From an uncultured Allofournierella sp. (GTDB lineage Bacteria; Bacillota; Clostridia; Oscillospirales; Ruminococcaceae): a DNA stretch of 54,956 bases. Of the stretch, positions 1 to 54,956 are shown piece after piece (within the stretch, counting starts at the first letter, position 1; the number at the start of each line of letters is the position of its first letter). A program made the translations under genes and the position numbers. Where the stretch lies: assembly GCA_944382775.1 (NCBI GenBank), contig CALWNI010000009.1, forward strand, positions 1-54,956. The letters run 5' to 3'. The notes under the pieces were generated by a model. It made no database searches. It was not told the DNA's origin and was given only the letters and a program-made list of their open reading frames with translations.

Positions 1-42
1 AGGAGTTTTTCTTTCTACATTATCGGCACAAGCCTTCTTTTG

Positions 43-70
43 AACCACGCGACTATCGCGTGGTTTTCTT
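43..70 (+). terminator. Intrinsic terminator of a gene left of the window
   Basis: A 10-bp stem (43-52 with 56-65, three-base loop) is followed on the + strand by a T-rich tract. It probably ends a + strand gene that lies outside the window. No coding sequence is visible in bases 1-111. Confidence 0.6.
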
Positions 71-79
71 TATACAATA

Positions 80-113
80 AAAAAGCCAGCCGGCAAATGC
101 CGGCTGGCTTTTT
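80..113 (-). terminator. Terminator at the end of the pfl operon
   Basis: A 15-bp stem (80-94 with 99-113, loop AAAT) carries A/T runs on both sides, so it could work in both directions. The last bases of pflA overlap its right edge, and on the minus strand the stem is followed by a run of T. It is the natural end of the pfl transcript. Confidence 0.8.
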
Positions 114-873
114 ATTTTTGTCGCTGTTTGCGAATTTCATTTAAAATGCAGTTTTTGGCCTTTTGTGCCTCTTCTTTTTTCATGTTCGGCACACCCTCCA
201 ACGGATAATCCAGTCCCATGTTTTTATACTTGGTCAGTCCCATGGTGTGGTACGGCAAAACTTCCAATCCTTTCAGATTTCGATATCCTGCCAACCGCTT
301 TCCCAAATTCTCCAAATGGTTTGTACTATCTGTAATACCGGGCACCACCACATGGCGAGCCACCATCGGCACCCCTGCCCGCTCCAGTGCCTCTGCAAAA
401 GCAAGCACAGGTGCCTGTGGCTGTCCTGTCAGTGCAACATGCCCCTCTGGGTCGCTGTGCTTAAAATCCAGCAAAACCAAATCCGTTACCGCAAACAGTG
501 CCTTAAATTCATCGCTCCGCTTTTCACGGTACAAAACACCGCAGGTATCCAAACAGGTATGAATCCCCTTTGCTTTCGCCTTTTGAAACAGTTCGGTTAA
601 AAAGGGCAATTGTCCCAAAGGTTCTCCTCCGGTGGCAGTCAATCCACCGGAACGATAAAACCCTTTGTTTTTTTCATACTGCTCTAAAATTTCATCGGCT
701 GTCATCGCAGTGCCCGCTGTAAAATCCCATGTATCGGGATTATGGCAGTATAAGCACCGCATGGGGCAACCCTGAAAAAACACTACAAATCGAACACCGG
801 GCCCATCCACCGTGCCAAAGCTTTCAATGGAGTGAATCCGTCCTACTTGGGGGGTATTTTGTACTTGGTTCAT
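112..873 (-). CDS. pflA: Pyruvate formate-lyase activating enzyme
   Basis: This is a radical SAM enzyme of about 253 residues, the normal length for PflA. The 4Fe-4S motif CxxxCxxC is at Cys36, Cys40 and Cys43, inside the family signature GCPMRCLYCHNPDTW. The Gly-rich N-terminal TVDGPGVR and the later TGGEPLGQ segment are also typical. The enzyme uses S-adenosylmethionine and an electron to abstract hydrogen from the conserved glycine of pyruvate formate-lyase. It lies 6 bases downstream of the separate glycyl-radical protein, its expected substrate here, and is the last gene of the operon. The upstream ribosome site is weak (GAAGG, long spacer), so translation is probably coupled to the gene before it. 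Confidence 0.95.
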   Translation of the reverse strand: MNQVQNTPQVGRIHSIESFGTVDGPGVRFVVFFQGCPMRCLYCHNPDTWDFTAGTAMTADEILEQYEKNKGFYRSGGLTATGGEPLGQLPFLTELFQKAKAKGIHTCLDTCGVLYREKRSDEFKALFAVTDLVLLDFKHSDPEGHVALTGQPQAPVLAFAEALERAGVPMVARHVVVPGITDSTNHLENLGKRLAGYRNLKGLEVLPYHTMGLTKYKNMGLDYPLEGVPNMKKEEAQKAKNCILNEIRKQRQK

Positions 874-879
874 GCAAAA

Positions 880-1122
880 TCACATACCTTCGTGGAATGT
901 ACGAGCAATTACTTCGTTCTGCTGCTCTTTGGTCAGTTTGTTAAAGTTTACGGCATAGCCGGAAACACGAACAGTCAGCTGGGGATACTTCTCGGGATGT
1001 GCCTGTGCATCCAGCAAAGTCTCCTTTGTAAATACGTTTACGTTCAAATGATGACCGCCCTTTTCTGCGTAACCATCCAACAAGCTTACCAAGTTATCAA
1101 TCTGAGAATCTGTAACCTTCAT
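880..1122 (-). CDS. Stand-alone glycyl-radical domain of pyruvate formate-lyase
   Basis: This 80-residue protein matches only the C-terminal end of pyruvate formate-lyase. It carries the radical site in VSGYAVNF and the flanking [10 protein letters not shown] and [14 protein letters not shown] segments. It resembles the YfiD/GrcA spare domain of E. coli. The neighbouring 692-residue protein lacks this domain entirely, so here it is probably an obligatory subunit rather than a repair part. It has its own ribosome site (AAAAAAGGAG, 9 bases before the ATG) and 22 bases separate it from the upstream stop, so this is not a simple frameshift. The PflA-made radical would sit on the Gly of SGY and pass to the two cysteines of the partner protein. 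Confidence 0.9.
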
Positions 1123-1144
1123 TTTTCTATACTCCTTTTTTCAA

Positions 1145-3223
1145 TCAAATTTCCAGGTTCGGCTCACAGCAAGCACAATCGTGTGCCATGTCCAATTCCA
1201 GCTCCAAGTCACCAAACATTACAGTATCTTCCTTACCCAATGCACCGGGAATAATGGAGAATGTGTTGGAAATACCATCCTGTGCATCTTTAAAGGGCAG
1301 CTTAGAAACCGAGCTCAGCGATGCCACCGCACCATGGCTATCACGATGATGCATGGGGTTAGCGCCGGGAGCAAATGCCTCACCGGCCTTACGTCCATCG
1401 GGGGTAGAACCGGTATTTTTTCCATATACCACATTGGAAGTAATGGTCAAAATCGAGGTTGTGGGCTTGCCGTCACGGTAGGTGTGGTTGCTCTTAATGT
1501 CCTGCATAAACTCATGCACAATGTCGTGTGCAATCTGGTCTACGCGGTCATCATCGTTACCGTATTTCGGGAAATCCCCTTCAATTGCATAGTCTACTAC
1601 AATGCCGTTTTCGTCGCGCACGGTTTTTACCTTGGCGTACTTAATGGCACTCAGCGAGTCCGCCACAACCGACAAACCGGCAATACCGGTTGCAAACCAG
1701 CGGGTTACTTCCTTGTCATGCAACGCCATCTGCAAACGCTCGTAGCAGTACTTGTCATGCATGTAGTGAATTACATTCAAGGTGTTCACATATACGCCTG
1801 CCAGCCACTTCATCATATCACGGAAGCGTTCCATCACCTCGTCATATTCCAGATACTCTGTGGTAATGGGGCGGAACTTGGGGCCAACCTGCTTTTTGCT
1901 AATTTCGTCCACACCGCCGTTAATTGCATACAGCAAGCACTTTGCCAGGTTTGCACGTGCACCAAAGAACTGCATTTCCTTGCCCACACGCATGCTGGAT
2001 ACGCAGCAAGCAATGGCATAATCGTCACCATGGGTTACACGCATTAAGTCATCGTTTTCGTACTGAATCGAAGAGGTCAAAATGCTGCTCTTTGCACAGT
2101 AACGCTTGAATGCCATGGGCAGGTGGGTGGACCACAGAACGGTCAAGTTGGGTTCTGGAGCAGTACCCAGGTTTTCCAGTGTGTGCAGATAACGGAAGGA
2201 CATTTTGGTAACCAAGGGGCGACCGTCAATACCAACACCTGCAATGGATTCGGTTACCCAAGTGGGGTCACCGCTGAACAGTGCGTTGTATTCGGGGGTG
2301 CGTGCAAACTTTACCAAACGCAGCTTCATAACAAAATGGTCAACCATTTCCTGAATTTCACTTTCGGTAAAGGTACCGTTCTCCAAATCGCGCTGCGCGT
2401 AAATATCCAAGAAGGTGCTGGTACGGCCCAAGCTCATTGCTGCACCGTTTTGCTCCTTAATGGCAGCCAAATAACCAAAGTACAGCCATTGAATTGCTTC
2501 CTGGGTATTCTTTGCAGGCTTAGAAATATCGTAGCCGTAAATTTCGCCCAGCTTTTTCAGCTCTTTTAATGCCTTAATCTGCTCGCTCAACTCTTCGCGG
2601 TCGCGAATCACATCGGCATACATGATGGAAGGTGTGCTGCTCTTCTGGTTTTCCTTATCCTCAATCAAGCGGTCCACACCATACAATGCCACACGGCGAT
2701 AGTCGCCAATAATACGACCACGGCCGTAAGCATCGGGCAAACCGGTGATGATATGGCTGGAACGGCAAGCGCGCATTTCGGGAGTATACGTGTCGAATAC
2801 ACCTTCGTTGTGGGTCTTGCGGTACTTGGTGTACATTTCAACCACTTCATCGTCTACCTTGTAGCCATTGTCCTCGCAGGCTTTCATCGCCATGCGAATA
2901 CCGCCATTGGGCTGCAAGGAACGCTTAAAGGGTGCGTCGGTCTGAAAACCAACAATCTTTTCCTTGTCTTTATTCAAATAACCGGGACCATGGGAAACAA
3001 TGGTGGAAATCACCTTGGTATCCATATCCAGAACACCGCCCTTGGCCTGTTCCTGACGGGTCAGTTCCATAACCTGATCCCACAGCTCACGGGTGGCCTG
3101 GGTGGGGCCTTCCAAAAAGGACTCATCGCCCTCGTAAGGGGTGTAGTTTTTCTGAATAAAATCTCTTACGTCAATTTCATTTTCCCAGTGTCCGGGATTA
3201 AAACTTGTCCATTCCTGTCGCAT
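1145..3223 (-). CDS. pflB: Pyruvate formate-lyase, catalytic part without glycyl-radical domain
   Basis: Pyruvate formate-lyase converts pyruvate and CoA to acetyl-CoA and formate. The 692 residues cover the ten-stranded barrel of the family. The adjacent catalytic cysteines are at about 406-407 (IACCVSSM), and [12 protein letters not shown] and [15 protein letters not shown] are seen near the C terminus. Full-length enzymes are about 750-760 residues and end with the glycyl-radical loop. This one stops after a short acidic, Cys-containing tail ([10 protein letters not shown]), and the radical loop is encoded in the next gene. The ribosome site AGGAG is 8 bases before the ATG. The cupin gene lies 39 bases upstream, so both may share a transcript. 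Confidence 0.93.
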
Positions 3224-3262
3224 AGTCTATCTCCTAATTTGCGCTATCAATTGTCTAGCCAC

Positions 3263-3613
3263 TTAACTTTCCTTTTGCGGAAATACTACAGTTAAAAGCA
3301 TTTTAAAGTCCTCTTTTGCATATACCGCATGGGGTTTTTGGGCAGGCATTACCAATACCTGTCCCGCATTTAATACATACTCTTTTCCGTCCACCGTAAA
3401 TTGTCCGGTGCCTTCCAACACCTGAACCATAGCATCACCGCTGGATTCATGGGTGCTGATTTCTTCCCCTTTCGCAAAAGCAAACAAGGTTAAGCTAACC
3501 GCTTTGTTTTGTGCCAAGGTTTTGCTCACAATTTGGCCGGGCTGAATGGCTACCAGCTCCGCCAAATTTTCCACTGTTTCATGGTTAATATTTTTAATAT
3601 AAGGATACATCAT
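3263..3613 (-). CDS. Small cupin-domain protein
   Basis: This 116-residue single-domain cupin has the two conserved beta-barrel motifs, seen around HESSGDAMVQVLEGTGQF and NAGQVLVMPAQKPHAV. His, Glu and His residues are in positions that usually bind a metal. Such proteins often bind small ligands or act as sensors. No reaction can be assigned. It is immediately upstream of the split pyruvate formate-lyase in the same direction and has a strong AGGAGG site. Two ATG codons lie in tandem at the start. A role in fermentation control is a guess from position only. Confidence 0.85.
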   Translation of the reverse strand: MMYPYIKNINHETVENLAELVAIQPGQIVSKTLAQNKAVSLTLFAFAKGEEISTHESSGDAMVQVLEGTGQFTVDGKEYVLNAGQVLVMPAQKPHAVYAKEDFKMLLTVVFPQKES

Positions 3614-3803
3614 TGCATGTTCCTCCTAATCAATTACTTCAAGCACTTGTTTGCTACTCGGTTGTTTGCAAATCAAGTTCTTGTTTCATCCTTAGTATAC
3701 ATATTCCTACCAAACAAGTATGTTGTATTCCCAACAAAAACACAAAAACATTACACTTACCCTTGTGAACCCAATTTTGCATTGGATTTTAAGAATGCTG
3801 CCA

Positions 3804-3995
3804 TTACTCTAAAAAGTAGTTTTTCAATTGCTGTTTATCTTCGTACTCAATAAATGTATACAATCCAAATGCAAATATCTTCTCAATTGCTGTTAAATTC
3901 TCCGGCAATGGATTTCCTTGCCAAAGCAGCCGCGCAAGTTCATCCTTACGCTGTGCAGATATCATTTTTTCTGCCTGTTCAAAGTTTAAATCCAT
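3804..3995 (-). CDS. Small protein of unknown function
   Basis: This open frame of 63 codons is preceded by a strong ribosome site (AGGAGGG, 7 bases before the ATG), which supports real expression. The product is hydrophilic, has no membrane segment, and starts MDLNFEQAEKMISAQRKDEL. I do not recognise a family. About 190 bases without a gene separate it from the cupin gene. They hold an AT-rich stretch with possible promoter elements but no convincing -35/-10 pair. Confidence 0.6.
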   Translation of the reverse strand: MDLNFEQAEKMISAQRKDELARLLWQGNPLPENLTAIEKIFAFGLYTFIEYEDKQQLKNYFLE

Positions 3996-4120
3996 CTATA
4001 CTCCCTCCTTTTGGTTCATTTCTATCTTATTCCAGATTAATTTTTTCTTCAAGTATACCGGCTATTCCACATTTTCAACTTTCTTTCATATCTTGCCCAA
4101 ATAATAATTCTTTAATAAAA

Positions 4121-4151
4121 AAACAGCCACGGAAAAAATCCGTGGCTGTTT
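4121..4151 (-). terminator. Terminator of the hexuronate operon
   Basis: A 13-bp stem (4121-4133 with 4139-4151, loop of five A) is followed on the minus strand by a run of T. It lies 36 bases after the stop of the SDR gene, the last gene of the operon. Confidence 0.85.
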
Positions 4152-4186
4152 GTAATATTTTACACTAATTTTATCAGTTGATAAAA

Positions 4187-5038
4187 TTATACGCCGGAGT
4201 AAGCGGAGAAACCGCCGTCGATGGGCAGAACTACACCGGTGATGAAGCTAGCAGCCTCGTTGTTCAGCAAGAACAGCAGACCGCCGTCCAGCTCGGTGCT
4301 CTCGCCAAAACGACCCATCGGGGTAGCAGCCAGAATCTTGCCGGTACGAGCGGTGGGGGTGCCATCCTCGTTCCACAGCAGCTTCTCGTTCTGCTTGGTG
4401 GAGAAGAAACCGGGAGCAATAGCGTTTACACGGATGCCTACCTTGCTGAAGTGAACAGCCAGCCACTGGGTAAAGTTGGAGATAGCAGCCTTAGCACCAG
4501 AGTAAGCAGGAATCTTGGTCAGCGGAGTGTAAGCGTTCATGCTGCTGATGTTGATGATGTTGCAGCCCTCACGGCCAACCATCTGACGAGCAAAAGCCTG
4601 GCTGGGGATCAGAGTGCCCAGGAAGTTCAGGTTGAATACAAAGCCTACGCCGCCTGCATCCAGGTCAAAGAAGCTCTTGGTGTCAGCGTCGATATCGCCC
4701 AGCTCAAAGTACTCCTTGTCGGTAGTAGCCTTGGGGTTGTTACCGCCGGCGCCGTTTACCAGGATGTCGCAGGGACCCAGGTCCTTCTCAACCTGATCTG
4801 CAACAGCGTAGCAAGCGTCCTTCTCCAGAACGTTGCACTTGTAAGCCTTAGCAATACCGCCCTCAGCTTCGATTTCAGCAGCGTAAGCAGCAGCAGCTTC
4901 TTCGTTCAGGTCCAGCAGAGCAACCTTAGCGCCTGCACGAGCCAGAGTCTTAGCAAAAGCGCTGCACAGAATTCCGCCAGCACCGGTAACAACAGCAACC
5001 TTACCAGTCAGGTTGGTATCCAAAACATTTTTCTGCAT
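4187..5038 (-). CDS. SDR oxidoreductase, probable D-fructuronate/D-mannonate reductase
   Basis: This short-chain dehydrogenase has the nucleotide motif TGAGGILC near the N terminus, NGAGG, the catalytic Ser in NISSM, YSGAK (Tyr-x-x-x-Lys) and a C-terminal LPIDGGFSAYSGV. By family and operon context it most likely interconverts D-fructuronate and D-mannonate with NAD(P)H. That step is otherwise missing between uxaC and uxuA here. Gluconate 5-dehydrogenase-like activity is the main alternative. The start at 5038 (283 residues) is chosen because GGAGG lies 7 bases before it. A longer frame from 5062 would place that site inside the gene. It is the final gene of the operon and is followed by a terminator. 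Confidence 0.85.
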   Translation of the reverse strand: MQKNVLDTNLTGKVAVVTGAGGILCSAFAKTLARAGAKVALLDLNEEAAAAYAAEIEAEGGIAKAYKCNVLEKDACYAVADQVEKDLGPCDILVNGAGGNNPKATTDKEYFELGDIDADTKSFFDLDAGGVGFVFNLNFLGTLIPSQAFARQMVGREGCNIINISSMNAYTPLTKIPAYSGAKAAISNFTQWLAVHFSKVGIRVNAIAPGFFSTKQNEKLLWNEDGTPTARTGKILAATPMGRFGESTELDGGLLFLLNNEAASFITGVVLPIDGGFSAYSGV

Positions 5039-5064
5039 GTTTCTATCCTCCAAATAATACACAA

Positions 5065-6096
5065 TTAGCGCTGTACACGGCCGGAACCGTTACCGGCAGC
5101 CAGCTTCTCAACCTCATCAACAGAAACGAAGTTGTAGTCGCCCTCGATGGAGTGCTTCAGAGCAGAAGCAGCAACTGCAAACTCAACAGCCTCCTGGGTG
5201 TTTTTGCCGCTCAGCAGAGCGTAGATCAGGCCGCCGCCGAAGCTGTCACCGCCGCCAACGCGGTCGATGATGTGCAGGTGGTACAGCTTGGAGAAGCAGT
5301 ACTCATCGCTAGCAACGTCGTACAGCATTGCGCTCCAGTCGTTGTCAAAAGCAGACTTGCTTTCACGCAGGGTGATCGCAACCTTCTCAAAGCCGAACTT
5401 GTCAGCCAGCTGCTTTGCAACGCTCTTGTAGCCTTCCTTGTTCAGCTCGCCGGCGTAGATGTCGGTGTTCTCTGCCTCAATGCCGAATACGTCCTTTGCG
5501 TCCTCCTCGTTGGAGATGCAAACGTCAACATACTGGCACAGCTCGGTCATAGCAGCACGAGCTTCGTCGCGGGTCCACAGCTTGCCGCGGTAGTTCAGGT
5601 CGCAGCTTACCTTTACACCCTTAGCCTTAGCAGCCTTACATGCCTCTTTGCAGATTTCAACAACATTTGCGCCCAGAGCCGGGGTAATGCCGGTGAAGTG
5701 GAACCAGGAAGCACCCTCAAAGATTTCGTCCCAGTTAAAGTCAGCGGTGGTTGCCTCTGCGATTGCGCTGTGAGCACGGTCGTAGATGCAAACGCTGCCA
5801 CGCTGAGAAGCACCCTTCTCCAGGTAGTAGATGCCTACACGGTCGCCGCCGCGGGTGATGTCCTCGGTGTGAACGCCGTACTTGCGCAGGCTGTTAACAG
5901 CCATCTGGCCGATGGAGTGCTTGGGCAGCTTACTTACAAAGTGAGCTTCCATGCCGTAGTTTGCCAGAGATACAGCAACGTTTGCTTCGCCGCCGCCAAA
6001 GGTAGCCTCAAAAGAGTCTGCCTGTACAAAACGCATGTAATCGTAGGGCTGAAGACGCAGCATCAGCTCGCCAAAGGTAACAACTTTCTTAGACAT
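5065..6096 (-). CDS. kdgK: PfkB-family sugar kinase, probable 2-keto-3-deoxygluconate kinase
   Basis: This 343-residue ribokinase/PfkB-type kinase begins TFGELMLRLQPYDYMRF. The C-terminal GGGDSFGGG motif contains the catalytic Asp, and SCDLNYRGKLW in the middle is typical of KDG kinases. It would phosphorylate 2-keto-3-deoxygluconate to KDPG, which the upstream aldolase cleaves. A second, more divergent member of the same family is encoded two genes upstream. This copy is closer to textbook KdgK. A 12-base-class hairpin separates it from the aldolase gene. Confidence 0.88.
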   Translation of the reverse strand: MSKKVVTFGELMLRLQPYDYMRFVQADSFEATFGGGEANVAVSLANYGMEAHFVSKLPKHSIGQMAVNSLRKYGVHTEDITRGGDRVGIYYLEKGASQRGSVCIYDRAHSAIAEATTADFNWDEIFEGASWFHFTGITPALGANVVEICKEACKAAKAKGVKVSCDLNYRGKLWTRDEARAAMTELCQYVDVCISNEEDAKDVFGIEAENTDIYAGELNKEGYKSVAKQLADKFGFEKVAITLRESKSAFDNDWSAMLYDVASDEYCFSKLYHLHIIDRVGGGDSFGGGLIYALLSGKNTQEAVEFAVAASALKHSIEGDYNFVSVDEVEKLAAGNGSGRVQR

Positions 6097-6143
6097 TGGG
6101 ATTATACCTTCCTTTGTTTCTTTGTGTCTTTATCAAACCAAAC

Positions 6144-6167
6144 GCTTGCCCGCATATGCGGGCAAGC
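6144..6167 (-). other. Intercistronic hairpin between aldolase and KDG kinase genes
   Basis: An 11-bp GC-rich stem (6144-6154 with 6157-6167, two-base loop) lies in the 93-base gap between the two genes. On the minus strand it is followed by GTTTGG, not a long T run, so it is more likely an RNA stability or processing element, or a weak attenuator, than a full terminator. Confidence 0.55.
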
Positions 6168-6189
6168 CGTTTTTCAAATTATAATTGGC

Positions 6190-7137
6190 TTATTTCTGTA
6201 CCAGGTGAATTGCAAAGCCAGCGATTTCATCTGCAAAGTAAGCAGCCTTTGCGGTGATGGTCTCCTCGTTGAAAGCAATGCCCTGCTTCTTGAAGTAAGC
6301 GATTGCACGGGGCAGGGTGTTGGTAGCAATTGCAATGTGACCGTTCTTGCCCAGGTACTGCTTCTTCATGATTTCGATGCTCTTGTTGCCAACAAAGATG
6401 CTGGAGTTGCCCTCGGCAATGTCAAAGCCGAACATAGCGCCGAACAGCTTAGCAGCCTTCATAGCTTCTTCTGCATTTTCGGTGTTAATGCCAACATGCT
6501 TCAGCTCAAAGCCCAGCATGGTGTTTACAGCCTGGCGAGTCAAACGCTCAATCTCAGCCCAATCGCCATTGTCGATCAGGTCCTTCTTAACCATCCAGGT
6601 GCCGCCGCAAGCAATGATCTTGTTGAAGCTCAGGTAGTCCAGCATGTTCTTCTCGTTTACACCGCCGGTGGGCATCCAACGCAGGTTAGCGTAGGGGCCA
6701 GCAACAGCCTTCAGCTTAGCAATACCGCCGTTCTGCTCTGCGGGGAAGAACTTAACAACATCCAGACCCATGCTCATAGCCTGCTCCATCTCACCGGGAG
6801 TAGCAGTACCGGGCATCATCAGCATGCCCTGATCGATAACGTACTTGGTGATTTCGGGGTTAAAGCCGGGGCTAACAATGAACTTTACACCGGCAGCAAT
6901 TGCGCGGTCAGCCTGCTCCTTGGTCAGAACAGTGCCGGCGCCTACCAGCATCTCGGGTACTTCAGCAACAATGCGGCGAATAGCCTCTTCAGCAGCCTCG
7001 GTACGGAAGGTAACTTCAGCAGCAGGCAGACCACCGGCTACCAGAGCCTTTGCCAGAGGAACAGCCTTGTCAGCGTCCTCAATCGCAATAACAGGCACAA
7101 TACCAATTTCGTAAATCTTTTGCAGTACTTCGTTCAT
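6190..7137 (-). CDS. KDPG/KHG aldolase fused to a VOC-like domain
   Basis: Residues 1-205 are a class I 2-keto-3-deoxy-6-phosphogluconate aldolase (Eda). The catalytic Glu is at about 41 (EVTFRTEAAEEAI), the Schiff-base Lys at about 129 (VVKFFPAEQNGG), and PTGGV binds phosphate. It splits KDPG into pyruvate and glyceraldehyde 3-phosphate. Usual Eda proteins are about 205-215 residues. This one continues to 315 with a second domain starting LKHVGINTENAEEAM and including GFDIAEG and GFAIHLVQK, which reads as a vicinal-oxygen-chelate (glyoxalase-like) fold. The role of that domain is unknown. It could bind a sugar acid, stabilise the trimer, or do a second reaction on a keto acid. Confidence 0.88.
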   Translation of the reverse strand: MNEVLQKIYEIGIVPVIAIEDADKAVPLAKALVAGGLPAAEVTFRTEAAEEAIRRIVAEVPEMLVGAGTVLTKEQADRAIAAGVKFIVSPGFNPEITKYVIDQGMLMMPGTATPGEMEQAMSMGLDVVKFFPAEQNGGIAKLKAVAGPYANLRWMPTGGVNEKNMLDYLSFNKIIACGGTWMVKKDLIDNGDWAEIERLTRQAVNTMLGFELKHVGINTENAEEAMKAAKLFGAMFGFDIAEGNSSIFVGNKSIEIMKKQYLGKNGHIAIATNTLPRAIAYFKKQGIAFNEETITAKAAYFADEIAGFAIHLVQK

Positions 7138-7169
7138 TTTTAATGCTTCCTTTCGTTTTTCCGTTCAGG

Positions 7170-8213
7170 TTAACGATCCATCTCACTTACGGGGCCATTT
7201 GCGCTGTGCTCTTTGATAATGCGTTCAATTTCGGTCAAATCCGAAGAAGGCAAATCACCGGGCACTGTGCTCTTGGTGCTGGATGTGGCGTTGCCAAACT
7301 GCATTGCAATTTTAGCATCGCCATATTTCAGCAAACCAAACAAAACACCGGCCACATAAGCATCACCGGAACCAATCCGGTCAATTACATCGATGTTATT
7401 GTACGGAGCTTCGGTGTAAAAATCATCCTCAGCCGCACTGTAAACCAACGAGGTAAAATTGTGTTCACGTGGGCTAATTACGGTGCGCTGTGTAGCAGCC
7501 ACAATTTTAACACCGTATTCCTTGGTATAACTTTTCAAAATGTCCTTCAAATCACCTGTTTTCTGGAACATTCTGCGGCTTGTTTCTTCCGAAACAAACA
7601 ACACGTCTACCAAAGGCAAAATTGTTTCAATGGTTTCTCTTGCCTGCTCTTCCGTCCACAAATTGGCCCGATAGTTTACGTCAAAAGAAATCATAGCACC
7701 GGCAGCTTTAAAGCGGCGAATCATCTCAATCGCCACATTGCGCATATTCTCGCACAAAGCTAAGCTAATGCCGCTCACATGAAACATCCGTGCAGAGCCA
7801 TACACTTCTTGCGGAATTTCTTCCAGCTTAATGCGTGTAATACTGGCTTCTTTGCGGTCATATACAATGGTGGGCTTACGGGGCGCCGCACCCATTTCAT
7901 AATAGTATAGACCTAAACGAGCCTCAGGGCTGTTATCATAAATCAAAAAGTCATCCGAAACACCGGTATAACGAATTCGATTTTTAATATAAACACCCAA
8001 TTTATTCTGAGGCAATCTGGAAATAATTGCGGTACGCAATCCCAGCAACGCCACACCACTGGCCACATTTAACTCTGCGCCACCGGCACGTTTTTGAAAG
8101 GTATCACTGTCTGTGATTCGGTCATGCCGAGGTGGCGAAAGCCGAAGCATGATCTCACCAAATGTGATGAGATCAAACTCCCGCTGGCCATTCTGGCTCC
8201 AGTCGGATTTCAT
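7170..8213 (-). CDS. Second PfkB-family sugar kinase
   Basis: This 347-residue protein has ribokinase-family features: ITFGEIMLRLSPPRHDR at the start, GGAELNVA substrate loop, ISFDVNYRANLW, and RIGSGDAYVAG with the catalytic Asp. It lies between uxuA and the aldolase, so 2-keto-3-deoxygluconate is its likely substrate. The operon already contains a closer KdgK match, however, so this copy may act on a related keto-deoxy sugar acid. The ribosome site is modest (ACGAGG, 9 bases from the ATG). Confidence 0.85.
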   Translation of the reverse strand: MKSDWSQNGQREFDLITFGEIMLRLSPPRHDRITDSDTFQKRAGGAELNVASGVALLGLRTAIISRLPQNKLGVYIKNRIRYTGVSDDFLIYDNSPEARLGLYYYEMGAAPRKPTIVYDRKEASITRIKLEEIPQEVYGSARMFHVSGISLALCENMRNVAIEMIRRFKAAGAMISFDVNYRANLWTEEQARETIETILPLVDVLFVSEETSRRMFQKTGDLKDILKSYTKEYGVKIVAATQRTVISPREHNFTSLVYSAAEDDFYTEAPYNNIDVIDRIGSGDAYVAGVLFGLLKYGDAKIAMQFGNATSSTKSTVPGDLPSSDLTEIERIIKEHSANGPVSEMDR

Positions 8214-8246
8214 TGCAAAACGCCTCGTTTTCTATGGTAAAAAATC

Positions 8247-9299
8247 TTATTTATTTTTGTGCTGCTTCTCGCAAGCCTCAAACAGGCCATTGATGTAGGT
8301 AGCACCCAAAGCGCGGTCGTACAGACCGTAACCGGACTTACCGGTCTCGCCCCAAATCATACGGCCGTGGTCAGGACGAACGTAGCCGTCAAAGCCATTT
8401 TCAACCAGAGCGTTTACGATTTCGTACATATCCAGGCTGCCGCAGCTGCTCAGGTGAGCGCGCTCCTCAAAGCTGCCGTCTTCCATGATCTTAACATTAC
8501 GGATGTGCATGAAAGCAATGCGGCCCATAGCGCTGTACTTGCGAACCATAGCAACCATGTCGTTGGTCTTAGCGCAGCCCAAGGAACCGGTGCACAGGCA
8601 CAGGCTGTTTGCAGGGCTGTCAACCAGCTTCAGGAAGCGATCCAGGTTTGCCTCGCAGGTGATGATGCGGGGCAGACCGAAGATGGGGTACGGGGGATCA
8701 TCGGGATGGATAGCCATTACTACGCCGCATTCCTCAGCAACGGGGATAACCTTCTTCAGGAACTTCTCCAGGTTAGCCCACAGGCCTTCCTCGCCGATTT
8801 CGCCGTAAGCAGCAATCAGCTCACGAACTTCTTCCTGGCTGTAGCTGGAGTCCCAACCGGGCAGATGGATGTCGTCCTTCAGAGGATCCAGACCCTTCAT
8901 CTGCTCCCAGTACATAACCAAGCTGGTGGAACCGTCGTCAGCAACCTTGTCCAGCTGGGTACGAGTCCAGTCAAATACGGGCATGAAGTTGTAAGTTACG
9001 CACTTGATGCCGTACTTAGCGCAGCGGCGGATGTTCTCGCAGTAAACTTCCAACAGCTCGTCCACGTTGCCGCGGCCCAGCTTGATGTTCTCGTGTACGG
9101 GGATGGACTCAACGATATCAAACAGCATACCGTTGCTCTCAACCTGCTCCTTCATGCGGGCCAGGCTCTCTTCGGGCCAAACCTCACCGGGCTTAACGTC
9201 GTAAACAGCGCTAACAATGCTGCGCATGCCAGGAATCTGGCGGATATTTTGCAAAGTTACGGGATCAGACTCACCGTACCAGCGAAAAGAAAGTTTCAT
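8247..9299 (-). CDS. uxuA: Mannonate dehydratase
   Basis: UxuA dehydrates D-mannonate to 2-keto-3-deoxygluconate. The 350 residues start [19 protein letters not shown] and include the family segments [18 protein letters not shown] and [13 protein letters not shown] near the C terminus. The start at 9299 is preferred because AAGGAG lies 7 bases before it. A longer frame starts inside that ribosome site. It is the second gene of the operon after uxaC. Confidence 0.95.
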
Positions 9300-9341
9300 T
9301 TCGTTTCTCCTTAACATAAACTTGGTTTTATATTTTGTTGA

Positions 9342-10745
9342 TTACAGGCCAAAGTAACGCACAGCGTTGTTTGTGCAGATGTCCTGTACCAAACTACCAA
9401 CATACTTCATATCGGCAGGATACTCGCCGTTTTCAATCCAGCGGCCAAACAGGCAGCACAGAATGCGGCGGAAGTATTCGTGACGTGCATAGCTCAGCAG
9501 GCTGCGGCTGTCGGTCAACATACCGATAAAGTTGCCCAGTACGCCCAGATTGCCCAGGCTGGTCAGCTGGTCCATCATGCCAACCTTGTTATCATTGAAC
9601 CACCATGCACTGCCGTGCTGAATCTTGCCGGGAATCTCACTGCTCTGGAATGCACCCAGCAGGGTATCCAACCACTCGTTGTCTGCGGGATTCAGGCTGT
9701 ACAAAATAGTCTTGGGCAGCTTGCCCTCTTTCTCCCACTCGTTCATCAAAGCGTAAGTAGCAGCGCAGCTGTCGGTAACTGCAATGCAGTCAAAACCACT
9801 GTCTGCACCCAACTGAGCAAACATGCGGCTGTTGGGGTTACGCATGCAGCTAAAGTGCAGCTGCATTACCCAGCCATGTGCGGCATACTCACGGCCACAG
9901 TGCAGCAGCAAAGCAGTCTGATAGCCTTCTGCCTCTTCACGGGTTACGGTCTGGCCTGCCAAAGCCTTCTGCAGGGTTGCAGTAGCCTCTTCGTCGCTTA
10001 CCATGCGGCACATTACATAATCCAGGCCATGGTCCGCTGCACGGCAGCCGTTCTCTGCAAAGTAGTTGATGCGCTGGCTCAATGCCCAACGAACATCTTC
10101 TACGGTGGTCAGCTCTTTGCCGGTGGTCTTACCCAGCAAAGCAATGTACTCTACAAAGCCGGGCTTGTGAATGTTCAAAGCCGGGTCGGGACGGAAGCTG
10201 GGGCATACCTTTACGTCAAAGCTTGTGTCCTCAGCCAGCTTTTTGTGCCACTGCAAATCGCTGCAGGGGTCATCGGTGGTGCCAACCATTGCCACGTTGC
10301 TGCTCAAAATCAAACCACGTGCGCTCATTGCGGGGTCGTTCTGCAACTTATCGTTGCACAGCTCCCAAACTTCTTTTGCGGTTTCTGCGTTCAAAACGCC
10401 TTCGTAACCAAAGTAATTCTTCAGTTCCAGATGACACCAGTGGTACATGGGGTTACCAATGGCACGGGGCAGGCTCTGTGCAAACTTTTCAAATTTCTCC
10501 CAGTCAGAAGCATCGCCTGTGATAAAGCGCTCCTCCACTCCGTTCGAACGCATTACGCGCCATTTGTAGTGGTCACCACCCAGCCACAGCTGAGTAATGT
10601 TTTCAAAACGACGATCCTCAAATACATCTTTCGGATCGATATGGCAATGATAGTCCACAATGGGCATAGAAGCCGCATAATCGTGGTACAGCTGCCGGGC
10701 TGCCGGAGTATCCAGCAAGAAATCTTTTGTCAAAAAGCCTTCCAC
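9342..10745 (-). CDS. uxaC: Glucuronate isomerase
   Basis: UxaC isomerises D-glucuronate to D-fructuronate (and galacturonate to tagaturonate), the entry step of this operon. Metal-binding DYHCHIDPKDVF near the N terminus, the Trp/Arg-rich GGDHYKWRVMRSNG segment, MQLHFSCMRNPN and a C-terminal ...AVRYFGL are family features. The length of about 468 residues is normal. The ribosome site AAAGGA lies 8 bases before a GTG at 10745. An ATG at 10754 overlaps that site, so GTG is the better start. It is the first gene of the operon and faces away from the AraC regulator. Confidence 0.94.
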   Translation of the reverse strand: MEGFLTKDFLLDTPAARQLYHDYAASMPIVDYHCHIDPKDVFEDRRFENITQLWLGGDHYKWRVMRSNGVEERFITGDASDWEKFEKFAQSLPRAIGNPMYHWCHLELKNYFGYEGVLNAETAKEVWELCNDKLQNDPAMSARGLILSSNVAMVGTTDDPCSDLQWHKKLAEDTSFDVKVCPSFRPDPALNIHKPGFVEYIALLGKTTGKELTTVEDVRWALSQRINYFAENGCRAADHGLDYVMCRMVSDEEATATLQKALAGQTVTREEAEGYQTALLLHCGREYAAHGWVMQLHFSCMRNPNSRMFAQLGADSGFDCIAVTDSCAATYALMNEWEKEGKLPKTILYSLNPADNEWLDTLLGAFQSSEIPGKIQHGSAWWFNDNKVGMMDQLTSLGNLGVLGNFIGMLTDSRSLLSYARHEYFRRILCCLFGRWIENGEYPADMKYVGSLVQDICTNNAVRYFGL

Positions 10746-10874
10746 TTGTATCATCCTTTCTATTATAATTCTTTACTTCTAAATATAGGCTTATCAAATT
10801 ACAATTAAAATTGCGAAAATTGCTTTTCGGATTGTAAATCTTGTTGTATAATTATTATAAAGGAGGAAGCCCCC
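10746..10874. promoter_or_regulatory. Divergent promoter region, uxaC operon / AraC regulator
   Basis: These AT-rich 129 bases separate uxaC from the regulator gene. On the + strand TATAAT occurs at 10847-10852, just before the AGGAGG of the regulator, with no good -35. On the minus strand TTGATA followed 16 bases later by TAAAGA could drive uxaC. The region should also hold the AraC operator, but no clear repeat pair is visible. Confidence 0.5.
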
Positions 10875-11729
10875 ATGTACAAGCCTTTTGAACACTTTGA
10901 CTCACGTCAAGAAATGCGTCAAGCCAGTTATGAAATCTTCCATTATTCCGACCCGCACCCTGGTTCTGTGGCATTGCACCACCACGATTTTTATGAGGTG
11001 TATTTTTTTATAAACGGCAGTGTTGACTATCTTGTCGAGGGCCAAACCTGCCGGCTGCAACCGGGCGATTTGCTTTTAATCAGCCCCTTGGAATTGCATC
11101 AGCCCATTATTCACCCCAATCGGGAACCCTACGAGCGGATTGTGCTATGGATTAGCCCTTCTTTTTTGCATAAGTATACCACACCATATACAAGTTTATT
11201 CCGCTGTTTCGACATTAGTCGTCCCGGGCATAGCAATTTAATCAAACTAACCAAAACCCAGCAAATTCAAATGCGCGCCACACTGGATCAACTTCTTCAA
11301 GAAACCCGTGAACCTGCCTTTGGGCAAGACCTTCTCTGCCTTTCCCTTTTGCTGCAATTCACCATACAGTTAAACCGCCTCATTCCGGCCGTTGAAACAT
11401 GCCCTATCCAGAAACCACGCAGCACCTTAACCGACCAGGTAATTGATTACATCAGCAACCACTATCACGAACAAATCTCTTTGGACTTGCTTGCCGAGCG
11501 TTTTTTCGTTAGCAAGTATCACCTTTCCCATGAATTTAACCGCGTTATGGGTACCAGTCTATACCGCTATATTACCCTAAAACGTCTGCTCATGGCAAAA
11601 CAAATGCTTTCCTCCGGCATCAGTCCCACCAATGTATACGAAGCCTGCGGATTCCGAGACTATGCCAACTTTTATCGAGCATTTAAAGCGGAATACGGGG
11701 CATCTCCCAGCCAGTTTATTGGCGAATAA
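10875..11729 (+). CDS. AraC-family transcriptional regulator with cupin sensor
   Basis: This 284-residue protein has an N-terminal cupin sugar-sensing domain (ALHHHDFYEVYFFING and LQPGDLLLISPLELHQP). Two helix-turn-helix motifs occupy about the last 100 residues, including LDLLAERFFVSKYHLSHEFNR and ACGFRDYANFYRAFKAEYG. It is divergent from the glucuronate operon, so it most likely senses a hexuronate or a breakdown product and controls that operon. It may also affect the transporter operon next to it. A terminator follows and the ribosome site is strong. Confidence 0.9.
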   Translation: MYKPFEHFDSRQEMRQASYEIFHYSDPHPGSVALHHHDFYEVYFFINGSVDYLVEGQTCRLQPGDLLLISPLELHQPIIHPNREPYERIVLWISPSFLHKYTTPYTSLFRCFDISRPGHSNLIKLTKTQQIQMRATLDQLLQETREPAFGQDLLCLSLLLQFTIQLNRLIPAVETCPIQKPRSTLTDQVIDYISNHYHEQISLDLLAERFFVSKYHLSHEFNRVMGTSLYRYITLKRLLMAKQMLSSGISPTNVYEACGFRDYANFYRAFKAEYGASPSQFIGE

Positions 11730-11740
11730 TACCACAAAAC

Positions 11741-11787
11741 AAAACGGCACTGTTTATGCTTTTAAGCATCAAACAGTGCCGTTTTTT
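11741..11787. terminator. Bidirectional terminator between AraC gene and GPH transporter
   Basis: A long stem of 15 bp (11741-11755 with 11771-11785) contains an inner 6-bp stem, with T-rich tails on both strands. It ends the convergent regulator and transporter transcripts. Confidence 0.88.
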
Positions 11788-11821
11788 ATCCGTCAACTTG
11801 CTTTATTGGCAAGTATCATCA

Positions 11822-13411
11822 TTAGTCGCGGAACTCTGCTGGTACCTGGTCGATGGTGGTCCACTTCTTCATGGCCTCTTCCAAAGACATACCCTTGCTG
11901 ATAGCGTCCTTACGAACTGCGTTTACAGCCTGAATTTCCTTCATGCGTTCACCGGTCAAGCTGTAGCCCTTCATTGCAATCAGGGTGATTGCCCATGCAG
12001 CCATGGGTACGATGCAGAACAGGATAATTACAGCCCAGTTCATGCCTGCACGGAACGGATCATCGCCACCGGGCAGAGAGGTGGTAAAGCCGATTGCAGC
12101 AGCTACCAGACCAACGATGGTGGAGCTGAAGGAAGAAACCAGCTTGTCAACCAGGCTGAACAGGGTGCCGATAACGCCGGGAACATAGTTACCGGTACGG
12201 TAGGTCTCGTAGTCAGAGCAGTCAGCAACCATGGGGATGGACATATCAGCGGTTGCGTAGTAAGCACCGTAGCCGATACCAAAGAACAGGATGAAAGCAA
12301 CGGTGTAAGCGTTCAGGGTCAGGTGGAACTTGCCATCAACAATCTCATACAGAGACAGGTTGAAGCCAGGTACACCTTGCTTCCACATCAGCAACAGAGC
12401 CAATACGCCAATGTACATTACCAAAGCAACGCCTACATAGCGCATCAAAGAAGCCTTCTGGCCCTTTTTCTGAGAGGTACGAACAGTAAGTACAAAGAAA
12501 GGTACGCTGAATACGTAACCCAAAATCATCATGGGCAGGTACAGGCTATCGTAGTTGCCCATCATGCCGCCGTACAGCATGCACAGAACAGCGGTGTTGG
12601 TAGCAATAGCCAAAGCCAGCTTACAACCTGCGCCGGCAATCATCAAACGCTGCAGGGGCTGGTTGTGCATAATCAGCTTAACATATTCGCTGATCTTAAT
12701 CTTCTCAGCACTGGAACCAGCAATACCAAAGTATTCAGGACGGTCTTTCTCCCAAATACCAACTACAGCCAGTACAGTCAGAACGGCAGAAATAATCAGA
12801 GACAGAGGAATCAATGCATCAAAGAAAGCCTGGGTGGTGTAGTCACCAACGTTAGCACGCAGAATGGGAGCAATGAACTGGATAGCACCCATACCAACCA
12901 TGCTAGCTACCAGGTTAAATACGGTAAACAGCGGACGCTGCTTGGGGTCGTTGGTCAATACGGTCTGACCGGAACGGGTTACGGAAGTCTGGAAGGTGTA
13001 ACCGATTACGAACAAAGCGTAGAATACAACGTACAGCACATAACGCACGGGCATCATAGTGGTGGGTACCAGCTGTGTGCAGAAGTACAGCAAAATAGAA
13101 CCTACCGCCATGATCAGGTTACCCAAAACCATGTAAGGACGGAACTTACCAAACTTGCCATTGGTCTTGTCAATCAAAGCACCAATGATGGGGTCGGTAA
13201 ATGCGTCAAAAATACGCATTGCGGTTACCATGGTGGTTGCAAATACTACCGCCAGACCCAGAACACCGCCGTAGTAGGCAATGTACGAAGAGGTCAAGAT
13301 GTAATACACGTTGGTTGCACCGTTGTTGAACGGAAACAAAATCAACTGATACATCTTCGCACGGTTAATCGAATTAGCGCTTTTTGCGGGCGCTGTTTTT
13401 TCGTTTTTCAT
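11822..13411 (-). CDS. GPH-family sugar/glycoside transporter
   Basis: This 529-residue membrane protein belongs to the glycoside-pentoside-hexuronide (MelB/GusB-like) family. It has about 12 membrane segments and the family motif RIFDAFTDPIIGALIDKTNG, followed by KFGKFRPYM. Members import glycosides or uronides with a cation (H+ or Na+). Together with the neighbouring GH2 and GH3 genes and the glucuronate pathway, it probably imports a glycoside or uronide; the exact substrate is not readable. It is the most downstream gene of this cluster and is preceded by a structured 278-base gap. Confidence 0.9.
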   Translation of the reverse strand: MKNEKTAPAKSANSINRAKMYQLILFPFNNGATNVYYILTSSYIAYYGGVLGLAVVFATTMVTAMRIFDAFTDPIIGALIDKTNGKFGKFRPYMVLGNLIMAVGSILLYFCTQLVPTTMMPVRYVLYVVFYALFVIGYTFQTSVTRSGQTVLTNDPKQRPLFTVFNLVASMVGMGAIQFIAPILRANVGDYTTQAFFDALIPLSLIISAVLTVLAVVGIWEKDRPEYFGIAGSSAEKIKISEYVKLIMHNQPLQRLMIAGAGCKLALAIATNTAVLCMLYGGMMGNYDSLYLPMMILGYVFSVPFFVLTVRTSQKKGQKASLMRYVGVALVMYIGVLALLLMWKQGVPGFNLSLYEIVDGKFHLTLNAYTVAFILFFGIGYGAYYATADMSIPMVADCSDYETYRTGNYVPGVIGTLFSLVDKLVSSFSSTIVGLVAAAIGFTTSLPGGDDPFRAGMNWAVIILFCIVPMAAWAITLIAMKGYSLTGERMKEIQAVNAVRKDAISKGMSLEEAMKKWTTIDQVPAEFRD

Positions 13412-13689
13412 GCAAATATTTCTCCTTTTTTCCTATGTTCCAATACAAGGGGTGCATACTCCCCTATTGAATTCCGTCTGCAAAAAACAGGCGGAACGCC
13501 GGTCAAATGTCCTTATTGCAAGAACCTCTCACCGCCGTTCCGCCCACAAAACGCGGGGCGGAAACGCAGAATATTTCCTTCACCCTTTTGATAGGGTGAA
13601 GGAAACGTTCTGTTTGCACTTTTAATAAAGCACACGGTTTCTCTTTTAAGTATGCTGTTTCTTTGGCAGAAACAGCATACCGTAAAATC
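13412..13689 (-). promoter_or_regulatory. Structured intergenic region before the GPH transporter
   Basis: There is no gene in these 278 bases. Four hairpins follow each other: 13650-13680 (12-bp stem), 13567-13612 (13-bp stem extended by five pairs), 13490-13544 (9-bp GC-rich stem with a 37-base loop, followed on the minus strand by T6) and 13441-13470 (two short stems). The third resembles an attenuator or terminator. The rest may be an RNA leader of the transporter gene or stability elements. No known riboswitch class was recognised. Confidence 0.5.
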
Positions 13690-14127
13690 TTAAGCCTCTA
13701 CAGTCTTAACAGACTTGCAGAAAGAGCCAATTACCAGGAAGATGGCTCCTACAAACAGGCAAGCAACAGCACCAATGGTGATGTAGAATACCTGCCAGCC
13801 AGCGGTGTTACCGGAGTTGAAAGAGAACAAACCGGCAATCAGCATAACACGCTGCAAAATGCACTGGCCAAATACATAGCTGTACAAAGCAATTGCTGCC
13901 AATACAGCTACGGCAGAAATGGGGTCATGGTTACCCATCTTGTTGGGCATAATCATGCCAACCAGAACCAAAACCAAAGCGACTACGCCGCCTGCAATCA
14001 GCATGGGCAGGTTCTGTAAAGCGTTGTCAGAGCTAACCTTGCTGCTGTAAACAGTCAAAATCAAGCCGGCAATGCCCAGAACAAAAGCGATTCCATTCAG
14101 ATAAAATGCAATTCCTTGCTTTTTCAT
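13690..14127 (-). CDS. Small integral membrane protein of unknown function
   Basis: These 145 residues contain four predicted membrane helices: about 8-27, 42-60, 70-88 and 112-134. A short C-terminal tail follows. I recognise no family motif. Its start is only 1 base from the stop of the GH3 gene, so the two are translationally coupled and presumably work together at the membrane. Confidence 0.75.
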   Translation of the reverse strand: MKKQGIAFYLNGIAFVLGIAGLILTVYSSKVSSDNALQNLPMLIAGGVVALVLVLVGMIMPNKMGNHDPISAVAVLAAIALYSYVFGQCILQRVMLIAGLFSFNSGNTAGWQVFYITIGAVACLFVGAIFLVIGSFCKSVKTVEA

Positions 14128-14128
14128 C

Positions 14129-17100
14129 TTACATTTCCTCCTTTTTCTTAGTGCATGCCATTACATACATACCAGCACTCAGCAACATTACAACAGCAGA
14201 AACACCGGTCAGACCGTAGTAAGCTGCACGCCACCAGGTGATGGGGTTCTCTACGTGAGTAGTTGCGTTGTAGCGGTTCATCAAATGGCTTACAGACCAA
14301 GCGTAAATGTTCTTGTGTACTGCTTCCTTCAGCTTCAGCTGCAGGTTCAAATCGCCCTGCAACAGGTCGGTGCTCAGCTTGCTACCGTCAACCTGCTTCT
14401 GGAACAGGCTGCAGCCTGCCAGAGTGGTGGAGGTGTAGAAGCCGGACTGGCCACGGGTGTCAAAGCAAGTAGTACCTGCGTTCAGAACAGCGTTCCACAG
14501 GTCGGTATCGTCGTAAATATCGGTAACAGCGTAACCGATGAAGCCCCATTCGTTTACCAGAATCTCAGTCATCAGACCGTAGCTGGTGGTGCACTCAATG
14601 GAACCAATCTTGGAGAAGGAGGTCATCAAACCACGCATACCTGCGTTAAAGTCTTCGGTATCGTACTTGGTAGCCTCAAAAGCAATCTGGTAAGCACGCA
14701 GCTCTACCTCACGAGCACGCTGCTCGGTCATGTAGGGAGATACGCCGCCACGCTCAGATTCCTGGTCGTTGAAAGCAAAGTGCTTGGGAGCAGCTACCAG
14801 ACCGTAGTCCAGAGCGCCAATAGCAAATTCCATTGCAGCTACACCGGACAGAACGGGATCCTCAGAGTAGTACTCGCCGTTACGGCCGTTGTAAGCATGA
14901 CGATGGGTGTTCAGGCCGGGGCCCCACAGGATGTTGATACCGGTGAACAGAGACTCGATGCCGGTGAACTGACCCAGCTCGTTCATCAGTTCGGGGTAGA
15001 AGCTAGAAGCTGCCAGAGGAGCGTTACCGAATACCTGGGGATGCCAGTTACCGTTTACGTCCGAAGTAGGAATTGCCCAAGGAGCGTTGGGGTCCTTAGA
15101 AGCGTTCAGAGCAACGGCAACACCGTTACCTGCGTTTTCGGTCATGTAGGTTTCTACAGTACCAATAGACTCTGCACCGGGGATGGAAGGACCACCGAAG
15201 CTAAAGATGTACATAGCTTCTTCCAGAGTCAGCTGATCCAGCAGCTGCTGCCACTTCGGATCGTCGTAGGAAACGCCATACATTTCATAGAATTGGATGC
15301 CGTTATCCTGGCCCCACAGTACCTCAGAGGTGTCGTCGGTGGTCTGCAAGGTGTAGGTCTTACCGTTCAGGTTGTCGATCAACTCTTGGTTGGTCAGGGT
15401 CATGTTGTCATAAGTCTTGGGGAAAGTGCCTGCCCAATCGGTACGGGTCAGGTAGGTTACCTCACCGGGCTGGTAGTAGTTCCAGTCAGAGTAAGGCAGC
15501 TGGTTAGAAATTTCGTAACCAGTCTTGGAAACAGAGAACAGAGTCTTAGCGATAAAGTCCTCGTTGATTTCCTTGCTGTAAACAGCAGCAGCATTGCCGG
15601 TGCCAACCATCTTGGTCTGGTCCATACCCTGAGCAACCATGATGTTGTTCAAAGCATCGTGAGCGCCGTTGCCTACTGCAAAGTAGTACATGCCGGGATC
15701 CATGATGTAGGTGCCGGTGGTGCCGTCGCCGTTATCATAGTTCTCGTCGTAGCTTGCAATGTACTGCAAGTCAACCTTAACGCTTACAACCTCAGACTCG
15801 CCGGGCTGCAGAACGTTGCTCTTTTCAAAGTTCAGCAACTGAATTGCAGACTTCTCTACGCCGCCAGCGATGTAGGGAGCCTGGCCGTAGATCTGAACAG
15901 GGGTCTTACCTGCAACGCTACCGGTGTTGGTAACCTTAACGTTGAAGGTAGCATATGCGTTGGGTGCGCCGGTCTCTTCATCAACAGTGATGTCAAAGAT
16001 GGGCTCGCCCTGCATCTCAAATGCAAAGGTGGTGTAGCTCAAGCCAAAGCCAAAGCCGTAAGCAACCTCGTTTGCGTAGTTCCACTCTTCGGTGGAAGCA
16101 TATGCGCCAACAGGAGAAGTTGCGTTGCCGTTGCCGGCTACTGCATCATAGTAACGGGTCTCGTAGTAACGATAGCCAACGTAGATGCCTTCTGCCTCGA
16201 TTACGTAAGAACCGGGGGTAAAGCCCAGAACACCGCCGGAACGAGTAATGAGCTCGTCGGTGTTGGTGTAGTACATTTTACCCATGTTCTGCATAGCAGG
16301 AGCAGACATGTTGTAGGTGGGGAAGATGTCAAACAGACCGCCGGAGGGGCTTACACGGCCGCACAGGATGTCTGCGATACCCAGCATACCGTAGTTGCCG
16401 GGGAAGCCAATCCACAGGATAGCGTCAACATCGGGATCGTTCTTCAGATCGCCGATTTCAACAGCAGTTGCGCTGTTTACCAGAACGATAACCTTGTCGC
16501 TAACTTCCTTAGCCAGATTGATAGCGTCCATCTCGTTGGTGGTCAGCTGCAGGGGCTCGGTTGCACCCTCGCTGCCTTCGCCTACGCCACCGGGCAAGAA
16601 GTCCTTAGACTCAGCGCTAGGACGGCCTACTACTACGATAGCAGCATCGCCGTACTGAACAAAGCTATCCTTATAGCCAGCGTTTACGCCTTCAATGTCA
16701 GCAATCGAGGGCTCGTTTGCATTGTAAACCTCTTCGGGGTTTTCGTTGTTTGCGTGCTTGTAGGTCTCGTTCAGCTTGTCATAGATCTCAACCATGGTGG
16801 GGTTAACGTTGAAGCCTGCGCCTTCAAAGTCAAACTCCTCACCGGTCCAAGAGCTCATGGTCTTGCTTACTTCGGTAGCTACTTCACGGCTGGTAGCGTT
16901 GGTGTTTACGGTGGTGGTAATGGTATTTGCAAAATCGGTCTTGTTCTGAGACAAAGCCTGCTCCAGGTTGATGAAGGGGCCCTGTGCCTTAACGCCGAAG
17001 CTAGAACCGATCAGGGGTACATGAGAACGAATACCCAGCAGGGTAACGTTGGAACCGCTTGCCAAAGGCAGAGTGTTGTTCTCGTTCTTCAGCAATACAG

Positions 17101-17392
17101 CACCTTCTGCTGCCTCACGGCGACCCAGGTCGATTGCTGCCTGAATCAGAGCAGTAGAGTTGCCGGTGCCATCCTCGTTCAACAGTTCAGCCGGAGGGGT
17201 GAACTTGTCATACAGGGGGTTTTCTTCGTTGTTTTCAGAGCTTAGTAACTGGCTGGTGGTTCCCAGGTATGTGTCAATTGCCGCAGCATTGGCTTCCAGC
17301 ACAATACCCAGAATGATGGAGAAGCTTAAAGTCAAGCACATAGCACTGCTCAAGCCACGCCACAATGCTTTTTTCATTGCCGCTTTTTTCAT
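14129..17392 (-). CDS. Membrane-anchored GH3 glycosidase with inverted domain order
   Basis: This large beta-glucosidase-type glycoside hydrolase has 1087 residues. Residues 12-35 form a signal or anchor helix. The GH3 C-terminal domain (around AAEGAVLLKNENNTLPL, PGGVGEGSEG) comes first, then a fibronectin-like domain (about 475-565). The catalytic barrel comes last (about 690-1030), with KHFAFNDQESERGG and the predicted nucleophile Asp958 in GYAVTDIYDD. Most GH3 enzymes have the barrel first. The inverted order is known in some Ruminococcus-type enzymes. A second membrane helix (about 1066-1083) followed by KKKEEM anchors the C terminus. The substrate could be a beta-glucoside or beta-xyloside and is not determined. 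It shares the operon with the GH2 gene 89 bases upstream. Confidence 0.9.
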   Translation of the reverse strand: MKKAAMKKALWRGLSSAMCLTLSFSIILGIVLEANAAAIDTYLGTTSQLLSSENNEENPLYDKFTPPAELLNEDGTGNSTALIQAAIDLGRREAAEGAVLLKNENNTLPLASGSNVTLLGIRSHVPLIGSSFGVKAQGPFINLEQALSQNKTDFANTITTTVNTNATSREVATEVSKTMSSWTGEEFDFEGAGFNVNPTMVEIYDKLNETYKHANNENPEEVYNANEPSIADIEGVNAGYKDSFVQYGDAAIVVVGRPSAESKDFLPGGVGEGSEGATEPLQLTTNEMDAINLAKEVSDKVIVLVNSATAVEIGDLKNDPDVDAILWIGFPGNYGMLGIADILCGRVSPSGGLFDIFPTYNMSAPAMQNMGKMYYTNTDELITRSGGVLGFTPGSYVIEAEGIYVGYRYYETRYYDAVAGNGNATSPVGAYASTEEWNYANEVAYGFGFGLSYTTFAFEMQGEPIFDITVDEETGAPNAYATFNVKVTNTGSVAGKTPVQIYGQAPYIAGGVEKSAIQLLNFEKSNVLQPGESEVVSVKVDLQYIASYDENYDNGDGTTGTYIMDPGMYYFAVGNGAHDALNNIMVAQGMDQTKMVGTGNAAAVYSKEINEDFIAKTLFSVSKTGYEISNQLPYSDWNYYQPGEVTYLTRTDWAGTFPKTYDNMTLTNQELIDNLNGKTYTLQTTDDTSEVLWGQDNGIQFYEMYGVSYDDPKWQQLLDQLTLEEAMYIFSFGGPSIPGAESIGTVETYMTENAGNGVAVALNASKDPNAPWAIPTSDVNGNWHPQVFGNAPLAASSFYPELMNELGQFTGIESLFTGINILWGPGLNTHRHAYNGRNGEYYSEDPVLSGVAAMEFAIGALDYGLVAAPKHFAFNDQESERGGVSPYMTEQRAREVELRAYQIAFEATKYDTEDFNAGMRGLMTSFSKIGSIECTTSYGLMTEILVNEWGFIGYAVTDIYDDTDLWNAVLNAGTTCFDTRGQSGFYTSTTLAGCSLFQKQVDGSKLSTDLLQGDLNLQLKLKEAVHKNIYAWSVSHLMNRYNATTHVENPITWWRAAYYGLTGVSAVVMLLSAGMYVMACTKKKEEM

Positions 17393-17481
17393 ACTAGTGA
17401 ATTTCCTCCTTTTTTCGTTTGAGACTCTTTATTGTTCGCAGAACAACTGCATCTGCTTATGCAAACTGTATATCTCCCCTA

Positions 17482-19404
17482 TTATACCCAGTTTGCGCTG
17501 GTGCTGTTGCTCTTCTGCAGCTTGTAAGCGGGGTTGGGTGTGCTTACATAGCGCAGTTTTGCTGTGTCGGTGCATTGGCCTGCAACGGCTTTCAGCTTGG
17601 TTTCGCCATTCAGCTCAACCTTAAAGGTAAATACCTTGTCGCCGGTTTTCTCTTCAATCAGCTTACCGTTTGCATACAAAGCAACCTTGGGCTGGTTGGT
17701 GTAAACCTTAACAGTGGTAACCTTCTCGGGACGGTCTACGTAGCGGCTACCGGCAATGTGAACAAAGGGCTCATTGCTCCAGTATGCCTTGTAAACGTAG
17801 AAGCTATCCTTCTTGGTCTTGCGGTCAAAGGTAACCAGACCTTTGTGGTTCATACCAGGCTCGCCGCCCTGATCACGGGCGTCAGCAGCAAAGTCGAACA
17901 TATTCCATACATGGGTGCTCCACATATAAGGATGACGCTTAAAGCACTCCAGCATGAATTCGTGGTAAATTGCCTGATACTCTTCGGTGTGGTCACCACG
18001 GCGGGGCTTGGAAGAATGCAGGTTGGGCATACCTTCGCAGCCGTACTCAGAGTAACCCAGGCAACGGTTGGGGTAACGCCAGTGGAAGAAGCTAATCCAC
18101 CAGTCGTTCAGGAACAAGCCGGGCACATACCAGCCCAGGTACAGGTTCCAGCTAACCAAATCGGAAATATGTGCAGACTTATTGAAGGGGCCGCACATAG
18201 CGTAACATGCCAAAGTGGTGGGGCGGCTGGGGTCCATTTCATGGCACAAGTCGTTCAGGATATGATGGTTTTCAATCATATCCTTGTTGTCCTTGGTAGA
18301 AATGGTGATTTCGTTGGACAAGCCCCAGGTTACGATACAAGCGTGGTTGTAGTTTTGAATGATCAGCTCTTTCATCTGGCTGATGGTGTTTTCACGGCCG
18401 TTGGGCATATGCTCCGAGATGTAAGGAATCTCTGCCCAAACAATCATACCGTACTCATCGCACAGATCGTAGAAGTACTGGTCATGCTGGTAGTGAGCCA
18501 AACGAATGGTGTTTGCGCCGATTTCACGAATCAGATCCATGTCTTCGTCGTGATGTGCACGGGTCAGTGCGTTACCAATGCCCTTGCGGTCCTGGTGACG
18601 CGAGACGCCATACATGGGGTAGCTACGGCCGTTCAAGAAGAAGCCCTTCTTGGGGTCTACCTTAAAGGTGCGAACACCGAAACGGGTGGTTACTTCGTCA
18701 ACAGCAGTGCCGTTGTTCATCAGCTGTACAGTTGCGCGATACAGGTAAGGATCCTTTACGCCATCCCACAGATGAACGTTGGGGATTTGCAGGGTAACAT
18801 CACAACCCTCTCCCTTTGCTACCACATTGCCTTCTTTGTCGGTCAGGGTAACTACAACTTCAGGCTGCTGTACGTTGGTGTAGCTCTCTACACGAACCTT
18901 GCCGCAACCGTTCTCTACAGTGGGGGTAACCTTTAAGCCGGGGCCACCAAAGTGGTCCATGTCAAAGTGATACTTATTTAATACAATCAGGTTTACATCA
19001 CGGTAGATACCGCCGTAGAAAGTAAAGTCTGCTTTCTGGGGGTATACGCGGTCGTTTACGCTGTTGTCAACTTCAACTTCCAGCATATTGGTATCTTTCA
19101 GCATGTTGGTAACGTCCACACGGAAGGTGGAGTAACCGCCGTCGTGATGAACTGCCTTATGACCGTTCAAGGTTACATCTGCGCTGGCATTTACGCCCTG
19201 GAACTCCAGATATACAACCTGATTTGCGGGATCAAATTCCGGCATAGAAAATTCTTTTGTATACTTACAGGTACCACGCCAATAGTCGTTGCCGCCATCC
19301 TGTCCGTCAATTGCATTCCAGGTATGGGGTACATCTACTGCGGTCCACTCTTTTGTGGGGCCAAAAAAGTTCCATCCCTTATTTAAACATTCGATCCGTC
19401 TCAA
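17482..19404 (-). CDS. GH2 glycosidase, beta-galactosidase-like
   Basis: This 640-residue family 2 enzyme has a sugar-binding jelly roll, an immunoglobulin-like domain and a TIM barrel. The acid/base is Glu365 (WGLSNEI) and the nucleophile is Glu453 (LGYSEYGCEG). YGVSRHQDRKGIGNAL and RLAHYQHDQYFYDLCDEYG resemble beta-galactosidases more than beta-glucuronidases. The NHKG near the C terminus matches the N-x-K uronide motif only in form and also occurs in galactosidases of this type. Context (GPH carrier, glucuronate operon) keeps beta-glucuronidase possible. There is no signal peptide, so it is cytosolic. The start is a TTG at 19404 with AGAGG 7 bases before it. It is the first gene of the operon. 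Confidence 0.88.
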   Translation of the reverse strand: MRRIECLNKGWNFFGPTKEWTAVDVPHTWNAIDGQDGGNDYWRGTCKYTKEFSMPEFDPANQVVYLEFQGVNASADVTLNGHKAVHHDGGYSTFRVDVTNMLKDTNMLEVEVDNSVNDRVYPQKADFTFYGGIYRDVNLIVLNKYHFDMDHFGGPGLKVTPTVENGCGKVRVESYTNVQQPEVVVTLTDKEGNVVAKGEGCDVTLQIPNVHLWDGVKDPYLYRATVQLMNNGTAVDEVTTRFGVRTFKVDPKKGFFLNGRSYPMYGVSRHQDRKGIGNALTRAHHDEDMDLIREIGANTIRLAHYQHDQYFYDLCDEYGMIVWAEIPYISEHMPNGRENTISQMKELIIQNYNHACIVTWGLSNEITISTKDNKDMIENHHILNDLCHEMDPSRPTTLACYAMCGPFNKSAHISDLVSWNLYLGWYVPGLFLNDWWISFFHWRYPNRCLGYSEYGCEGMPNLHSSKPRRGDHTEEYQAIYHEFMLECFKRHPYMWSTHVWNMFDFAADARDQGGEPGMNHKGLVTFDRKTKKDSFYVYKAYWSNEPFVHIAGSRYVDRPEKVTTVKVYTNQPKVALYANGKLIEEKTGDKVFTFKVELNGETKLKAVAGQCTDTAKLRYVSTPNPAYKLQKSNSTSANWV

Positions 19405-19482
19405 GCCTTATCCTCTCTTTCTGTCGCCGGTTGCAAATGCATCCTTGCGGTTTGTCATGTGTTATTTATCTGACAATACAAA

Positions 19483-19511
19483 ATTGTACAAATCTTTTAA
19501 AAAAAGCTCAA
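19483..19511 (-). promoter_or_regulatory. Promoter of the GH2-GH3 operon
   Basis: On the minus strand TTGAGC (19506-19511) and TACAAT (19483-19488) are 17 bases apart, a near-consensus housekeeping promoter. It leaves a leader of about 70-80 bases before the TTG start. Direct repeats lie just upstream of the -35 element. Confidence 0.7.
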
Positions 19512-19522
19512 CTAGCTTTGCA

Positions 19523-19555
19523 TAAGTGGTCATAAAAACGTCCTAAGTGGTCATA
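19523..19555 (-). repeat. Two 12-bp direct repeats upstream of the GH2 promoter, LytTR-like operator
   Basis: TATGACCACTTA (minus strand) occurs at 19523-19534 and again at 19544-19555, a period of 21 bp, about two helix turns. The nearer copy is 12 bp upstream of the -35 hexamer. This is the arrangement used by LytTR regulators such as AgrA, and a LytTR regulator gene lies 1.5 kb away. The remaining bases from 19556 to 19690 hold AT-rich DNA with no gene. Confidence 0.6.
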
Positions 19556-19694
19556 CCCCCTACAAATCGACCGTTTTTCTTTTATGCGATTTGCTCATAA
19601 TTCTAACACAATTCTTGTTTAATTTGCTATTTTTGTGTCAAATCCTCTTATTTTTTACCGCTTTAAAGTGGTTTAAACCTTGTTGTTCCTATTA

Positions 19695-19737
19695 AAAAAG
19701 CAGATGGTTTTCTACGCATATCTGTAACCCCATCTGC
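19695..19737 (-). terminator. Terminator of the two-component operon
   Basis: The stem GCAGATGGTT (19700-19709) pairs with 19726-19737. On the minus strand it is followed by six T. It ends the kinase gene transcript. Confidence 0.8.
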
Positions 19738-19743
19738 CCTACT

Positions 19744-21048
19744 TTATGTTTCGTTCTTTTGTTGCAGCGGCAAAAGGATGCGCAAACAAAAACAACCATT
19801 TTCAATTGTTACGGTCAAAAAGCCGTTGTACCGATGCACCGTGTGCCGAATGCTTTTCAAACCAAATCCATGATATCCATTATTGGCTTTTGTTGTTAAG
19901 GGTAAACCCTCTTCATCAAATGCCAATTTTCCCTCCAGCGGGTTAATAATTTGTATTACCAAAAATTGATTTTTTTGATATACCAGCACATCAATAATCC
20001 GCTTTTCGGTTTGCTCAATTTTCTTTACACTATCTATGGCATTGTCCAGGGCATTGCCAAAAATCGTGTACAAATCCACCGGATCCATAAAATCCAGCAA
20101 ACGTCCGTCTGCCACACAGTGCGCCTTAATGCTGTTTGCTTCACAGTATAAACTTTTTTCTGTTAATACCGTATCCAAAACCTCATTGCCTGTTTTTGCA
20201 ATGGCTTCATAAATACCAACAGCCTGCTCAAGCTCTTTTAAATAAGCTTCTCGCTTTTCATCTTCAAACAATACCCGCATGGCCTTTACTTGATGTTTTA
20301 AATCATGGCACTTGCGGTTGATTAACGCAATGTTTTCTTTTGCCAAAGCATATTGTTCCCGCTGCTGTACCTGCATGCGGTTTAAAATATCCAGCTCTCT
20401 GCGTAAAGCGCTCTTTTTAAACATTTCATGTTGTAAATACAGCAATGTGGCGCAGTAAATTTCCATAAGCAATGCACTTTTCCACATGGAAGAAAAGCCG
20501 TCTGTTTGCCATGTGGTTTCCCACACCCACGCCAACACTTGAAATACCGCAAACGAAATCAATGCCGCCGCCATTTGACGCGGTCCTATTTCATACTTAC
20601 CATTTTCCGGCATCCACCTTGCCAGGGTAACACCTATCGTAAGATAAAACAACAAAACGGCCATAACAACGGCAAAAAACATCCCCATACCCGGTACTTC
20701 TTTCGCCTTAACTGCAATATACAGCAATCCCGCAATTTGAAACCCAATTCGATACACAATAATCGTCCAAATTGTGCAGTAAAATACGGCCGAAAGCGAT
20801 ACATCGGTGCATAAGCCAAACGCCAGCAAACCTAATGCAAAATACAGCAGGTACATTACCCACTGCGTATACGGTATGGCATACAACAAACCGCCCATTC
20901 CAATTTGAAGCGCAATACCTAATATACAGCAAGCCGTAGCTTTTCGTTTTGTTCCTTGTTTATGGCGCAGCGGTAACCAAAACAAAAAAGCTACAACCCA
21001 AAAGGCTACTGCGTTAAACGCAACCCAAACCCAAGCTTCCCACACCAT
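19744..21048 (-). CDS. AgrC-like sensor histidine kinase
   Basis: This 434-residue kinase has an N-terminal membrane domain of about six helices (about residues 1-200). The dimerisation part contains the probable phosphoacceptor His248 in RKCHDLKHQVKAM. A GHKL ATPase follows, with FGNALDNAIDSVKK (N box) and GYHGFGLKSIRHTV (G box). This is the architecture of peptide-sensing AgrC/ComD kinases. The ligand is unknown, and no AgrB/AgrD pair lies nearby. Its ATG overlaps the regulator stop (TGATG), so the two are coupled. It likely phosphorylates the LytTR regulator. Confidence 0.9.
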   Translation of the reverse strand: MVWEAWVWVAFNAVAFWVVAFLFWLPLRHKQGTKRKATACCILGIALQIGMGGLLYAIPYTQWVMYLLYFALGLLAFGLCTDVSLSAVFYCTIWTIIVYRIGFQIAGLLYIAVKAKEVPGMGMFFAVVMAVLLFYLTIGVTLARWMPENGKYEIGPRQMAAALISFAVFQVLAWVWETTWQTDGFSSMWKSALLMEIYCATLLYLQHEMFKKSALRRELDILNRMQVQQREQYALAKENIALINRKCHDLKHQVKAMRVLFEDEKREAYLKELEQAVGIYEAIAKTGNEVLDTVLTEKSLYCEANSIKAHCVADGRLLDFMDPVDLYTIFGNALDNAIDSVKKIEQTEKRIIDVLVYQKNQFLVIQIINPLEGKLAFDEEGLPLTTKANNGYHGFGLKSIRHTVHRYNGFLTVTIENGCFCLRILLPLQQKNET

Positions 21049-21761
21049 CAGTGGTTTCCTCCCACATAATTGGTTAAAGCGGTTAAAAATGCAGTTCTGT
21101 TTCGGCGGCTAATTTCCAATTCATTGCCGGCAACCACCACCACATCTTTCCGAATTTCGGTAACATGCCGCAAATTCACCAGATACCAGTGATTGCACCG
21201 CATAAAATGATAGCGTTCCAACTCTTTTTCTACCGCTTGCATGGTACCGCGCAAAACAAATTCACCTTCATCGGTATGGTAATGCAGCATACGGTTTTGA
21301 ATTTCAATGTAATAGATTTGGTGTGTACTAATTTTTCGAACACAATCCGGCATATTCAATAAAATCTGACCCGATTCCCGTTCTTTGGCACGTTCGATGG
21401 CGCGGGCAAATCGAATGGAAAAGGTGTAATAATTGAGTGGCTTCAGAACAAAATCCAATGCGCCCACTTCGTAACCGTTAATGGCATATTGGCTCATGTT
21501 TGTAACAAACATAAGCACTACATCTTTATCCTGCTGCCGAATCCGGGTTGCCGCCGCCATACCATTTACATGGGGCATCTCGATGTCCAGCATGATAATA
21601 TCATAGTCCATTTTATAATCTTCTAAAATCTCGCTGCCATCGCCAAAAGTAGAAACCTGAAATTGCAGGTCATTCTCCTGCCCGTATCGCTGAATAAATT
21701 GTTCAAATTGACTGCGATACTCCTTGTCATCTTCTACAACTGCAACCCGAATCACCTGCAC
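21048..21761 (-). CDS. LytTR-family response regulator
   Basis: This 237-residue AgrA/VirR-type regulator has a receiver domain with acidic pocket VVEDD, phosphoacceptor Asp59 (IMLDIEMP) and TNMSQYAINGYEVGALDFVLKP. A LytTR DNA-binding domain occupies about residues 130-235 (ISTHQIYYIEIQN and NHWYLVNLRHVTEIRK). LytTR proteins bind pairs of short direct repeats with a period of about 21 bp. Such a pair lies upstream of the GH2-GH3 operon and is the best local candidate target. The 184 bases up to the EAL gene hold both divergent promoters. Confidence 0.92.
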   Translation of the reverse strand: MQVIRVAVVEDDKEYRSQFEQFIQRYGQENDLQFQVSTFGDGSEILEDYKMDYDIIMLDIEMPHVNGMAAATRIRQQDKDVVLMFVTNMSQYAINGYEVGALDFVLKPLNYYTFSIRFARAIERAKERESGQILLNMPDCVRKISTHQIYYIEIQNRMLHYHTDEGEFVLRGTMQAVEKELERYHFMRCNHWYLVNLRHVTEIRKDVVVVAGNELEISRRNRTAFLTALTNYVGGNH

Positions 21762-21945
21762 ACATCCTTTCTACTACTGTTTTTCTCAGTATAACAAAAT
21801 TGTTTTTCTTCGTAAAGCACAAAGTGTACCCTTTTATTTCCAGTTAAAACACCAAAATTCCAAACACTTTTGGTACTCTTTTTTTATAAAACATGTTAAA
21901 ATAAAAGCATGATTGTAATATCATCAAACATACCAATGAAAGGTT

Positions 21946-23280
21946 ATGGTAAAATTCATGAGCTATTCTGCACAACCTTCTTTATCTGACTTTTATCAAA
22001 CGCTTTCTTTGCAAGAACGCCATTCCTATGCGTTTGTTGAAATGAACATTAAATACTTTTCTTACTACAATGCCCGGTTTGGCCACGATTACGGCGACGA
22101 GTTGCTGCATCTGATTCAGCATATTTTAGAAACCTTTTTAAAAAACCGCGGAATTGTACAGCATGTTTATGGCGATACCTTTCACTTTTTCATCGTCTGT
22201 TCCGAAGACCCTTCACGCTCTGACGATGAAAACGTCTTGCAGGGATTCTTATCTGAGCTGGTGGACTATCTCTTTGACAATCACGACCGACACGCCCACC
22301 AAAACATTTTCATGTCGTTTGGAATTTTATTGCCACATTCGGTCTACGGCAGTTACGATGACCTTTTAATGAAGGTACGCTTTGCACGCAAAAACTGTCC
22401 GCAACTGAAACACCGAACCTACAGCTACGAAATTTTCAGCGATGACAATTACTTCAATTATCTAGCCCAGCAAGATTTAGCAAAGCAACTAACAAACGCC
22501 CGCAAAAACAATGAATTCGAAATTTTTGTGCAACCAAAGGTAGATCCACGAACCGAAAAAATCGTGGCAGGCGAGGTATTGATGCGCTGGAATCATTCCA
22601 ACGGCATTCCTTTGAACAAATATATTTCCGTGCTGCAAAAGTATACCGAAATATACCTAGTGGATTTTGCGCTGTTTCAAAAGGCCTGTGCCTATTTAAA
22701 AGAAGGATTAACTCGTAACGAGCCCCGTGTTCCCCTTAGTTTTAACGTAAGCGAAGTGGCGGTATGCGATCAAAATTTTTGCAGCGATTACTTTTCCGTC
22801 ATTTCTGAATTTGGCATTCCACCCGAATATCTTGAATTTGAATTTCTGGAAGATATCAAGCTTCAGCAAGATGCAAATGTCCGCAATGTTTTAAAGCAAT
22901 TTCAAGAAAAGGGAATGACCTGCTCACTGGATGATTTTGGCGCCGGCAACTCCTCCTTTGCGTTTTTGTTACAGGGCGGAATCGACTGCATTAAATTAGA
23001 CCGCATCTTCTTTCAAGGTGAACTCACTGAATCCCGCAAGCAGGTTTTATATCACCTATTGAAAATCGCAGATGCTACAAACGTAAAAGTAGTTGCTGAG
23101 GGCGTAGAGGATCGCACCTATATCGATTTTTTAAAACAAACCAATTGCTTTGCCGTGCAGGGTTTTTATTATTACCCTCCTATGCCCTTATCCGAATTTC
23201 AAACACTGCTCAACTATCAATCCAAGCATGCACCAGAGCTAATCCCCGGCACCTTGCTGCCTCATAGCGATACCCCTTAA
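21946..23280 (+). CDS. EAL-domain cyclic-di-GMP phosphodiesterase with degenerate GGDEF
   Basis: The N terminus (about 1-160) is a degenerate GGDEF-like domain. NARFGHDYGDELLH is recognisable, but the catalytic GGDEF is replaced by YGDTF. The EAL domain (about 180-430) retains the metal and catalytic residues: EVLMRW, LSFNVSE, LEFEFLED, LDDFGAGNSSF, IKLDRIFF, VVAEGVED and VQGFYYYPPM. It should hydrolyse c-di-GMP. Either of two in-frame ATGs (21946 or 21958) could start it; neither has an ideally spaced ribosome site (GAAAGG). It is a single-gene unit with a strong terminator, and a role in motility or biofilm cannot be inferred further. Confidence 0.9.
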   Translation: MVKFMSYSAQPSLSDFYQTLSLQERHSYAFVEMNIKYFSYYNARFGHDYGDELLHLIQHILETFLKNRGIVQHVYGDTFHFFIVCSEDPSRSDDENVLQGFLSELVDYLFDNHDRHAHQNIFMSFGILLPHSVYGSYDDLLMKVRFARKNCPQLKHRTYSYEIFSDDNYFNYLAQQDLAKQLTNARKNNEFEIFVQPKVDPRTEKIVAGEVLMRWNHSNGIPLNKYISVLQKYTEIYLVDFALFQKACAYLKEGLTRNEPRVPLSFNVSEVAVCDQNFCSDYFSVISEFGIPPEYLEFEFLEDIKLQQDANVRNVLKQFQEKGMTCSLDDFGAGNSSFAFLLQGGIDCIKLDRIFFQGELTESRKQVLYHLLKIADATNVKVVAEGVEDRTYIDFLKQTNCFAVQGFYYYPPMPLSEFQTLLNYQSKHAPELIPGTLLPHSDTP

Positions 23281-23292
23281 TTTTCATCTTAC

Positions 23293-23332
23293 AAAAAAGA
23301 ACAGCCTTTCAATTGAAAGGCTGTTCTTTTTT
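23293..23332 (+). terminator. Perfect palindromic terminator after the EAL gene
   Basis: A 20-bp perfect inverted repeat (23293-23312 with 23313-23332) has A and T runs at its ends, so it can act on both strands. It separates the EAL gene from the convergent tRNA genes. Confidence 0.92.
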
Positions 23333-23418
23333 AAAGCAGTCAAAACTGTTACTATAAAATCACACTGTCAATCAAATCAAAACAAAAAATAACCGCTCGA
23401 TAATTCGAGCGGTTGTTC

Positions 23419-23509
23419 TGGCGGAGAAGGAGGGATTTGAACCCTCGCGCCGGTTTCCCGACCTACGCCCTTAGCAGGGGCGCCTCTTCGACCTCTTGAG
23501 TACTTCTCC
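23419..23509 (-). tRNA. tRNA-Ser(GCU)
   Basis: The acceptor stem pairs GGAGAAG with CTTCTCC and the CCA is encoded. The anticodon loop CTGCTAA reads GCT. A long variable arm is seen, as expected for a serine tRNA. The gene is 91 bases long and lies 35 bases downstream of the second serine tRNA. Confidence 0.95.
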
Positions 23510-23544
23510 AGAGCAAAGTCCATATAAAAATATGTAGTTGTAAA

Positions 23545-23631
23545 TGGCGGAGAGGGTGGGATTCGAACCCACGGCCCTTGCGGGTCACCGGTTTTCAAGA
23601 CCGGCTCCTTAAACCACTCGGACACCTCTCC
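23545..23631 (-). tRNA. tRNA-Ser(UGA)
   Basis: The acceptor stem pairs GGAGAGG with CCTCTCC and the CCA is encoded. The anticodon loop CTTGAAA reads TGA, with the variable arm of serine tRNAs. It is the first gene of the two-tRNA unit and follows a strong promoter. Confidence 0.95.
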
Positions 23632-23671
23632 ACAGTGGGCACCACACACGCCATCGTTCAGTGCGAGATTT

Positions 23672-23700
23672 ATTCTACCATAGGGTTTTGGTTTTGTCAA
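23672..23700 (-). promoter_or_regulatory. Strong sigma70 promoter of the tRNA-Ser pair
   Basis: On the minus strand TTGACA (23695-23700) and TAGAAT (23672-23677) are separated by exactly 17 bases. The predicted start lies about 35 bases before the first tRNA. Confidence 0.85.
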
Positions 23701-23789
23701 CACATTTTAGAAAAAATTTTTAAAATTATTTTTCACAACATTTAGTTGTCTTTTATTTGGGGCTTTGTTGGCTTTTCTTGGGCATTTTC

Positions 23790-23818
23790 TTTACAAAAAC
23801 AATCTAAGGTTGTATAAT
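23790..23818 (+). promoter_or_regulatory. Promoter of the S24 repressor gene
   Basis: TTTACA (23790-23795) and TATAAT (23813-23818) are 17 bases apart. An imperfect inverted repeat ACAA-N7-TTGT (23799-23813) lies between the elements and could be an operator for autoregulation, but it is short. The AAGGAG ribosome site follows. Confidence 0.75.
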
Positions 23819-23847
23819 ATTTCTATCTTGAAAGGAGTTGTCACACT

Positions 23848-24450
23848 ATGTTTCACGAGCGTTTGCGTGCGCTGCGAAAAGAAAAAGGATTTAGCCAAAA
23901 ATATCTTTCAGAACAACTCAACGTTACACAGCAAGCCGTAGGCAAATGGGAAACCGGACGCTCTTCTCCTGACCCTTCCACCTTAGCACAGCTTGCCTCG
24001 CTGCTGGATACCTCGGCCGACTTTTTGCTGGGTTTAACGTCGGAACCGCAAACAGCGCCACAATTGAATGAACATCCCATTCCTGTTATTGGCACGGTAC
24101 GTGCCGGCTACGGATGTTTTGCCTTTGAAGAAGACTATGGTGTGGAGTACGCCTGCGTAAAAGACCCTGCCAACTATTTTTATCTTGTGGTAAAAGGCGA
24201 CAGCATGGAACCCCGTATCCAAGACGGCGATTTGGCATTGGTGCGCCGCCAGCCTACCTTAGAAAATGGTGATTTAGGCGTTATGGTGCTGGGCGATGGC
24301 GAGGGTACCTTAAAAAAATACATTCAACGGGGTAATGCAGTGGTTCTGCAAGCCTTTAACCCAAACTATGAACCACGCATTGTAAAAGGCGAAGAACTCA
24401 ATCATCTTTATATCGCTGGCAAAGTGGTAGAAACCAAGGCAAAATGGTAG
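23848..24450 (+). CDS. XRE-family repressor with S24 self-cleavage domain
   Basis: This 200-residue protein has an N-terminal helix-turn-helix (QKYLSEQLNVTQQAVGKWE) and a C-terminal LexA/CI-like peptidase. The predicted nucleophile Ser119 is in GDSMEP, the general base is Lys156 or 157 (GTLKKY), and the cleavage site is probably Ala86-Gly87. It would be inactivated by RecA-stimulated self-cleavage after DNA damage. It is not LexA itself (XRE type, not winged helix) and no phage genes are nearby. The next gene starts 16 bases downstream, so the two are likely co-transcribed. The regulated genes are unknown. Confidence 0.9.
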   Translation: MFHERLRALRKEKGFSQKYLSEQLNVTQQAVGKWETGRSSPDPSTLAQLASLLDTSADFLLGLTSEPQTAPQLNEHPIPVIGTVRAGYGCFAFEEDYGVEYACVKDPANYFYLVVKGDSMEPRIQDGDLALVRRQPTLENGDLGVMVLGDGEGTLKKYIQRGNAVVLQAFNPNYEPRIVKGEELNHLYIAGKVVETKAKW

Positions 24451-24466
24451 AAAAGGAAGTGTTTTT

Positions 24467-25090
24467 ATGTCCGCTACTCGGCTTTATCTTGTCCGCCACG
24501 GACAAACCGATTGGAACCTAGCCGGCAAACTGCAAGGGCAAACCGATATCCCTTTAAATGAAACCGGTCGCCAGCAAGCCAAGCAAGCAAAAAAATTGCT
24601 GGGAAATCTTTCGTTTGATGCCGTCTATTCCAGTCCCCTTTCCCGTGCGGTAGAAACGGCTCAGCTAATCAGCGAGCATTCTACCCTGCAAATTATTACG
24701 GATGAGCGCATAAAAGAAATTGCATTTGGTCAATGGGAAGGCTGCAAACCAAAAGAAATCGGCGAAGCCTTTTCCCCTTTCTTTTTTGAGCCCGATGCAT
24801 ATCGGCCGACCCAGGGCGGCGAAAGCTTGCCGCAGCTGATTGCGCGTGTTTCTGAATTTACTGCACATATCAAATCGAAACACATCGGGCAAACCGTTCT
24901 CGTAACAAGCCACGGAACCGCACTGCATGCTCTGTTGTTGCATGAGTTAAATCTGCCCATGCAAGATTTTTGGAAAATTCCGCTGCACAATTGTTCGGTT
25001 GCCTGTTTGGAGCTGGAAGGCGAACAATTTGTTTTGCAAAACATTCTTGCCGTTGACGAAACCGACTATCTTGCCAAACATCTAACCTAA
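24467..25090 (+). CDS. Histidine phosphatase family protein
   Basis: This 207-residue phosphatase of the phosphoglycerate mutase/CobC/PhoE type has the catalytic RHG at His11 (YLVRHGQTDWN) and the second His in VTSHGTALHAL. A wide range of phosphate esters is possible, so the substrate cannot be named. It is expressed with the repressor gene and has a good AAGGAAG site. A terminator follows. Confidence 0.88.
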   Translation: MSATRLYLVRHGQTDWNLAGKLQGQTDIPLNETGRQQAKQAKKLLGNLSFDAVYSSPLSRAVETAQLISEHSTLQIITDERIKEIAFGQWEGCKPKEIGEAFSPFFFEPDAYRPTQGGESLPQLIARVSEFTAHIKSKHIGQTVLVTSHGTALHALLLHELNLPMQDFWKIPLHNCSVACLELEGEQFVLQNILAVDETDYLAKHLT

Positions 25091-25110
25091 TCATAGCATT
25101 GTATACCACC

Positions 25111-25160
25111 AAAGCCTTACAAAACAAGGAACACTGTTTTTCGGTAAGGCTTTCTTTTTT
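25111..25160 (+). terminator. Terminator between phosphatase and radical SAM genes
   Basis: A 10-bp stem (25111-25120 with 25144-25153) has a 23-base loop and a T-rich tail. It separates the repressor-phosphatase unit from the following pair. Confidence 0.75.
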
Positions 25161-25182
25161 ATATCCTTTTGGAGGACTCCCC

Positions 25183-26523
25183 ATGGATTTGATGCAAAAA
25201 CTCACCATTTTAGCCGACAGCGCAAAATACGATGTTGCCTGTACCTCCAGCGGCGTAAATCGTGGCGGTGCACATGGTTCCATCGGCAGCGCATCCGCTC
25301 CCGGCATCTGCCATACCTTTTCGGCCGACGGCCGCTGTGTCAGCCTGTTAAAAGTATTGATGACCAACGTCTGCACCTTTGACTGTGCCTATTGTGTAAA
25401 TCGCCGTTCCAACGATGTTCCCCGTGCCGCCTTTACACCGCAAGAATTGGCGGACTTAACCATTCAATTTTATCGCCGCAACTACATAGAAGGATTGTTT
25501 TTATCCAGTGCCGTGCTTGTCAATCCGGACTACACAACCGAACAGATGATAAAAGCACTGGAACTGTTGCGTGGCCCTTATCGTTTCCGTGGTTATATCC
25601 ATGCCAAAGCCATTCCCGGTGCGGACCCGTTGCTGATTCAGCGGCTGGGCATACTTGCCGACCGCCTCAGCGTCAACATCGAACTGCCCAGTGCTGCCAG
25701 CTTGGACCGCCTTGCACCGGACAAAAAGAAGGCTTCCATTCTAACCCCCATGAAACAAATTGCGGTGGGCCATGCCCAAAACCGAAAAGAATTGGCAGTT
25801 TACCGCAACGCCCCCAAATTCGCCCCCGCTGGGCAAAGCACCCAGATGATTGTGGGAGCTACTCCCGAAACCGACCGCCAGATTTTAAAATTGACCGAGG
25901 GGCTTTATCATCGCTATTCCCTCAAACGTGTCTTTTATTCTGCTTACATCCCTGTTTCGCAGGACTCCCGCCTGCCTGCCCTGGATACCAAACCACCCTT
26001 ATTGCGGGAACACCGTTTATACCAAGCCGATTGGCTCTTGCGTTTTTACCACTTTGATGCAGATGAAATTTTAGACGACGATAACCCGAACTTTGACCCC
26101 TTTCTTGACCCTAAATGCAACTGGGCCCTTCATCATCTGGAGCAATTCCCCGTGGACATAAACCGTGCCCCCTTGGAAATGCTTCTTCGGGTTCCGGGCA
26201 TTGGGCCAAAAAGCGCAAAACGCATTGTGCAGGCGCGCCGCCACAGCCAGCTTGGTTTGGATGAGCTAAAACGGATTGGTGTTGTATTAAAACGGGCGCA
26301 GTATTTCATTGTGTGCAAGGGCTTCACCTCTGCCCACGGTACAAACCGCCGGGCCATTGCCTCTGCTTTGATTGACCCCAATGTATTCACCGCCCACACC
26401 GAACAACTCAGCCTGTTCTCTTTGGGCGAAACTCCGCAGCTTTCTGCGGCAGGCATTTCCCCGGATTTAACTCTACCCCAAGCAAAGGAGGCCGCTATTT
26501 CATGTATCGCGAATCGGATGTAG
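25183..26523 (+). CDS. Radical SAM protein of the DNA modification/repair-linked family
   Basis: This 446-residue radical SAM enzyme has the cluster motif CxxxCxxC in NVCTFDCAYCVN. C-terminal helix-hairpin-helix elements (INRAPLEMLLRVPGIGPKSAKRI) are typical of nucleic-acid contact. It matches the family linked to DNA repair that is found next to DUF4130 proteins and sometimes uracil-DNA glycosylases. The reaction is not established. The start at 25183 (MDLMQKL) has GGAGG before it. A longer frame from 25099 runs through the terminator and is rejected. The last 22 bases overlap the next gene. Confidence 0.85.
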   Translation: MDLMQKLTILADSAKYDVACTSSGVNRGGAHGSIGSASAPGICHTFSADGRCVSLLKVLMTNVCTFDCAYCVNRRSNDVPRAAFTPQELADLTIQFYRRNYIEGLFLSSAVLVNPDYTTEQMIKALELLRGPYRFRGYIHAKAIPGADPLLIQRLGILADRLSVNIELPSAASLDRLAPDKKKASILTPMKQIAVGHAQNRKELAVYRNAPKFAPAGQSTQMIVGATPETDRQILKLTEGLYHRYSLKRVFYSAYIPVSQDSRLPALDTKPPLLREHRLYQADWLLRFYHFDADEILDDDNPNFDPFLDPKCNWALHHLEQFPVDINRAPLEMLLRVPGIGPKSAKRIVQARRHSQLGLDELKRIGVVLKRAQYFIVCKGFTSAHGTNRRAIASALIDPNVFTAHTEQLSLFSLGETPQLSAAGISPDLTLPQAKEAAISCIANRM

Positions 26524-27260
26524 TCTATCGTTACGACGGCAGTTTTGAAGGCTTTTTGTGCTGTGTGTTTGAAAGCATCTCCCAAAAAGAAATCCCCTTT
26601 GATATTCTGCCCTGGGATTTTGCCGCCACCACGCTATTTTCTGAAAAAGATATCCCCACCGAGATAGCAAAAGCCACCCGTGTAAAATCCAGTTTTTCAA
26701 AAAAACTAGGCAAAGCAGCTCCCACTTGCATTGCCCACGCATTTTTATCCTGCCATCCACAAAAAGAATTGCTGCTGCTTCGCTTTTTAATTTTAGGCTA
26801 CGCCAAAGGCCCCGCCGTGCTCTCCATGGCAGGACATCCCGATGTGGCCCCTGTGCTTGCTATGGAAAAGCAGGTCAGTAGCGAAGCCCACCAGTTTACC
26901 GGCTTTTTGCGCTTTTGTGATTACGGCGAGTTTCTGGGCAGCACCATTTCCCCTAAAAATTATGTTTTGCCGTTGCTGCGTCTGCATTTTTGCCAGCGTT
27001 ATCCCAGCGAAAACTTTTTAATTTACGACCAAACCCACAATGCGGTACTGCTTTACTTTAACGGCGTGTCAGAATATCTTATTTTGGACAAGCCGCCTGT
27101 TTTTCCTGCGGTCAGTGCCGAAGAACAGGCCTATCAAACCATGTGGAAACAGTTTTATCAAACCATCTCCATTTCCGCCCGTGAAAATCCACGCTGCCGC
27201 CAAACCCATTGCCCCAAACGCTATCGGGTCAATATGACTGAATTGGCCGACGAACGCTAA
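26502..27260 (+). CDS. DUF4130 protein, partner of the radical SAM protein
   Basis: This 252-residue protein fits the DUF4130 pattern: YRYDGSFEGFLCCVFES at the start, and EAHQFTGFLRFCDYG, PKNYVLPLLRLHFCQRYP and NFLIYDQTHN later. Related proteins are fused to or encoded beside uracil-DNA glycosylase, and none is visible here. The start ATG at 26502 lies inside the upstream gene and is preceded by an AAAGGAGG site, so translation is coupled. Both proteins are likely to act together, on an unknown DNA or nucleotide lesion. Confidence 0.85.
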   Translation: MYRESDVVYRYDGSFEGFLCCVFESISQKEIPFDILPWDFAATTLFSEKDIPTEIAKATRVKSSFSKKLGKAAPTCIAHAFLSCHPQKELLLLRFLILGYAKGPAVLSMAGHPDVAPVLAMEKQVSSEAHQFTGFLRFCDYGEFLGSTISPKNYVLPLLRLHFCQRYPSENFLIYDQTHNAVLLYFNGVSEYLILDKPPVFPAVSAEEQAYQTMWKQFYQTISISARENPRCRQTHCPKRYRVNMTELADER

Positions 27261-27307
27261 CTTCCTTGTGTTATTCACAATTTATTGCTTTTTCCCTGCA
27301 TCGGCGG

Positions 27308-27316
27308 TGTTATAAT
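27308..27316 (+). promoter_or_regulatory. Extended -10 promoter before the alpha/beta hydrolase
   Basis: TGT-TATAAT forms an extended -10 element at 27308-27316. No clear -35 is needed for this class. It lies 37 bases before the hydrolase start. Confidence 0.6.
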
Positions 27317-27352
27317 GAAATCAAATCACATGGATAAAAGGAGCGATGTTCC

Positions 27353-28012
27353 ATGTACATGAAAATAAACGGTCTAAATCTTTATTACCATAAGCAAGGC
27401 ACAGGCAAACCACTGATTCTTCTACACGGAAACGGCGAAGACCACACCATTTTTGAGCAGGCAATCCAAGACTTCTCCCGTTTTTATACTGTATATGCAC
27501 TGGATAGCCGCGCCCACGGAAAAAGTGACCCGGTACCCACCCTGTCCTATACAGAAATGGCAGAAGACGTGGCAGAGTTCATTCAATCCTTGTCGCTGGA
27601 CAAACCCTATCTAATTGGTTTTTCCGATGGCGGTGTTGTGGGGCTTTTGCTGGCAATGAAACACCCCCATTTGCTGGGCAAACTGGTGGTGGCAGGCGCA
27701 AACCTAACACCGGCTGGCATCAAACAGCCGTGGCGCAGCCTTATGGCATTGCAAAATCAAATTTCACCCGATGCCAAGTTGGAACTCATGCTCACACAGC
27801 CCCATATCTCCGGTTGGCAACTCAGCGACATTCGCATTCCAACCCTTGTATTGGCAGGCGAAAAGGATATGATTTTGCCCGAACAAACCAAACGCATTGC
27901 CCGTTCCATCCCCAATGCAAAATTGATGATTCTCCCGGGCGAAACCCATTCCAGCTATGTGGTACACAGCGACAAACTATACCCTGCTGTTGCATCCTTT
28001 TTGCGTGGATAA
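27353..28012 (+). CDS. Alpha/beta hydrolase
   Basis: This 219-residue hydrolase has the nucleophile elbow GFSDGG at Ser91, the oxyanion segment LLHGNGED, the Asp in GEKDMILPE and the His in GETHSSYV. It is an esterase or C-C hydrolase type enzyme, with no clue to the substrate. It is a single gene with a good ribosome site, AAAAGGAG, and an ATG two codons later (27359) is an alternative start. A strong terminator follows. Confidence 0.88.
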   Translation: MYMKINGLNLYYHKQGTGKPLILLHGNGEDHTIFEQAIQDFSRFYTVYALDSRAHGKSDPVPTLSYTEMAEDVAEFIQSLSLDKPYLIGFSDGGVVGLLLAMKHPHLLGKLVVAGANLTPAGIKQPWRSLMALQNQISPDAKLELMLTQPHISGWQLSDIRIPTLVLAGEKDMILPEQTKRIARSIPNAKLMILPGETHSSYVVHSDKLYPAVASFLRG

Positions 28013-28034
28013 TCCCGCCTTACTTTTCAACAAC

Positions 28035-28075
28035 AAAACAGCGGCACGGTGGAAAACCCACCGTGCCGCTGTTTT
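28035..28075. terminator. Bidirectional terminator between hydrolase and CCA gene
   Basis: An 18-bp GC-rich stem (28035-28052 with 28058-28075) has A- and T-rich ends and serves both convergent genes. Confidence 0.92.
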
Positions 28076-29793
28076 TATTTTGCCTGCCACTCTCTGGCTT
28101 TGTTCAACAAGGCCTCCTTGTTGTTTTCCACACGACCTTCCACCACTTCGTGCAGCAGCCAATCCAGCAAATTGCTCATGGAAGGGCCTGGCTGTGCCAA
28201 TCCTTCGGTCATCAGATTGCCACCGGTAATGGCCAGCTGGTCCACACTATAGCAAAACCCTTCGTCAATCAAATCTATTAGGGTCTTTTCAAAGGCTTTT
28301 AGACTATCTGCTTTTACACGATGTGCCATTGCATCGGCCCACCAGATATGCACCAAGCTGGTCAACTGCTTGGGCCCCAACAACTGAAGCCACCGCTGCA
28401 CACTTACCCGATCCGTTACCGGATGAATTCCGTGGAATCGAATTAGCTCACATACCACATCACGGCTCTTTCGGTCGGTTTTCAGACGGCGCAAAATCGC
28501 ATCGGCCAGCTGTGCACCAACTTCAGCGTGTCCCTCATACAAACTGTTGGTTTCGCTGCCTGCTTGCTGACAATAGGGTTTGCCGATATCACGCAGCAGC
28601 ATTGCCCAGCGAACTTCCGGAATATCCGAGCTGTATGCCAAGGTTTCCGCAGCATGCAGCCACAGATTTTCCTCTTTGCCGTTTCGTTGCTGCACAAAGG
28701 TCAAGGCAGGTTCAATTTCCGGCATTACATGCGCCAAGATATCACCGTTTTCTGCCACAACACGGTGTGCTGCCTTACCGCACAACATACGGGTCAGTTC
28801 TTTTACGCTGCGTTCGCCTGCAACCCAGCGCAGCATATGGCGTTGTTCCTTTGCTGCCTTGTGGGTTTCGGGTTCAATGGTGAAACCAAGCACCGCACTA
28901 AACCGAAGCAAACGCAAAATACGCAGAGCATCCTCTTCAAAACGCTGTGCCGGATTGCCCACACAGCGCAACACACCGGCTTTTAAGTCCACCTGTCCGT
29001 TAAAAGGGTCAATGATGGTTCCATCCGGTCCCATCGCCATGGCATTGATAGTAAAATCACGGCGTGCCAAATCCTCTTCCAAACTATCCACAAAGGTGAC
29101 TGCTTCGGGGCGGCGGTGATCCTCATACTCTCCCTCGGCCCGATAGGTGGTTATCTCATAGGTTTCATTTTGTGCCAATACCGTAACGGTGCCGTGCTGA
29201 ATTCCGGTTTCCAGTACCTTGTATGTACCGGCAAAGCACTCCTTTACCTGCTCCGGCTTTGCGGATGTGCACAAATCCCAATCTTTGGGCTCTTTTCCCA
29301 ACAAGCTGTCGCGCACACAGCCGCCCACAGCCCAGGCCTCAAACCCACGCTCATTCAGCATACCAATCAAGGTTGCTGCAATGGGTGGCATCACAGGCAA
29401 TTCAATCTGGCGTTCCCATGCAAGCCGTTCTACTAAGCTAACATCTGCCGGACAAAAGGTATAATCCTTTAATTCTGCCGGTGCTACCCAGCGCACGTCT
29501 TCATGCACATTTAGCTTTAAATCGCCGCCGGTTACTCTACCGTTAAAAAAGGTAAAGTGAATGTCGCGGTCGGGATACGAGTAGTCCATGGATGCATATA
29601 CGGGCCCTAAGGTAATCTCCAGGTCCAATTCTTCCTGGCACTCTCGCACAGCGGCCGCTTCCGGTGCCTCTCCCTCTTCCACCTTGCCGCCAGGAAACTC
29701 CCACAGATGGGCACAACTGCCCCCCTCGCCCCGTTTGCAAATCAAGATTTTTCCTGTTTCATCGGTCAAGATAACTGCTGCTACATGGGTCAT
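28075..29793 (-). CDS. NUDIX hydrolase fused to CCA-adding tRNA nucleotidyltransferase
   Basis: Residues 1-130 form a MutT-like NUDIX domain. The box runs GGKVEEGEAPEAAAVRECQEEL and fits the motif except that the last Gly is Asp. Residues 150-570 form a class II CCA-adding enzyme. AVGGCVRDSLLGKEPKDWDL carries the metal-binding acids, and RRDFTINAMAMG and EEDALRILRLLRFSA follow. A C-terminal HD-type region ends the protein. It completes tRNA 3' ends. The NUDIX part may clean oxidised nucleotides or act on an intermediate. The 572-residue start at 29793 is supported by GGAGG, 9 bases away, and by the ATGA overlap with the upstream reductase. Confidence 0.9.
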   Translation of the reverse strand: MTHVAAVILTDETGKILICKRGEGGSCAHLWEFPGGKVEEGEAPEAAAVRECQEELDLEITLGPVYASMDYSYPDRDIHFTFFNGRVTGGDLKLNVHEDVRWVAPAELKDYTFCPADVSLVERLAWERQIELPVMPPIAATLIGMLNERGFEAWAVGGCVRDSLLGKEPKDWDLCTSAKPEQVKECFAGTYKVLETGIQHGTVTVLAQNETYEITTYRAEGEYEDHRRPEAVTFVDSLEEDLARRDFTINAMAMGPDGTIIDPFNGQVDLKAGVLRCVGNPAQRFEEDALRILRLLRFSAVLGFTIEPETHKAAKEQRHMLRWVAGERSVKELTRMLCGKAAHRVVAENGDILAHVMPEIEPALTFVQQRNGKEENLWLHAAETLAYSSDIPEVRWAMLLRDIGKPYCQQAGSETNSLYEGHAEVGAQLADAILRRLKTDRKSRDVVCELIRFHGIHPVTDRVSVQRWLQLLGPKQLTSLVHIWWADAMAHRVKADSLKAFEKTLIDLIDEGFCYSVDQLAITGGNLMTEGLAQPGPSMSNLLDWLLHEVVEGRVENNKEALLNKAREWQAK

Positions 29794-30674
29794 AACTCGG
29801 TTCCTCCCTTTTCTTTGTTCCAAGCGGTCAGGCAGGCGGCAAAGCTGTCCACCGTATCACCAAAATCCACACCGCAAGCCCGCTTTAACTTATCGGTGTC
29901 CATGCTTAAATTTCGTTCAAACTGGGGCCAACGCTCGGTATCGGGCTGAAGCAATGCCATAGCAGATTCTTCTGCCCCCATACGTTCCAAGCACATTAAA
30001 CCTGTTGCATAGGTATTCAGCGGATTTCTTGCCCCCATATTGTAAACACCGCCGGGCAACTGGGTCATTTGCTCCATTGCCTGCACCACCTGCATTACCC
30101 AGGTAATGCCCCTATGCTCCCGAACGGCCAACTGTAACGTCTGCTTTTGTTGCAAAACAGCCTGTAAATTGCCCCAAAAACCCGTGTTGTTTTTTAGGTT
30201 CGGCCGCTCAAAATCATACATCCAAGTGGCACGCAAACACACCGCATCGGGGCACAGTTCCAACACCCGTTGTTCTGCTTGCAGCTTATGCCGTCCGTAT
30301 ACCGTAATCGGTGCCAACAGTGCATCTTCCGGCAATGGACCAGCTGTGCGGGTGCCGTTATATACCTGGTCCGAACTAAAAAATACCAGTTTTGCACCAA
30401 TGGCTTCGCATTCCTTTGCCAAGCGTTCCGGCAGCTGCACATTTAATAAAAAACTATCCAGCGGATGGGCTTCACAATATTGTGTATTGGAAATTGCCGC
30501 TGTGTGAATCACCAACTCCGGCATGGACTGGGTTACATATTCATGAATCTGCGCTCGATTGGTCAAATCCAACTGTTCACGGTTTGGTGCATCCAATTGC
30601 CAACAATTTTTATACGCCTGTACCAAGCGGCTGCCCACAAATCCGGTTGCTCCGGTTAGTAAAACTCGCTTCAT
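29790..30674 (-). CDS. RmlD-like NAD(P)-dependent sugar reductase
   Basis: This 294-residue protein has the Rossmann motif TGATGFVG and the catalytic YGRHK (Tyr-x-x-x-Lys), plus VFFSSDQVYNG and a C-terminal substrate domain. It is a member of the dTDP-4-dehydrorhamnose reductase family. No other rhamnose genes are here, so it may act on another nucleotide sugar or have a different role. It is coupled by an ATGA overlap to the NUDIX-CCA fusion, a surprising pairing. Confidence 0.82.
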   Translation of the reverse strand: MKRVLLTGATGFVGSRLVQAYKNCWQLDAPNREQLDLTNRAQIHEYVTQSMPELVIHTAAISNTQYCEAHPLDSFLLNVQLPERLAKECEAIGAKLVFFSSDQVYNGTRTAGPLPEDALLAPITVYGRHKLQAEQRVLELCPDAVCLRATWMYDFERPNLKNNTGFWGNLQAVLQQKQTLQLAVREHRGITWVMQVVQAMEQMTQLPGGVYNMGARNPLNTYATGLMCLERMGAEESAMALLQPDTERWPQFERNLSMDTDKLKRACGVDFGDTVDSFAACLTAWNKEKGGTEL

Positions 30675-30784
30675 CGTATCATTCTCCTACCCTTTGCAAT
30701 TTTCACCGTTTTCCGCAACATGCCTGGTTTATGTTGGGCATTCTGACCCCAAACAAGCAGGTCAAAATTGTTGTGAATACTTTT

Positions 30785-30793
30785 ATTATAGCA
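30785..30793 (-). promoter_or_regulatory. Extended -10 promoter of the reductase-CCA operon
   Basis: On the minus strand TGC-TATAAT occurs at 30785-30793, about 110 bases before the reductase start. It partly abuts the hairpin that ends the transporter operon. No good -35 is visible, in keeping with an extended -10 promoter. Confidence 0.55.
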
Positions 30794-30794
30794 C

Positions 30795-30828
30795 AAAAGC
30801 CTCGGATGTTTTATGACCCGAGGCTTTT
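30795..30828 (-). terminator. Hairpin downstream of the nucleoside transporter operon
   Basis: An 11-bp stem (30795-30805 with 30818-30828) is followed by only four T on the minus strand, so termination may be partial. It lies 35 bases past the last transporter gene. Confidence 0.6.
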
Positions 30829-30862
30829 ATTTTGTTAAATTTTAACGAATTTTTTGCTTCAA

Positions 30863-31819
30863 TCAGCGTTCTTCACGGAAGTAGTTATTGCCCAAGAATG
30901 CAGGGATATGAGCACCCTTGTTGCCGCGCATGCTGGTAACAATCAGAACCAGTGCAGTGATTAAGAATGGCAACATATCAAAAAATGCATCCGGCATACC
31001 CACCATAAAGCCAACCTTGTAGTACTTCAATACACGCAAAGCACCAAATACAAAGCTGCCCAAAATTGCCATGTGAGGTTTCCATGCTGCAAAAATAACC
31101 AAAGCAACCGCAATCCAGCCCAAACCGTTTACACTGTTGGAAATCCATACACCGCCGTTGATAATCATACCGCAGTATGCACCGCCAATGCCGCAAATAC
31201 CGCCGCCCAATAAAATATTAAAATACTTCCATTTGGTAACAGGAATGGATGCCGCATCGGCTGCACCGGGGTTTTCACCAATGGCCTGTACATTCAAACC
31301 GGTTTTGGTGCGGTACAGATAAAATCCGGTAAGGGCAGCCACCAGAATCCCCAGATAAACAAAGGGGTTATAACTAAACAGCAACGGCCCCACCACAGGC
31401 AGATCGCTCAAGCCCGGAATTTGAATGCTTCTCATTTGCTGGGTTACCTGTGCAGGCAGTTTTAAGGTGCCGCTTTCTGCTTTTTCAATCATGTATACGC
31501 CAATAAAGTTGGAAATACCCACACCAAAAATGGTCATAGTTAAGCCGGCAACATTCTGGTTTGCCATAAAGGTAACGGTCAGCACTGCATAAATCAGTGC
31601 CGCCAGCATGCCTGCCAAAAAGGCGCACAACAAAGCCACCATAAAGTTATCGCTGAGATAACCACCCATAAAGCCGGCACAGGCACCAATTGCCATCATG
31701 CCCTCTACACCCAGATTCAAATGGCCTACTTTTTCGTTTAAAATTTCACCCACGGTACCAAACAACAACGGAGTACCGGCGCCGATTGCTGCCACCAAAA
31801 ACTTAATAAACAAATCCAT
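30863..31819 (-). CDS. Nucleoside ABC transporter permease
   Basis: This 318-residue membrane protein with about eight or nine helices belongs to the BPD_transp_2/NupQ type. GTVGEILNEKVGHLNLGVEGMMAIGA and AIGENPGAADAASIPVTKWK are characteristic. It pairs with the other permease as the pore for nucleosides imported by the BMP system. It overlaps the upstream permease stop by one base (TAATG) and ends the operon. Confidence 0.92.
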   Translation of the reverse strand: MDLFIKFLVAAIGAGTPLLFGTVGEILNEKVGHLNLGVEGMMAIGACAGFMGGYLSDNFMVALLCAFLAGMLAALIYAVLTVTFMANQNVAGLTMTIFGVGISNFIGVYMIEKAESGTLKLPAQVTQQMRSIQIPGLSDLPVVGPLLFSYNPFVYLGILVAALTGFYLYRTKTGLNVQAIGENPGAADAASIPVTKWKYFNILLGGGICGIGGAYCGMIINGGVWISNSVNGLGWIAVALVIFAAWKPHMAILGSFVFGALRVLKYYKVGFMVGMPDAFFDMLPFLITALVLIVTSMRGNKGAHIPAFLGNNYFREER

Positions 31820-32916
31820 TATCGGCTCACTCCTTTCTTGCTGCGGCCCACAAAGCTATACCGAACAAAAAACTCACTGCCCAAAATAAAGAACAGAATA
31901 ATGCCCTGCAATACATCGGCACAGTCAGAAGACAGTCCAAAGGTAGACTGTACCACACTGGAACCCTTTTCCAATACACCAAACAGGAAGGATACCACTA
32001 AAATCATGGCCGGATTTAACTGACAAAGCCATGCCACAATAATTGCGGTAAAGCCAACACCGCCGGCAACACCCATAGACAAGGTCATATCACTGCCCGA
32101 TACCTGACAAGCACCTGCCAAACCGGCAATTGCCCCGGAAATAAACATGGTGCGCAAGATTACCTTTTTCACATCAATGCCTGCATAACGTGCGGTGTCT
32201 TGGCTTTCGCCTACCACGCTGATTTCATAGCCCTGTTTGCTCTTTTTCAGATAAATCCAAACAAATGCAACCAAAACCAGCATGATAATCCAACCAAAAT
32301 GCACACCGAAAACCTTATCCAGTGCCACATTCTTATCAAAGCGTGCAATTTTTGAAAATCCGTTTGCAGCAGGGTCACGCCAAGGGCCGGCCTGTAAATA
32401 CGACACCAGGTGCAACGCAATGTAGTTGAGCATCAAGGTCAGCAAAGTTTCGTTGGTTCCCCACTTCACCTTAAAGAATGCTGCTAAAACGCCCCACAAA
32501 CCGCCGCCGATGCAGCCTGCAAGCAGCATTACAATGACCAAAACCCAGTGGTTCCAGTTGGGGAAATTCAGGGCAAAAAAGCTGGCAAACACAGCACCCA
32601 TAATTAGCTGTCCTTCGCCGCCCACGTTCCAAAATTTCATCTTAAATGCTAGGGTTACACCCAGCGCACAGATGCAAAGCGGAATGGCAAACTTAATGGT
32701 TGCCTGAATTGCCATCTGGCTGCGGAACGAACCCTCCAGAATGGTGCCATAAACCGCAATGGGATTTTGACCAATGGCCAAAATAAACAAACCGCCTGCT
32801 ACAATGCTAAGCAACACTGCCACCAAACGCAATACAACGGTTTCTTTGGTGCTGCGCTCTGCATGCTTTACCACATGAAACAGAGGCTCACGGGTATTTT
32901 TTACAGTAGGATTCAT
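31819..32916 (-). CDS. Nucleoside ABC transporter permease
   Basis: This 365-residue permease of the NupP type has GGEGQLIMGAVFASFFALNFP, WGTNETLLTLMLNYIALHLV and SVVGESQDTARYAGIDVKK, with about eight or nine membrane segments. It overlaps the ATPase stop by four bases (ATGA). It partners with the second permease in a heterodimeric channel. Confidence 0.92.
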   Translation of the reverse strand: MNPTVKNTREPLFHVVKHAERSTKETVVLRLVAVLLSIVAGGLFILAIGQNPIAVYGTILEGSFRSQMAIQATIKFAIPLCICALGVTLAFKMKFWNVGGEGQLIMGAVFASFFALNFPNWNHWVLVIVMLLAGCIGGGLWGVLAAFFKVKWGTNETLLTLMLNYIALHLVSYLQAGPWRDPAANGFSKIARFDKNVALDKVFGVHFGWIIMLVLVAFVWIYLKKSKQGYEISVVGESQDTARYAGIDVKKVILRTMFISGAIAGLAGACQVSGSDMTLSMGVAGGVGFTAIIVAWLCQLNPAMILVVSFLFGVLEKGSSVVQSTFGLSSDCADVLQGIILFFILGSEFFVRYSFVGRSKKGVSR

Positions 32917-34451
32917 GCCTCGTCTGCCTCCTTTTTCTTCTCCTCTTCGGTCATTTCACCGGTCATCATCAAGCCAATTTGTTCTTTTGTTACGGTTTTG
33001 GCATCTACCACACCGGTGATTTTGCCGTGGCACAATACCAGAATACGGTCGCATAATTCCAGCAATACGTCCAAATCCTCACCAATAAACATAACCGCAA
33101 CGCCTTTTTGTTTTTGCTGATTCAGTAAGTCATAAATCACATAGCTGGAATTGATGTCCAAACCACGCACCGGATAAGCAGTGATTAGCAAATTGGGGCA
33201 AGATTCAATTTCACGCCCCAGCAAAACCTTTTGTACGTTACCACCGCTCATCAAGCGAACCGGCGCTTCAATGCTTGAGGTAACAATGCCCAGCTTCTCC
33301 ACCAATTTTTTAGAAAGCTCTTTCGCCGGGGCACGGTCCACAAAGGGGCCTTTGCCTTTGCGATAACTTTTCAGCAGCATATTGTCCGGCATACCCATGC
33401 TTGCCACCAAGCCCATGCCTAAGCGGTCTTCCGGCACAAAACTCATGGAAATTCCCAAATCAATGATTTGTTCGGGGCTTTTGCCCAAGATATTCTCTTT
33501 TTTATACAGAATTGCGCCTTCCTGTGCCGGCAGCAAGCCCGCAATGGTTTCGCACAGTTCTTTTTGTCCGCTGCCTGCAATGCCGGCAACGCCCAAAATC
33601 TCGCCGGAACGAATCTGGAAACTTACATCATCCAGACCTTTGCTTCCGTCGGGCTTGGCAACCGTCAGGTTAACCACCTTTAAAATGGTATGAACATCTT
33701 TGGGTTCGGGCCGTTCAATGGACAAGCTTACCGCATGACCCACCATAAGCTCGGTCAATTTTGCCGCGTCTACGCCTGCGGTTTCTACACTGCCCACACT
33801 TTTGCCCTTGCGCAAAATGGTAACGCGGTCACTAATGGAAAGCACTTCGTTCAACTTATGGGTAATGATGATAATAGCGCATCCTTTTGCTTTCATCTGG
33901 CGCAAAATTGCAAACAGCTTTTCGGTTTCTTGCGGGGTTAATACCGCAGTAGGTTCGTCCAAAATCAGAATTTTAGCACCCCGATACAACACCTTTAAAA
34001 TTTCTACGGTCTGCTTTTCCGAAACGCTCATTTCATACACCGGCTTTTCGGGATCAATGTCCAAACCATAGTTTTCGCACAACTGGGTTACCTGCTGTTT
34101 TAGTGCCTTTTTGCCGGGCAATTTGCCCGGTGTGCCCAAAACAATGTTTTCCATTGCAGTAAATACTTCCACCAGCTTAAAATGCTGATGAATCATACCG
34201 ATGCCCAAATTTTGTGCATCAATGGGAGAGCTAATTGAAACCGGCTGTCCACTTACATAAATTTGACCTTTATCCGGATGATAAATACCCGAAATCATGT
34301 TCATCAGCGTGGTTTTACCGCTTCCGTTCTCACCCAGCAATGCTAAAATTTCACCGTATTGAACATCCAGCTCAATGCCGTCGTTTGCTACCACACTGCC
34401 AAAGGTTTTTGTAATGCCGCTGCACCGAATTGCACATTTCTGCTTGTCCAT
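32913..34451 (-). CDS. Nucleoside ABC transporter ATPase, two nucleotide-binding domains
   Basis: This 512-residue tandem ATPase has a first Walker A GENGSGKT and an MSVSEKQ signature with LILDEPTAVL. The second site is degenerate, as usual for the RbsA/NupO type: GIAGSGQKEL with an MSGGNVQK signature and AYPVRGLD. It energises nucleoside uptake. The start at 34451 (MDKQKC) is chosen because GGGAGG is 6 bases before it. The longer frame starts upstream of that site. Confidence 0.92.
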   Translation of the reverse strand: MDKQKCAIRCSGITKTFGSVVANDGIELDVQYGEILALLGENGSGKTTLMNMISGIYHPDKGQIYVSGQPVSISSPIDAQNLGIGMIHQHFKLVEVFTAMENIVLGTPGKLPGKKALKQQVTQLCENYGLDIDPEKPVYEMSVSEKQTVEILKVLYRGAKILILDEPTAVLTPQETEKLFAILRQMKAKGCAIIIITHKLNEVLSISDRVTILRKGKSVGSVETAGVDAAKLTELMVGHAVSLSIERPEPKDVHTILKVVNLTVAKPDGSKGLDDVSFQIRSGEILGVAGIAGSGQKELCETIAGLLPAQEGAILYKKENILGKSPEQIIDLGISMSFVPEDRLGMGLVASMGMPDNMLLKSYRKGKGPFVDRAPAKELSKKLVEKLGIVTSSIEAPVRLMSGGNVQKVLLGREIESCPNLLITAYPVRGLDINSSYVIYDLLNQQKQKGVAVMFIGEDLDVLLELCDRILVLCHGKITGVVDAKTVTKEQIGLMMTGEMTEEEKKKEADEA

Positions 34452-34490
34452 GGCTTCCTCCCATACACTCATATCTTCTCTTTCAGTGGC

Positions 34491-34520
34491 AAAAGGGCGG
34501 TCAAATCTGGCCGCCCTTTT
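34491..34520 (-). terminator. Intercistronic attenuator after bmpA
   Basis: A 10-bp stem (34491-34500 with 34511-34520) is followed by TTTTG on the minus strand. It lies between the binding-protein gene and the ATPase gene. Such partial terminators usually make the binding protein more abundant than the rest of the transporter. Confidence 0.75.
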
Positions 34521-34544
34521 GTTGTTTGCATCTGTTTTATCTAA

Positions 34545-35702
34545 TTATGCTTGCTCACGCACATTTTCCACATACCAGTTGCAGCTGCCGTAATCGGCAC
34601 CTTCCAGTGTGTGGGTATTGCCCTGGTTGTCGGTAATTTCGGTTTTACCGTCAAAAACATCCCAAGTGCCAGCTACCATCTGAGCCTTTACTTCTTCGAT
34701 TTTTTCAGCAGTGCCTTCTGCAACCAAATTGCTGTTCAGGTCGGCCAATACAACCAAACCATCGGCCATATCGCCAAAGTAGTTGTCTACCTTTTGACCT
34801 GCAACCCAGGTGCCATCAATTACATTTTGAACTGCCTGGGTGTAGTAAATGCTCCAATCCCACATTACACTGGTCAAGGTAGCATCGGGTGCATCTTTGG
34901 TCATATCGCTGTTGTAGCCAATGCCCCAAACATTATGCTCTTCGGCTGCCAACTGAGGGCCGGAGGTATCGCAGTGCTGTGCCAAAACGTCACAACCGGA
35001 AGCAATCAGTGCCTCTGCTGCCTGCTTTTCGCCTTCGGGATCAAACCAGCTGTTGGTTACCTTTACATAAACCTCAGCATCGGGATTTACGCTGGCAACA
35101 CCCATTGCAAATGCGTTGATACCGCTGGTAACTTCGCCGTTTTCTTTGCCCATGGCTGCAACGTAACCAATCTTGTTGCTCTGGGTTTTCAAACCGGCAG
35201 CAATACCGCTCAGATAACGTGCCTGGTAAATACGTCCAAAATAGTTGTTAAAGTTGGTACCGTTGGATTTATAACCGGTGCCATGGCTAAAAATAACATC
35301 GGGATACTCTTCCGCCAAAGCCTCACAGGTATCCATATAACCCCAAGAGGTGGCAAAGATAATGTTGCAACCTTCCTCGATCAGCTCACTCATGGCATTT
35401 TCCACAGCGGCAGCATCGGTATCGGATACATTGATTTTTTCAATCAGCTGGTCGCTGTTTAAACCGATGTTCTTCATCATGCCTTGGATGCCCTGCTCAT
35501 GGGTGTAGCTGTAACCGGTACCTTCCGCAGGGTCTGACAAGTGTACAACACCTACTTTAATTTCTTCTTTTGCAATGCCTGCGCCGGTTGCCGAAGCTGT
35601 TCCGGAAGTGGTGTTGCCACTTGTGCTGCCGGTAGACCCGCCACACGCAACCATGCTAAATGCCAAAATTGCCGCCAAAGCTGCACTCAGAATCTTTTTC
35701 AT
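34545..35702 (-). CDS. BMP-family nucleoside-binding lipoprotein
   Basis: This 385-residue solute-binding protein begins with a lipoprotein signal. The lipobox MVAC is at Cys20 and is followed by a Gly/Ser/Thr linker to about residue 45. The mature part matches the Bmp/PnrA family (KVGVVHLSDPAEGTGYSYTHEQG and GYMDTCEALAEEYPDVIFSHGTG). It delivers purine or pyrimidine nucleosides to the permeases and is tethered to the membrane. It is the first gene of the operon, with a structured leader. Confidence 0.93.
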   Translation of the reverse strand: MKKILSAALAAILAFSMVACGGSTGSTSGNTTSGTASATGAGIAKEEIKVGVVHLSDPAEGTGYSYTHEQGIQGMMKNIGLNSDQLIEKINVSDTDAAAVENAMSELIEEGCNIIFATSWGYMDTCEALAEEYPDVIFSHGTGYKSNGTNFNNYFGRIYQARYLSGIAAGLKTQSNKIGYVAAMGKENGEVTSGINAFAMGVASVNPDAEVYVKVTNSWFDPEGEKQAAEALIASGCDVLAQHCDTSGPQLAAEEHNVWGIGYNSDMTKDAPDATLTSVMWDWSIYYTQAVQNVIDGTWVAGQKVDNYFGDMADGLVVLADLNSNLVAEGTAEKIEEVKAQMVAGTWDVFDGKTEITDNQGNTHTLEGADYGSCNWYVENVREQA

Positions 35703-35795
35703 GAAAAAAAGTCCCCCTACGTTATGTTACCAATTCCAAACAAGACAAAATGGAGTTGTTGGTCCATATTGTGTTTTCGGTCTTGTTCAATACGC
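35703..35795 (-). promoter_or_regulatory. Leader RNA of bmpA with nested hairpin
   Basis: The predicted transcript leader holds AACAAGAC pairing with GTCTTGTT, and an inner ATGGA/TCCAT pair. The GGGGGAC ribosome site follows. I found no purine or other known riboswitch signature. It might be a regulatory or stabilising structure. Confidence 0.45.
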
Positions 35796-35800
35796 TCTCC

Positions 35801-35829
35801 ATTGTAACGGCTGATTTGTGCAATTTCAA
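35801..35829 (-). promoter_or_regulatory. Promoter of the nucleoside transporter operon
   Basis: On the minus strand TTGAAA (35824-35829) and TACAAT (35801-35806) are 17 bases apart. The leader of about 90 bases precedes bmpA. Confidence 0.75.
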
Positions 35830-35905
35830 CTGTTTTTCACATCTTCGGCAACATACACTATATCGGTATTAATTTGCACAATCATTTTTGTTTGTAAAGT
35901 CAACA

Positions 35906-35950
35906 AAAAATCCCGTAAAACAGCCTGTAAAGCCATTTTACGGGATTTTT
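35906..35950 (-). terminator. Terminator of the YhfC-family gene
   Basis: A stem of about 15 bp (35906-35920 with 35936-35950) is bounded by A and T runs. It lies 28 bases past the stop of the membrane protease gene on the minus strand and just upstream of the transporter promoter. Confidence 0.82.
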
Positions 35951-35978
35951 TAGCGTCCAAAAGTATGACTTTTAAATG

Positions 35979-36773
35979 TTAAATTGTAGATGTTTGTGCA
36001 ACCGATTCCCTGTAGCATGGCAGATCTTTTTGCCAATGCACAAACCAAGCCATGGGTACCGCAAGCAACAACAAAACACCTTCACAAATCCACATTCCGG
36101 TCATGGAAAGCAACACTGCCGCCAGTGTATTAAATGCCGTATGTGCCAAAATTGCAGCAAAATACAGCAAAATATTTTTCTTTTTAACGGCCATAAATAC
36201 CAGCGAAGTTGCAAACAAATGAAATACCACCGCGCTAATACGTTCTACAATTCCCAAATACACCATAGCCGGGCCGGTGCCTGCCAGCTGTGCGGTTAGT
36301 TGCTGCAATACATCTTGTTGCACACCAAGTGTAGAAGCTAAATCCGAAGATGCAATCATACAACATGCCAAAATATTATTGATTTGCCCTAAACCAACCA
36401 GCAGAACAACCTCGCACAATCCATGGCCCAATCCAAAGGCAATCATATCCTGATAACGGCGGTTATTTTTAAGCAAAGATGCCCCCACCAAACGAGCAGT
36501 TTCTTCAAACAAACCAGCCGAAAAACCGCCCACAATAATGGTATACAGCAATGTATTCATTGCAAACGAAAGAAACCATTGCTGTGTTGCACACAGTTGT
36601 AACAGCGGTATACGCAGTACAATTTGACTAATAAAAAAGCTCAGCGCGCCTGCTACCAATGGAACAACCGAAATTTTTCGCATAGCAAGCAAAACAACCA
36701 CCAAAACAATAGGCAACAATAAGGTACATATCATAGAAATAAAAAAAGAAATTACCAAACTGGTCAGTATCAT
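35979..36773 (-). CDS. YhfC-family glutamic-type intramembrane protease homologue
   Basis: This 264-residue membrane protein has about eight helices. GLFEETARLVGASLL contains the EExxR motif of the YhfC branch of CPBP/PrsW-like intramembrane proteases. HGLCEVVLLVGLGQ and AHTAFNTLAAVL may supply the other polar residues. The substrate is unknown. The start at 36773 is preferred because GGGGGAG is 8 bases before it. The longer frame from 36983 runs through the helicase terminator. Confidence 0.72.
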   Translation of the reverse strand: MILTSLVISFFISMICTLLLPIVLVVVLLAMRKISVVPLVAGALSFFISQIVLRIPLLQLCATQQWFLSFAMNTLLYTIIVGGFSAGLFEETARLVGASLLKNNRRYQDMIAFGLGHGLCEVVLLVGLGQINNILACCMIASSDLASTLGVQQDVLQQLTAQLAGTGPAMVYLGIVERISAVVFHLFATSLVFMAVKKKNILLYFAAILAHTAFNTLAAVLLSMTGMWICEGVLLLLAVPMAWFVHWQKDLPCYRESVAQTSTI

Positions 36774-36860
36774 TGTTTTTACTCCCCCTTCTTTATTAGA
36801 ACACATTATATTCTTTTTTACCATATAATAAAAATCCCAAATGGTCAAGTGCTTTTTACA

Positions 36861-36899
36861 AAAAAATCCCTGTGTACCAATGGTACACAAGGATTTTTT
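36861..36899. terminator. Terminator after the DEAD-box helicase
   Basis: A near-perfect stem (36861-36879 with 36881-36899) has A6 and T6 ends and works on both strands. It separates the helicase from the YhfC gene on the minus strand. Confidence 0.88.
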
Positions 36900-36904
36900 G
36901 CAAA

Positions 36905-38083
36905 TTAAAAATAGCTGCGAATCTGAAACTTGTCTTCTTTTTTGGCTTCTTCCTGCTGCAAGGTTTTGTGCTCTGCATCCCAATGCACCGAAATTGCCTC
37001 GTTGCGGGTCAAGCGCAACAGCTCTTCCATGCGCTTGGTTTCCTCTTGGGTGTAAAACAGGTAGGAAACGCCCTCCCGCTTTGCCCGTCCGGTGCGCCCA
37101 ATGCGATGGGTATAATGCTCGTTGGCCGCCGGGATATCATAGTTAATTACCGCATCCACATCATCCACATCAATGCCACGAGCTGCAATGTCGGTTGCCA
37201 CCAGTACGACAATCTTTCCGTCCCGAAAATTTGCCATGATTTTATTGCGCTCTGCTTGGGACAAATCGCCGTGCAAGCAATCCACCACAAAATTTAACCT
37301 TGCCAACTGATTGGTCAGCACAGCGGTTGTAAATTTGGTATTGCAAAACACCATAACCCGCTTAAACTCGCCTGCAATAATAATCTGTGCCACGTCCGCC
37401 AATTTGTTGCGGCCGGTAGTCAACAATTTGTATTGATGAATTTTAGGCTGGCTGGCTTGCACCGGTTGTACGCTGATTTCCTCGGCATCCCGCTGATACA
37501 GCCAACCAATGTCCATAACCTCACGGCTAATGGTTGCGCTGAACATACTCAGTGTTTTGCGCGCTTTCATCTGGTCAATGATACTGCGAACGCTTTTATA
37601 AAAGCCCATATTCAGCATTTCATCCGCTTCATCCAGAACAATGCTGGTTACCTGACTCACGTTAATGGTTTTATGCTGGATGTGGTCCAGCAAACGGCCG
37701 GGAGTCGCCACCACAATCTGGCAGCCTTTTTGCAGTTTTTCAATCTGCCGCTGCACATTTGCACCGCCATAAATGCAAGCAATGCGAATCTGCGGCATAA
37801 AGTGTGCAAGCTCTTTTAGTTCTTGGGCAATCTGTTGGGCCAGTTCACGGGTAGGTGCCAATACCACCGCCTGCGGTACCGCTTTTGTTTTGTCCACTTG
37901 CTCAATCAGCGGAATACCAAACGCACAGGTTTTTCCCGTACCGGTGGGGGCTTTTGCAATGATGTCCTTGCCTGCCATCATAATGGGAATGGCTTTTTCC
38001 TGGATTTCGGTCATTTCAGTAAAGCCCATTCGCTCCACTGCTTTTCGCAGTTCTTCGCTGGCATTTAATTGGCTATATTGCAT
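36905..38083 (-). CDS. DEAD-box RNA helicase
   Basis: This 392-residue helicase core has Walker A APTGTGKT, APTRELAQQ, VLDEADEML (DEAD), SAT, and the C-terminal HRIGRTGR. There is almost no C-terminal extension, unlike DbpA- or CshA-type enzymes with RNA-binding tails. It unwinds RNA, for ribosome assembly or mRNA turnover. The start at 38083 (MQYSQLN) has GGAG 8 bases away. The longer frame lacks a ribosome site. Confidence 0.93.
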   Translation of the reverse strand: MQYSQLNASEELRKAVERMGFTEMTEIQEKAIPIMMAGKDIIAKAPTGTGKTCAFGIPLIEQVDKTKAVPQAVVLAPTRELAQQIAQELKELAHFMPQIRIACIYGGANVQRQIEKLQKGCQIVVATPGRLLDHIQHKTINVSQVTSIVLDEADEMLNMGFYKSVRSIIDQMKARKTLSMFSATISREVMDIGWLYQRDAEEISVQPVQASQPKIHQYKLLTTGRNKLADVAQIIIAGEFKRVMVFCNTKFTTAVLTNQLARLNFVVDCLHGDLSQAERNKIMANFRDGKIVVLVATDIAARGIDVDDVDAVINYDIPAANEHYTHRIGRTGRAKREGVSYLFYTQEETKRMEELLRLTRNEAISVHWDAEHKTLQQEEAKKEDKFQIRSYF

Positions 38084-38183
38084 TCTTTTTTCTCCATTTC
38101 GTGGGGTTCTCCGCTGGCTTGCTGCCAAACGGTTTCCGATTTTGTTGTATTGTTTATTATACCATGCAATGCCTGCAACACAA

Positions 38184-38214
38184 AACCCCTGCTTCGTTTT
38201 GCAAAGCAGGGGTT
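38184..38214 (-). terminator. Terminator of the pyrimidine operon
   Basis: An 11-bp stem (38184-38194 with 38204-38214) with a T-rich tail on each side lies 8 bases past the carB stop. Confidence 0.85.
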
Positions 38215-38221
38215 CTTTTTA

Positions 38222-41200
38222 TTACAGGGTAGAAATGTCAATCAGTTCTACATCGTCCAAGCTTGCGCCGCTGCGCAGGGTTTCCACCAATACCTTAGCG
38301 GTATCGATTGCGGTCAGACAGGGAACGCTCAGTTCAACTGCCTTACGACGCATACGCACGCTGTCCAGATCGGGGTCACGGCCATGGTCAGAGGTAGAGA
38401 TTACATAATCCACATTGCCGCTCTCCAACAGGTTCAGAATATTGGGTTCCTGCTCGCTGATGCGATGGATGGTGTTACATGCAATCATGTTGCTGTTCAA
38501 TACCTTAGCGGTGCCACTGGTACCATACAGCTTGTAACCCATGGATTTCAGCTGCCATGCGGTATCCAGAATCTCCAGCTTGTCCGCATTCTTAACGGTA
38601 ATCAAACAGCAGCTGTCCTTGCCGGGATTCTTAAACTTATAGCCTGCACCTACCAGACCCTTGAGCAGTGCCTCGCTAAAGGTACGGGCAATGCCCAGAA
38701 CCTCGCCGGTGCTCTTCATCTCAGGTCCAAGCTGGGTGTCTACGCCGTGCAGCTTTTCAAAGCTGAATACGGGTACCTTAACGGCAACATAGGGTGCATC
38801 GGGACGAATGCCGGTGCCCCACTCCATATCTTTCAGCTTTTCGCCCAACATACAACGAACTGCTAGTTCAACCATGGGTACGCCGGTTACCTTGCTGATG
38901 TAAGGTACGGTACGGCTGGAACGGGGGTTTACCTCGATTACATATACCTGATTGTTGTATACAACGTACTGGATGTTTACCAGACCAACAACCTTCAGTT
39001 CCTTTGCCAGACGGCCGGTGTACTCTACCAACATCTGCTTAATGCGGGGGGACAAGGTGCGGGGAGGATATACACTGATGGAGTCACCGGAGTGAATACC
39101 GGCACGCTCAACGTGCTCCATCATACCGGGAATCAGGTAGTCCTCACCGTCGCAGATAGCGTCAACTTCGCACTCGGTACCCATCAGGTACTTGTCCACC
39201 AGAACAGGGTTTTCCATGTCGGTGTTCTGTGCAATGATGGCCATGTACTCGGTTACATCGTCGGGACCGTAAGCAATGATCATGTTCTGACCGCCCAAAA
39301 CGTAGCTGGGACGCAGCAGAACGGGATAGCCCAGCTCGCTGCCGGCCTTCAATGCTTCCTCGGTGGTGAATACGGTGTATCCCTTCGGACGGGGAATGCC
39401 GCAACGCTCCAGCAGCTCGTCAAAACGCTCGCGGTCTTCTGCTTCGTCAATGGCGTCGGCAGGAGTACCCAGCAGTTTTACGCCCAGCTTGGTCAGGTGC
39501 TTGGTCAGCTTAATAGCAGTCTGACCACCGAACTGTACCACACAAGCCCAGGGCTTTTCGGTTTCCAGAATGTTTTCTACGCTTTCGGGGTCCAGCGGAT
39601 CGAAGTACAAACGGTCGCCGGTGTCAAAGTCGGTAGAAACGGTTTCGGGGTTGTTGTTGGCAATGATAGCCTCGTAGCCAAACTTCTTCAGAGTCCATAC
39701 ACAGTGAACGCTGCAGTAGTCGAACTCGATGCCCTGACCGATACGGATGGGACCGCTGCCGAATACCAGAACCTTCTTCTTATCGGTGGGATGCTCTTCG
39801 ATAAACTGAGCAGCCTCGTTTTCTTCGTCAAAGCTGGAGTAGAAGTAAGGAGTGCGCGCTGCAAACTCAGCTGCACAGGTATCTACCATCTTAAAGCCTG
39901 CGCGCAGACGAGCAGGTACATCACAGCCGCTCAAACGCTCGATTGCCTTATCGGTAAAGCCCTGACGCTTTGCCAGCTTGTACAGTTCCATGCTGGGCTC
40001 TTCGGCAGCCAAACGCTTTTCGGTTTCTGCCAGCTTGCCCAGTTTGTTCAGGAACCAGTGGTCAATCTTGGTGATGCTGTAAATTTCGTCAAAGTCAAAG
40101 CCGCGCTTAATGGCCTCGAATACAACAAAGCTACGGTCAGAATCGCATACATGCAGCTTCTGACGGATTTCCTCATCGCTGCACTCTGCCAGCTGGGGCA
40201 GATCCATGGTATCCAGACCCAACTCGATAGAGCGAACTGCCTTCATCAAAGCTTCCTCAAAGCTCTGACCGATGGCCATAACCTCACCGGTAGCCATCAT
40301 CTGAGTGCCCAGATCCTTCTTTGCATAAACAAACTTATCAAAGGGCCACTTGGGGAACTTAACCACACAGTAGTCCAGTGCAGGCTCAAAGCAAGCACAG
40401 GTCTGACCGGTAATGTCGTTGGTGATTTCGTCCAGGCTGTAACCAATTGCAATTTTGGTTGCAACCTTTGCAATGGGATAACCGGTTGCCTTGGAAGCCA
40501 AAGCAGAAGAACGGCTAACACGGGGGTTTACCTCGATAACGGCATATTCAAAGCTATCGGGCTTTAATGCAAACTGACAGTTACAGCCGCCCTCGATGCC
40601 CAGCTCGCTGATGATGCGCAGTGCAGAGGTACGCAGCATCTGATACTCCTTGTCAGACAGGGTCTGGCTGGGAGCAACAACGATGGAGTCGCCGGTATGT
40701 ACGCCAACGGGGTCAAAGTTCTCCATGTTACATACGGTAATTACATTGCCCTTACCGTCGCGCATTACCTCGTATTCGATTTCTTTCCAGCCGGCAATGC
40801 ACTTTTCAACCAGAATCTGATGAATGGGAGAAAGACGCAAGCCGTTGGTTGCGATTTCACGCAGCTGAGCCTCGTCGGCACAGATACCGCCACCGGTGCC
40901 GCCCATGGTGAAGGCAGGGCGAACAATAACGGGATATTCAATCTTAGCAGCAAAAGCCAGAGCATCGTCCAGGTTCTCTACAACCAGGCTGGGGATGCAG
41001 GGCTCGCCCAGTTTTTCCATGGTGTCTTTGAACAGCTGGCGGTCCTCGGCACGGTCGATGGTGTCGGGCTTACAACCCAGCAAACGAACACCCTCAGCCT
41101 CCAGGAAGCCTTCGCGTGCCAGAGTCATGGCCATGTTCAGACCGGTCTGGCCGCCCAGGTTGGGCAGAATGGAGTCGGGCTTTTCTTTTTGAATGATGCG

Positions 41201-41425
41201 CTTGATGACCTCAGGAGTCATGGGCTCAACATAAACACGGTCGGCAATGTTGGGGTCGGTCATAATGGTAGCGGGGTTGGAGTTTACCAGAACAACTTCA
41301 ATGCCCTCTGCTTTCAGCGCACGGCAAGCCTGTGTGCCGGAATAGTCAAACTCAGCAGCCTGACCGATGATGATGGGACCAGAGCCAATCACCAGAACTT
41401 TTTTAATGGAATTATCCTTTGGCAT
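38222..41425 (-). CDS. carB: Carbamoyl-phosphate synthase large subunit
   Basis: The full-length 1067-residue subunit has two ATP-grasp halves: N-terminal GSGPIIIGQAAEFDYSGTQA and central FGSGPIRIGQGIEFDYCSVH. An allosteric MGS-like domain is at the C terminus. It makes carbamoyl phosphate for pyrimidine (and arginine) synthesis using glutamine nitrogen from CarA. It is the last gene of the operon, 3 bases after carA. Confidence 0.97.
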   Translation of the reverse strand: MPKDNSIKKVLVIGSGPIIIGQAAEFDYSGTQACRALKAEGIEVVLVNSNPATIMTDPNIADRVYVEPMTPEVIKRIIQKEKPDSILPNLGGQTGLNMAMTLAREGFLEAEGVRLLGCKPDTIDRAEDRQLFKDTMEKLGEPCIPSLVVENLDDALAFAAKIEYPVIVRPAFTMGGTGGGICADEAQLREIATNGLRLSPIHQILVEKCIAGWKEIEYEVMRDGKGNVITVCNMENFDPVGVHTGDSIVVAPSQTLSDKEYQMLRTSALRIISELGIEGGCNCQFALKPDSFEYAVIEVNPRVSRSSALASKATGYPIAKVATKIAIGYSLDEITNDITGQTCACFEPALDYCVVKFPKWPFDKFVYAKKDLGTQMMATGEVMAIGQSFEEALMKAVRSIELGLDTMDLPQLAECSDEEIRQKLHVCDSDRSFVVFEAIKRGFDFDEIYSITKIDHWFLNKLGKLAETEKRLAAEEPSMELYKLAKRQGFTDKAIERLSGCDVPARLRAGFKMVDTCAAEFAARTPYFYSSFDEENEAAQFIEEHPTDKKKVLVFGSGPIRIGQGIEFDYCSVHCVWTLKKFGYEAIIANNNPETVSTDFDTGDRLYFDPLDPESVENILETEKPWACVVQFGGQTAIKLTKHLTKLGVKLLGTPADAIDEAEDRERFDELLERCGIPRPKGYTVFTTEEALKAGSELGYPVLLRPSYVLGGQNMIIAYGPDDVTEYMAIIAQNTDMENPVLVDKYLMGTECEVDAICDGEDYLIPGMMEHVERAGIHSGDSISVYPPRTLSPRIKQMLVEYTGRLAKELKVVGLVNIQYVVYNNQVYVIEVNPRSSRTVPYISKVTGVPMVELAVRCMLGEKLKDMEWGTGIRPDAPYVAVKVPVFSFEKLHGVDTQLGPEMKSTGEVLGIARTFSEALLKGLVGAGYKFKNPGKDSCCLITVKNADKLEILDTAWQLKSMGYKLYGTSGTAKVLNSNMIACNTIHRISEQEPNILNLLESGNVDYVISTSDHGRDPDLDSVRMRRKAVELSVPCLTAIDTAKVLVETLRSGASLDDVELIDISTL

Positions 41426-41428
41426 GGC

Positions 41429-42520
41429 TTAGCAGCCTCCCTTCATCATATCTACAAATTCATCAAACAGATACTCGGTATCCTTGGGGCCACCGCAAGC
41501 TTCGGGGTGGAACTGTACGGTAAAGCACTTCATATTGTTGTAACGAATGCCCTCAACGGTGCCGTCGTTGGCGTTCACATGGCTTACCTGACCAATGCTC
41601 TGGTCCAGGCTCTCACCTACTACTGCATAGCCGTGGTTCTGGCTGGTGATGTAGGTACGGCCGTGTGCCAGGTCGGTAACAGGCTGGTTTACACCACGAT
41701 GACCATACTTCAGCTTTTGGGTCTGTGCGCCCATAGCCAACGCCATCAGCTGATGGCCCAAGCAGATGCCGAAAATGGGCAAGCCCATGGTGGCAATCTC
41801 TTTCAGATTTTCGATAATCTGTACGTTTTCCGCCGGGTCGCCAGGGCCGTTGGACAGCATGATGCCATCCAGATTCATCTCTTTCAGCTGGCTTGCAGTG
41901 GTGGTTGCAGGTACTACAGTTACCTTGCAGTCACGGGCTACCAGGTTGCGCTCGATGTTGTTTTTGCAGCCAAAATCAAACAGAGCAACGTGGTATTTGC
42001 CGTTCTCGTTCAGTACACTGGCGGTTTCGCAGGTTACGCTTGCAACCGCTTCGGTTACGTTGTATGCGCGGATGCTCTGCATCAGTGCTTCATCTGCCAA
42101 AGCTTCCTCGGCAGTTGCATATTCGGTGGTCAAAGCGCCGTTCATAACACCGCTTTCACGCAGCAAACGAACCAGGCTGCGGGTGTCAACGCCTGCCATG
42201 CCAATGATACCCTGCTCTTTCAGGTAGGTATCCAGTGTTTTTTTGCAGCGGAAGTTGCTGGGTGCATCGCACAACTCACGCACAATATAGCCAAATGCCC
42301 AGATGCGACCAGACTCGGCGTCCTCGCCGTTAATGCCGTAGTTGCCAATCAAAGGATAGCTTTGTGTAATAATCTGACCGTAGTAGCTGGGGTCGGTCAG
42401 GGTTTCTTCGTAACCCACCATACCGGTGTTAAATACGACTTCGCCTACACGGGTACCGGTTGCACCAAAGTGCTGGCCTTCTAAAACAGTACCGTTGGCC
42501 AAAACCAAAAATGTTTTCAA
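41429..42520 (-). CDS. carA: Carbamoyl-phosphate synthase small subunit
   Basis: This subunit of about 363 residues has a class I glutamine amidotransferase domain. GICLGHQLMALAMG carries the catalytic Cys, and VQFHPEACGG carries His and Glu. It supplies ammonia to CarB. A TTG start at 42520 (MKTFLVLANG) fits the family N terminus and has GAGGG 8 bases away. A GTG at 42526 is the alternative, with the ribosome site too close. A strong hairpin precedes the gene. Confidence 0.95.
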   Translation of the reverse strand: MKTFLVLANGTVLEGQHFGATGTRVGEVVFNTGMVGYEETLTDPSYYGQIITQSYPLIGNYGINGEDAESGRIWAFGYIVRELCDAPSNFRCKKTLDTYLKEQGIIGMAGVDTRSLVRLLRESGVMNGALTTEYATAEEALADEALMQSIRAYNVTEAVASVTCETASVLNENGKYHVALFDFGCKNNIERNLVARDCKVTVVPATTTASQLKEMNLDGIMLSNGPGDPAENVQIIENLKEIATMGLPIFGICLGHQLMALAMGAQTQKLKYGHRGVNQPVTDLAHGRTYITSQNHGYAVVGESLDQSIGQVSHVNANDGTVEGIRYNNMKCFTVQFHPEACGGPKDTEYLFDEFVDMMKGGC

Positions 42521-42580
42521 GGTCACATCCCTCTCATTCCATTAAAATATCCTTGTATCATTTCCATTTTTTACACGCAG

Positions 42581-42614
42581 TGACCCAACCACGCCTATGG
42601 GCGTGGTTGGGTCA
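42581..42614 (-). other. Strong intercistronic hairpin between pyrE and carA
   Basis: A 15-bp GC-rich stem (42581-42595 with 42600-42614, 4-base loop) lies in the 113-base gap. On the minus strand it is followed by CTGCGTG rather than T, so it is unlikely to terminate. It may be an RNA processing or stability element that tunes pyr versus car expression. Confidence 0.6.
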
Positions 42615-42633
42615 GCCTTACGCAAGGGTTCTC

Positions 42634-43227
42634 TTACAGGGTTTGCTTTGCCTGCTCTTTCATCTTGCGGCTGCCCAAGTGTACCAAAGGCAGTTTGCCT
42701 TCTTTACAAATGGGGCACTCCTCGGGCAGGTAGTTGGGCAGATCCAACTTAGCAGCACTTGCCAAAATCTCGATGGGGCTGGGAACTTCTGCCTTGGTGC
42801 GGTCTACTACACAGGCAATGCCCAGGCAGATTCCGCCGGCTTCTTCAATTACACGCTTGGTCTCCAGGCTGGAGATACCGGTGGTTACAACGTCCTCGGC
42901 AATGATGCACTTTTCGCCGGGCTTAATTGCAAAACGCTTTAAGGTCATTACGTTGTCTACACGCTCGGTAAAGATTGCACGCTTGCCCAGCTGACGGCCC
43001 AGCTCGTAAGCGTAAACAATGCCGCCCATAGCAGGGCCAACAATTACGTCAATGTCCAGATCCTTCAGCTGCTCTGCAACATTTGCCATAACCTTGGCGC
43101 ACTGGTCGGGATACTGCTGCAAGTAAGCCATCTGGCAGTATGCGCTGGAATGGCGGCCGCTGCTCAGCAAAAAGTGACCTTCCAAAAAGGCTTCGCATTC
43201 TTTTAAGATTTCAATGGTGTTGTTCAT
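42634..43227 (-). CDS. pyrE: Orotate phosphoribosyltransferase
   Basis: This 197-residue enzyme has the PRPP-binding loop CIIAEDVVTTG and FLLSSGRHSSAYCQM at the substrate end. It converts orotate and PRPP to OMP. The C terminus has a CPIC pair found in some members. The start at 43227 has GAGGAG 8 bases away. An upstream in-frame ATG is not supported. Confidence 0.94.
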   Translation of the reverse strand: MNNTIEILKECEAFLEGHFLLSSGRHSSAYCQMAYLQQYPDQCAKVMANVAEQLKDLDIDVIVGPAMGGIVYAYELGRQLGKRAIFTERVDNVMTLKRFAIKPGEKCIIAEDVVTTGISSLETKRVIEEAGGICLGIACVVDRTKAEVPSPIEILASAAKLDLPNYLPEECPICKEGKLPLVHLGSRKMKEQAKQTL

Positions 43228-43275
43228 CTTTTTCGCTCCTCGTTTCAGCAATATGTAATGTTACTATTTCCCGGG

Positions 43276-44190
43276 TTATACGCGTGCACAACCACGAATT
43301 TCATCCAATGTTTTTACACCGTGTGCCTGCATCCATGCCGCAATCTCGTCGGTAACGGTTTCACAGGCCTTGGGATTCATAAAGTTTGCGGTGCCCACCT
43401 GTACCGCAGTAGCACCGGCCATGATAAACTCCAGTGCATCGTTGCCGGTGGCAATGCCACCCAGACCAATAACAGGAACATCCACAACGCCGCATACCTG
43501 ATATACCATGCGCAGCGCAATGGGCTTAATGGCAGGGCCGGACAATCCGGCAAAGATGTTGTTAAACACCGGGCGGCGTTTTTCCAAATCAATGGCGCAG
43601 GCTTGGAAGGTGTTAACCAGGCTCAGTGCATCTGCACCGGCCTCCACGCAAGCCACTGCCATGCGGCAGATATCCTCAGCTTGGGGGCTCAATTTTACAA
43701 TCAGAGGCTTTTTGCAAACCGCACGCACACGGCTTACCACCTCTTTTGCGCTCTCGGCTTGAATGCCGTAAGCAATGCCGCCCTGCTTTACGTTGGGGCA
43801 GCTGATATTCAGCTCCACAAAATCCACTGCGGTGTCATTCAGCAGCTCTGCACCCTTTTCATAATCCTCGATGCAGCCACCGCCCAAGTTTGCCAGAATT
43901 GCAGTGCCCAAGGTTTCCATAATAGGCAGCTCGTGGTCGATAAAGTGCTGCACGCCGGGGTTCTGCAAGCCGATGGAGTTAATCAAACCGCTGGGAGTTT
44001 CCAGCAGACGCTCGCCCTCATTGCCGTACTTGGGAATCAAGGTAATGCCCTTGCTGGACACACCGCCCAATTTTTTCAGGTCAACAATATCGGAGTATTC
44101 GGCACCAAATCCAAAAGTACCGGATGCACCAATAACCGGGCCGGCCAATTCCTTGCCCAGCAGATTTACCTTCAACGATACTTCGCTCAT
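43276..44190 (-). CDS. pyrD: Dihydroorotate dehydrogenase, catalytic subunit (PyrDB type)
   Basis: This 304-residue FMN-dependent enzyme is of class 1B. The N terminus carries LLGKELAGPVIGASGTFGFG. NISCPNVKQGG carries a substrate loop with the catalytic Cys. PVIGLGGIATGNDALE closes the FMN site. It oxidises dihydroorotate to orotate and passes electrons through PyrK to NAD+. The start overlaps the pyrK stop by four bases (ATGA). Confidence 0.95.
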   Translation of the reverse strand: MSEVSLKVNLLGKELAGPVIGASGTFGFGAEYSDIVDLKKLGGVSSKGITLIPKYGNEGERLLETPSGLINSIGLQNPGVQHFIDHELPIMETLGTAILANLGGGCIEDYEKGAELLNDTAVDFVELNISCPNVKQGGIAYGIQAESAKEVVSRVRAVCKKPLIVKLSPQAEDICRMAVACVEAGADALSLVNTFQACAIDLEKRRPVFNNIFAGLSGPAIKPIALRMVYQVCGVVDVPVIGLGGIATGNDALEFIMAGATAVQVGTANFMNPKACETVTDEIAAWMQAHGVKTLDEIRGCARV

Positions 44191-44954
44191 GCGCCAAATA
44201 CCTCCTTGGAATCAAATACCGGGCCTTCTTTGCAAACGCATTTGCCGCCGGTTGTGGTTTTGCAGGTGCAGCCCAAGCAAGCACCAATGCCACAAGCCAT
44301 TTTGCGCTCCAAGCTTACAATGCAGGTTACGCCCTTTTCTTCGCACAGCTTTGCTACCGCTTTCATCATGGGTTCGGGGCCGCAGCACAGAACCAAGTCG
44401 TATTCTTCGGGGTTCAGCAGCTGGGTTACAAAACCATGGAAGCCATAACGACCGCTGTCGGTAGCCAGCTGAACCTTGCCGCACAAGGTTGCAAACTTTT
44501 CCACGCCGTAAGGCTCATCGCGGAAACCGCAGAAGTAGTCCGCCTTTGTACCGCCGGCATTCAGCTCTTTTGCCAGCTGATACAAGGGGGCAGTACCAAT
44601 GCCACCGCCCACCAAGGCAACGCGCTTGCCCAGTGCGGATTCCACATCAAAGCCGTTACCGCTGGGGCCCACCAAGCTCAGGGTGTCGCCCGGCTCCAGT
44701 GCTGCCAGCTTTTCGGTGCCTTTGCCGCGTACTTCGTACAAGAACTGAATGGTTCCCATGGCAGCATCGTAGCTATGAACGCTGATGGGACGGCTCAGCA
44801 CAGGGGCCACATCGGCAGGCCAACAGCGCAGCATGAAAAACTGTCCTGCTTTGGGTGCCTTATCACGGCGAGGCCAGCTGGTGGTCATCAGGCGAATGGT
44901 ATCGGTTAGAGCCAGATGCTCCAATACTTTTACATCACAGGCGGTCGCATGCAT
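44187..44954 (-). CDS. pyrK: Dihydroorotate dehydrogenase electron-transfer subunit
   Basis: This 255-residue FAD and 2Fe-2S protein has flavin-binding LSRPISVHSY and a C-terminal cysteine cluster, ACGIGACLGCTC followed by GGKCVC. It transfers electrons from PyrD to NAD+. The start at 44954 lies inside pyrF, with GGAGG 9 bases before it, so the genes are coupled with a 20-base overlap. Confidence 0.94.
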   Translation of the reverse strand: MHATACDVKVLEHLALTDTIRLMTTSWPRRDKAPKAGQFFMLRCWPADVAPVLSRPISVHSYDAAMGTIQFLYEVRGKGTEKLAALEPGDTLSLVGPSGNGFDVESALGKRVALVGGGIGTAPLYQLAKELNAGGTKADYFCGFRDEPYGVEKFATLCGKVQLATDSGRYGFHGFVTQLLNPEEYDLVLCCGPEPMMKAVAKLCEEKGVTCIVSLERKMACGIGACLGCTCKTTTGGKCVCKEGPVFDSKEVFGA

Positions 44955-45801
44955 GTTTGATGGCCTCCTTCATGTTTACACACTCGTTGTATGCAGCTTC
45001 GGCAAATGCAACACCGGGCTGCTTTTTGTAAGCCAGCAGAATGCTGCGGCTGGAGTTTACAACGCCGCCGTTGCCAGCGGTCAGGTACTGGGCAATGTCC
45101 TCAGCGGTGCCGCCCTGTGCGCCGTAGCCGGGAATCAGGAAGAAGCTATCCTTGTAGCGGGCGCGAATTTCAGCAGCCTCTTCAATGTGAGTGCCGCCGA
45201 TTACCAGGCCCAGGCTGGAGTAGCCATGCTCACCCATGCAGGTTTTGCCCAGCTCGTTCAGCTTATCGCCAACCATATCGTATACATGGCGGCCGTCTGC
45301 CAGTTTTTCGTATTCAAAATCCTTTGCACCGGGGTTGGAAGTACGAACCAGTACAAACAGACCCTTGCCCTGCTTTTCTACAAACGGCATGTAGGGCTTG
45401 ATGGAGTCCAGACCCATGTAAGGTGCCAAGGTGATGTAGTCGGCTTCAAAATCGCCGCTGAAATGAGCCTGTGCATACATCTCGGCAGTTTTTGCAATGT
45501 CGCCGCGCTTAATGTCTGCAATCACGGGCACACCGGCAGCCTTGATGTAATCCAGAGTCTTTTTGTAAGCCAGCATGCCATCCAGACCCAGGCTTTCGTA
45601 GTAAGCAATCTGCACCTTAAAGCAACCGGCCACATTCTTGGTTGCGTCCACAATGGCCTGGTTGAACCGCACAATATTCTCACCGGCAGTCAATTCGCTT
45701 TTTGCAAAGCCTTCGGGCAGGTAAGAAATATCGGTATCGAGGCCTACGCATACGGGGCCACGGCTTGCAACAGCTTCGTACAGTTTGTCCATGTTGGTCA
45801 T
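44935..45801 (-). CDS. pyrF: Orotidine 5'-phosphate decarboxylase
   Basis: This 288-residue type 2 PyrF has GLDTDISYLPEG and the catalytic VIADIKRGDIAKTA. It decarboxylates OMP to UMP, the last step of the pathway. The length fits the longer subfamily. There is a 77-base gap to pyrC. Confidence 0.94.
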   Translation of the reverse strand: MTNMDKLYEAVASRGPVCVGLDTDISYLPEGFAKSELTAGENIVRFNQAIVDATKNVAGCFKVQIAYYESLGLDGMLAYKKTLDYIKAAGVPVIADIKRGDIAKTAEMYAQAHFSGDFEADYITLAPYMGLDSIKPYMPFVEKQGKGLFVLVRTSNPGAKDFEYEKLADGRHVYDMVGDKLNELGKTCMGEHGYSSLGLVIGGTHIEEAAEIRARYKDSFFLIPGYGAQGGTAEDIAQYLTAGNGGVVNSSRSILLAYKKQPGVAFAEAAYNECVNMKEAIKHACDRL

Positions 45802-45878
45802 TGTTATACTCTCCTTTTTTGGGGGCAGCTGCCCTATGATTTCATACAGCGTTTCGTAACTCGCTGCAACGTACTCTT

Positions 45879-47051
45879 TTATCGCTGATAGGTAATTTTT
45901 CCGCCGCGGATGGTCAAATCCACACGGCCGTAAAGGGTTACACCATCAAAGGGTGTGTTATGACTCTTAGAATGCATGGTATTCTTGTCCACCACATAGG
46001 GGGTATCCAAATCCACCAGAACCAAATCTGCATCGGCACCTACCTGAATTGCGCCTTTGCCCTCCAGCCCCAAAATCGCTGCGGGGAAGCGGCTCATCAG
46101 TGCCTCCAGATAGTACAGGTCCAGTCCGCGCTCACGGCACAGCTTTGTGTAGCAAACACCAAAGGCAGTTTCCAAACCAATCATACCGGCGGCACCTTTG
46201 GCCTTATCCTCATCGCTGTGGGGGGCATGGTCGGTGGCAATGGCATCCACTGTGCCGTTTTGAATGGCAGCAATCAAAGCATCCACATCTTCCTGCTTGC
46301 GGATGGGCGGATTTACACGATAATCCAAATCAGCAAACCAGATGTGATGCGGTGTTACTTCACAGGTAACGGGCACGCCCTTGCGCTTTGCATCGGCAAT
46401 GGCTGCCACTGCCTCTTTGGTGCTTACATGGCACAGATGCAGTCGGGTACCGTAGTACTCGCTCAGATGCAGGTTGCGAACGGTTTCCAAATTCTCTGCC
46501 AAACGATAATCCCACTTGGAGATTTCCATGTCCTCGGCGTGGCTCATCAAAACCAGATCGCGCTGGGCGCAAATGGCAAAAGCCTTTGCCATAACCTCAT
46601 TGTTCTGCACGCCCTTGCCGTCCTCGGTAATAAAGCGCAGGTCTTCCGGTAATGTTTTCAGATGGTCCAAAGTATGTCCATCAAAATTTTCGGTAATGGA
46701 AACGGTTTGCATGGCACCGCAAATTCCGATTTCCTCGGCCTGCTGCATTACGGCATGGGCCTGCTCTGCACTGGAGCAAACGGGCTTGGTATTAGGCATC
46801 AAGGTTACATAGGTATATCCGCCTGCTGCGGCTGCTGCGCTACCGCTTGCCACATCCTCTTTGTACTCAAATCCGGGGGTTCTCCAGTGACAATGCAGAT
46901 CAATGAATCCGGGCAAAACGGTACGACCTTGTGCATCAATTACCTCTTCGCCATGGGCAGGCATATTTTGCAGCATTCCTACAATTTTACCCTTTTGCAG
47001 CAGTAGGTCCACCATAGTTCCGTCTGACAGTTTTGCGTTTTTAATCAGCAT
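45879..47051 (-). CDS. pyrC: Dihydroorotase
   Basis: This 390-residue metal-dependent amidohydrolase has DLHCHWRTPGFEYKED (metal ligands), MPNTKP, HLCHVSTKEAV and IATDHAPHSDEDK. It closes carbamoyl aspartate to dihydroorotate. It is the first structural gene after the regulatory leader. Aspartate carbamoyltransferase (pyrB) is not in this window. Confidence 0.95.
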   Translation of the reverse strand: MLIKNAKLSDGTMVDLLLQKGKIVGMLQNMPAHGEEVIDAQGRTVLPGFIDLHCHWRTPGFEYKEDVASGSAAAAAGGYTYVTLMPNTKPVCSSAEQAHAVMQQAEEIGICGAMQTVSITENFDGHTLDHLKTLPEDLRFITEDGKGVQNNEVMAKAFAICAQRDLVLMSHAEDMEISKWDYRLAENLETVRNLHLSEYYGTRLHLCHVSTKEAVAAIADAKRKGVPVTCEVTPHHIWFADLDYRVNPPIRKQEDVDALIAAIQNGTVDAIATDHAPHSDEDKAKGAAGMIGLETAFGVCYTKLCRERGLDLYYLEALMSRFPAAILGLEGKGAIQVGADADLVLVDLDTPYVVDKNTMHSKSHNTPFDGVTLYGRVDLTIRGGKITYQR

Positions 47052-47078
47052 ATTTCCGCCTCCTTTTCAAAAAACCTT

Positions 47079-47112
47079 AAAAAAAAATGACTCTTCCGCA
47101 ATAGGAAAAGTC
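47079..47112 (-). terminator. Attenuator terminator before pyrC
   Basis: On the minus strand GACTTTTCC (47104-47112) pairs with GGAAGAGTC (47089-47097), with a six-base loop and one G-U pair. Nine T follow (47079-47087). The leader peptide stop overlaps its left arm, so a ribosome at that stop would block hairpin formation. Confidence 0.85.
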
Positions 47113-47194
47113 AAACAATAATCCCTTGTAAAAATGGAATAGGAAAGAAACCCGACTGAACGGGGAAATGCTGTTTGCTGCACTGGTTCATCAT
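47111..47194 (-). CDS. 27-residue leader peptide of the pyr operon
   Basis: This small frame begins ATGATG at 47194 with a strong GAGGAGG ribosome site and ends in TGA at 47113-47111. The encoded peptide starts MMNQCSKQHFPVQSG. Its 3' half is rich in T (TTC TTT, TTT TTA, ATT ATT). The stop codon is in the left arm of the terminator hairpin. This is the design of E. coli pyrBI, where RNA polymerase pausing at U tracts lets the ribosome catch up when UTP is low and prevents termination. Translation itself is inferred. Confidence 0.75.
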   Translation of the reverse strand: MMNQCSKQHFPVQSGFFPIPFLQGIIV

Positions 47195-47235
47195 GGTTTT
47201 TCCTCCTCTTCCGTTTCTTTTTGTTAAATCGTCTG

Positions 47236-47264
47236 ATTTTATCATAGTTCGACTCTATTGTCAA
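47236..47264 (-). promoter_or_regulatory. Promoter of the pyr operon
   Basis: On the minus strand TTGACA (47259-47264) and TAAAAT (47236-47241) are 17 bases apart, with TGA just before the -10 (extended). The start would be near 47229, 35 bases before the leader ATG. Confidence 0.88.
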
Positions 47265-47296
47265 TATATCCAAGTAAAAATATTGTGATTTTGCAA

Positions 47297-47335
47297 AAAA
47301 ATATGCTGCACCCGTAATGGATACAGCATATTTTT
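47297..47335 (-). terminator. Terminator of the ATP synthase operon
   Basis: A 12-bp stem (47297-47308 with 47324-47335), followed on the minus strand by a T run, lies 6 bases past the atpC stop. Confidence 0.85.
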
Positions 47336-47340
47336 ATCTG

Positions 47341-49163
<1,823 letters not shown>

Positions 49164-49185
49164 TTAACAACAGGTTTTCCAAGGG

Positions 49186-50037
49186 TTATGCCTCGGCACC
49201 TGCCACGATTTCAGTGATTTCCTGGGTAATAGCCGCCTGCCGAGCTCGGTTGTAATGCAGGCTCAGCGAGTCAATCATTTCACCCGCATTTTTGCTGGCT
49301 GCGTCCATTGCAGTGCGTCGTGCGCCCAGCTCACTTGCTACCGATTCACACAGTGCACCGTATACCAAGCCGGCCAGATATTCCGGCACAATGGCATTGT
49401 ATACCGTTTCGCTGTCCGGCTCATACAAGGTCAAGCCACGGGGTGCCGAACCCGGTTCAGGTCGGTTTACCTGCAAAGGCAGCAGCTTGATAATGGAAGG
49501 CTGCTGGCTCAGCATCGAAACAAAATTGGTATATGCCAAACGAATTTCATCGTATTCGCCTGCCAAAAAGCCTTTTGCCAGCAACTTCGCAATGGAAAAG
49601 CAGTCACTTACGGTAATATCACCGGCCATTGCATAACGCTCGGTCAAAATTTGTGTTTTGCTGCGCTGAAAATGCTCCAGCGCTTTTTTACCAATGGGCA
49701 AAACACAAATTTCTTTGCCCTGTGTTTCCGCTGCTACTGCCTTTAATATGTTGGCATTGTAGCCGCCTGCCAAACCACGGTCACCTGCAATCACCACATA
49801 ACAGGTTTTTTTAACCGACCGCTGTGCGATATAGGGCGATGAAAATTCCGCATTGGAATAAACGATGTCAGACAATGCCGCATGCAGTACCTCAAAATAA
49901 GGGCGGCTTTTTTCTACCCGTTCTTTTGCTTTGCGCAGCTTAGAGGACGCCACCAGCTCCATCGCTTTGGTGATTTGCATGGTGCTTTCTACGCTTTTAA
50001 TGCGCAGCTTAATATCCTTCATGGATGCACCCGCCAT
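49186..50037 (-). CDS. atpG: ATP synthase gamma subunit
   Basis: This 283-residue rotor shaft has the N-terminal MKDIKLRIKSVESTMQITKAM and C-terminal LHYNRARQAAITQEITEIV helices. It couples the c ring to F1. An AGGAGGAG ribosome site precedes it. Confidence 0.95.
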   Translation of the reverse strand: MAGASMKDIKLRIKSVESTMQITKAMELVASSKLRKAKERVEKSRPYFEVLHAALSDIVYSNAEFSSPYIAQRSVKKTCYVVIAGDRGLAGGYNANILKAVAAETQGKEICVLPIGKKALEHFQRSKTQILTERYAMAGDITVSDCFSIAKLLAKGFLAGEYDEIRLAYTNFVSMLSQQPSIIKLLPLQVNRPEPGSAPRGLTLYEPDSETVYNAIVPEYLAGLVYGALCESVASELGARRTAMDAASKNAGEMIDSLSLHYNRARQAAITQEITEIVAGAEA

Positions 50038-50053
50038 ATACGCTCCTCCTATC

Positions 50054-51580
<1,527 letters not shown>

Positions 51581-51584
51581 TTAC

Positions 51585-52121
51585 TTACACCGTAGCTGCC
51601 AATGCACGGCGCAAACGTTCCAAACGCGCTTGCACCGTACCATCCAGTTCTGTACCCGCCATTTCCAAGCGAATACCACCCAGGCAATCGGATTCTACTT
51701 TATTTGCTAAGTGAATGGTTTTTCCGGTCATTGCTTCCAGCTTTGCCTTCAGCGCTGCACATTGTGCTTCGCTCAGTGCAACAGCGGTAATTGCAGTTGC
51801 CTCCAGAATACCATGCGCCGTATTGTAACGGTTTCGATACTCTTTCAAACAAGCCGGCAATGTGTGAACTGCACCTTTTTCTGCTAAAATCTTCAAAAAG
51901 TTCAGCAGATACAATTCAATACTTCCACGCAATGCTTCGTCCAGCAAAGCGCAGCGTTGTGCTTTGGGAACACTGGGCAAGTCCAACAATTTTGCATAGT
52001 CCGGATTTTGCTTCATTATATCGTTAATCTGGGTAAGCTGTTGCAAGATGACATCTTCCAGCTGCTCCTCAGTGGCTAAATCATACAGTGCGCCGCCGTA
52101 CACCTTACCGATTTTGGTCAT
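51585..52121 (-). CDS. atpH: ATP synthase delta subunit
   Basis: This 178-residue stator subunit has a helical N domain and a C-terminal SDCLGGIRLEMAGTELDGTV motif. It joins F1 to the b subunits. It overlaps atpF by four bases (ATGA). Confidence 0.92.
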   Translation of the reverse strand: MTKIGKVYGGALYDLATEEQLEDVILQQLTQINDIMKQNPDYAKLLDLPSVPKAQRCALLDEALRGSIELYLLNFLKILAEKGAVHTLPACLKEYRNRYNTAHGILEATAITAVALSEAQCAALKAKLEAMTGKTIHLANKVESDCLGGIRLEMAGTELDGTVQARLERLRRALAATV

Positions 52122-52624
52122 GAAGCGTCCCCCACCTTCTCGATGAATTCATCGATTAACTGTTGATGGTCGGTTTCGTTAATTTCACGTTCCACAACTT
52201 TGCTGGCAATTGCCATTGCCATGCCGCCAATTTCGTCTTTTACTTCATTCAAAGCCTTTTTGCGCTGCTGCTCAATTTCAGCGGTTGCCTTTTGCTTCAT
52301 CTGTGCAGCCTGTGCACGTGCAGCATTCAAGGTTTCCTCGCTACGCAGGGCAGCTGTCTGATTTGCCTGTGCCAGCAATTGTGCTGCTTCTTCCTTCGCA
52401 TTTTCCAAACGAGCTTCGTATTCTTGCTGTGCTGTTTGGGCCTGTTGCTTTGCCTTTTGGGCATCTGCAATCAAAGCATTTGCTTTTTCCTGGCGTTCGT
52501 TTAAAATCTTTTGAACCGGTTTAAAAAGAAACTTTTTTACCAGCAGTGTCAAAATCAGCAGGTTGCCCAACTGGAAGATGAAATCCCAAGGCGCTAAACT
52601 GACCAGATCTTTATATTCTCCCAA
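52118..52624 (-). CDS. atpF: ATP synthase b subunit
   Basis: These 168 residues comprise one N-terminal membrane helix (about 13-32) and then a long charged coiled coil rich in Ala, Glu, Gln and Lys. It is the peripheral stalk of the synthase. Confidence 0.93.
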   Translation of the reverse strand: MGEYKDLVSLAPWDFIFQLGNLLILTLLVKKFLFKPVQKILNERQEKANALIADAQKAKQQAQTAQQEYEARLENAKEEAAQLLAQANQTAALRSEETLNAARAQAAQMKQKATAEIEQQRKKALNEVKDEIGGMAMAIASKVVEREINETDHQQLIDEFIEKVGDAS

Positions 52625-52661
52625 TGGTCATTCCCCTTTCTGTGGTAATCAGGCGCGGCAA

Positions 52662-52943
<282 letters not shown>

Positions 52944-53027
52944 TTACATAAAATAAGGGGTATTTATTGTCCCTGTCACATCTTATAACAGGGGCTTCAA
53001 TTACAGCATAAACTGCAACGAAACGCA

Positions 53028-53786
53028 TCATTCATTGTCATCGCTTTCAGCGGCATTTGCAATGTATAGCATGGTAAGCATACAGAAGATAAATGCCTGC
53101 ATAAAGCTGCCAAACAAATCAAAATAAATAGATAAAATTGCAGGAATACCTAACTGGAACAAGGGAATCTGACTTAACAGATCACCCAAAAATCCCGGCA
53201 ACAAACCAAATACCGTGTTGCTCAATACCGCCAACGCTGCATACAGCAGTGTACTGATAACACTACCCGATACGATATTACCAAAATGACGGAATGCCAT
53301 TGAAATGGGCGTTGCCAATTCACTGATAATATTAAAGGGTGTAAAAACAGGAATCGGAGTGGTAAATCCTTTTAGATAACCGCCAATTCCGTTGGTTTTG
53401 ATTTTGGTATAGGTAATCATCACGAAAACCAGCACCGCCCACGAAAGCTCGGTGGACAAGTCGCTGGTTGCCGGAAATGCACCCACTAAACTGGATAAAC
53501 TGCACATTGCCGAAAGACTAAACAATGCCCCGATAAACGGCGCAAAGTGTGCGTATCGTTTTCCCATATTTCCTTCTACAAAGTTTTGGCATGTAGTTAC
53601 CAACAATTCTGCAACCACTTGGCGCTTGCCAATGTTTTCTACTTTTAATCCCCGTGTAAGCCAAATTGACAAACCGGTAATAATGGCCATAATTACCCAA
53701 GCATTCACCATACTTGAAGTAATTGGAATCCCACCAAAAATCGGCAATGTCCAATAAATACGGGCACCATTAATTGCAATATCCAT
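53028..53786 (-). CDS. atpB: ATP synthase a subunit
   Basis: This 252-residue membrane stator has about five or six helices. AFRHFGNIVSGSVI carries the essential Arg of the ion channel. TPIPVFTPFNIISELATPIS is a conserved neighbour. The channel feeds ions to the c ring. About 100 bases separate it from atpE. Confidence 0.94.
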   Translation of the reverse strand: MDIAINGARIYWTLPIFGGIPITSSMVNAWVIMAIITGLSIWLTRGLKVENIGKRQVVAELLVTTCQNFVEGNMGKRYAHFAPFIGALFSLSAMCSLSSLVGAFPATSDLSTELSWAVLVFVMITYTKIKTNGIGGYLKGFTTPIPVFTPFNIISELATPISMAFRHFGNIVSGSVISTLLYAALAVLSNTVFGLLPGFLGDLLSQIPLFQLGIPAILSIYFDLFGSFMQAFIFCMLTMLYIANAAESDDNE

Positions 53787-53838
53787 GGGCTGATTCTCCC
53801 CTTCTTTCCAATATTTTTTTATTAATTGCTATACTAAT

Positions 53839-54240
53839 TTATTGTTCCGATTCCGGCTTTTTATAAATTCCGGTAACTTGCATCACTGCAATGGTCAAAC
53901 GCGGCATTAGTAAGGGCAACAATGCAGCTACCCAATTAAAAAACGGTACTGCTAAAGCAACAATAAGCCATATTACCATTACAAGCATTCGCATATTATA
54001 AGAAAATTGCATCCACTTACGGCCACGTTCTTCGCTCTCTCCGTTTGCAATCTTCTGAACAGTTAACCCCAAAATAAAAAAGTTTAAAACGGCAACCACT
54101 CCACCTATAATGGCGCTCACTAACACACCACTATTAAATTGTTTAACTACAAAAAAACCAATTAGTATTAAAACCACACCAATGGCTGTTCCCAACGCAA
54201 TATGCCCGGTTTCTTTTTTAACTGCTGGTGCTATTTTCAT
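53839..54240 (-). CDS. ATP synthase I-like membrane protein
   Basis: This 133-residue protein with four helices matches the ATP synthase I family by pattern and position (GTAIGVVLILIGFFVVKQF, IIGGVVAVLNFFILGL). It probably aids c-ring assembly or ion supply. AAAGGAG precedes its ATG. Confidence 0.75.
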   Translation of the reverse strand: MKIAPAVKKETGHIALGTAIGVVLILIGFFVVKQFNSGVLVSAIIGGVVAVLNFFILGLTVQKIANGESEERGRKWMQFSYNMRMLVMVIWLIVALAVPFFNWVAALLPLLMPRLTIAVMQVTGIYKKPESEQ

Positions 54241-54252
54241 AGGTTTTCTCCT

Positions 54253-54516
54253 TTACATGTGTTTATTAAATGCCGGAGGAGTTTTACTTGCATTTTTGGT
54301 GGATTTGCGCATCATAAACTGATAAAAACCCCAAAAACTTACTGCAGAGCCTCCTAGTCCTGCAATCAAAGCAATAACAATCGACCATACTGGCCATGCA
54401 TAAGTGCTTACCCCCCAATATGTTATCGCAACACATAAAATTGGGGGAGTAATTGCTGAAAAACCAAGCTGCGTCAACCATGCAGCATCACGCAGTATTT
54501 TCATCCATGGTGCCAT
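54253..54516 (-). CDS. AtpZ/AtpI-like small membrane protein
   Basis: This 87-residue protein has two helices (about 16-35 and 42-67). The cytoplasmic tail KSTKNASKTPPAF is short. First in the synthase operon, it is likely AtpZ-like, which with AtpI can form a cation channel. Similarity is mainly from length, topology and position. AGGAG lies 9 bases before the ATG. Confidence 0.65.
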   Translation of the reverse strand: MAPWMKILRDAAWLTQLGFSAITPPILCVAITYWGVSTYAWPVWSIVIALIAGLGGSAVSFWGFYQFMMRKSTKNASKTPPAFNKHM

Positions 54517-54555
54517 ATAACCAGACTCCTGCTTTATTTTTACTCATACGATATT

Positions 54556-54584
54556 ATTATAACAAAAAACTTCCTCCAAAACAA
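54556..54584 (-). promoter_or_regulatory. Promoter of the ATP synthase operon
   Basis: On the minus strand TTGTTT (54579-54584) and TATAAT (54556-54561) are 17 bases apart. The leader is about 35 bases to the first gene. Confidence 0.75.
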
Positions 54585-54796
54585 CACTTTGTGTATTTTA
54601 TTGTAAAACTCCAATTTGTATACAAAATATTGCATTATTCTTGAATTCTTGCCCAAAATATAAAAATTATATTAAAATCATTCTTTTACGTTTTACTAAG
54701 AACCAACAATATCGCATTTGTTCAAATATGCCACTTTTTGATCCAAAAAGTGATGAACAGCGCATTCTGAAACATATCCTACTCATTATCATAATA

Positions 54797-54930
54797 AAAA
54801 CCACTAGTGAACTAGTGGTTTTCTCAGACCCCAGAGGGATTAATACTTACTAACCCCTAAAAGGGGTTCTGAAAGTTTATCATCGCATCACTATCACAGG
54901 CAGCCGCTGAAAAGTGGCTGTTTGTTTTTT
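54797..54930 (+). ncRNA. Hairpin cluster with + strand terminator, function unknown
   Basis: A 12-bp perfect stem (54797-54808 with 54811-54822) comes first. A nested structure follows (TCAGA 54824-54828 with TCTGA 54868-54872, and AACCCC 54852-54857 with GGGGTT 54863-54868, sharing one base). The third stem is 54901-54908 with 54913-54920, loop GAAA, then a T-rich tail. It could be a small RNA or the left end of an IS200/IS605-like element continuing beyond the window. Bases 54585-54796 are AT-rich with nothing clear, and 54931-54956 is unassigned. Confidence 0.4.
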
Positions 54931-54956
54931 GCCTTACTTTTCCCTGCTACCTGTAA

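Follow-up and report, generated by a model that had tools for sequence, protein, structure and literature searches.

A short U-rich leader frame ending at an intrinsic terminator ahead of pyrimidine genes in Clostridia: a putative UTP-responsive attenuator of the pyrBI type

The pyrimidine operon of an uncultured Allofournierella species (Ruminococcaceae) is preceded by a short U-rich leader frame that ends at an intrinsic terminator, and this leader-terminator arrangement is real and widespread among related genomes. The leader quite probably functions as a transcription attenuator that is ribosome-coupled and responds to UTP, in the manner of E. coli pyrBI, the mechanism of which is described in PMC10135430 and PMC5021804. 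The window considered here is the whole 54,956-nt stretch of DNA that was analyzed; the leader lies on its minus strand (47264-47079), between the gene for the ATP synthase epsilon subunit (47341-47748) and pyrC (start at 47051). The positions of the features concerned are given in Table 1.

Table 1. Leader features and downstream genes in the window, in the order of transcription.
Feature	Position	Strand	Remarks
-35 box TTGACA	47259..47264	-	17-bp spacer to the -10 box
-10 box TAAAAT, TG directly before	47236..47241	-	with the -35 box, 11/12 consensus bases
Expected transcription start	~47229	-	inferred from promoter spacing
Shine-Dalgarno sequence GAGGAGG of the leader frame	47202..47208	-
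Leader frame, 27 codons MMNQCSKQHFPVQSGFFPIPFLQGIIV and TGA	47111..47194	-	U-rich second half
Intrinsic terminator hairpin TGACTTTTCC-TATTGC-GGAAGAGTCA	47088..47113	-	10 pairs, loop of 6
Terminator T run, nine T	47079..47087	-
pyrC, dihydroorotase, first gene of the operon	45879..47051	-	TIGR00857, 324.7 bits (cut-off 279.05)
pyrF, orotidine-5'-phosphate decarboxylase	44935..45801	-
pyrK, dihydroorotate dehydrogenase electron transfer subunit	44187..44954	-
pyrD, dihydroorotate dehydrogenase	43276..44190	-
pyrE, orotate phosphoribosyltransferase	42634..43251	-
carA, carbamoyl phosphate synthase small subunit	41429..42526	-
carB, carbamoyl phosphate synthase large subunit	38222..41425	-

The preliminary description of this DNA, made from the sequence of the window, had claimed a strong promoter, a GAGGAGG-led frame of 27 codons with T-rich codons in its 3' half, and a TGA lying in the left arm of a terminator with nine T. 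All of these elements were confirmed: the two promoter boxes match the consensus at 11 of 12 bases, the Shine-Dalgarno sequence and frame occupy 47208-47111 on the minus strand, the 45 nt preceding the stem contain 47% U, and the TGA of the leader frame (47113-47111) constitutes the first three bases of the terminator stem. The frame opens with two successive ATG codons (47194 and 47191, minus strand), and a longer in-frame ORF, starting at ATG 47245 in a mechanical list of open reading frames, overlaps the -10 box. Site counts in a scan of this single sequence are not clearly above chance, either for promoter-like sites (4 in a 2-kb region, for a chance mean of 2.7) or for terminator-like sites (2, versus 2.3 by chance), and the case for the leader therefore rests on comparison: it is conservation, in 7/7 genomes of the genus and in 54/57 of the wider group, that raises the arrangement above chance. 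Another hairpin followed by a T run, with the appearance of a terminator, is found at 47295-47332 (minus strand) just after atpC, and sets the ATP synthase operon apart from the pyr promoter.

Within the genus of the window, the leader is present ahead of pyrC in all seven genomes searched, with frames of 26 to 29 codons and a TGA at the base of the stem in every case (7/7), and with peptides that differ, strongly so in G002. In these seven genomes (L001-L007), a further T run, shorter than the first (AAGCTTTTTT or a similar sequence), is found between the attenuator and the Shine-Dalgarno sequence of pyrC. A search of 396 genomes of the family identified the close type of pyrC (E of 1e-115 or better) in 57 of them, belonging to 19 of 126 genera, and 54 of these 57 genomes (17/19 genera) have a leader and a terminator before the first pyr gene, which is pyrC in 41 genomes and pyrB in 13; the attenuator hairpin was picked within a limited distance of this first gene. 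The genomes outside the 54 are G179, in which the contig is cut inside pyrB, and, by judgement, G121 and G173 (genera g116 and g124), which have no recognizable attenuator, their best hairpins being unlike it. Of the 54 attenuator genomes, 51 have a promoter-like pair (score of at least 9, from 12 bases and a small spacing bonus). In a permissive test that accepts any ATG, GTG or TTG lying 40-150 nt upstream as a start, 52/54 genomes have a frame that stops between -10 and +15 nt of the base of the stem (52/56 once G121 and G173 are included). The stop lies at -1 or 0 in 45 of these, and across all 52 genomes TGA (35) is used more often than TAA (13) or TAG (4). The frames of genus g48 end inside the hairpin in four of five genomes, and the two other frames (that of G083 and that of G093, read by hand) run through the hairpin and end beyond it, as in E. 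coli pyrL.

A controlled version of this test, in which starts were chosen by the strength of the Shine-Dalgarno sequence and blind to the frame, yielded a start in 48 of the 57 genomes; eight of the other nine lack a Shine-Dalgarno sequence of 4 or more and the ninth (G179) lacks a terminator. The starts picked in this way reach a stop at the terminator in 41/48 genomes, versus 7.3/48 expected from a random register and shuffled bases, and the other two frames end there in only 8 of 96 cases. With one genome per genus (16 genera, 300 draws), the median number of matches was 11 for about 2.4 expected, giving a median P of 5e-7 and a P of 8e-5 in the worst of the 300 draws; a shuffle that keeps the register gave a weaker result (10/16 genera versus 5.25 expected, P 8e-4). 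The C-termini of the peptides share no common motif across genera, as judged by eye, which speaks against a stalling peptide. The preliminary description had proposed that the leader be aligned across related genomes, a leader frame that proved not to be conserved being grounds for refutation, and this comparison did not refute it: in 17 genera the frame, the position of its stop, the abundance of U in its 3' half and the terminator are all conserved, and the peptide is not.

The U-richness of the region is also general. In averages over genera for the 54 genomes, U accounts for only 20-21% of the bases at 120-75 nt upstream of the stem (20% at 120-90 nt), for 32% at 45-30 nt, for 56% over the 15 nt immediately before the stem and for 47% over the 10 nt with which the stem itself begins. 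Within the frames picked by their Shine-Dalgarno sequence and ending at the terminator, U rises from 25% in the first half to 41% in the second half, and third-position U from 23% to 43%, both rises being seen in 9 of 11 genera. When the last 45 nt are counted in the same way, E. coli pyrL has 31% U and the window 47%; a value of 49% U is given for the pyrL stretch in PMC10135430, where it is counted otherwise.

The bases of the terminator are strongly conserved in many genera, beyond what pairing requires, and such conservation is more than the pyrBI logic would fully require. A strict terminator pattern, too strict for the genus of the window itself, occurs once in each of 10 of 148 genomes of the family, always at the attenuator of pyrC or pyrB, with no control matches, and in 2 of 394 genomes of an order-wide sample, both from the same family. 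The window's own genome has another terminator-like match, which was dropped; it lies among frames that we take to be genes of aromatic amino-acid synthesis. The T run is directly followed by GCC in 34/54 attenuators (12/17 genera, that of the window not being among them), and GCC follows 6/97, 4/58 and 3/70 runs of at least seven T elsewhere in DNA sampled from three genomes.

In the proposed mechanism, the strong promoter would start the transcript, and a ribosome would load at the good Shine-Dalgarno sequence and translate the short U-rich frame, up to a stop codon placed at the base of the intrinsic terminator (inside or beyond it in some related genomes). When UTP is plentiful, the polymerase would outrun the ribosome, allowing the hairpin to form, and the pyr operon would be off. 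When UTP is scarce, the polymerase would pause over the U-rich stretch and the CUUUU of the left arm, and the ribosome would catch up and, once at the stop codon, cover the left arm, such that the hairpin would be blocked and pyrC-F-K-D-E-carAB would be made; the basis for coverage of the left arm from the stop codon is the size of the ribosome footprint. We infer pausing, coupling and the role of UTP as the signal from anatomy and conservation, which support the ribosome-coupled reading already put forward in the preliminary description. Transcription in B. subtilis has been reported to be mostly uncoupled from translation (PMC7858274), and this is no contradiction, because the off state at high UTP needs precisely such uncoupled running; the on state, by contrast, would need the ribosome to catch the polymerase. 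The median spacing between stop codon and terminator, considered as a possible signature of coupling, is 21.5 nt in G026 (n=22), 13 nt in G223 (n=30, including 11 spacings of at most 5 nt), 13 nt in the PyrR-bearing G122 (n=33), 8.5 nt in the window (n=8) and 20 nt in E. coli (only n=7), a comparison of small numbers in which 150 kb of E. coli DNA provided 7 terminators and 15 loci from Bacilli provided one.

Folding of 51 leaders gave a mean terminator probability by genus of 0.93 (0.58-0.99) and, among these 51 genomes, no consistent antiterminator, the probability that the left arm pairs with RNA upstream of it varying from 0.02 to 0.86 according to the genus. The leader of the window folds better with its terminator than shuffled sequences do (z -2.3), and for the part of the leader before the stem, too, folding is somewhat more favorable than in shuffles (z -1.5 as a mean over genera; -3.6 in g9), suggesting that upstream structure in the leader RNA may also matter. 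The minimum-energy fold for the window has the Shine-Dalgarno region paired with the second, U-rich half of the frame. A pairing between CAGACGA, located after the -10 box, and UUGUUUG at the base of the stem, with compensating changes apparent by eye in G002 and G006, was considered for the genus of the window and dropped, because the promoter spacing places most of the CAGACGA bases upstream of the likely transcription start.

The same genes are controlled in many Firmicutes by PyrR, and the preliminary description had stated that neither a pyrR gene nor a PyrR loop was to be seen. This was borne out: the window's own genome (84% complete) has no PyrR above the cut-off, its three weak matches reaching at most 25.5 bits versus 138, and an Rfam search of the whole window at the gathering score returned only two tRNAs and no PyrR RNA element; at lax settings, the leader of the window gave only matches far below the gathering scores. 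That attenuation of the PyrR type was simply missed is barely conceivable. PyrR is indeed present in 28 of 37 members of the family with a different pyrC (6/7 and 22/30, in genomes drawn from the higher-scoring rows of a search rather than at random), which is the point in favor of an oversight, but at an E of 1e-20 or better it was found in none of the 57 genomes with the close pyrC type (27 + 30, some of them incomplete), and the same search was positive in 6 of 14 control genomes. The lack of PyrR does not by itself predict the leader, as seven of the eight other PyrR-less genomes of the family have no terminator in the 320 nt before pyrC.

Three other explanations deserve consideration. 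Coupled attenuation might sense translation itself, through a charged tRNA (tRNA-Phe, for instance), a ribosome-targeting drug or general growth rate, rather than UTP, in the way of amino-acid leaders or of bmrB in B. subtilis. Ribosome-mediated attenuation has been documented for bmrCD of B. subtilis (PMC4191407), and no residue is more frequent than phenylalanine in the second halves of the peptides (120, versus 49 in the first halves, with related genomes counted singly). We nevertheless consider such a signal unlikely, given that the seven genes behind the leader of the window are all genes of pyrimidine synthesis, that the rise in third-position U in 9/11 genera indicates that the nucleotide U is favored, and not only codons for phenylalanine, and that the consistent alternative antiterminator fold required by amino-acid attenuators was not seen. 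Slightly less probable still is an RNA-binding protein that would read the conserved hairpin CUUUUCC/GGAAAAG, the frame being incidental or serving to protect the RNA. The conservation of the primary sequence of the hairpin across many genera and the GCC found after the T run in 34/54 attenuators are consistent with a protein of this kind, but the frame and the position of its stop are kept beyond chance, frames that do not stop at the base of the stem mostly run into or through the hairpin, and a U-rich left arm would be expected anyway with UTP-dependent pausing. Anaerotruncus sp. G3 and Parvimonas parva, furthermore, keep the plan with other hairpins. It seems very improbable that the terminator is an ordinary one with constitutive partial readthrough and that any regulation occurs through reiterative or start-site-dependent initiation at GAUUUAA: an initial GATTT is found in the genus of the window and in two others, with A or G followed by TTT or TTTT in some more, and UTP-dependent slippage at such starts has been described for E. 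coli (PMC6245113), but about half of the attenuator genera (g9, g13, g31, g52, g54, g57, g81, g110 and others) have no U tract there, whereas the arrangement of frame and terminator is general.

The attenuator proposed here, with UTP as its signal, resembles the pyrBI leader (pyrL) of enteric bacteria in having a promoter, a Shine-Dalgarno sequence and a short frame that reaches an intrinsic terminator directly before pyrimidine genes, with a similar distance from start to stem (88 nt in E. coli pyrL, 81 nt in the window); the T8 of E. coli pyrL is followed by GCCC, as many of the related leaders, outside the genus of the window, have GCC at this point (34/54). It differs in occurring in Bacillota, ahead of an operon in the order pyrC-F-K-D-E-carAB or, in 13/54 genomes, one beginning with pyrB, and in its hairpin sequence and greater U content just upstream; the stop codon lies beyond the terminator in E. 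coli pyrL and at the base of the stem in most of the species considered here. Five of the leader peptides have no Pfam match at E values up to 10, and that of the window has none in NCBIfam; peptides this short are hard to match, and the likeness to enteric pyrL appears to be one of plan and not of sequence. The attenuation exerted by PyrR in Firmicutes concerns the same genes and likewise acts on transcription ahead of them, but no pyrR or PyrR RNA was found here, and the proposed sensor would be the ribosome together with the polymerase rather than a protein. The bmrB leader of bmrCD in B. subtilis provides an example of a Firmicute leader frame whose translation controls downstream transcription; unlike the leaders described here, it responds to antibiotics that inhibit protein synthesis, precedes other genes and has its stem-loops within the leader frame (PMC4191407). 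The leader peptides of hisS and hisZ in bacilli are another case of leader-peptide attenuation in Firmicutes that replaces a different RNA system, with histidine codons as the sensor (PMC2965389; Naville and Gautheret, 2010). According to the same paper, leader peptides outside the Proteobacteria and Actinobacteria had not been demonstrated before, with the exception of ermC; the word UTP does not occur in its main text, which contains three words in pyr-, including PyrR and its reference.

In a tree of pyrC (43 rows), the attenuator clade (support 96/89) consists of 20 rows labelled as having the attenuator and one row that is unclear. It groups with Clostridium, Tissierella, Parvimonas and the PyrR-less rows G056 and L086, and is separated from those members of its own family that carry PyrR. 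Three changes in the attenuator label are required on this tree, at least two of them by well-supported branches, and the grouping suggests that the whole operon, not the leader alone, has been exchanged. PyrR is present in genomes of Clostridium, Tissierella and Tissierellales (L081, L082, L084, L085), and had no match in the named-contig genomes L083, L086, L112 and L134. As judged by eye, L083 (Parvimonas parva) has, ahead of pyrB, a Shine-Dalgarno-led frame of 64 codons (46% U) that ends inside a different terminator, and L112 (Anaerotruncus sp. G3) has a Shine-Dalgarno-led U-rich frame ending 9 nt before a different terminator; no leader was seen in the PyrR-less L086 and L134.

Among the matches listed from the open-access literature, considered by title and start of abstract, there was no description of a pyrBI-type leader in Bacillota. 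We lean, by a small degree, towards the view that an entire clade of Clostridia has lost PyrR and regulates its pyrimidine synthesis through a UTP-timed race of the pyrBI type between polymerase and ribosome. The origin of this plan would be separate from that of the enteric one, with perhaps two or more independent origins within Bacillota itself (in the main clade, Parvimonas and Anaerotruncus). If so, regulated transcription-translation coupling would be in everyday use in a phylum whose model species is reported to be mostly uncoupled, and a nucleotide sensor of a purely kinetic kind would have taken the place of a protein regulator in a large group of this phylum. Such control would offer a way of regulating pyrimidine synthesis in genomes in which PyrR was not found, and more than 50 natural leaders would be available for asking whether encounters between polymerase and ribosome are regulated in Bacillota.

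Some observations concern transcription starts and the surroundings of the operon. The likely first transcribed bases in the window (47224-47230, minus strand) are GATTTAA, common to the genus, and other likely starts in related genomes are GAAATTTAT, GAAAAAATTTTGG or AGAAAAAATTTG in some genera. The pyrB gene of the genus of the window is located elsewhere and has no leader or terminator ahead of it, by eye, in the seven genomes (7/7). Attenuator-less promoters of pyrB (G000, G002, G056 (L080) and L086) have starts of the AATTTG or AATTTA type, like E. coli pyrBI, and all of these starts are candidates for UTP-dependent slippage at initiation. A set of genes on the strand of the operon (30863-35702 in the window), starting about 2.5 kb past carB, encodes a lipoprotein, an ABC ATPase and two permeases, which presumably resemble a nucleoside importer of the basic-membrane-protein type.
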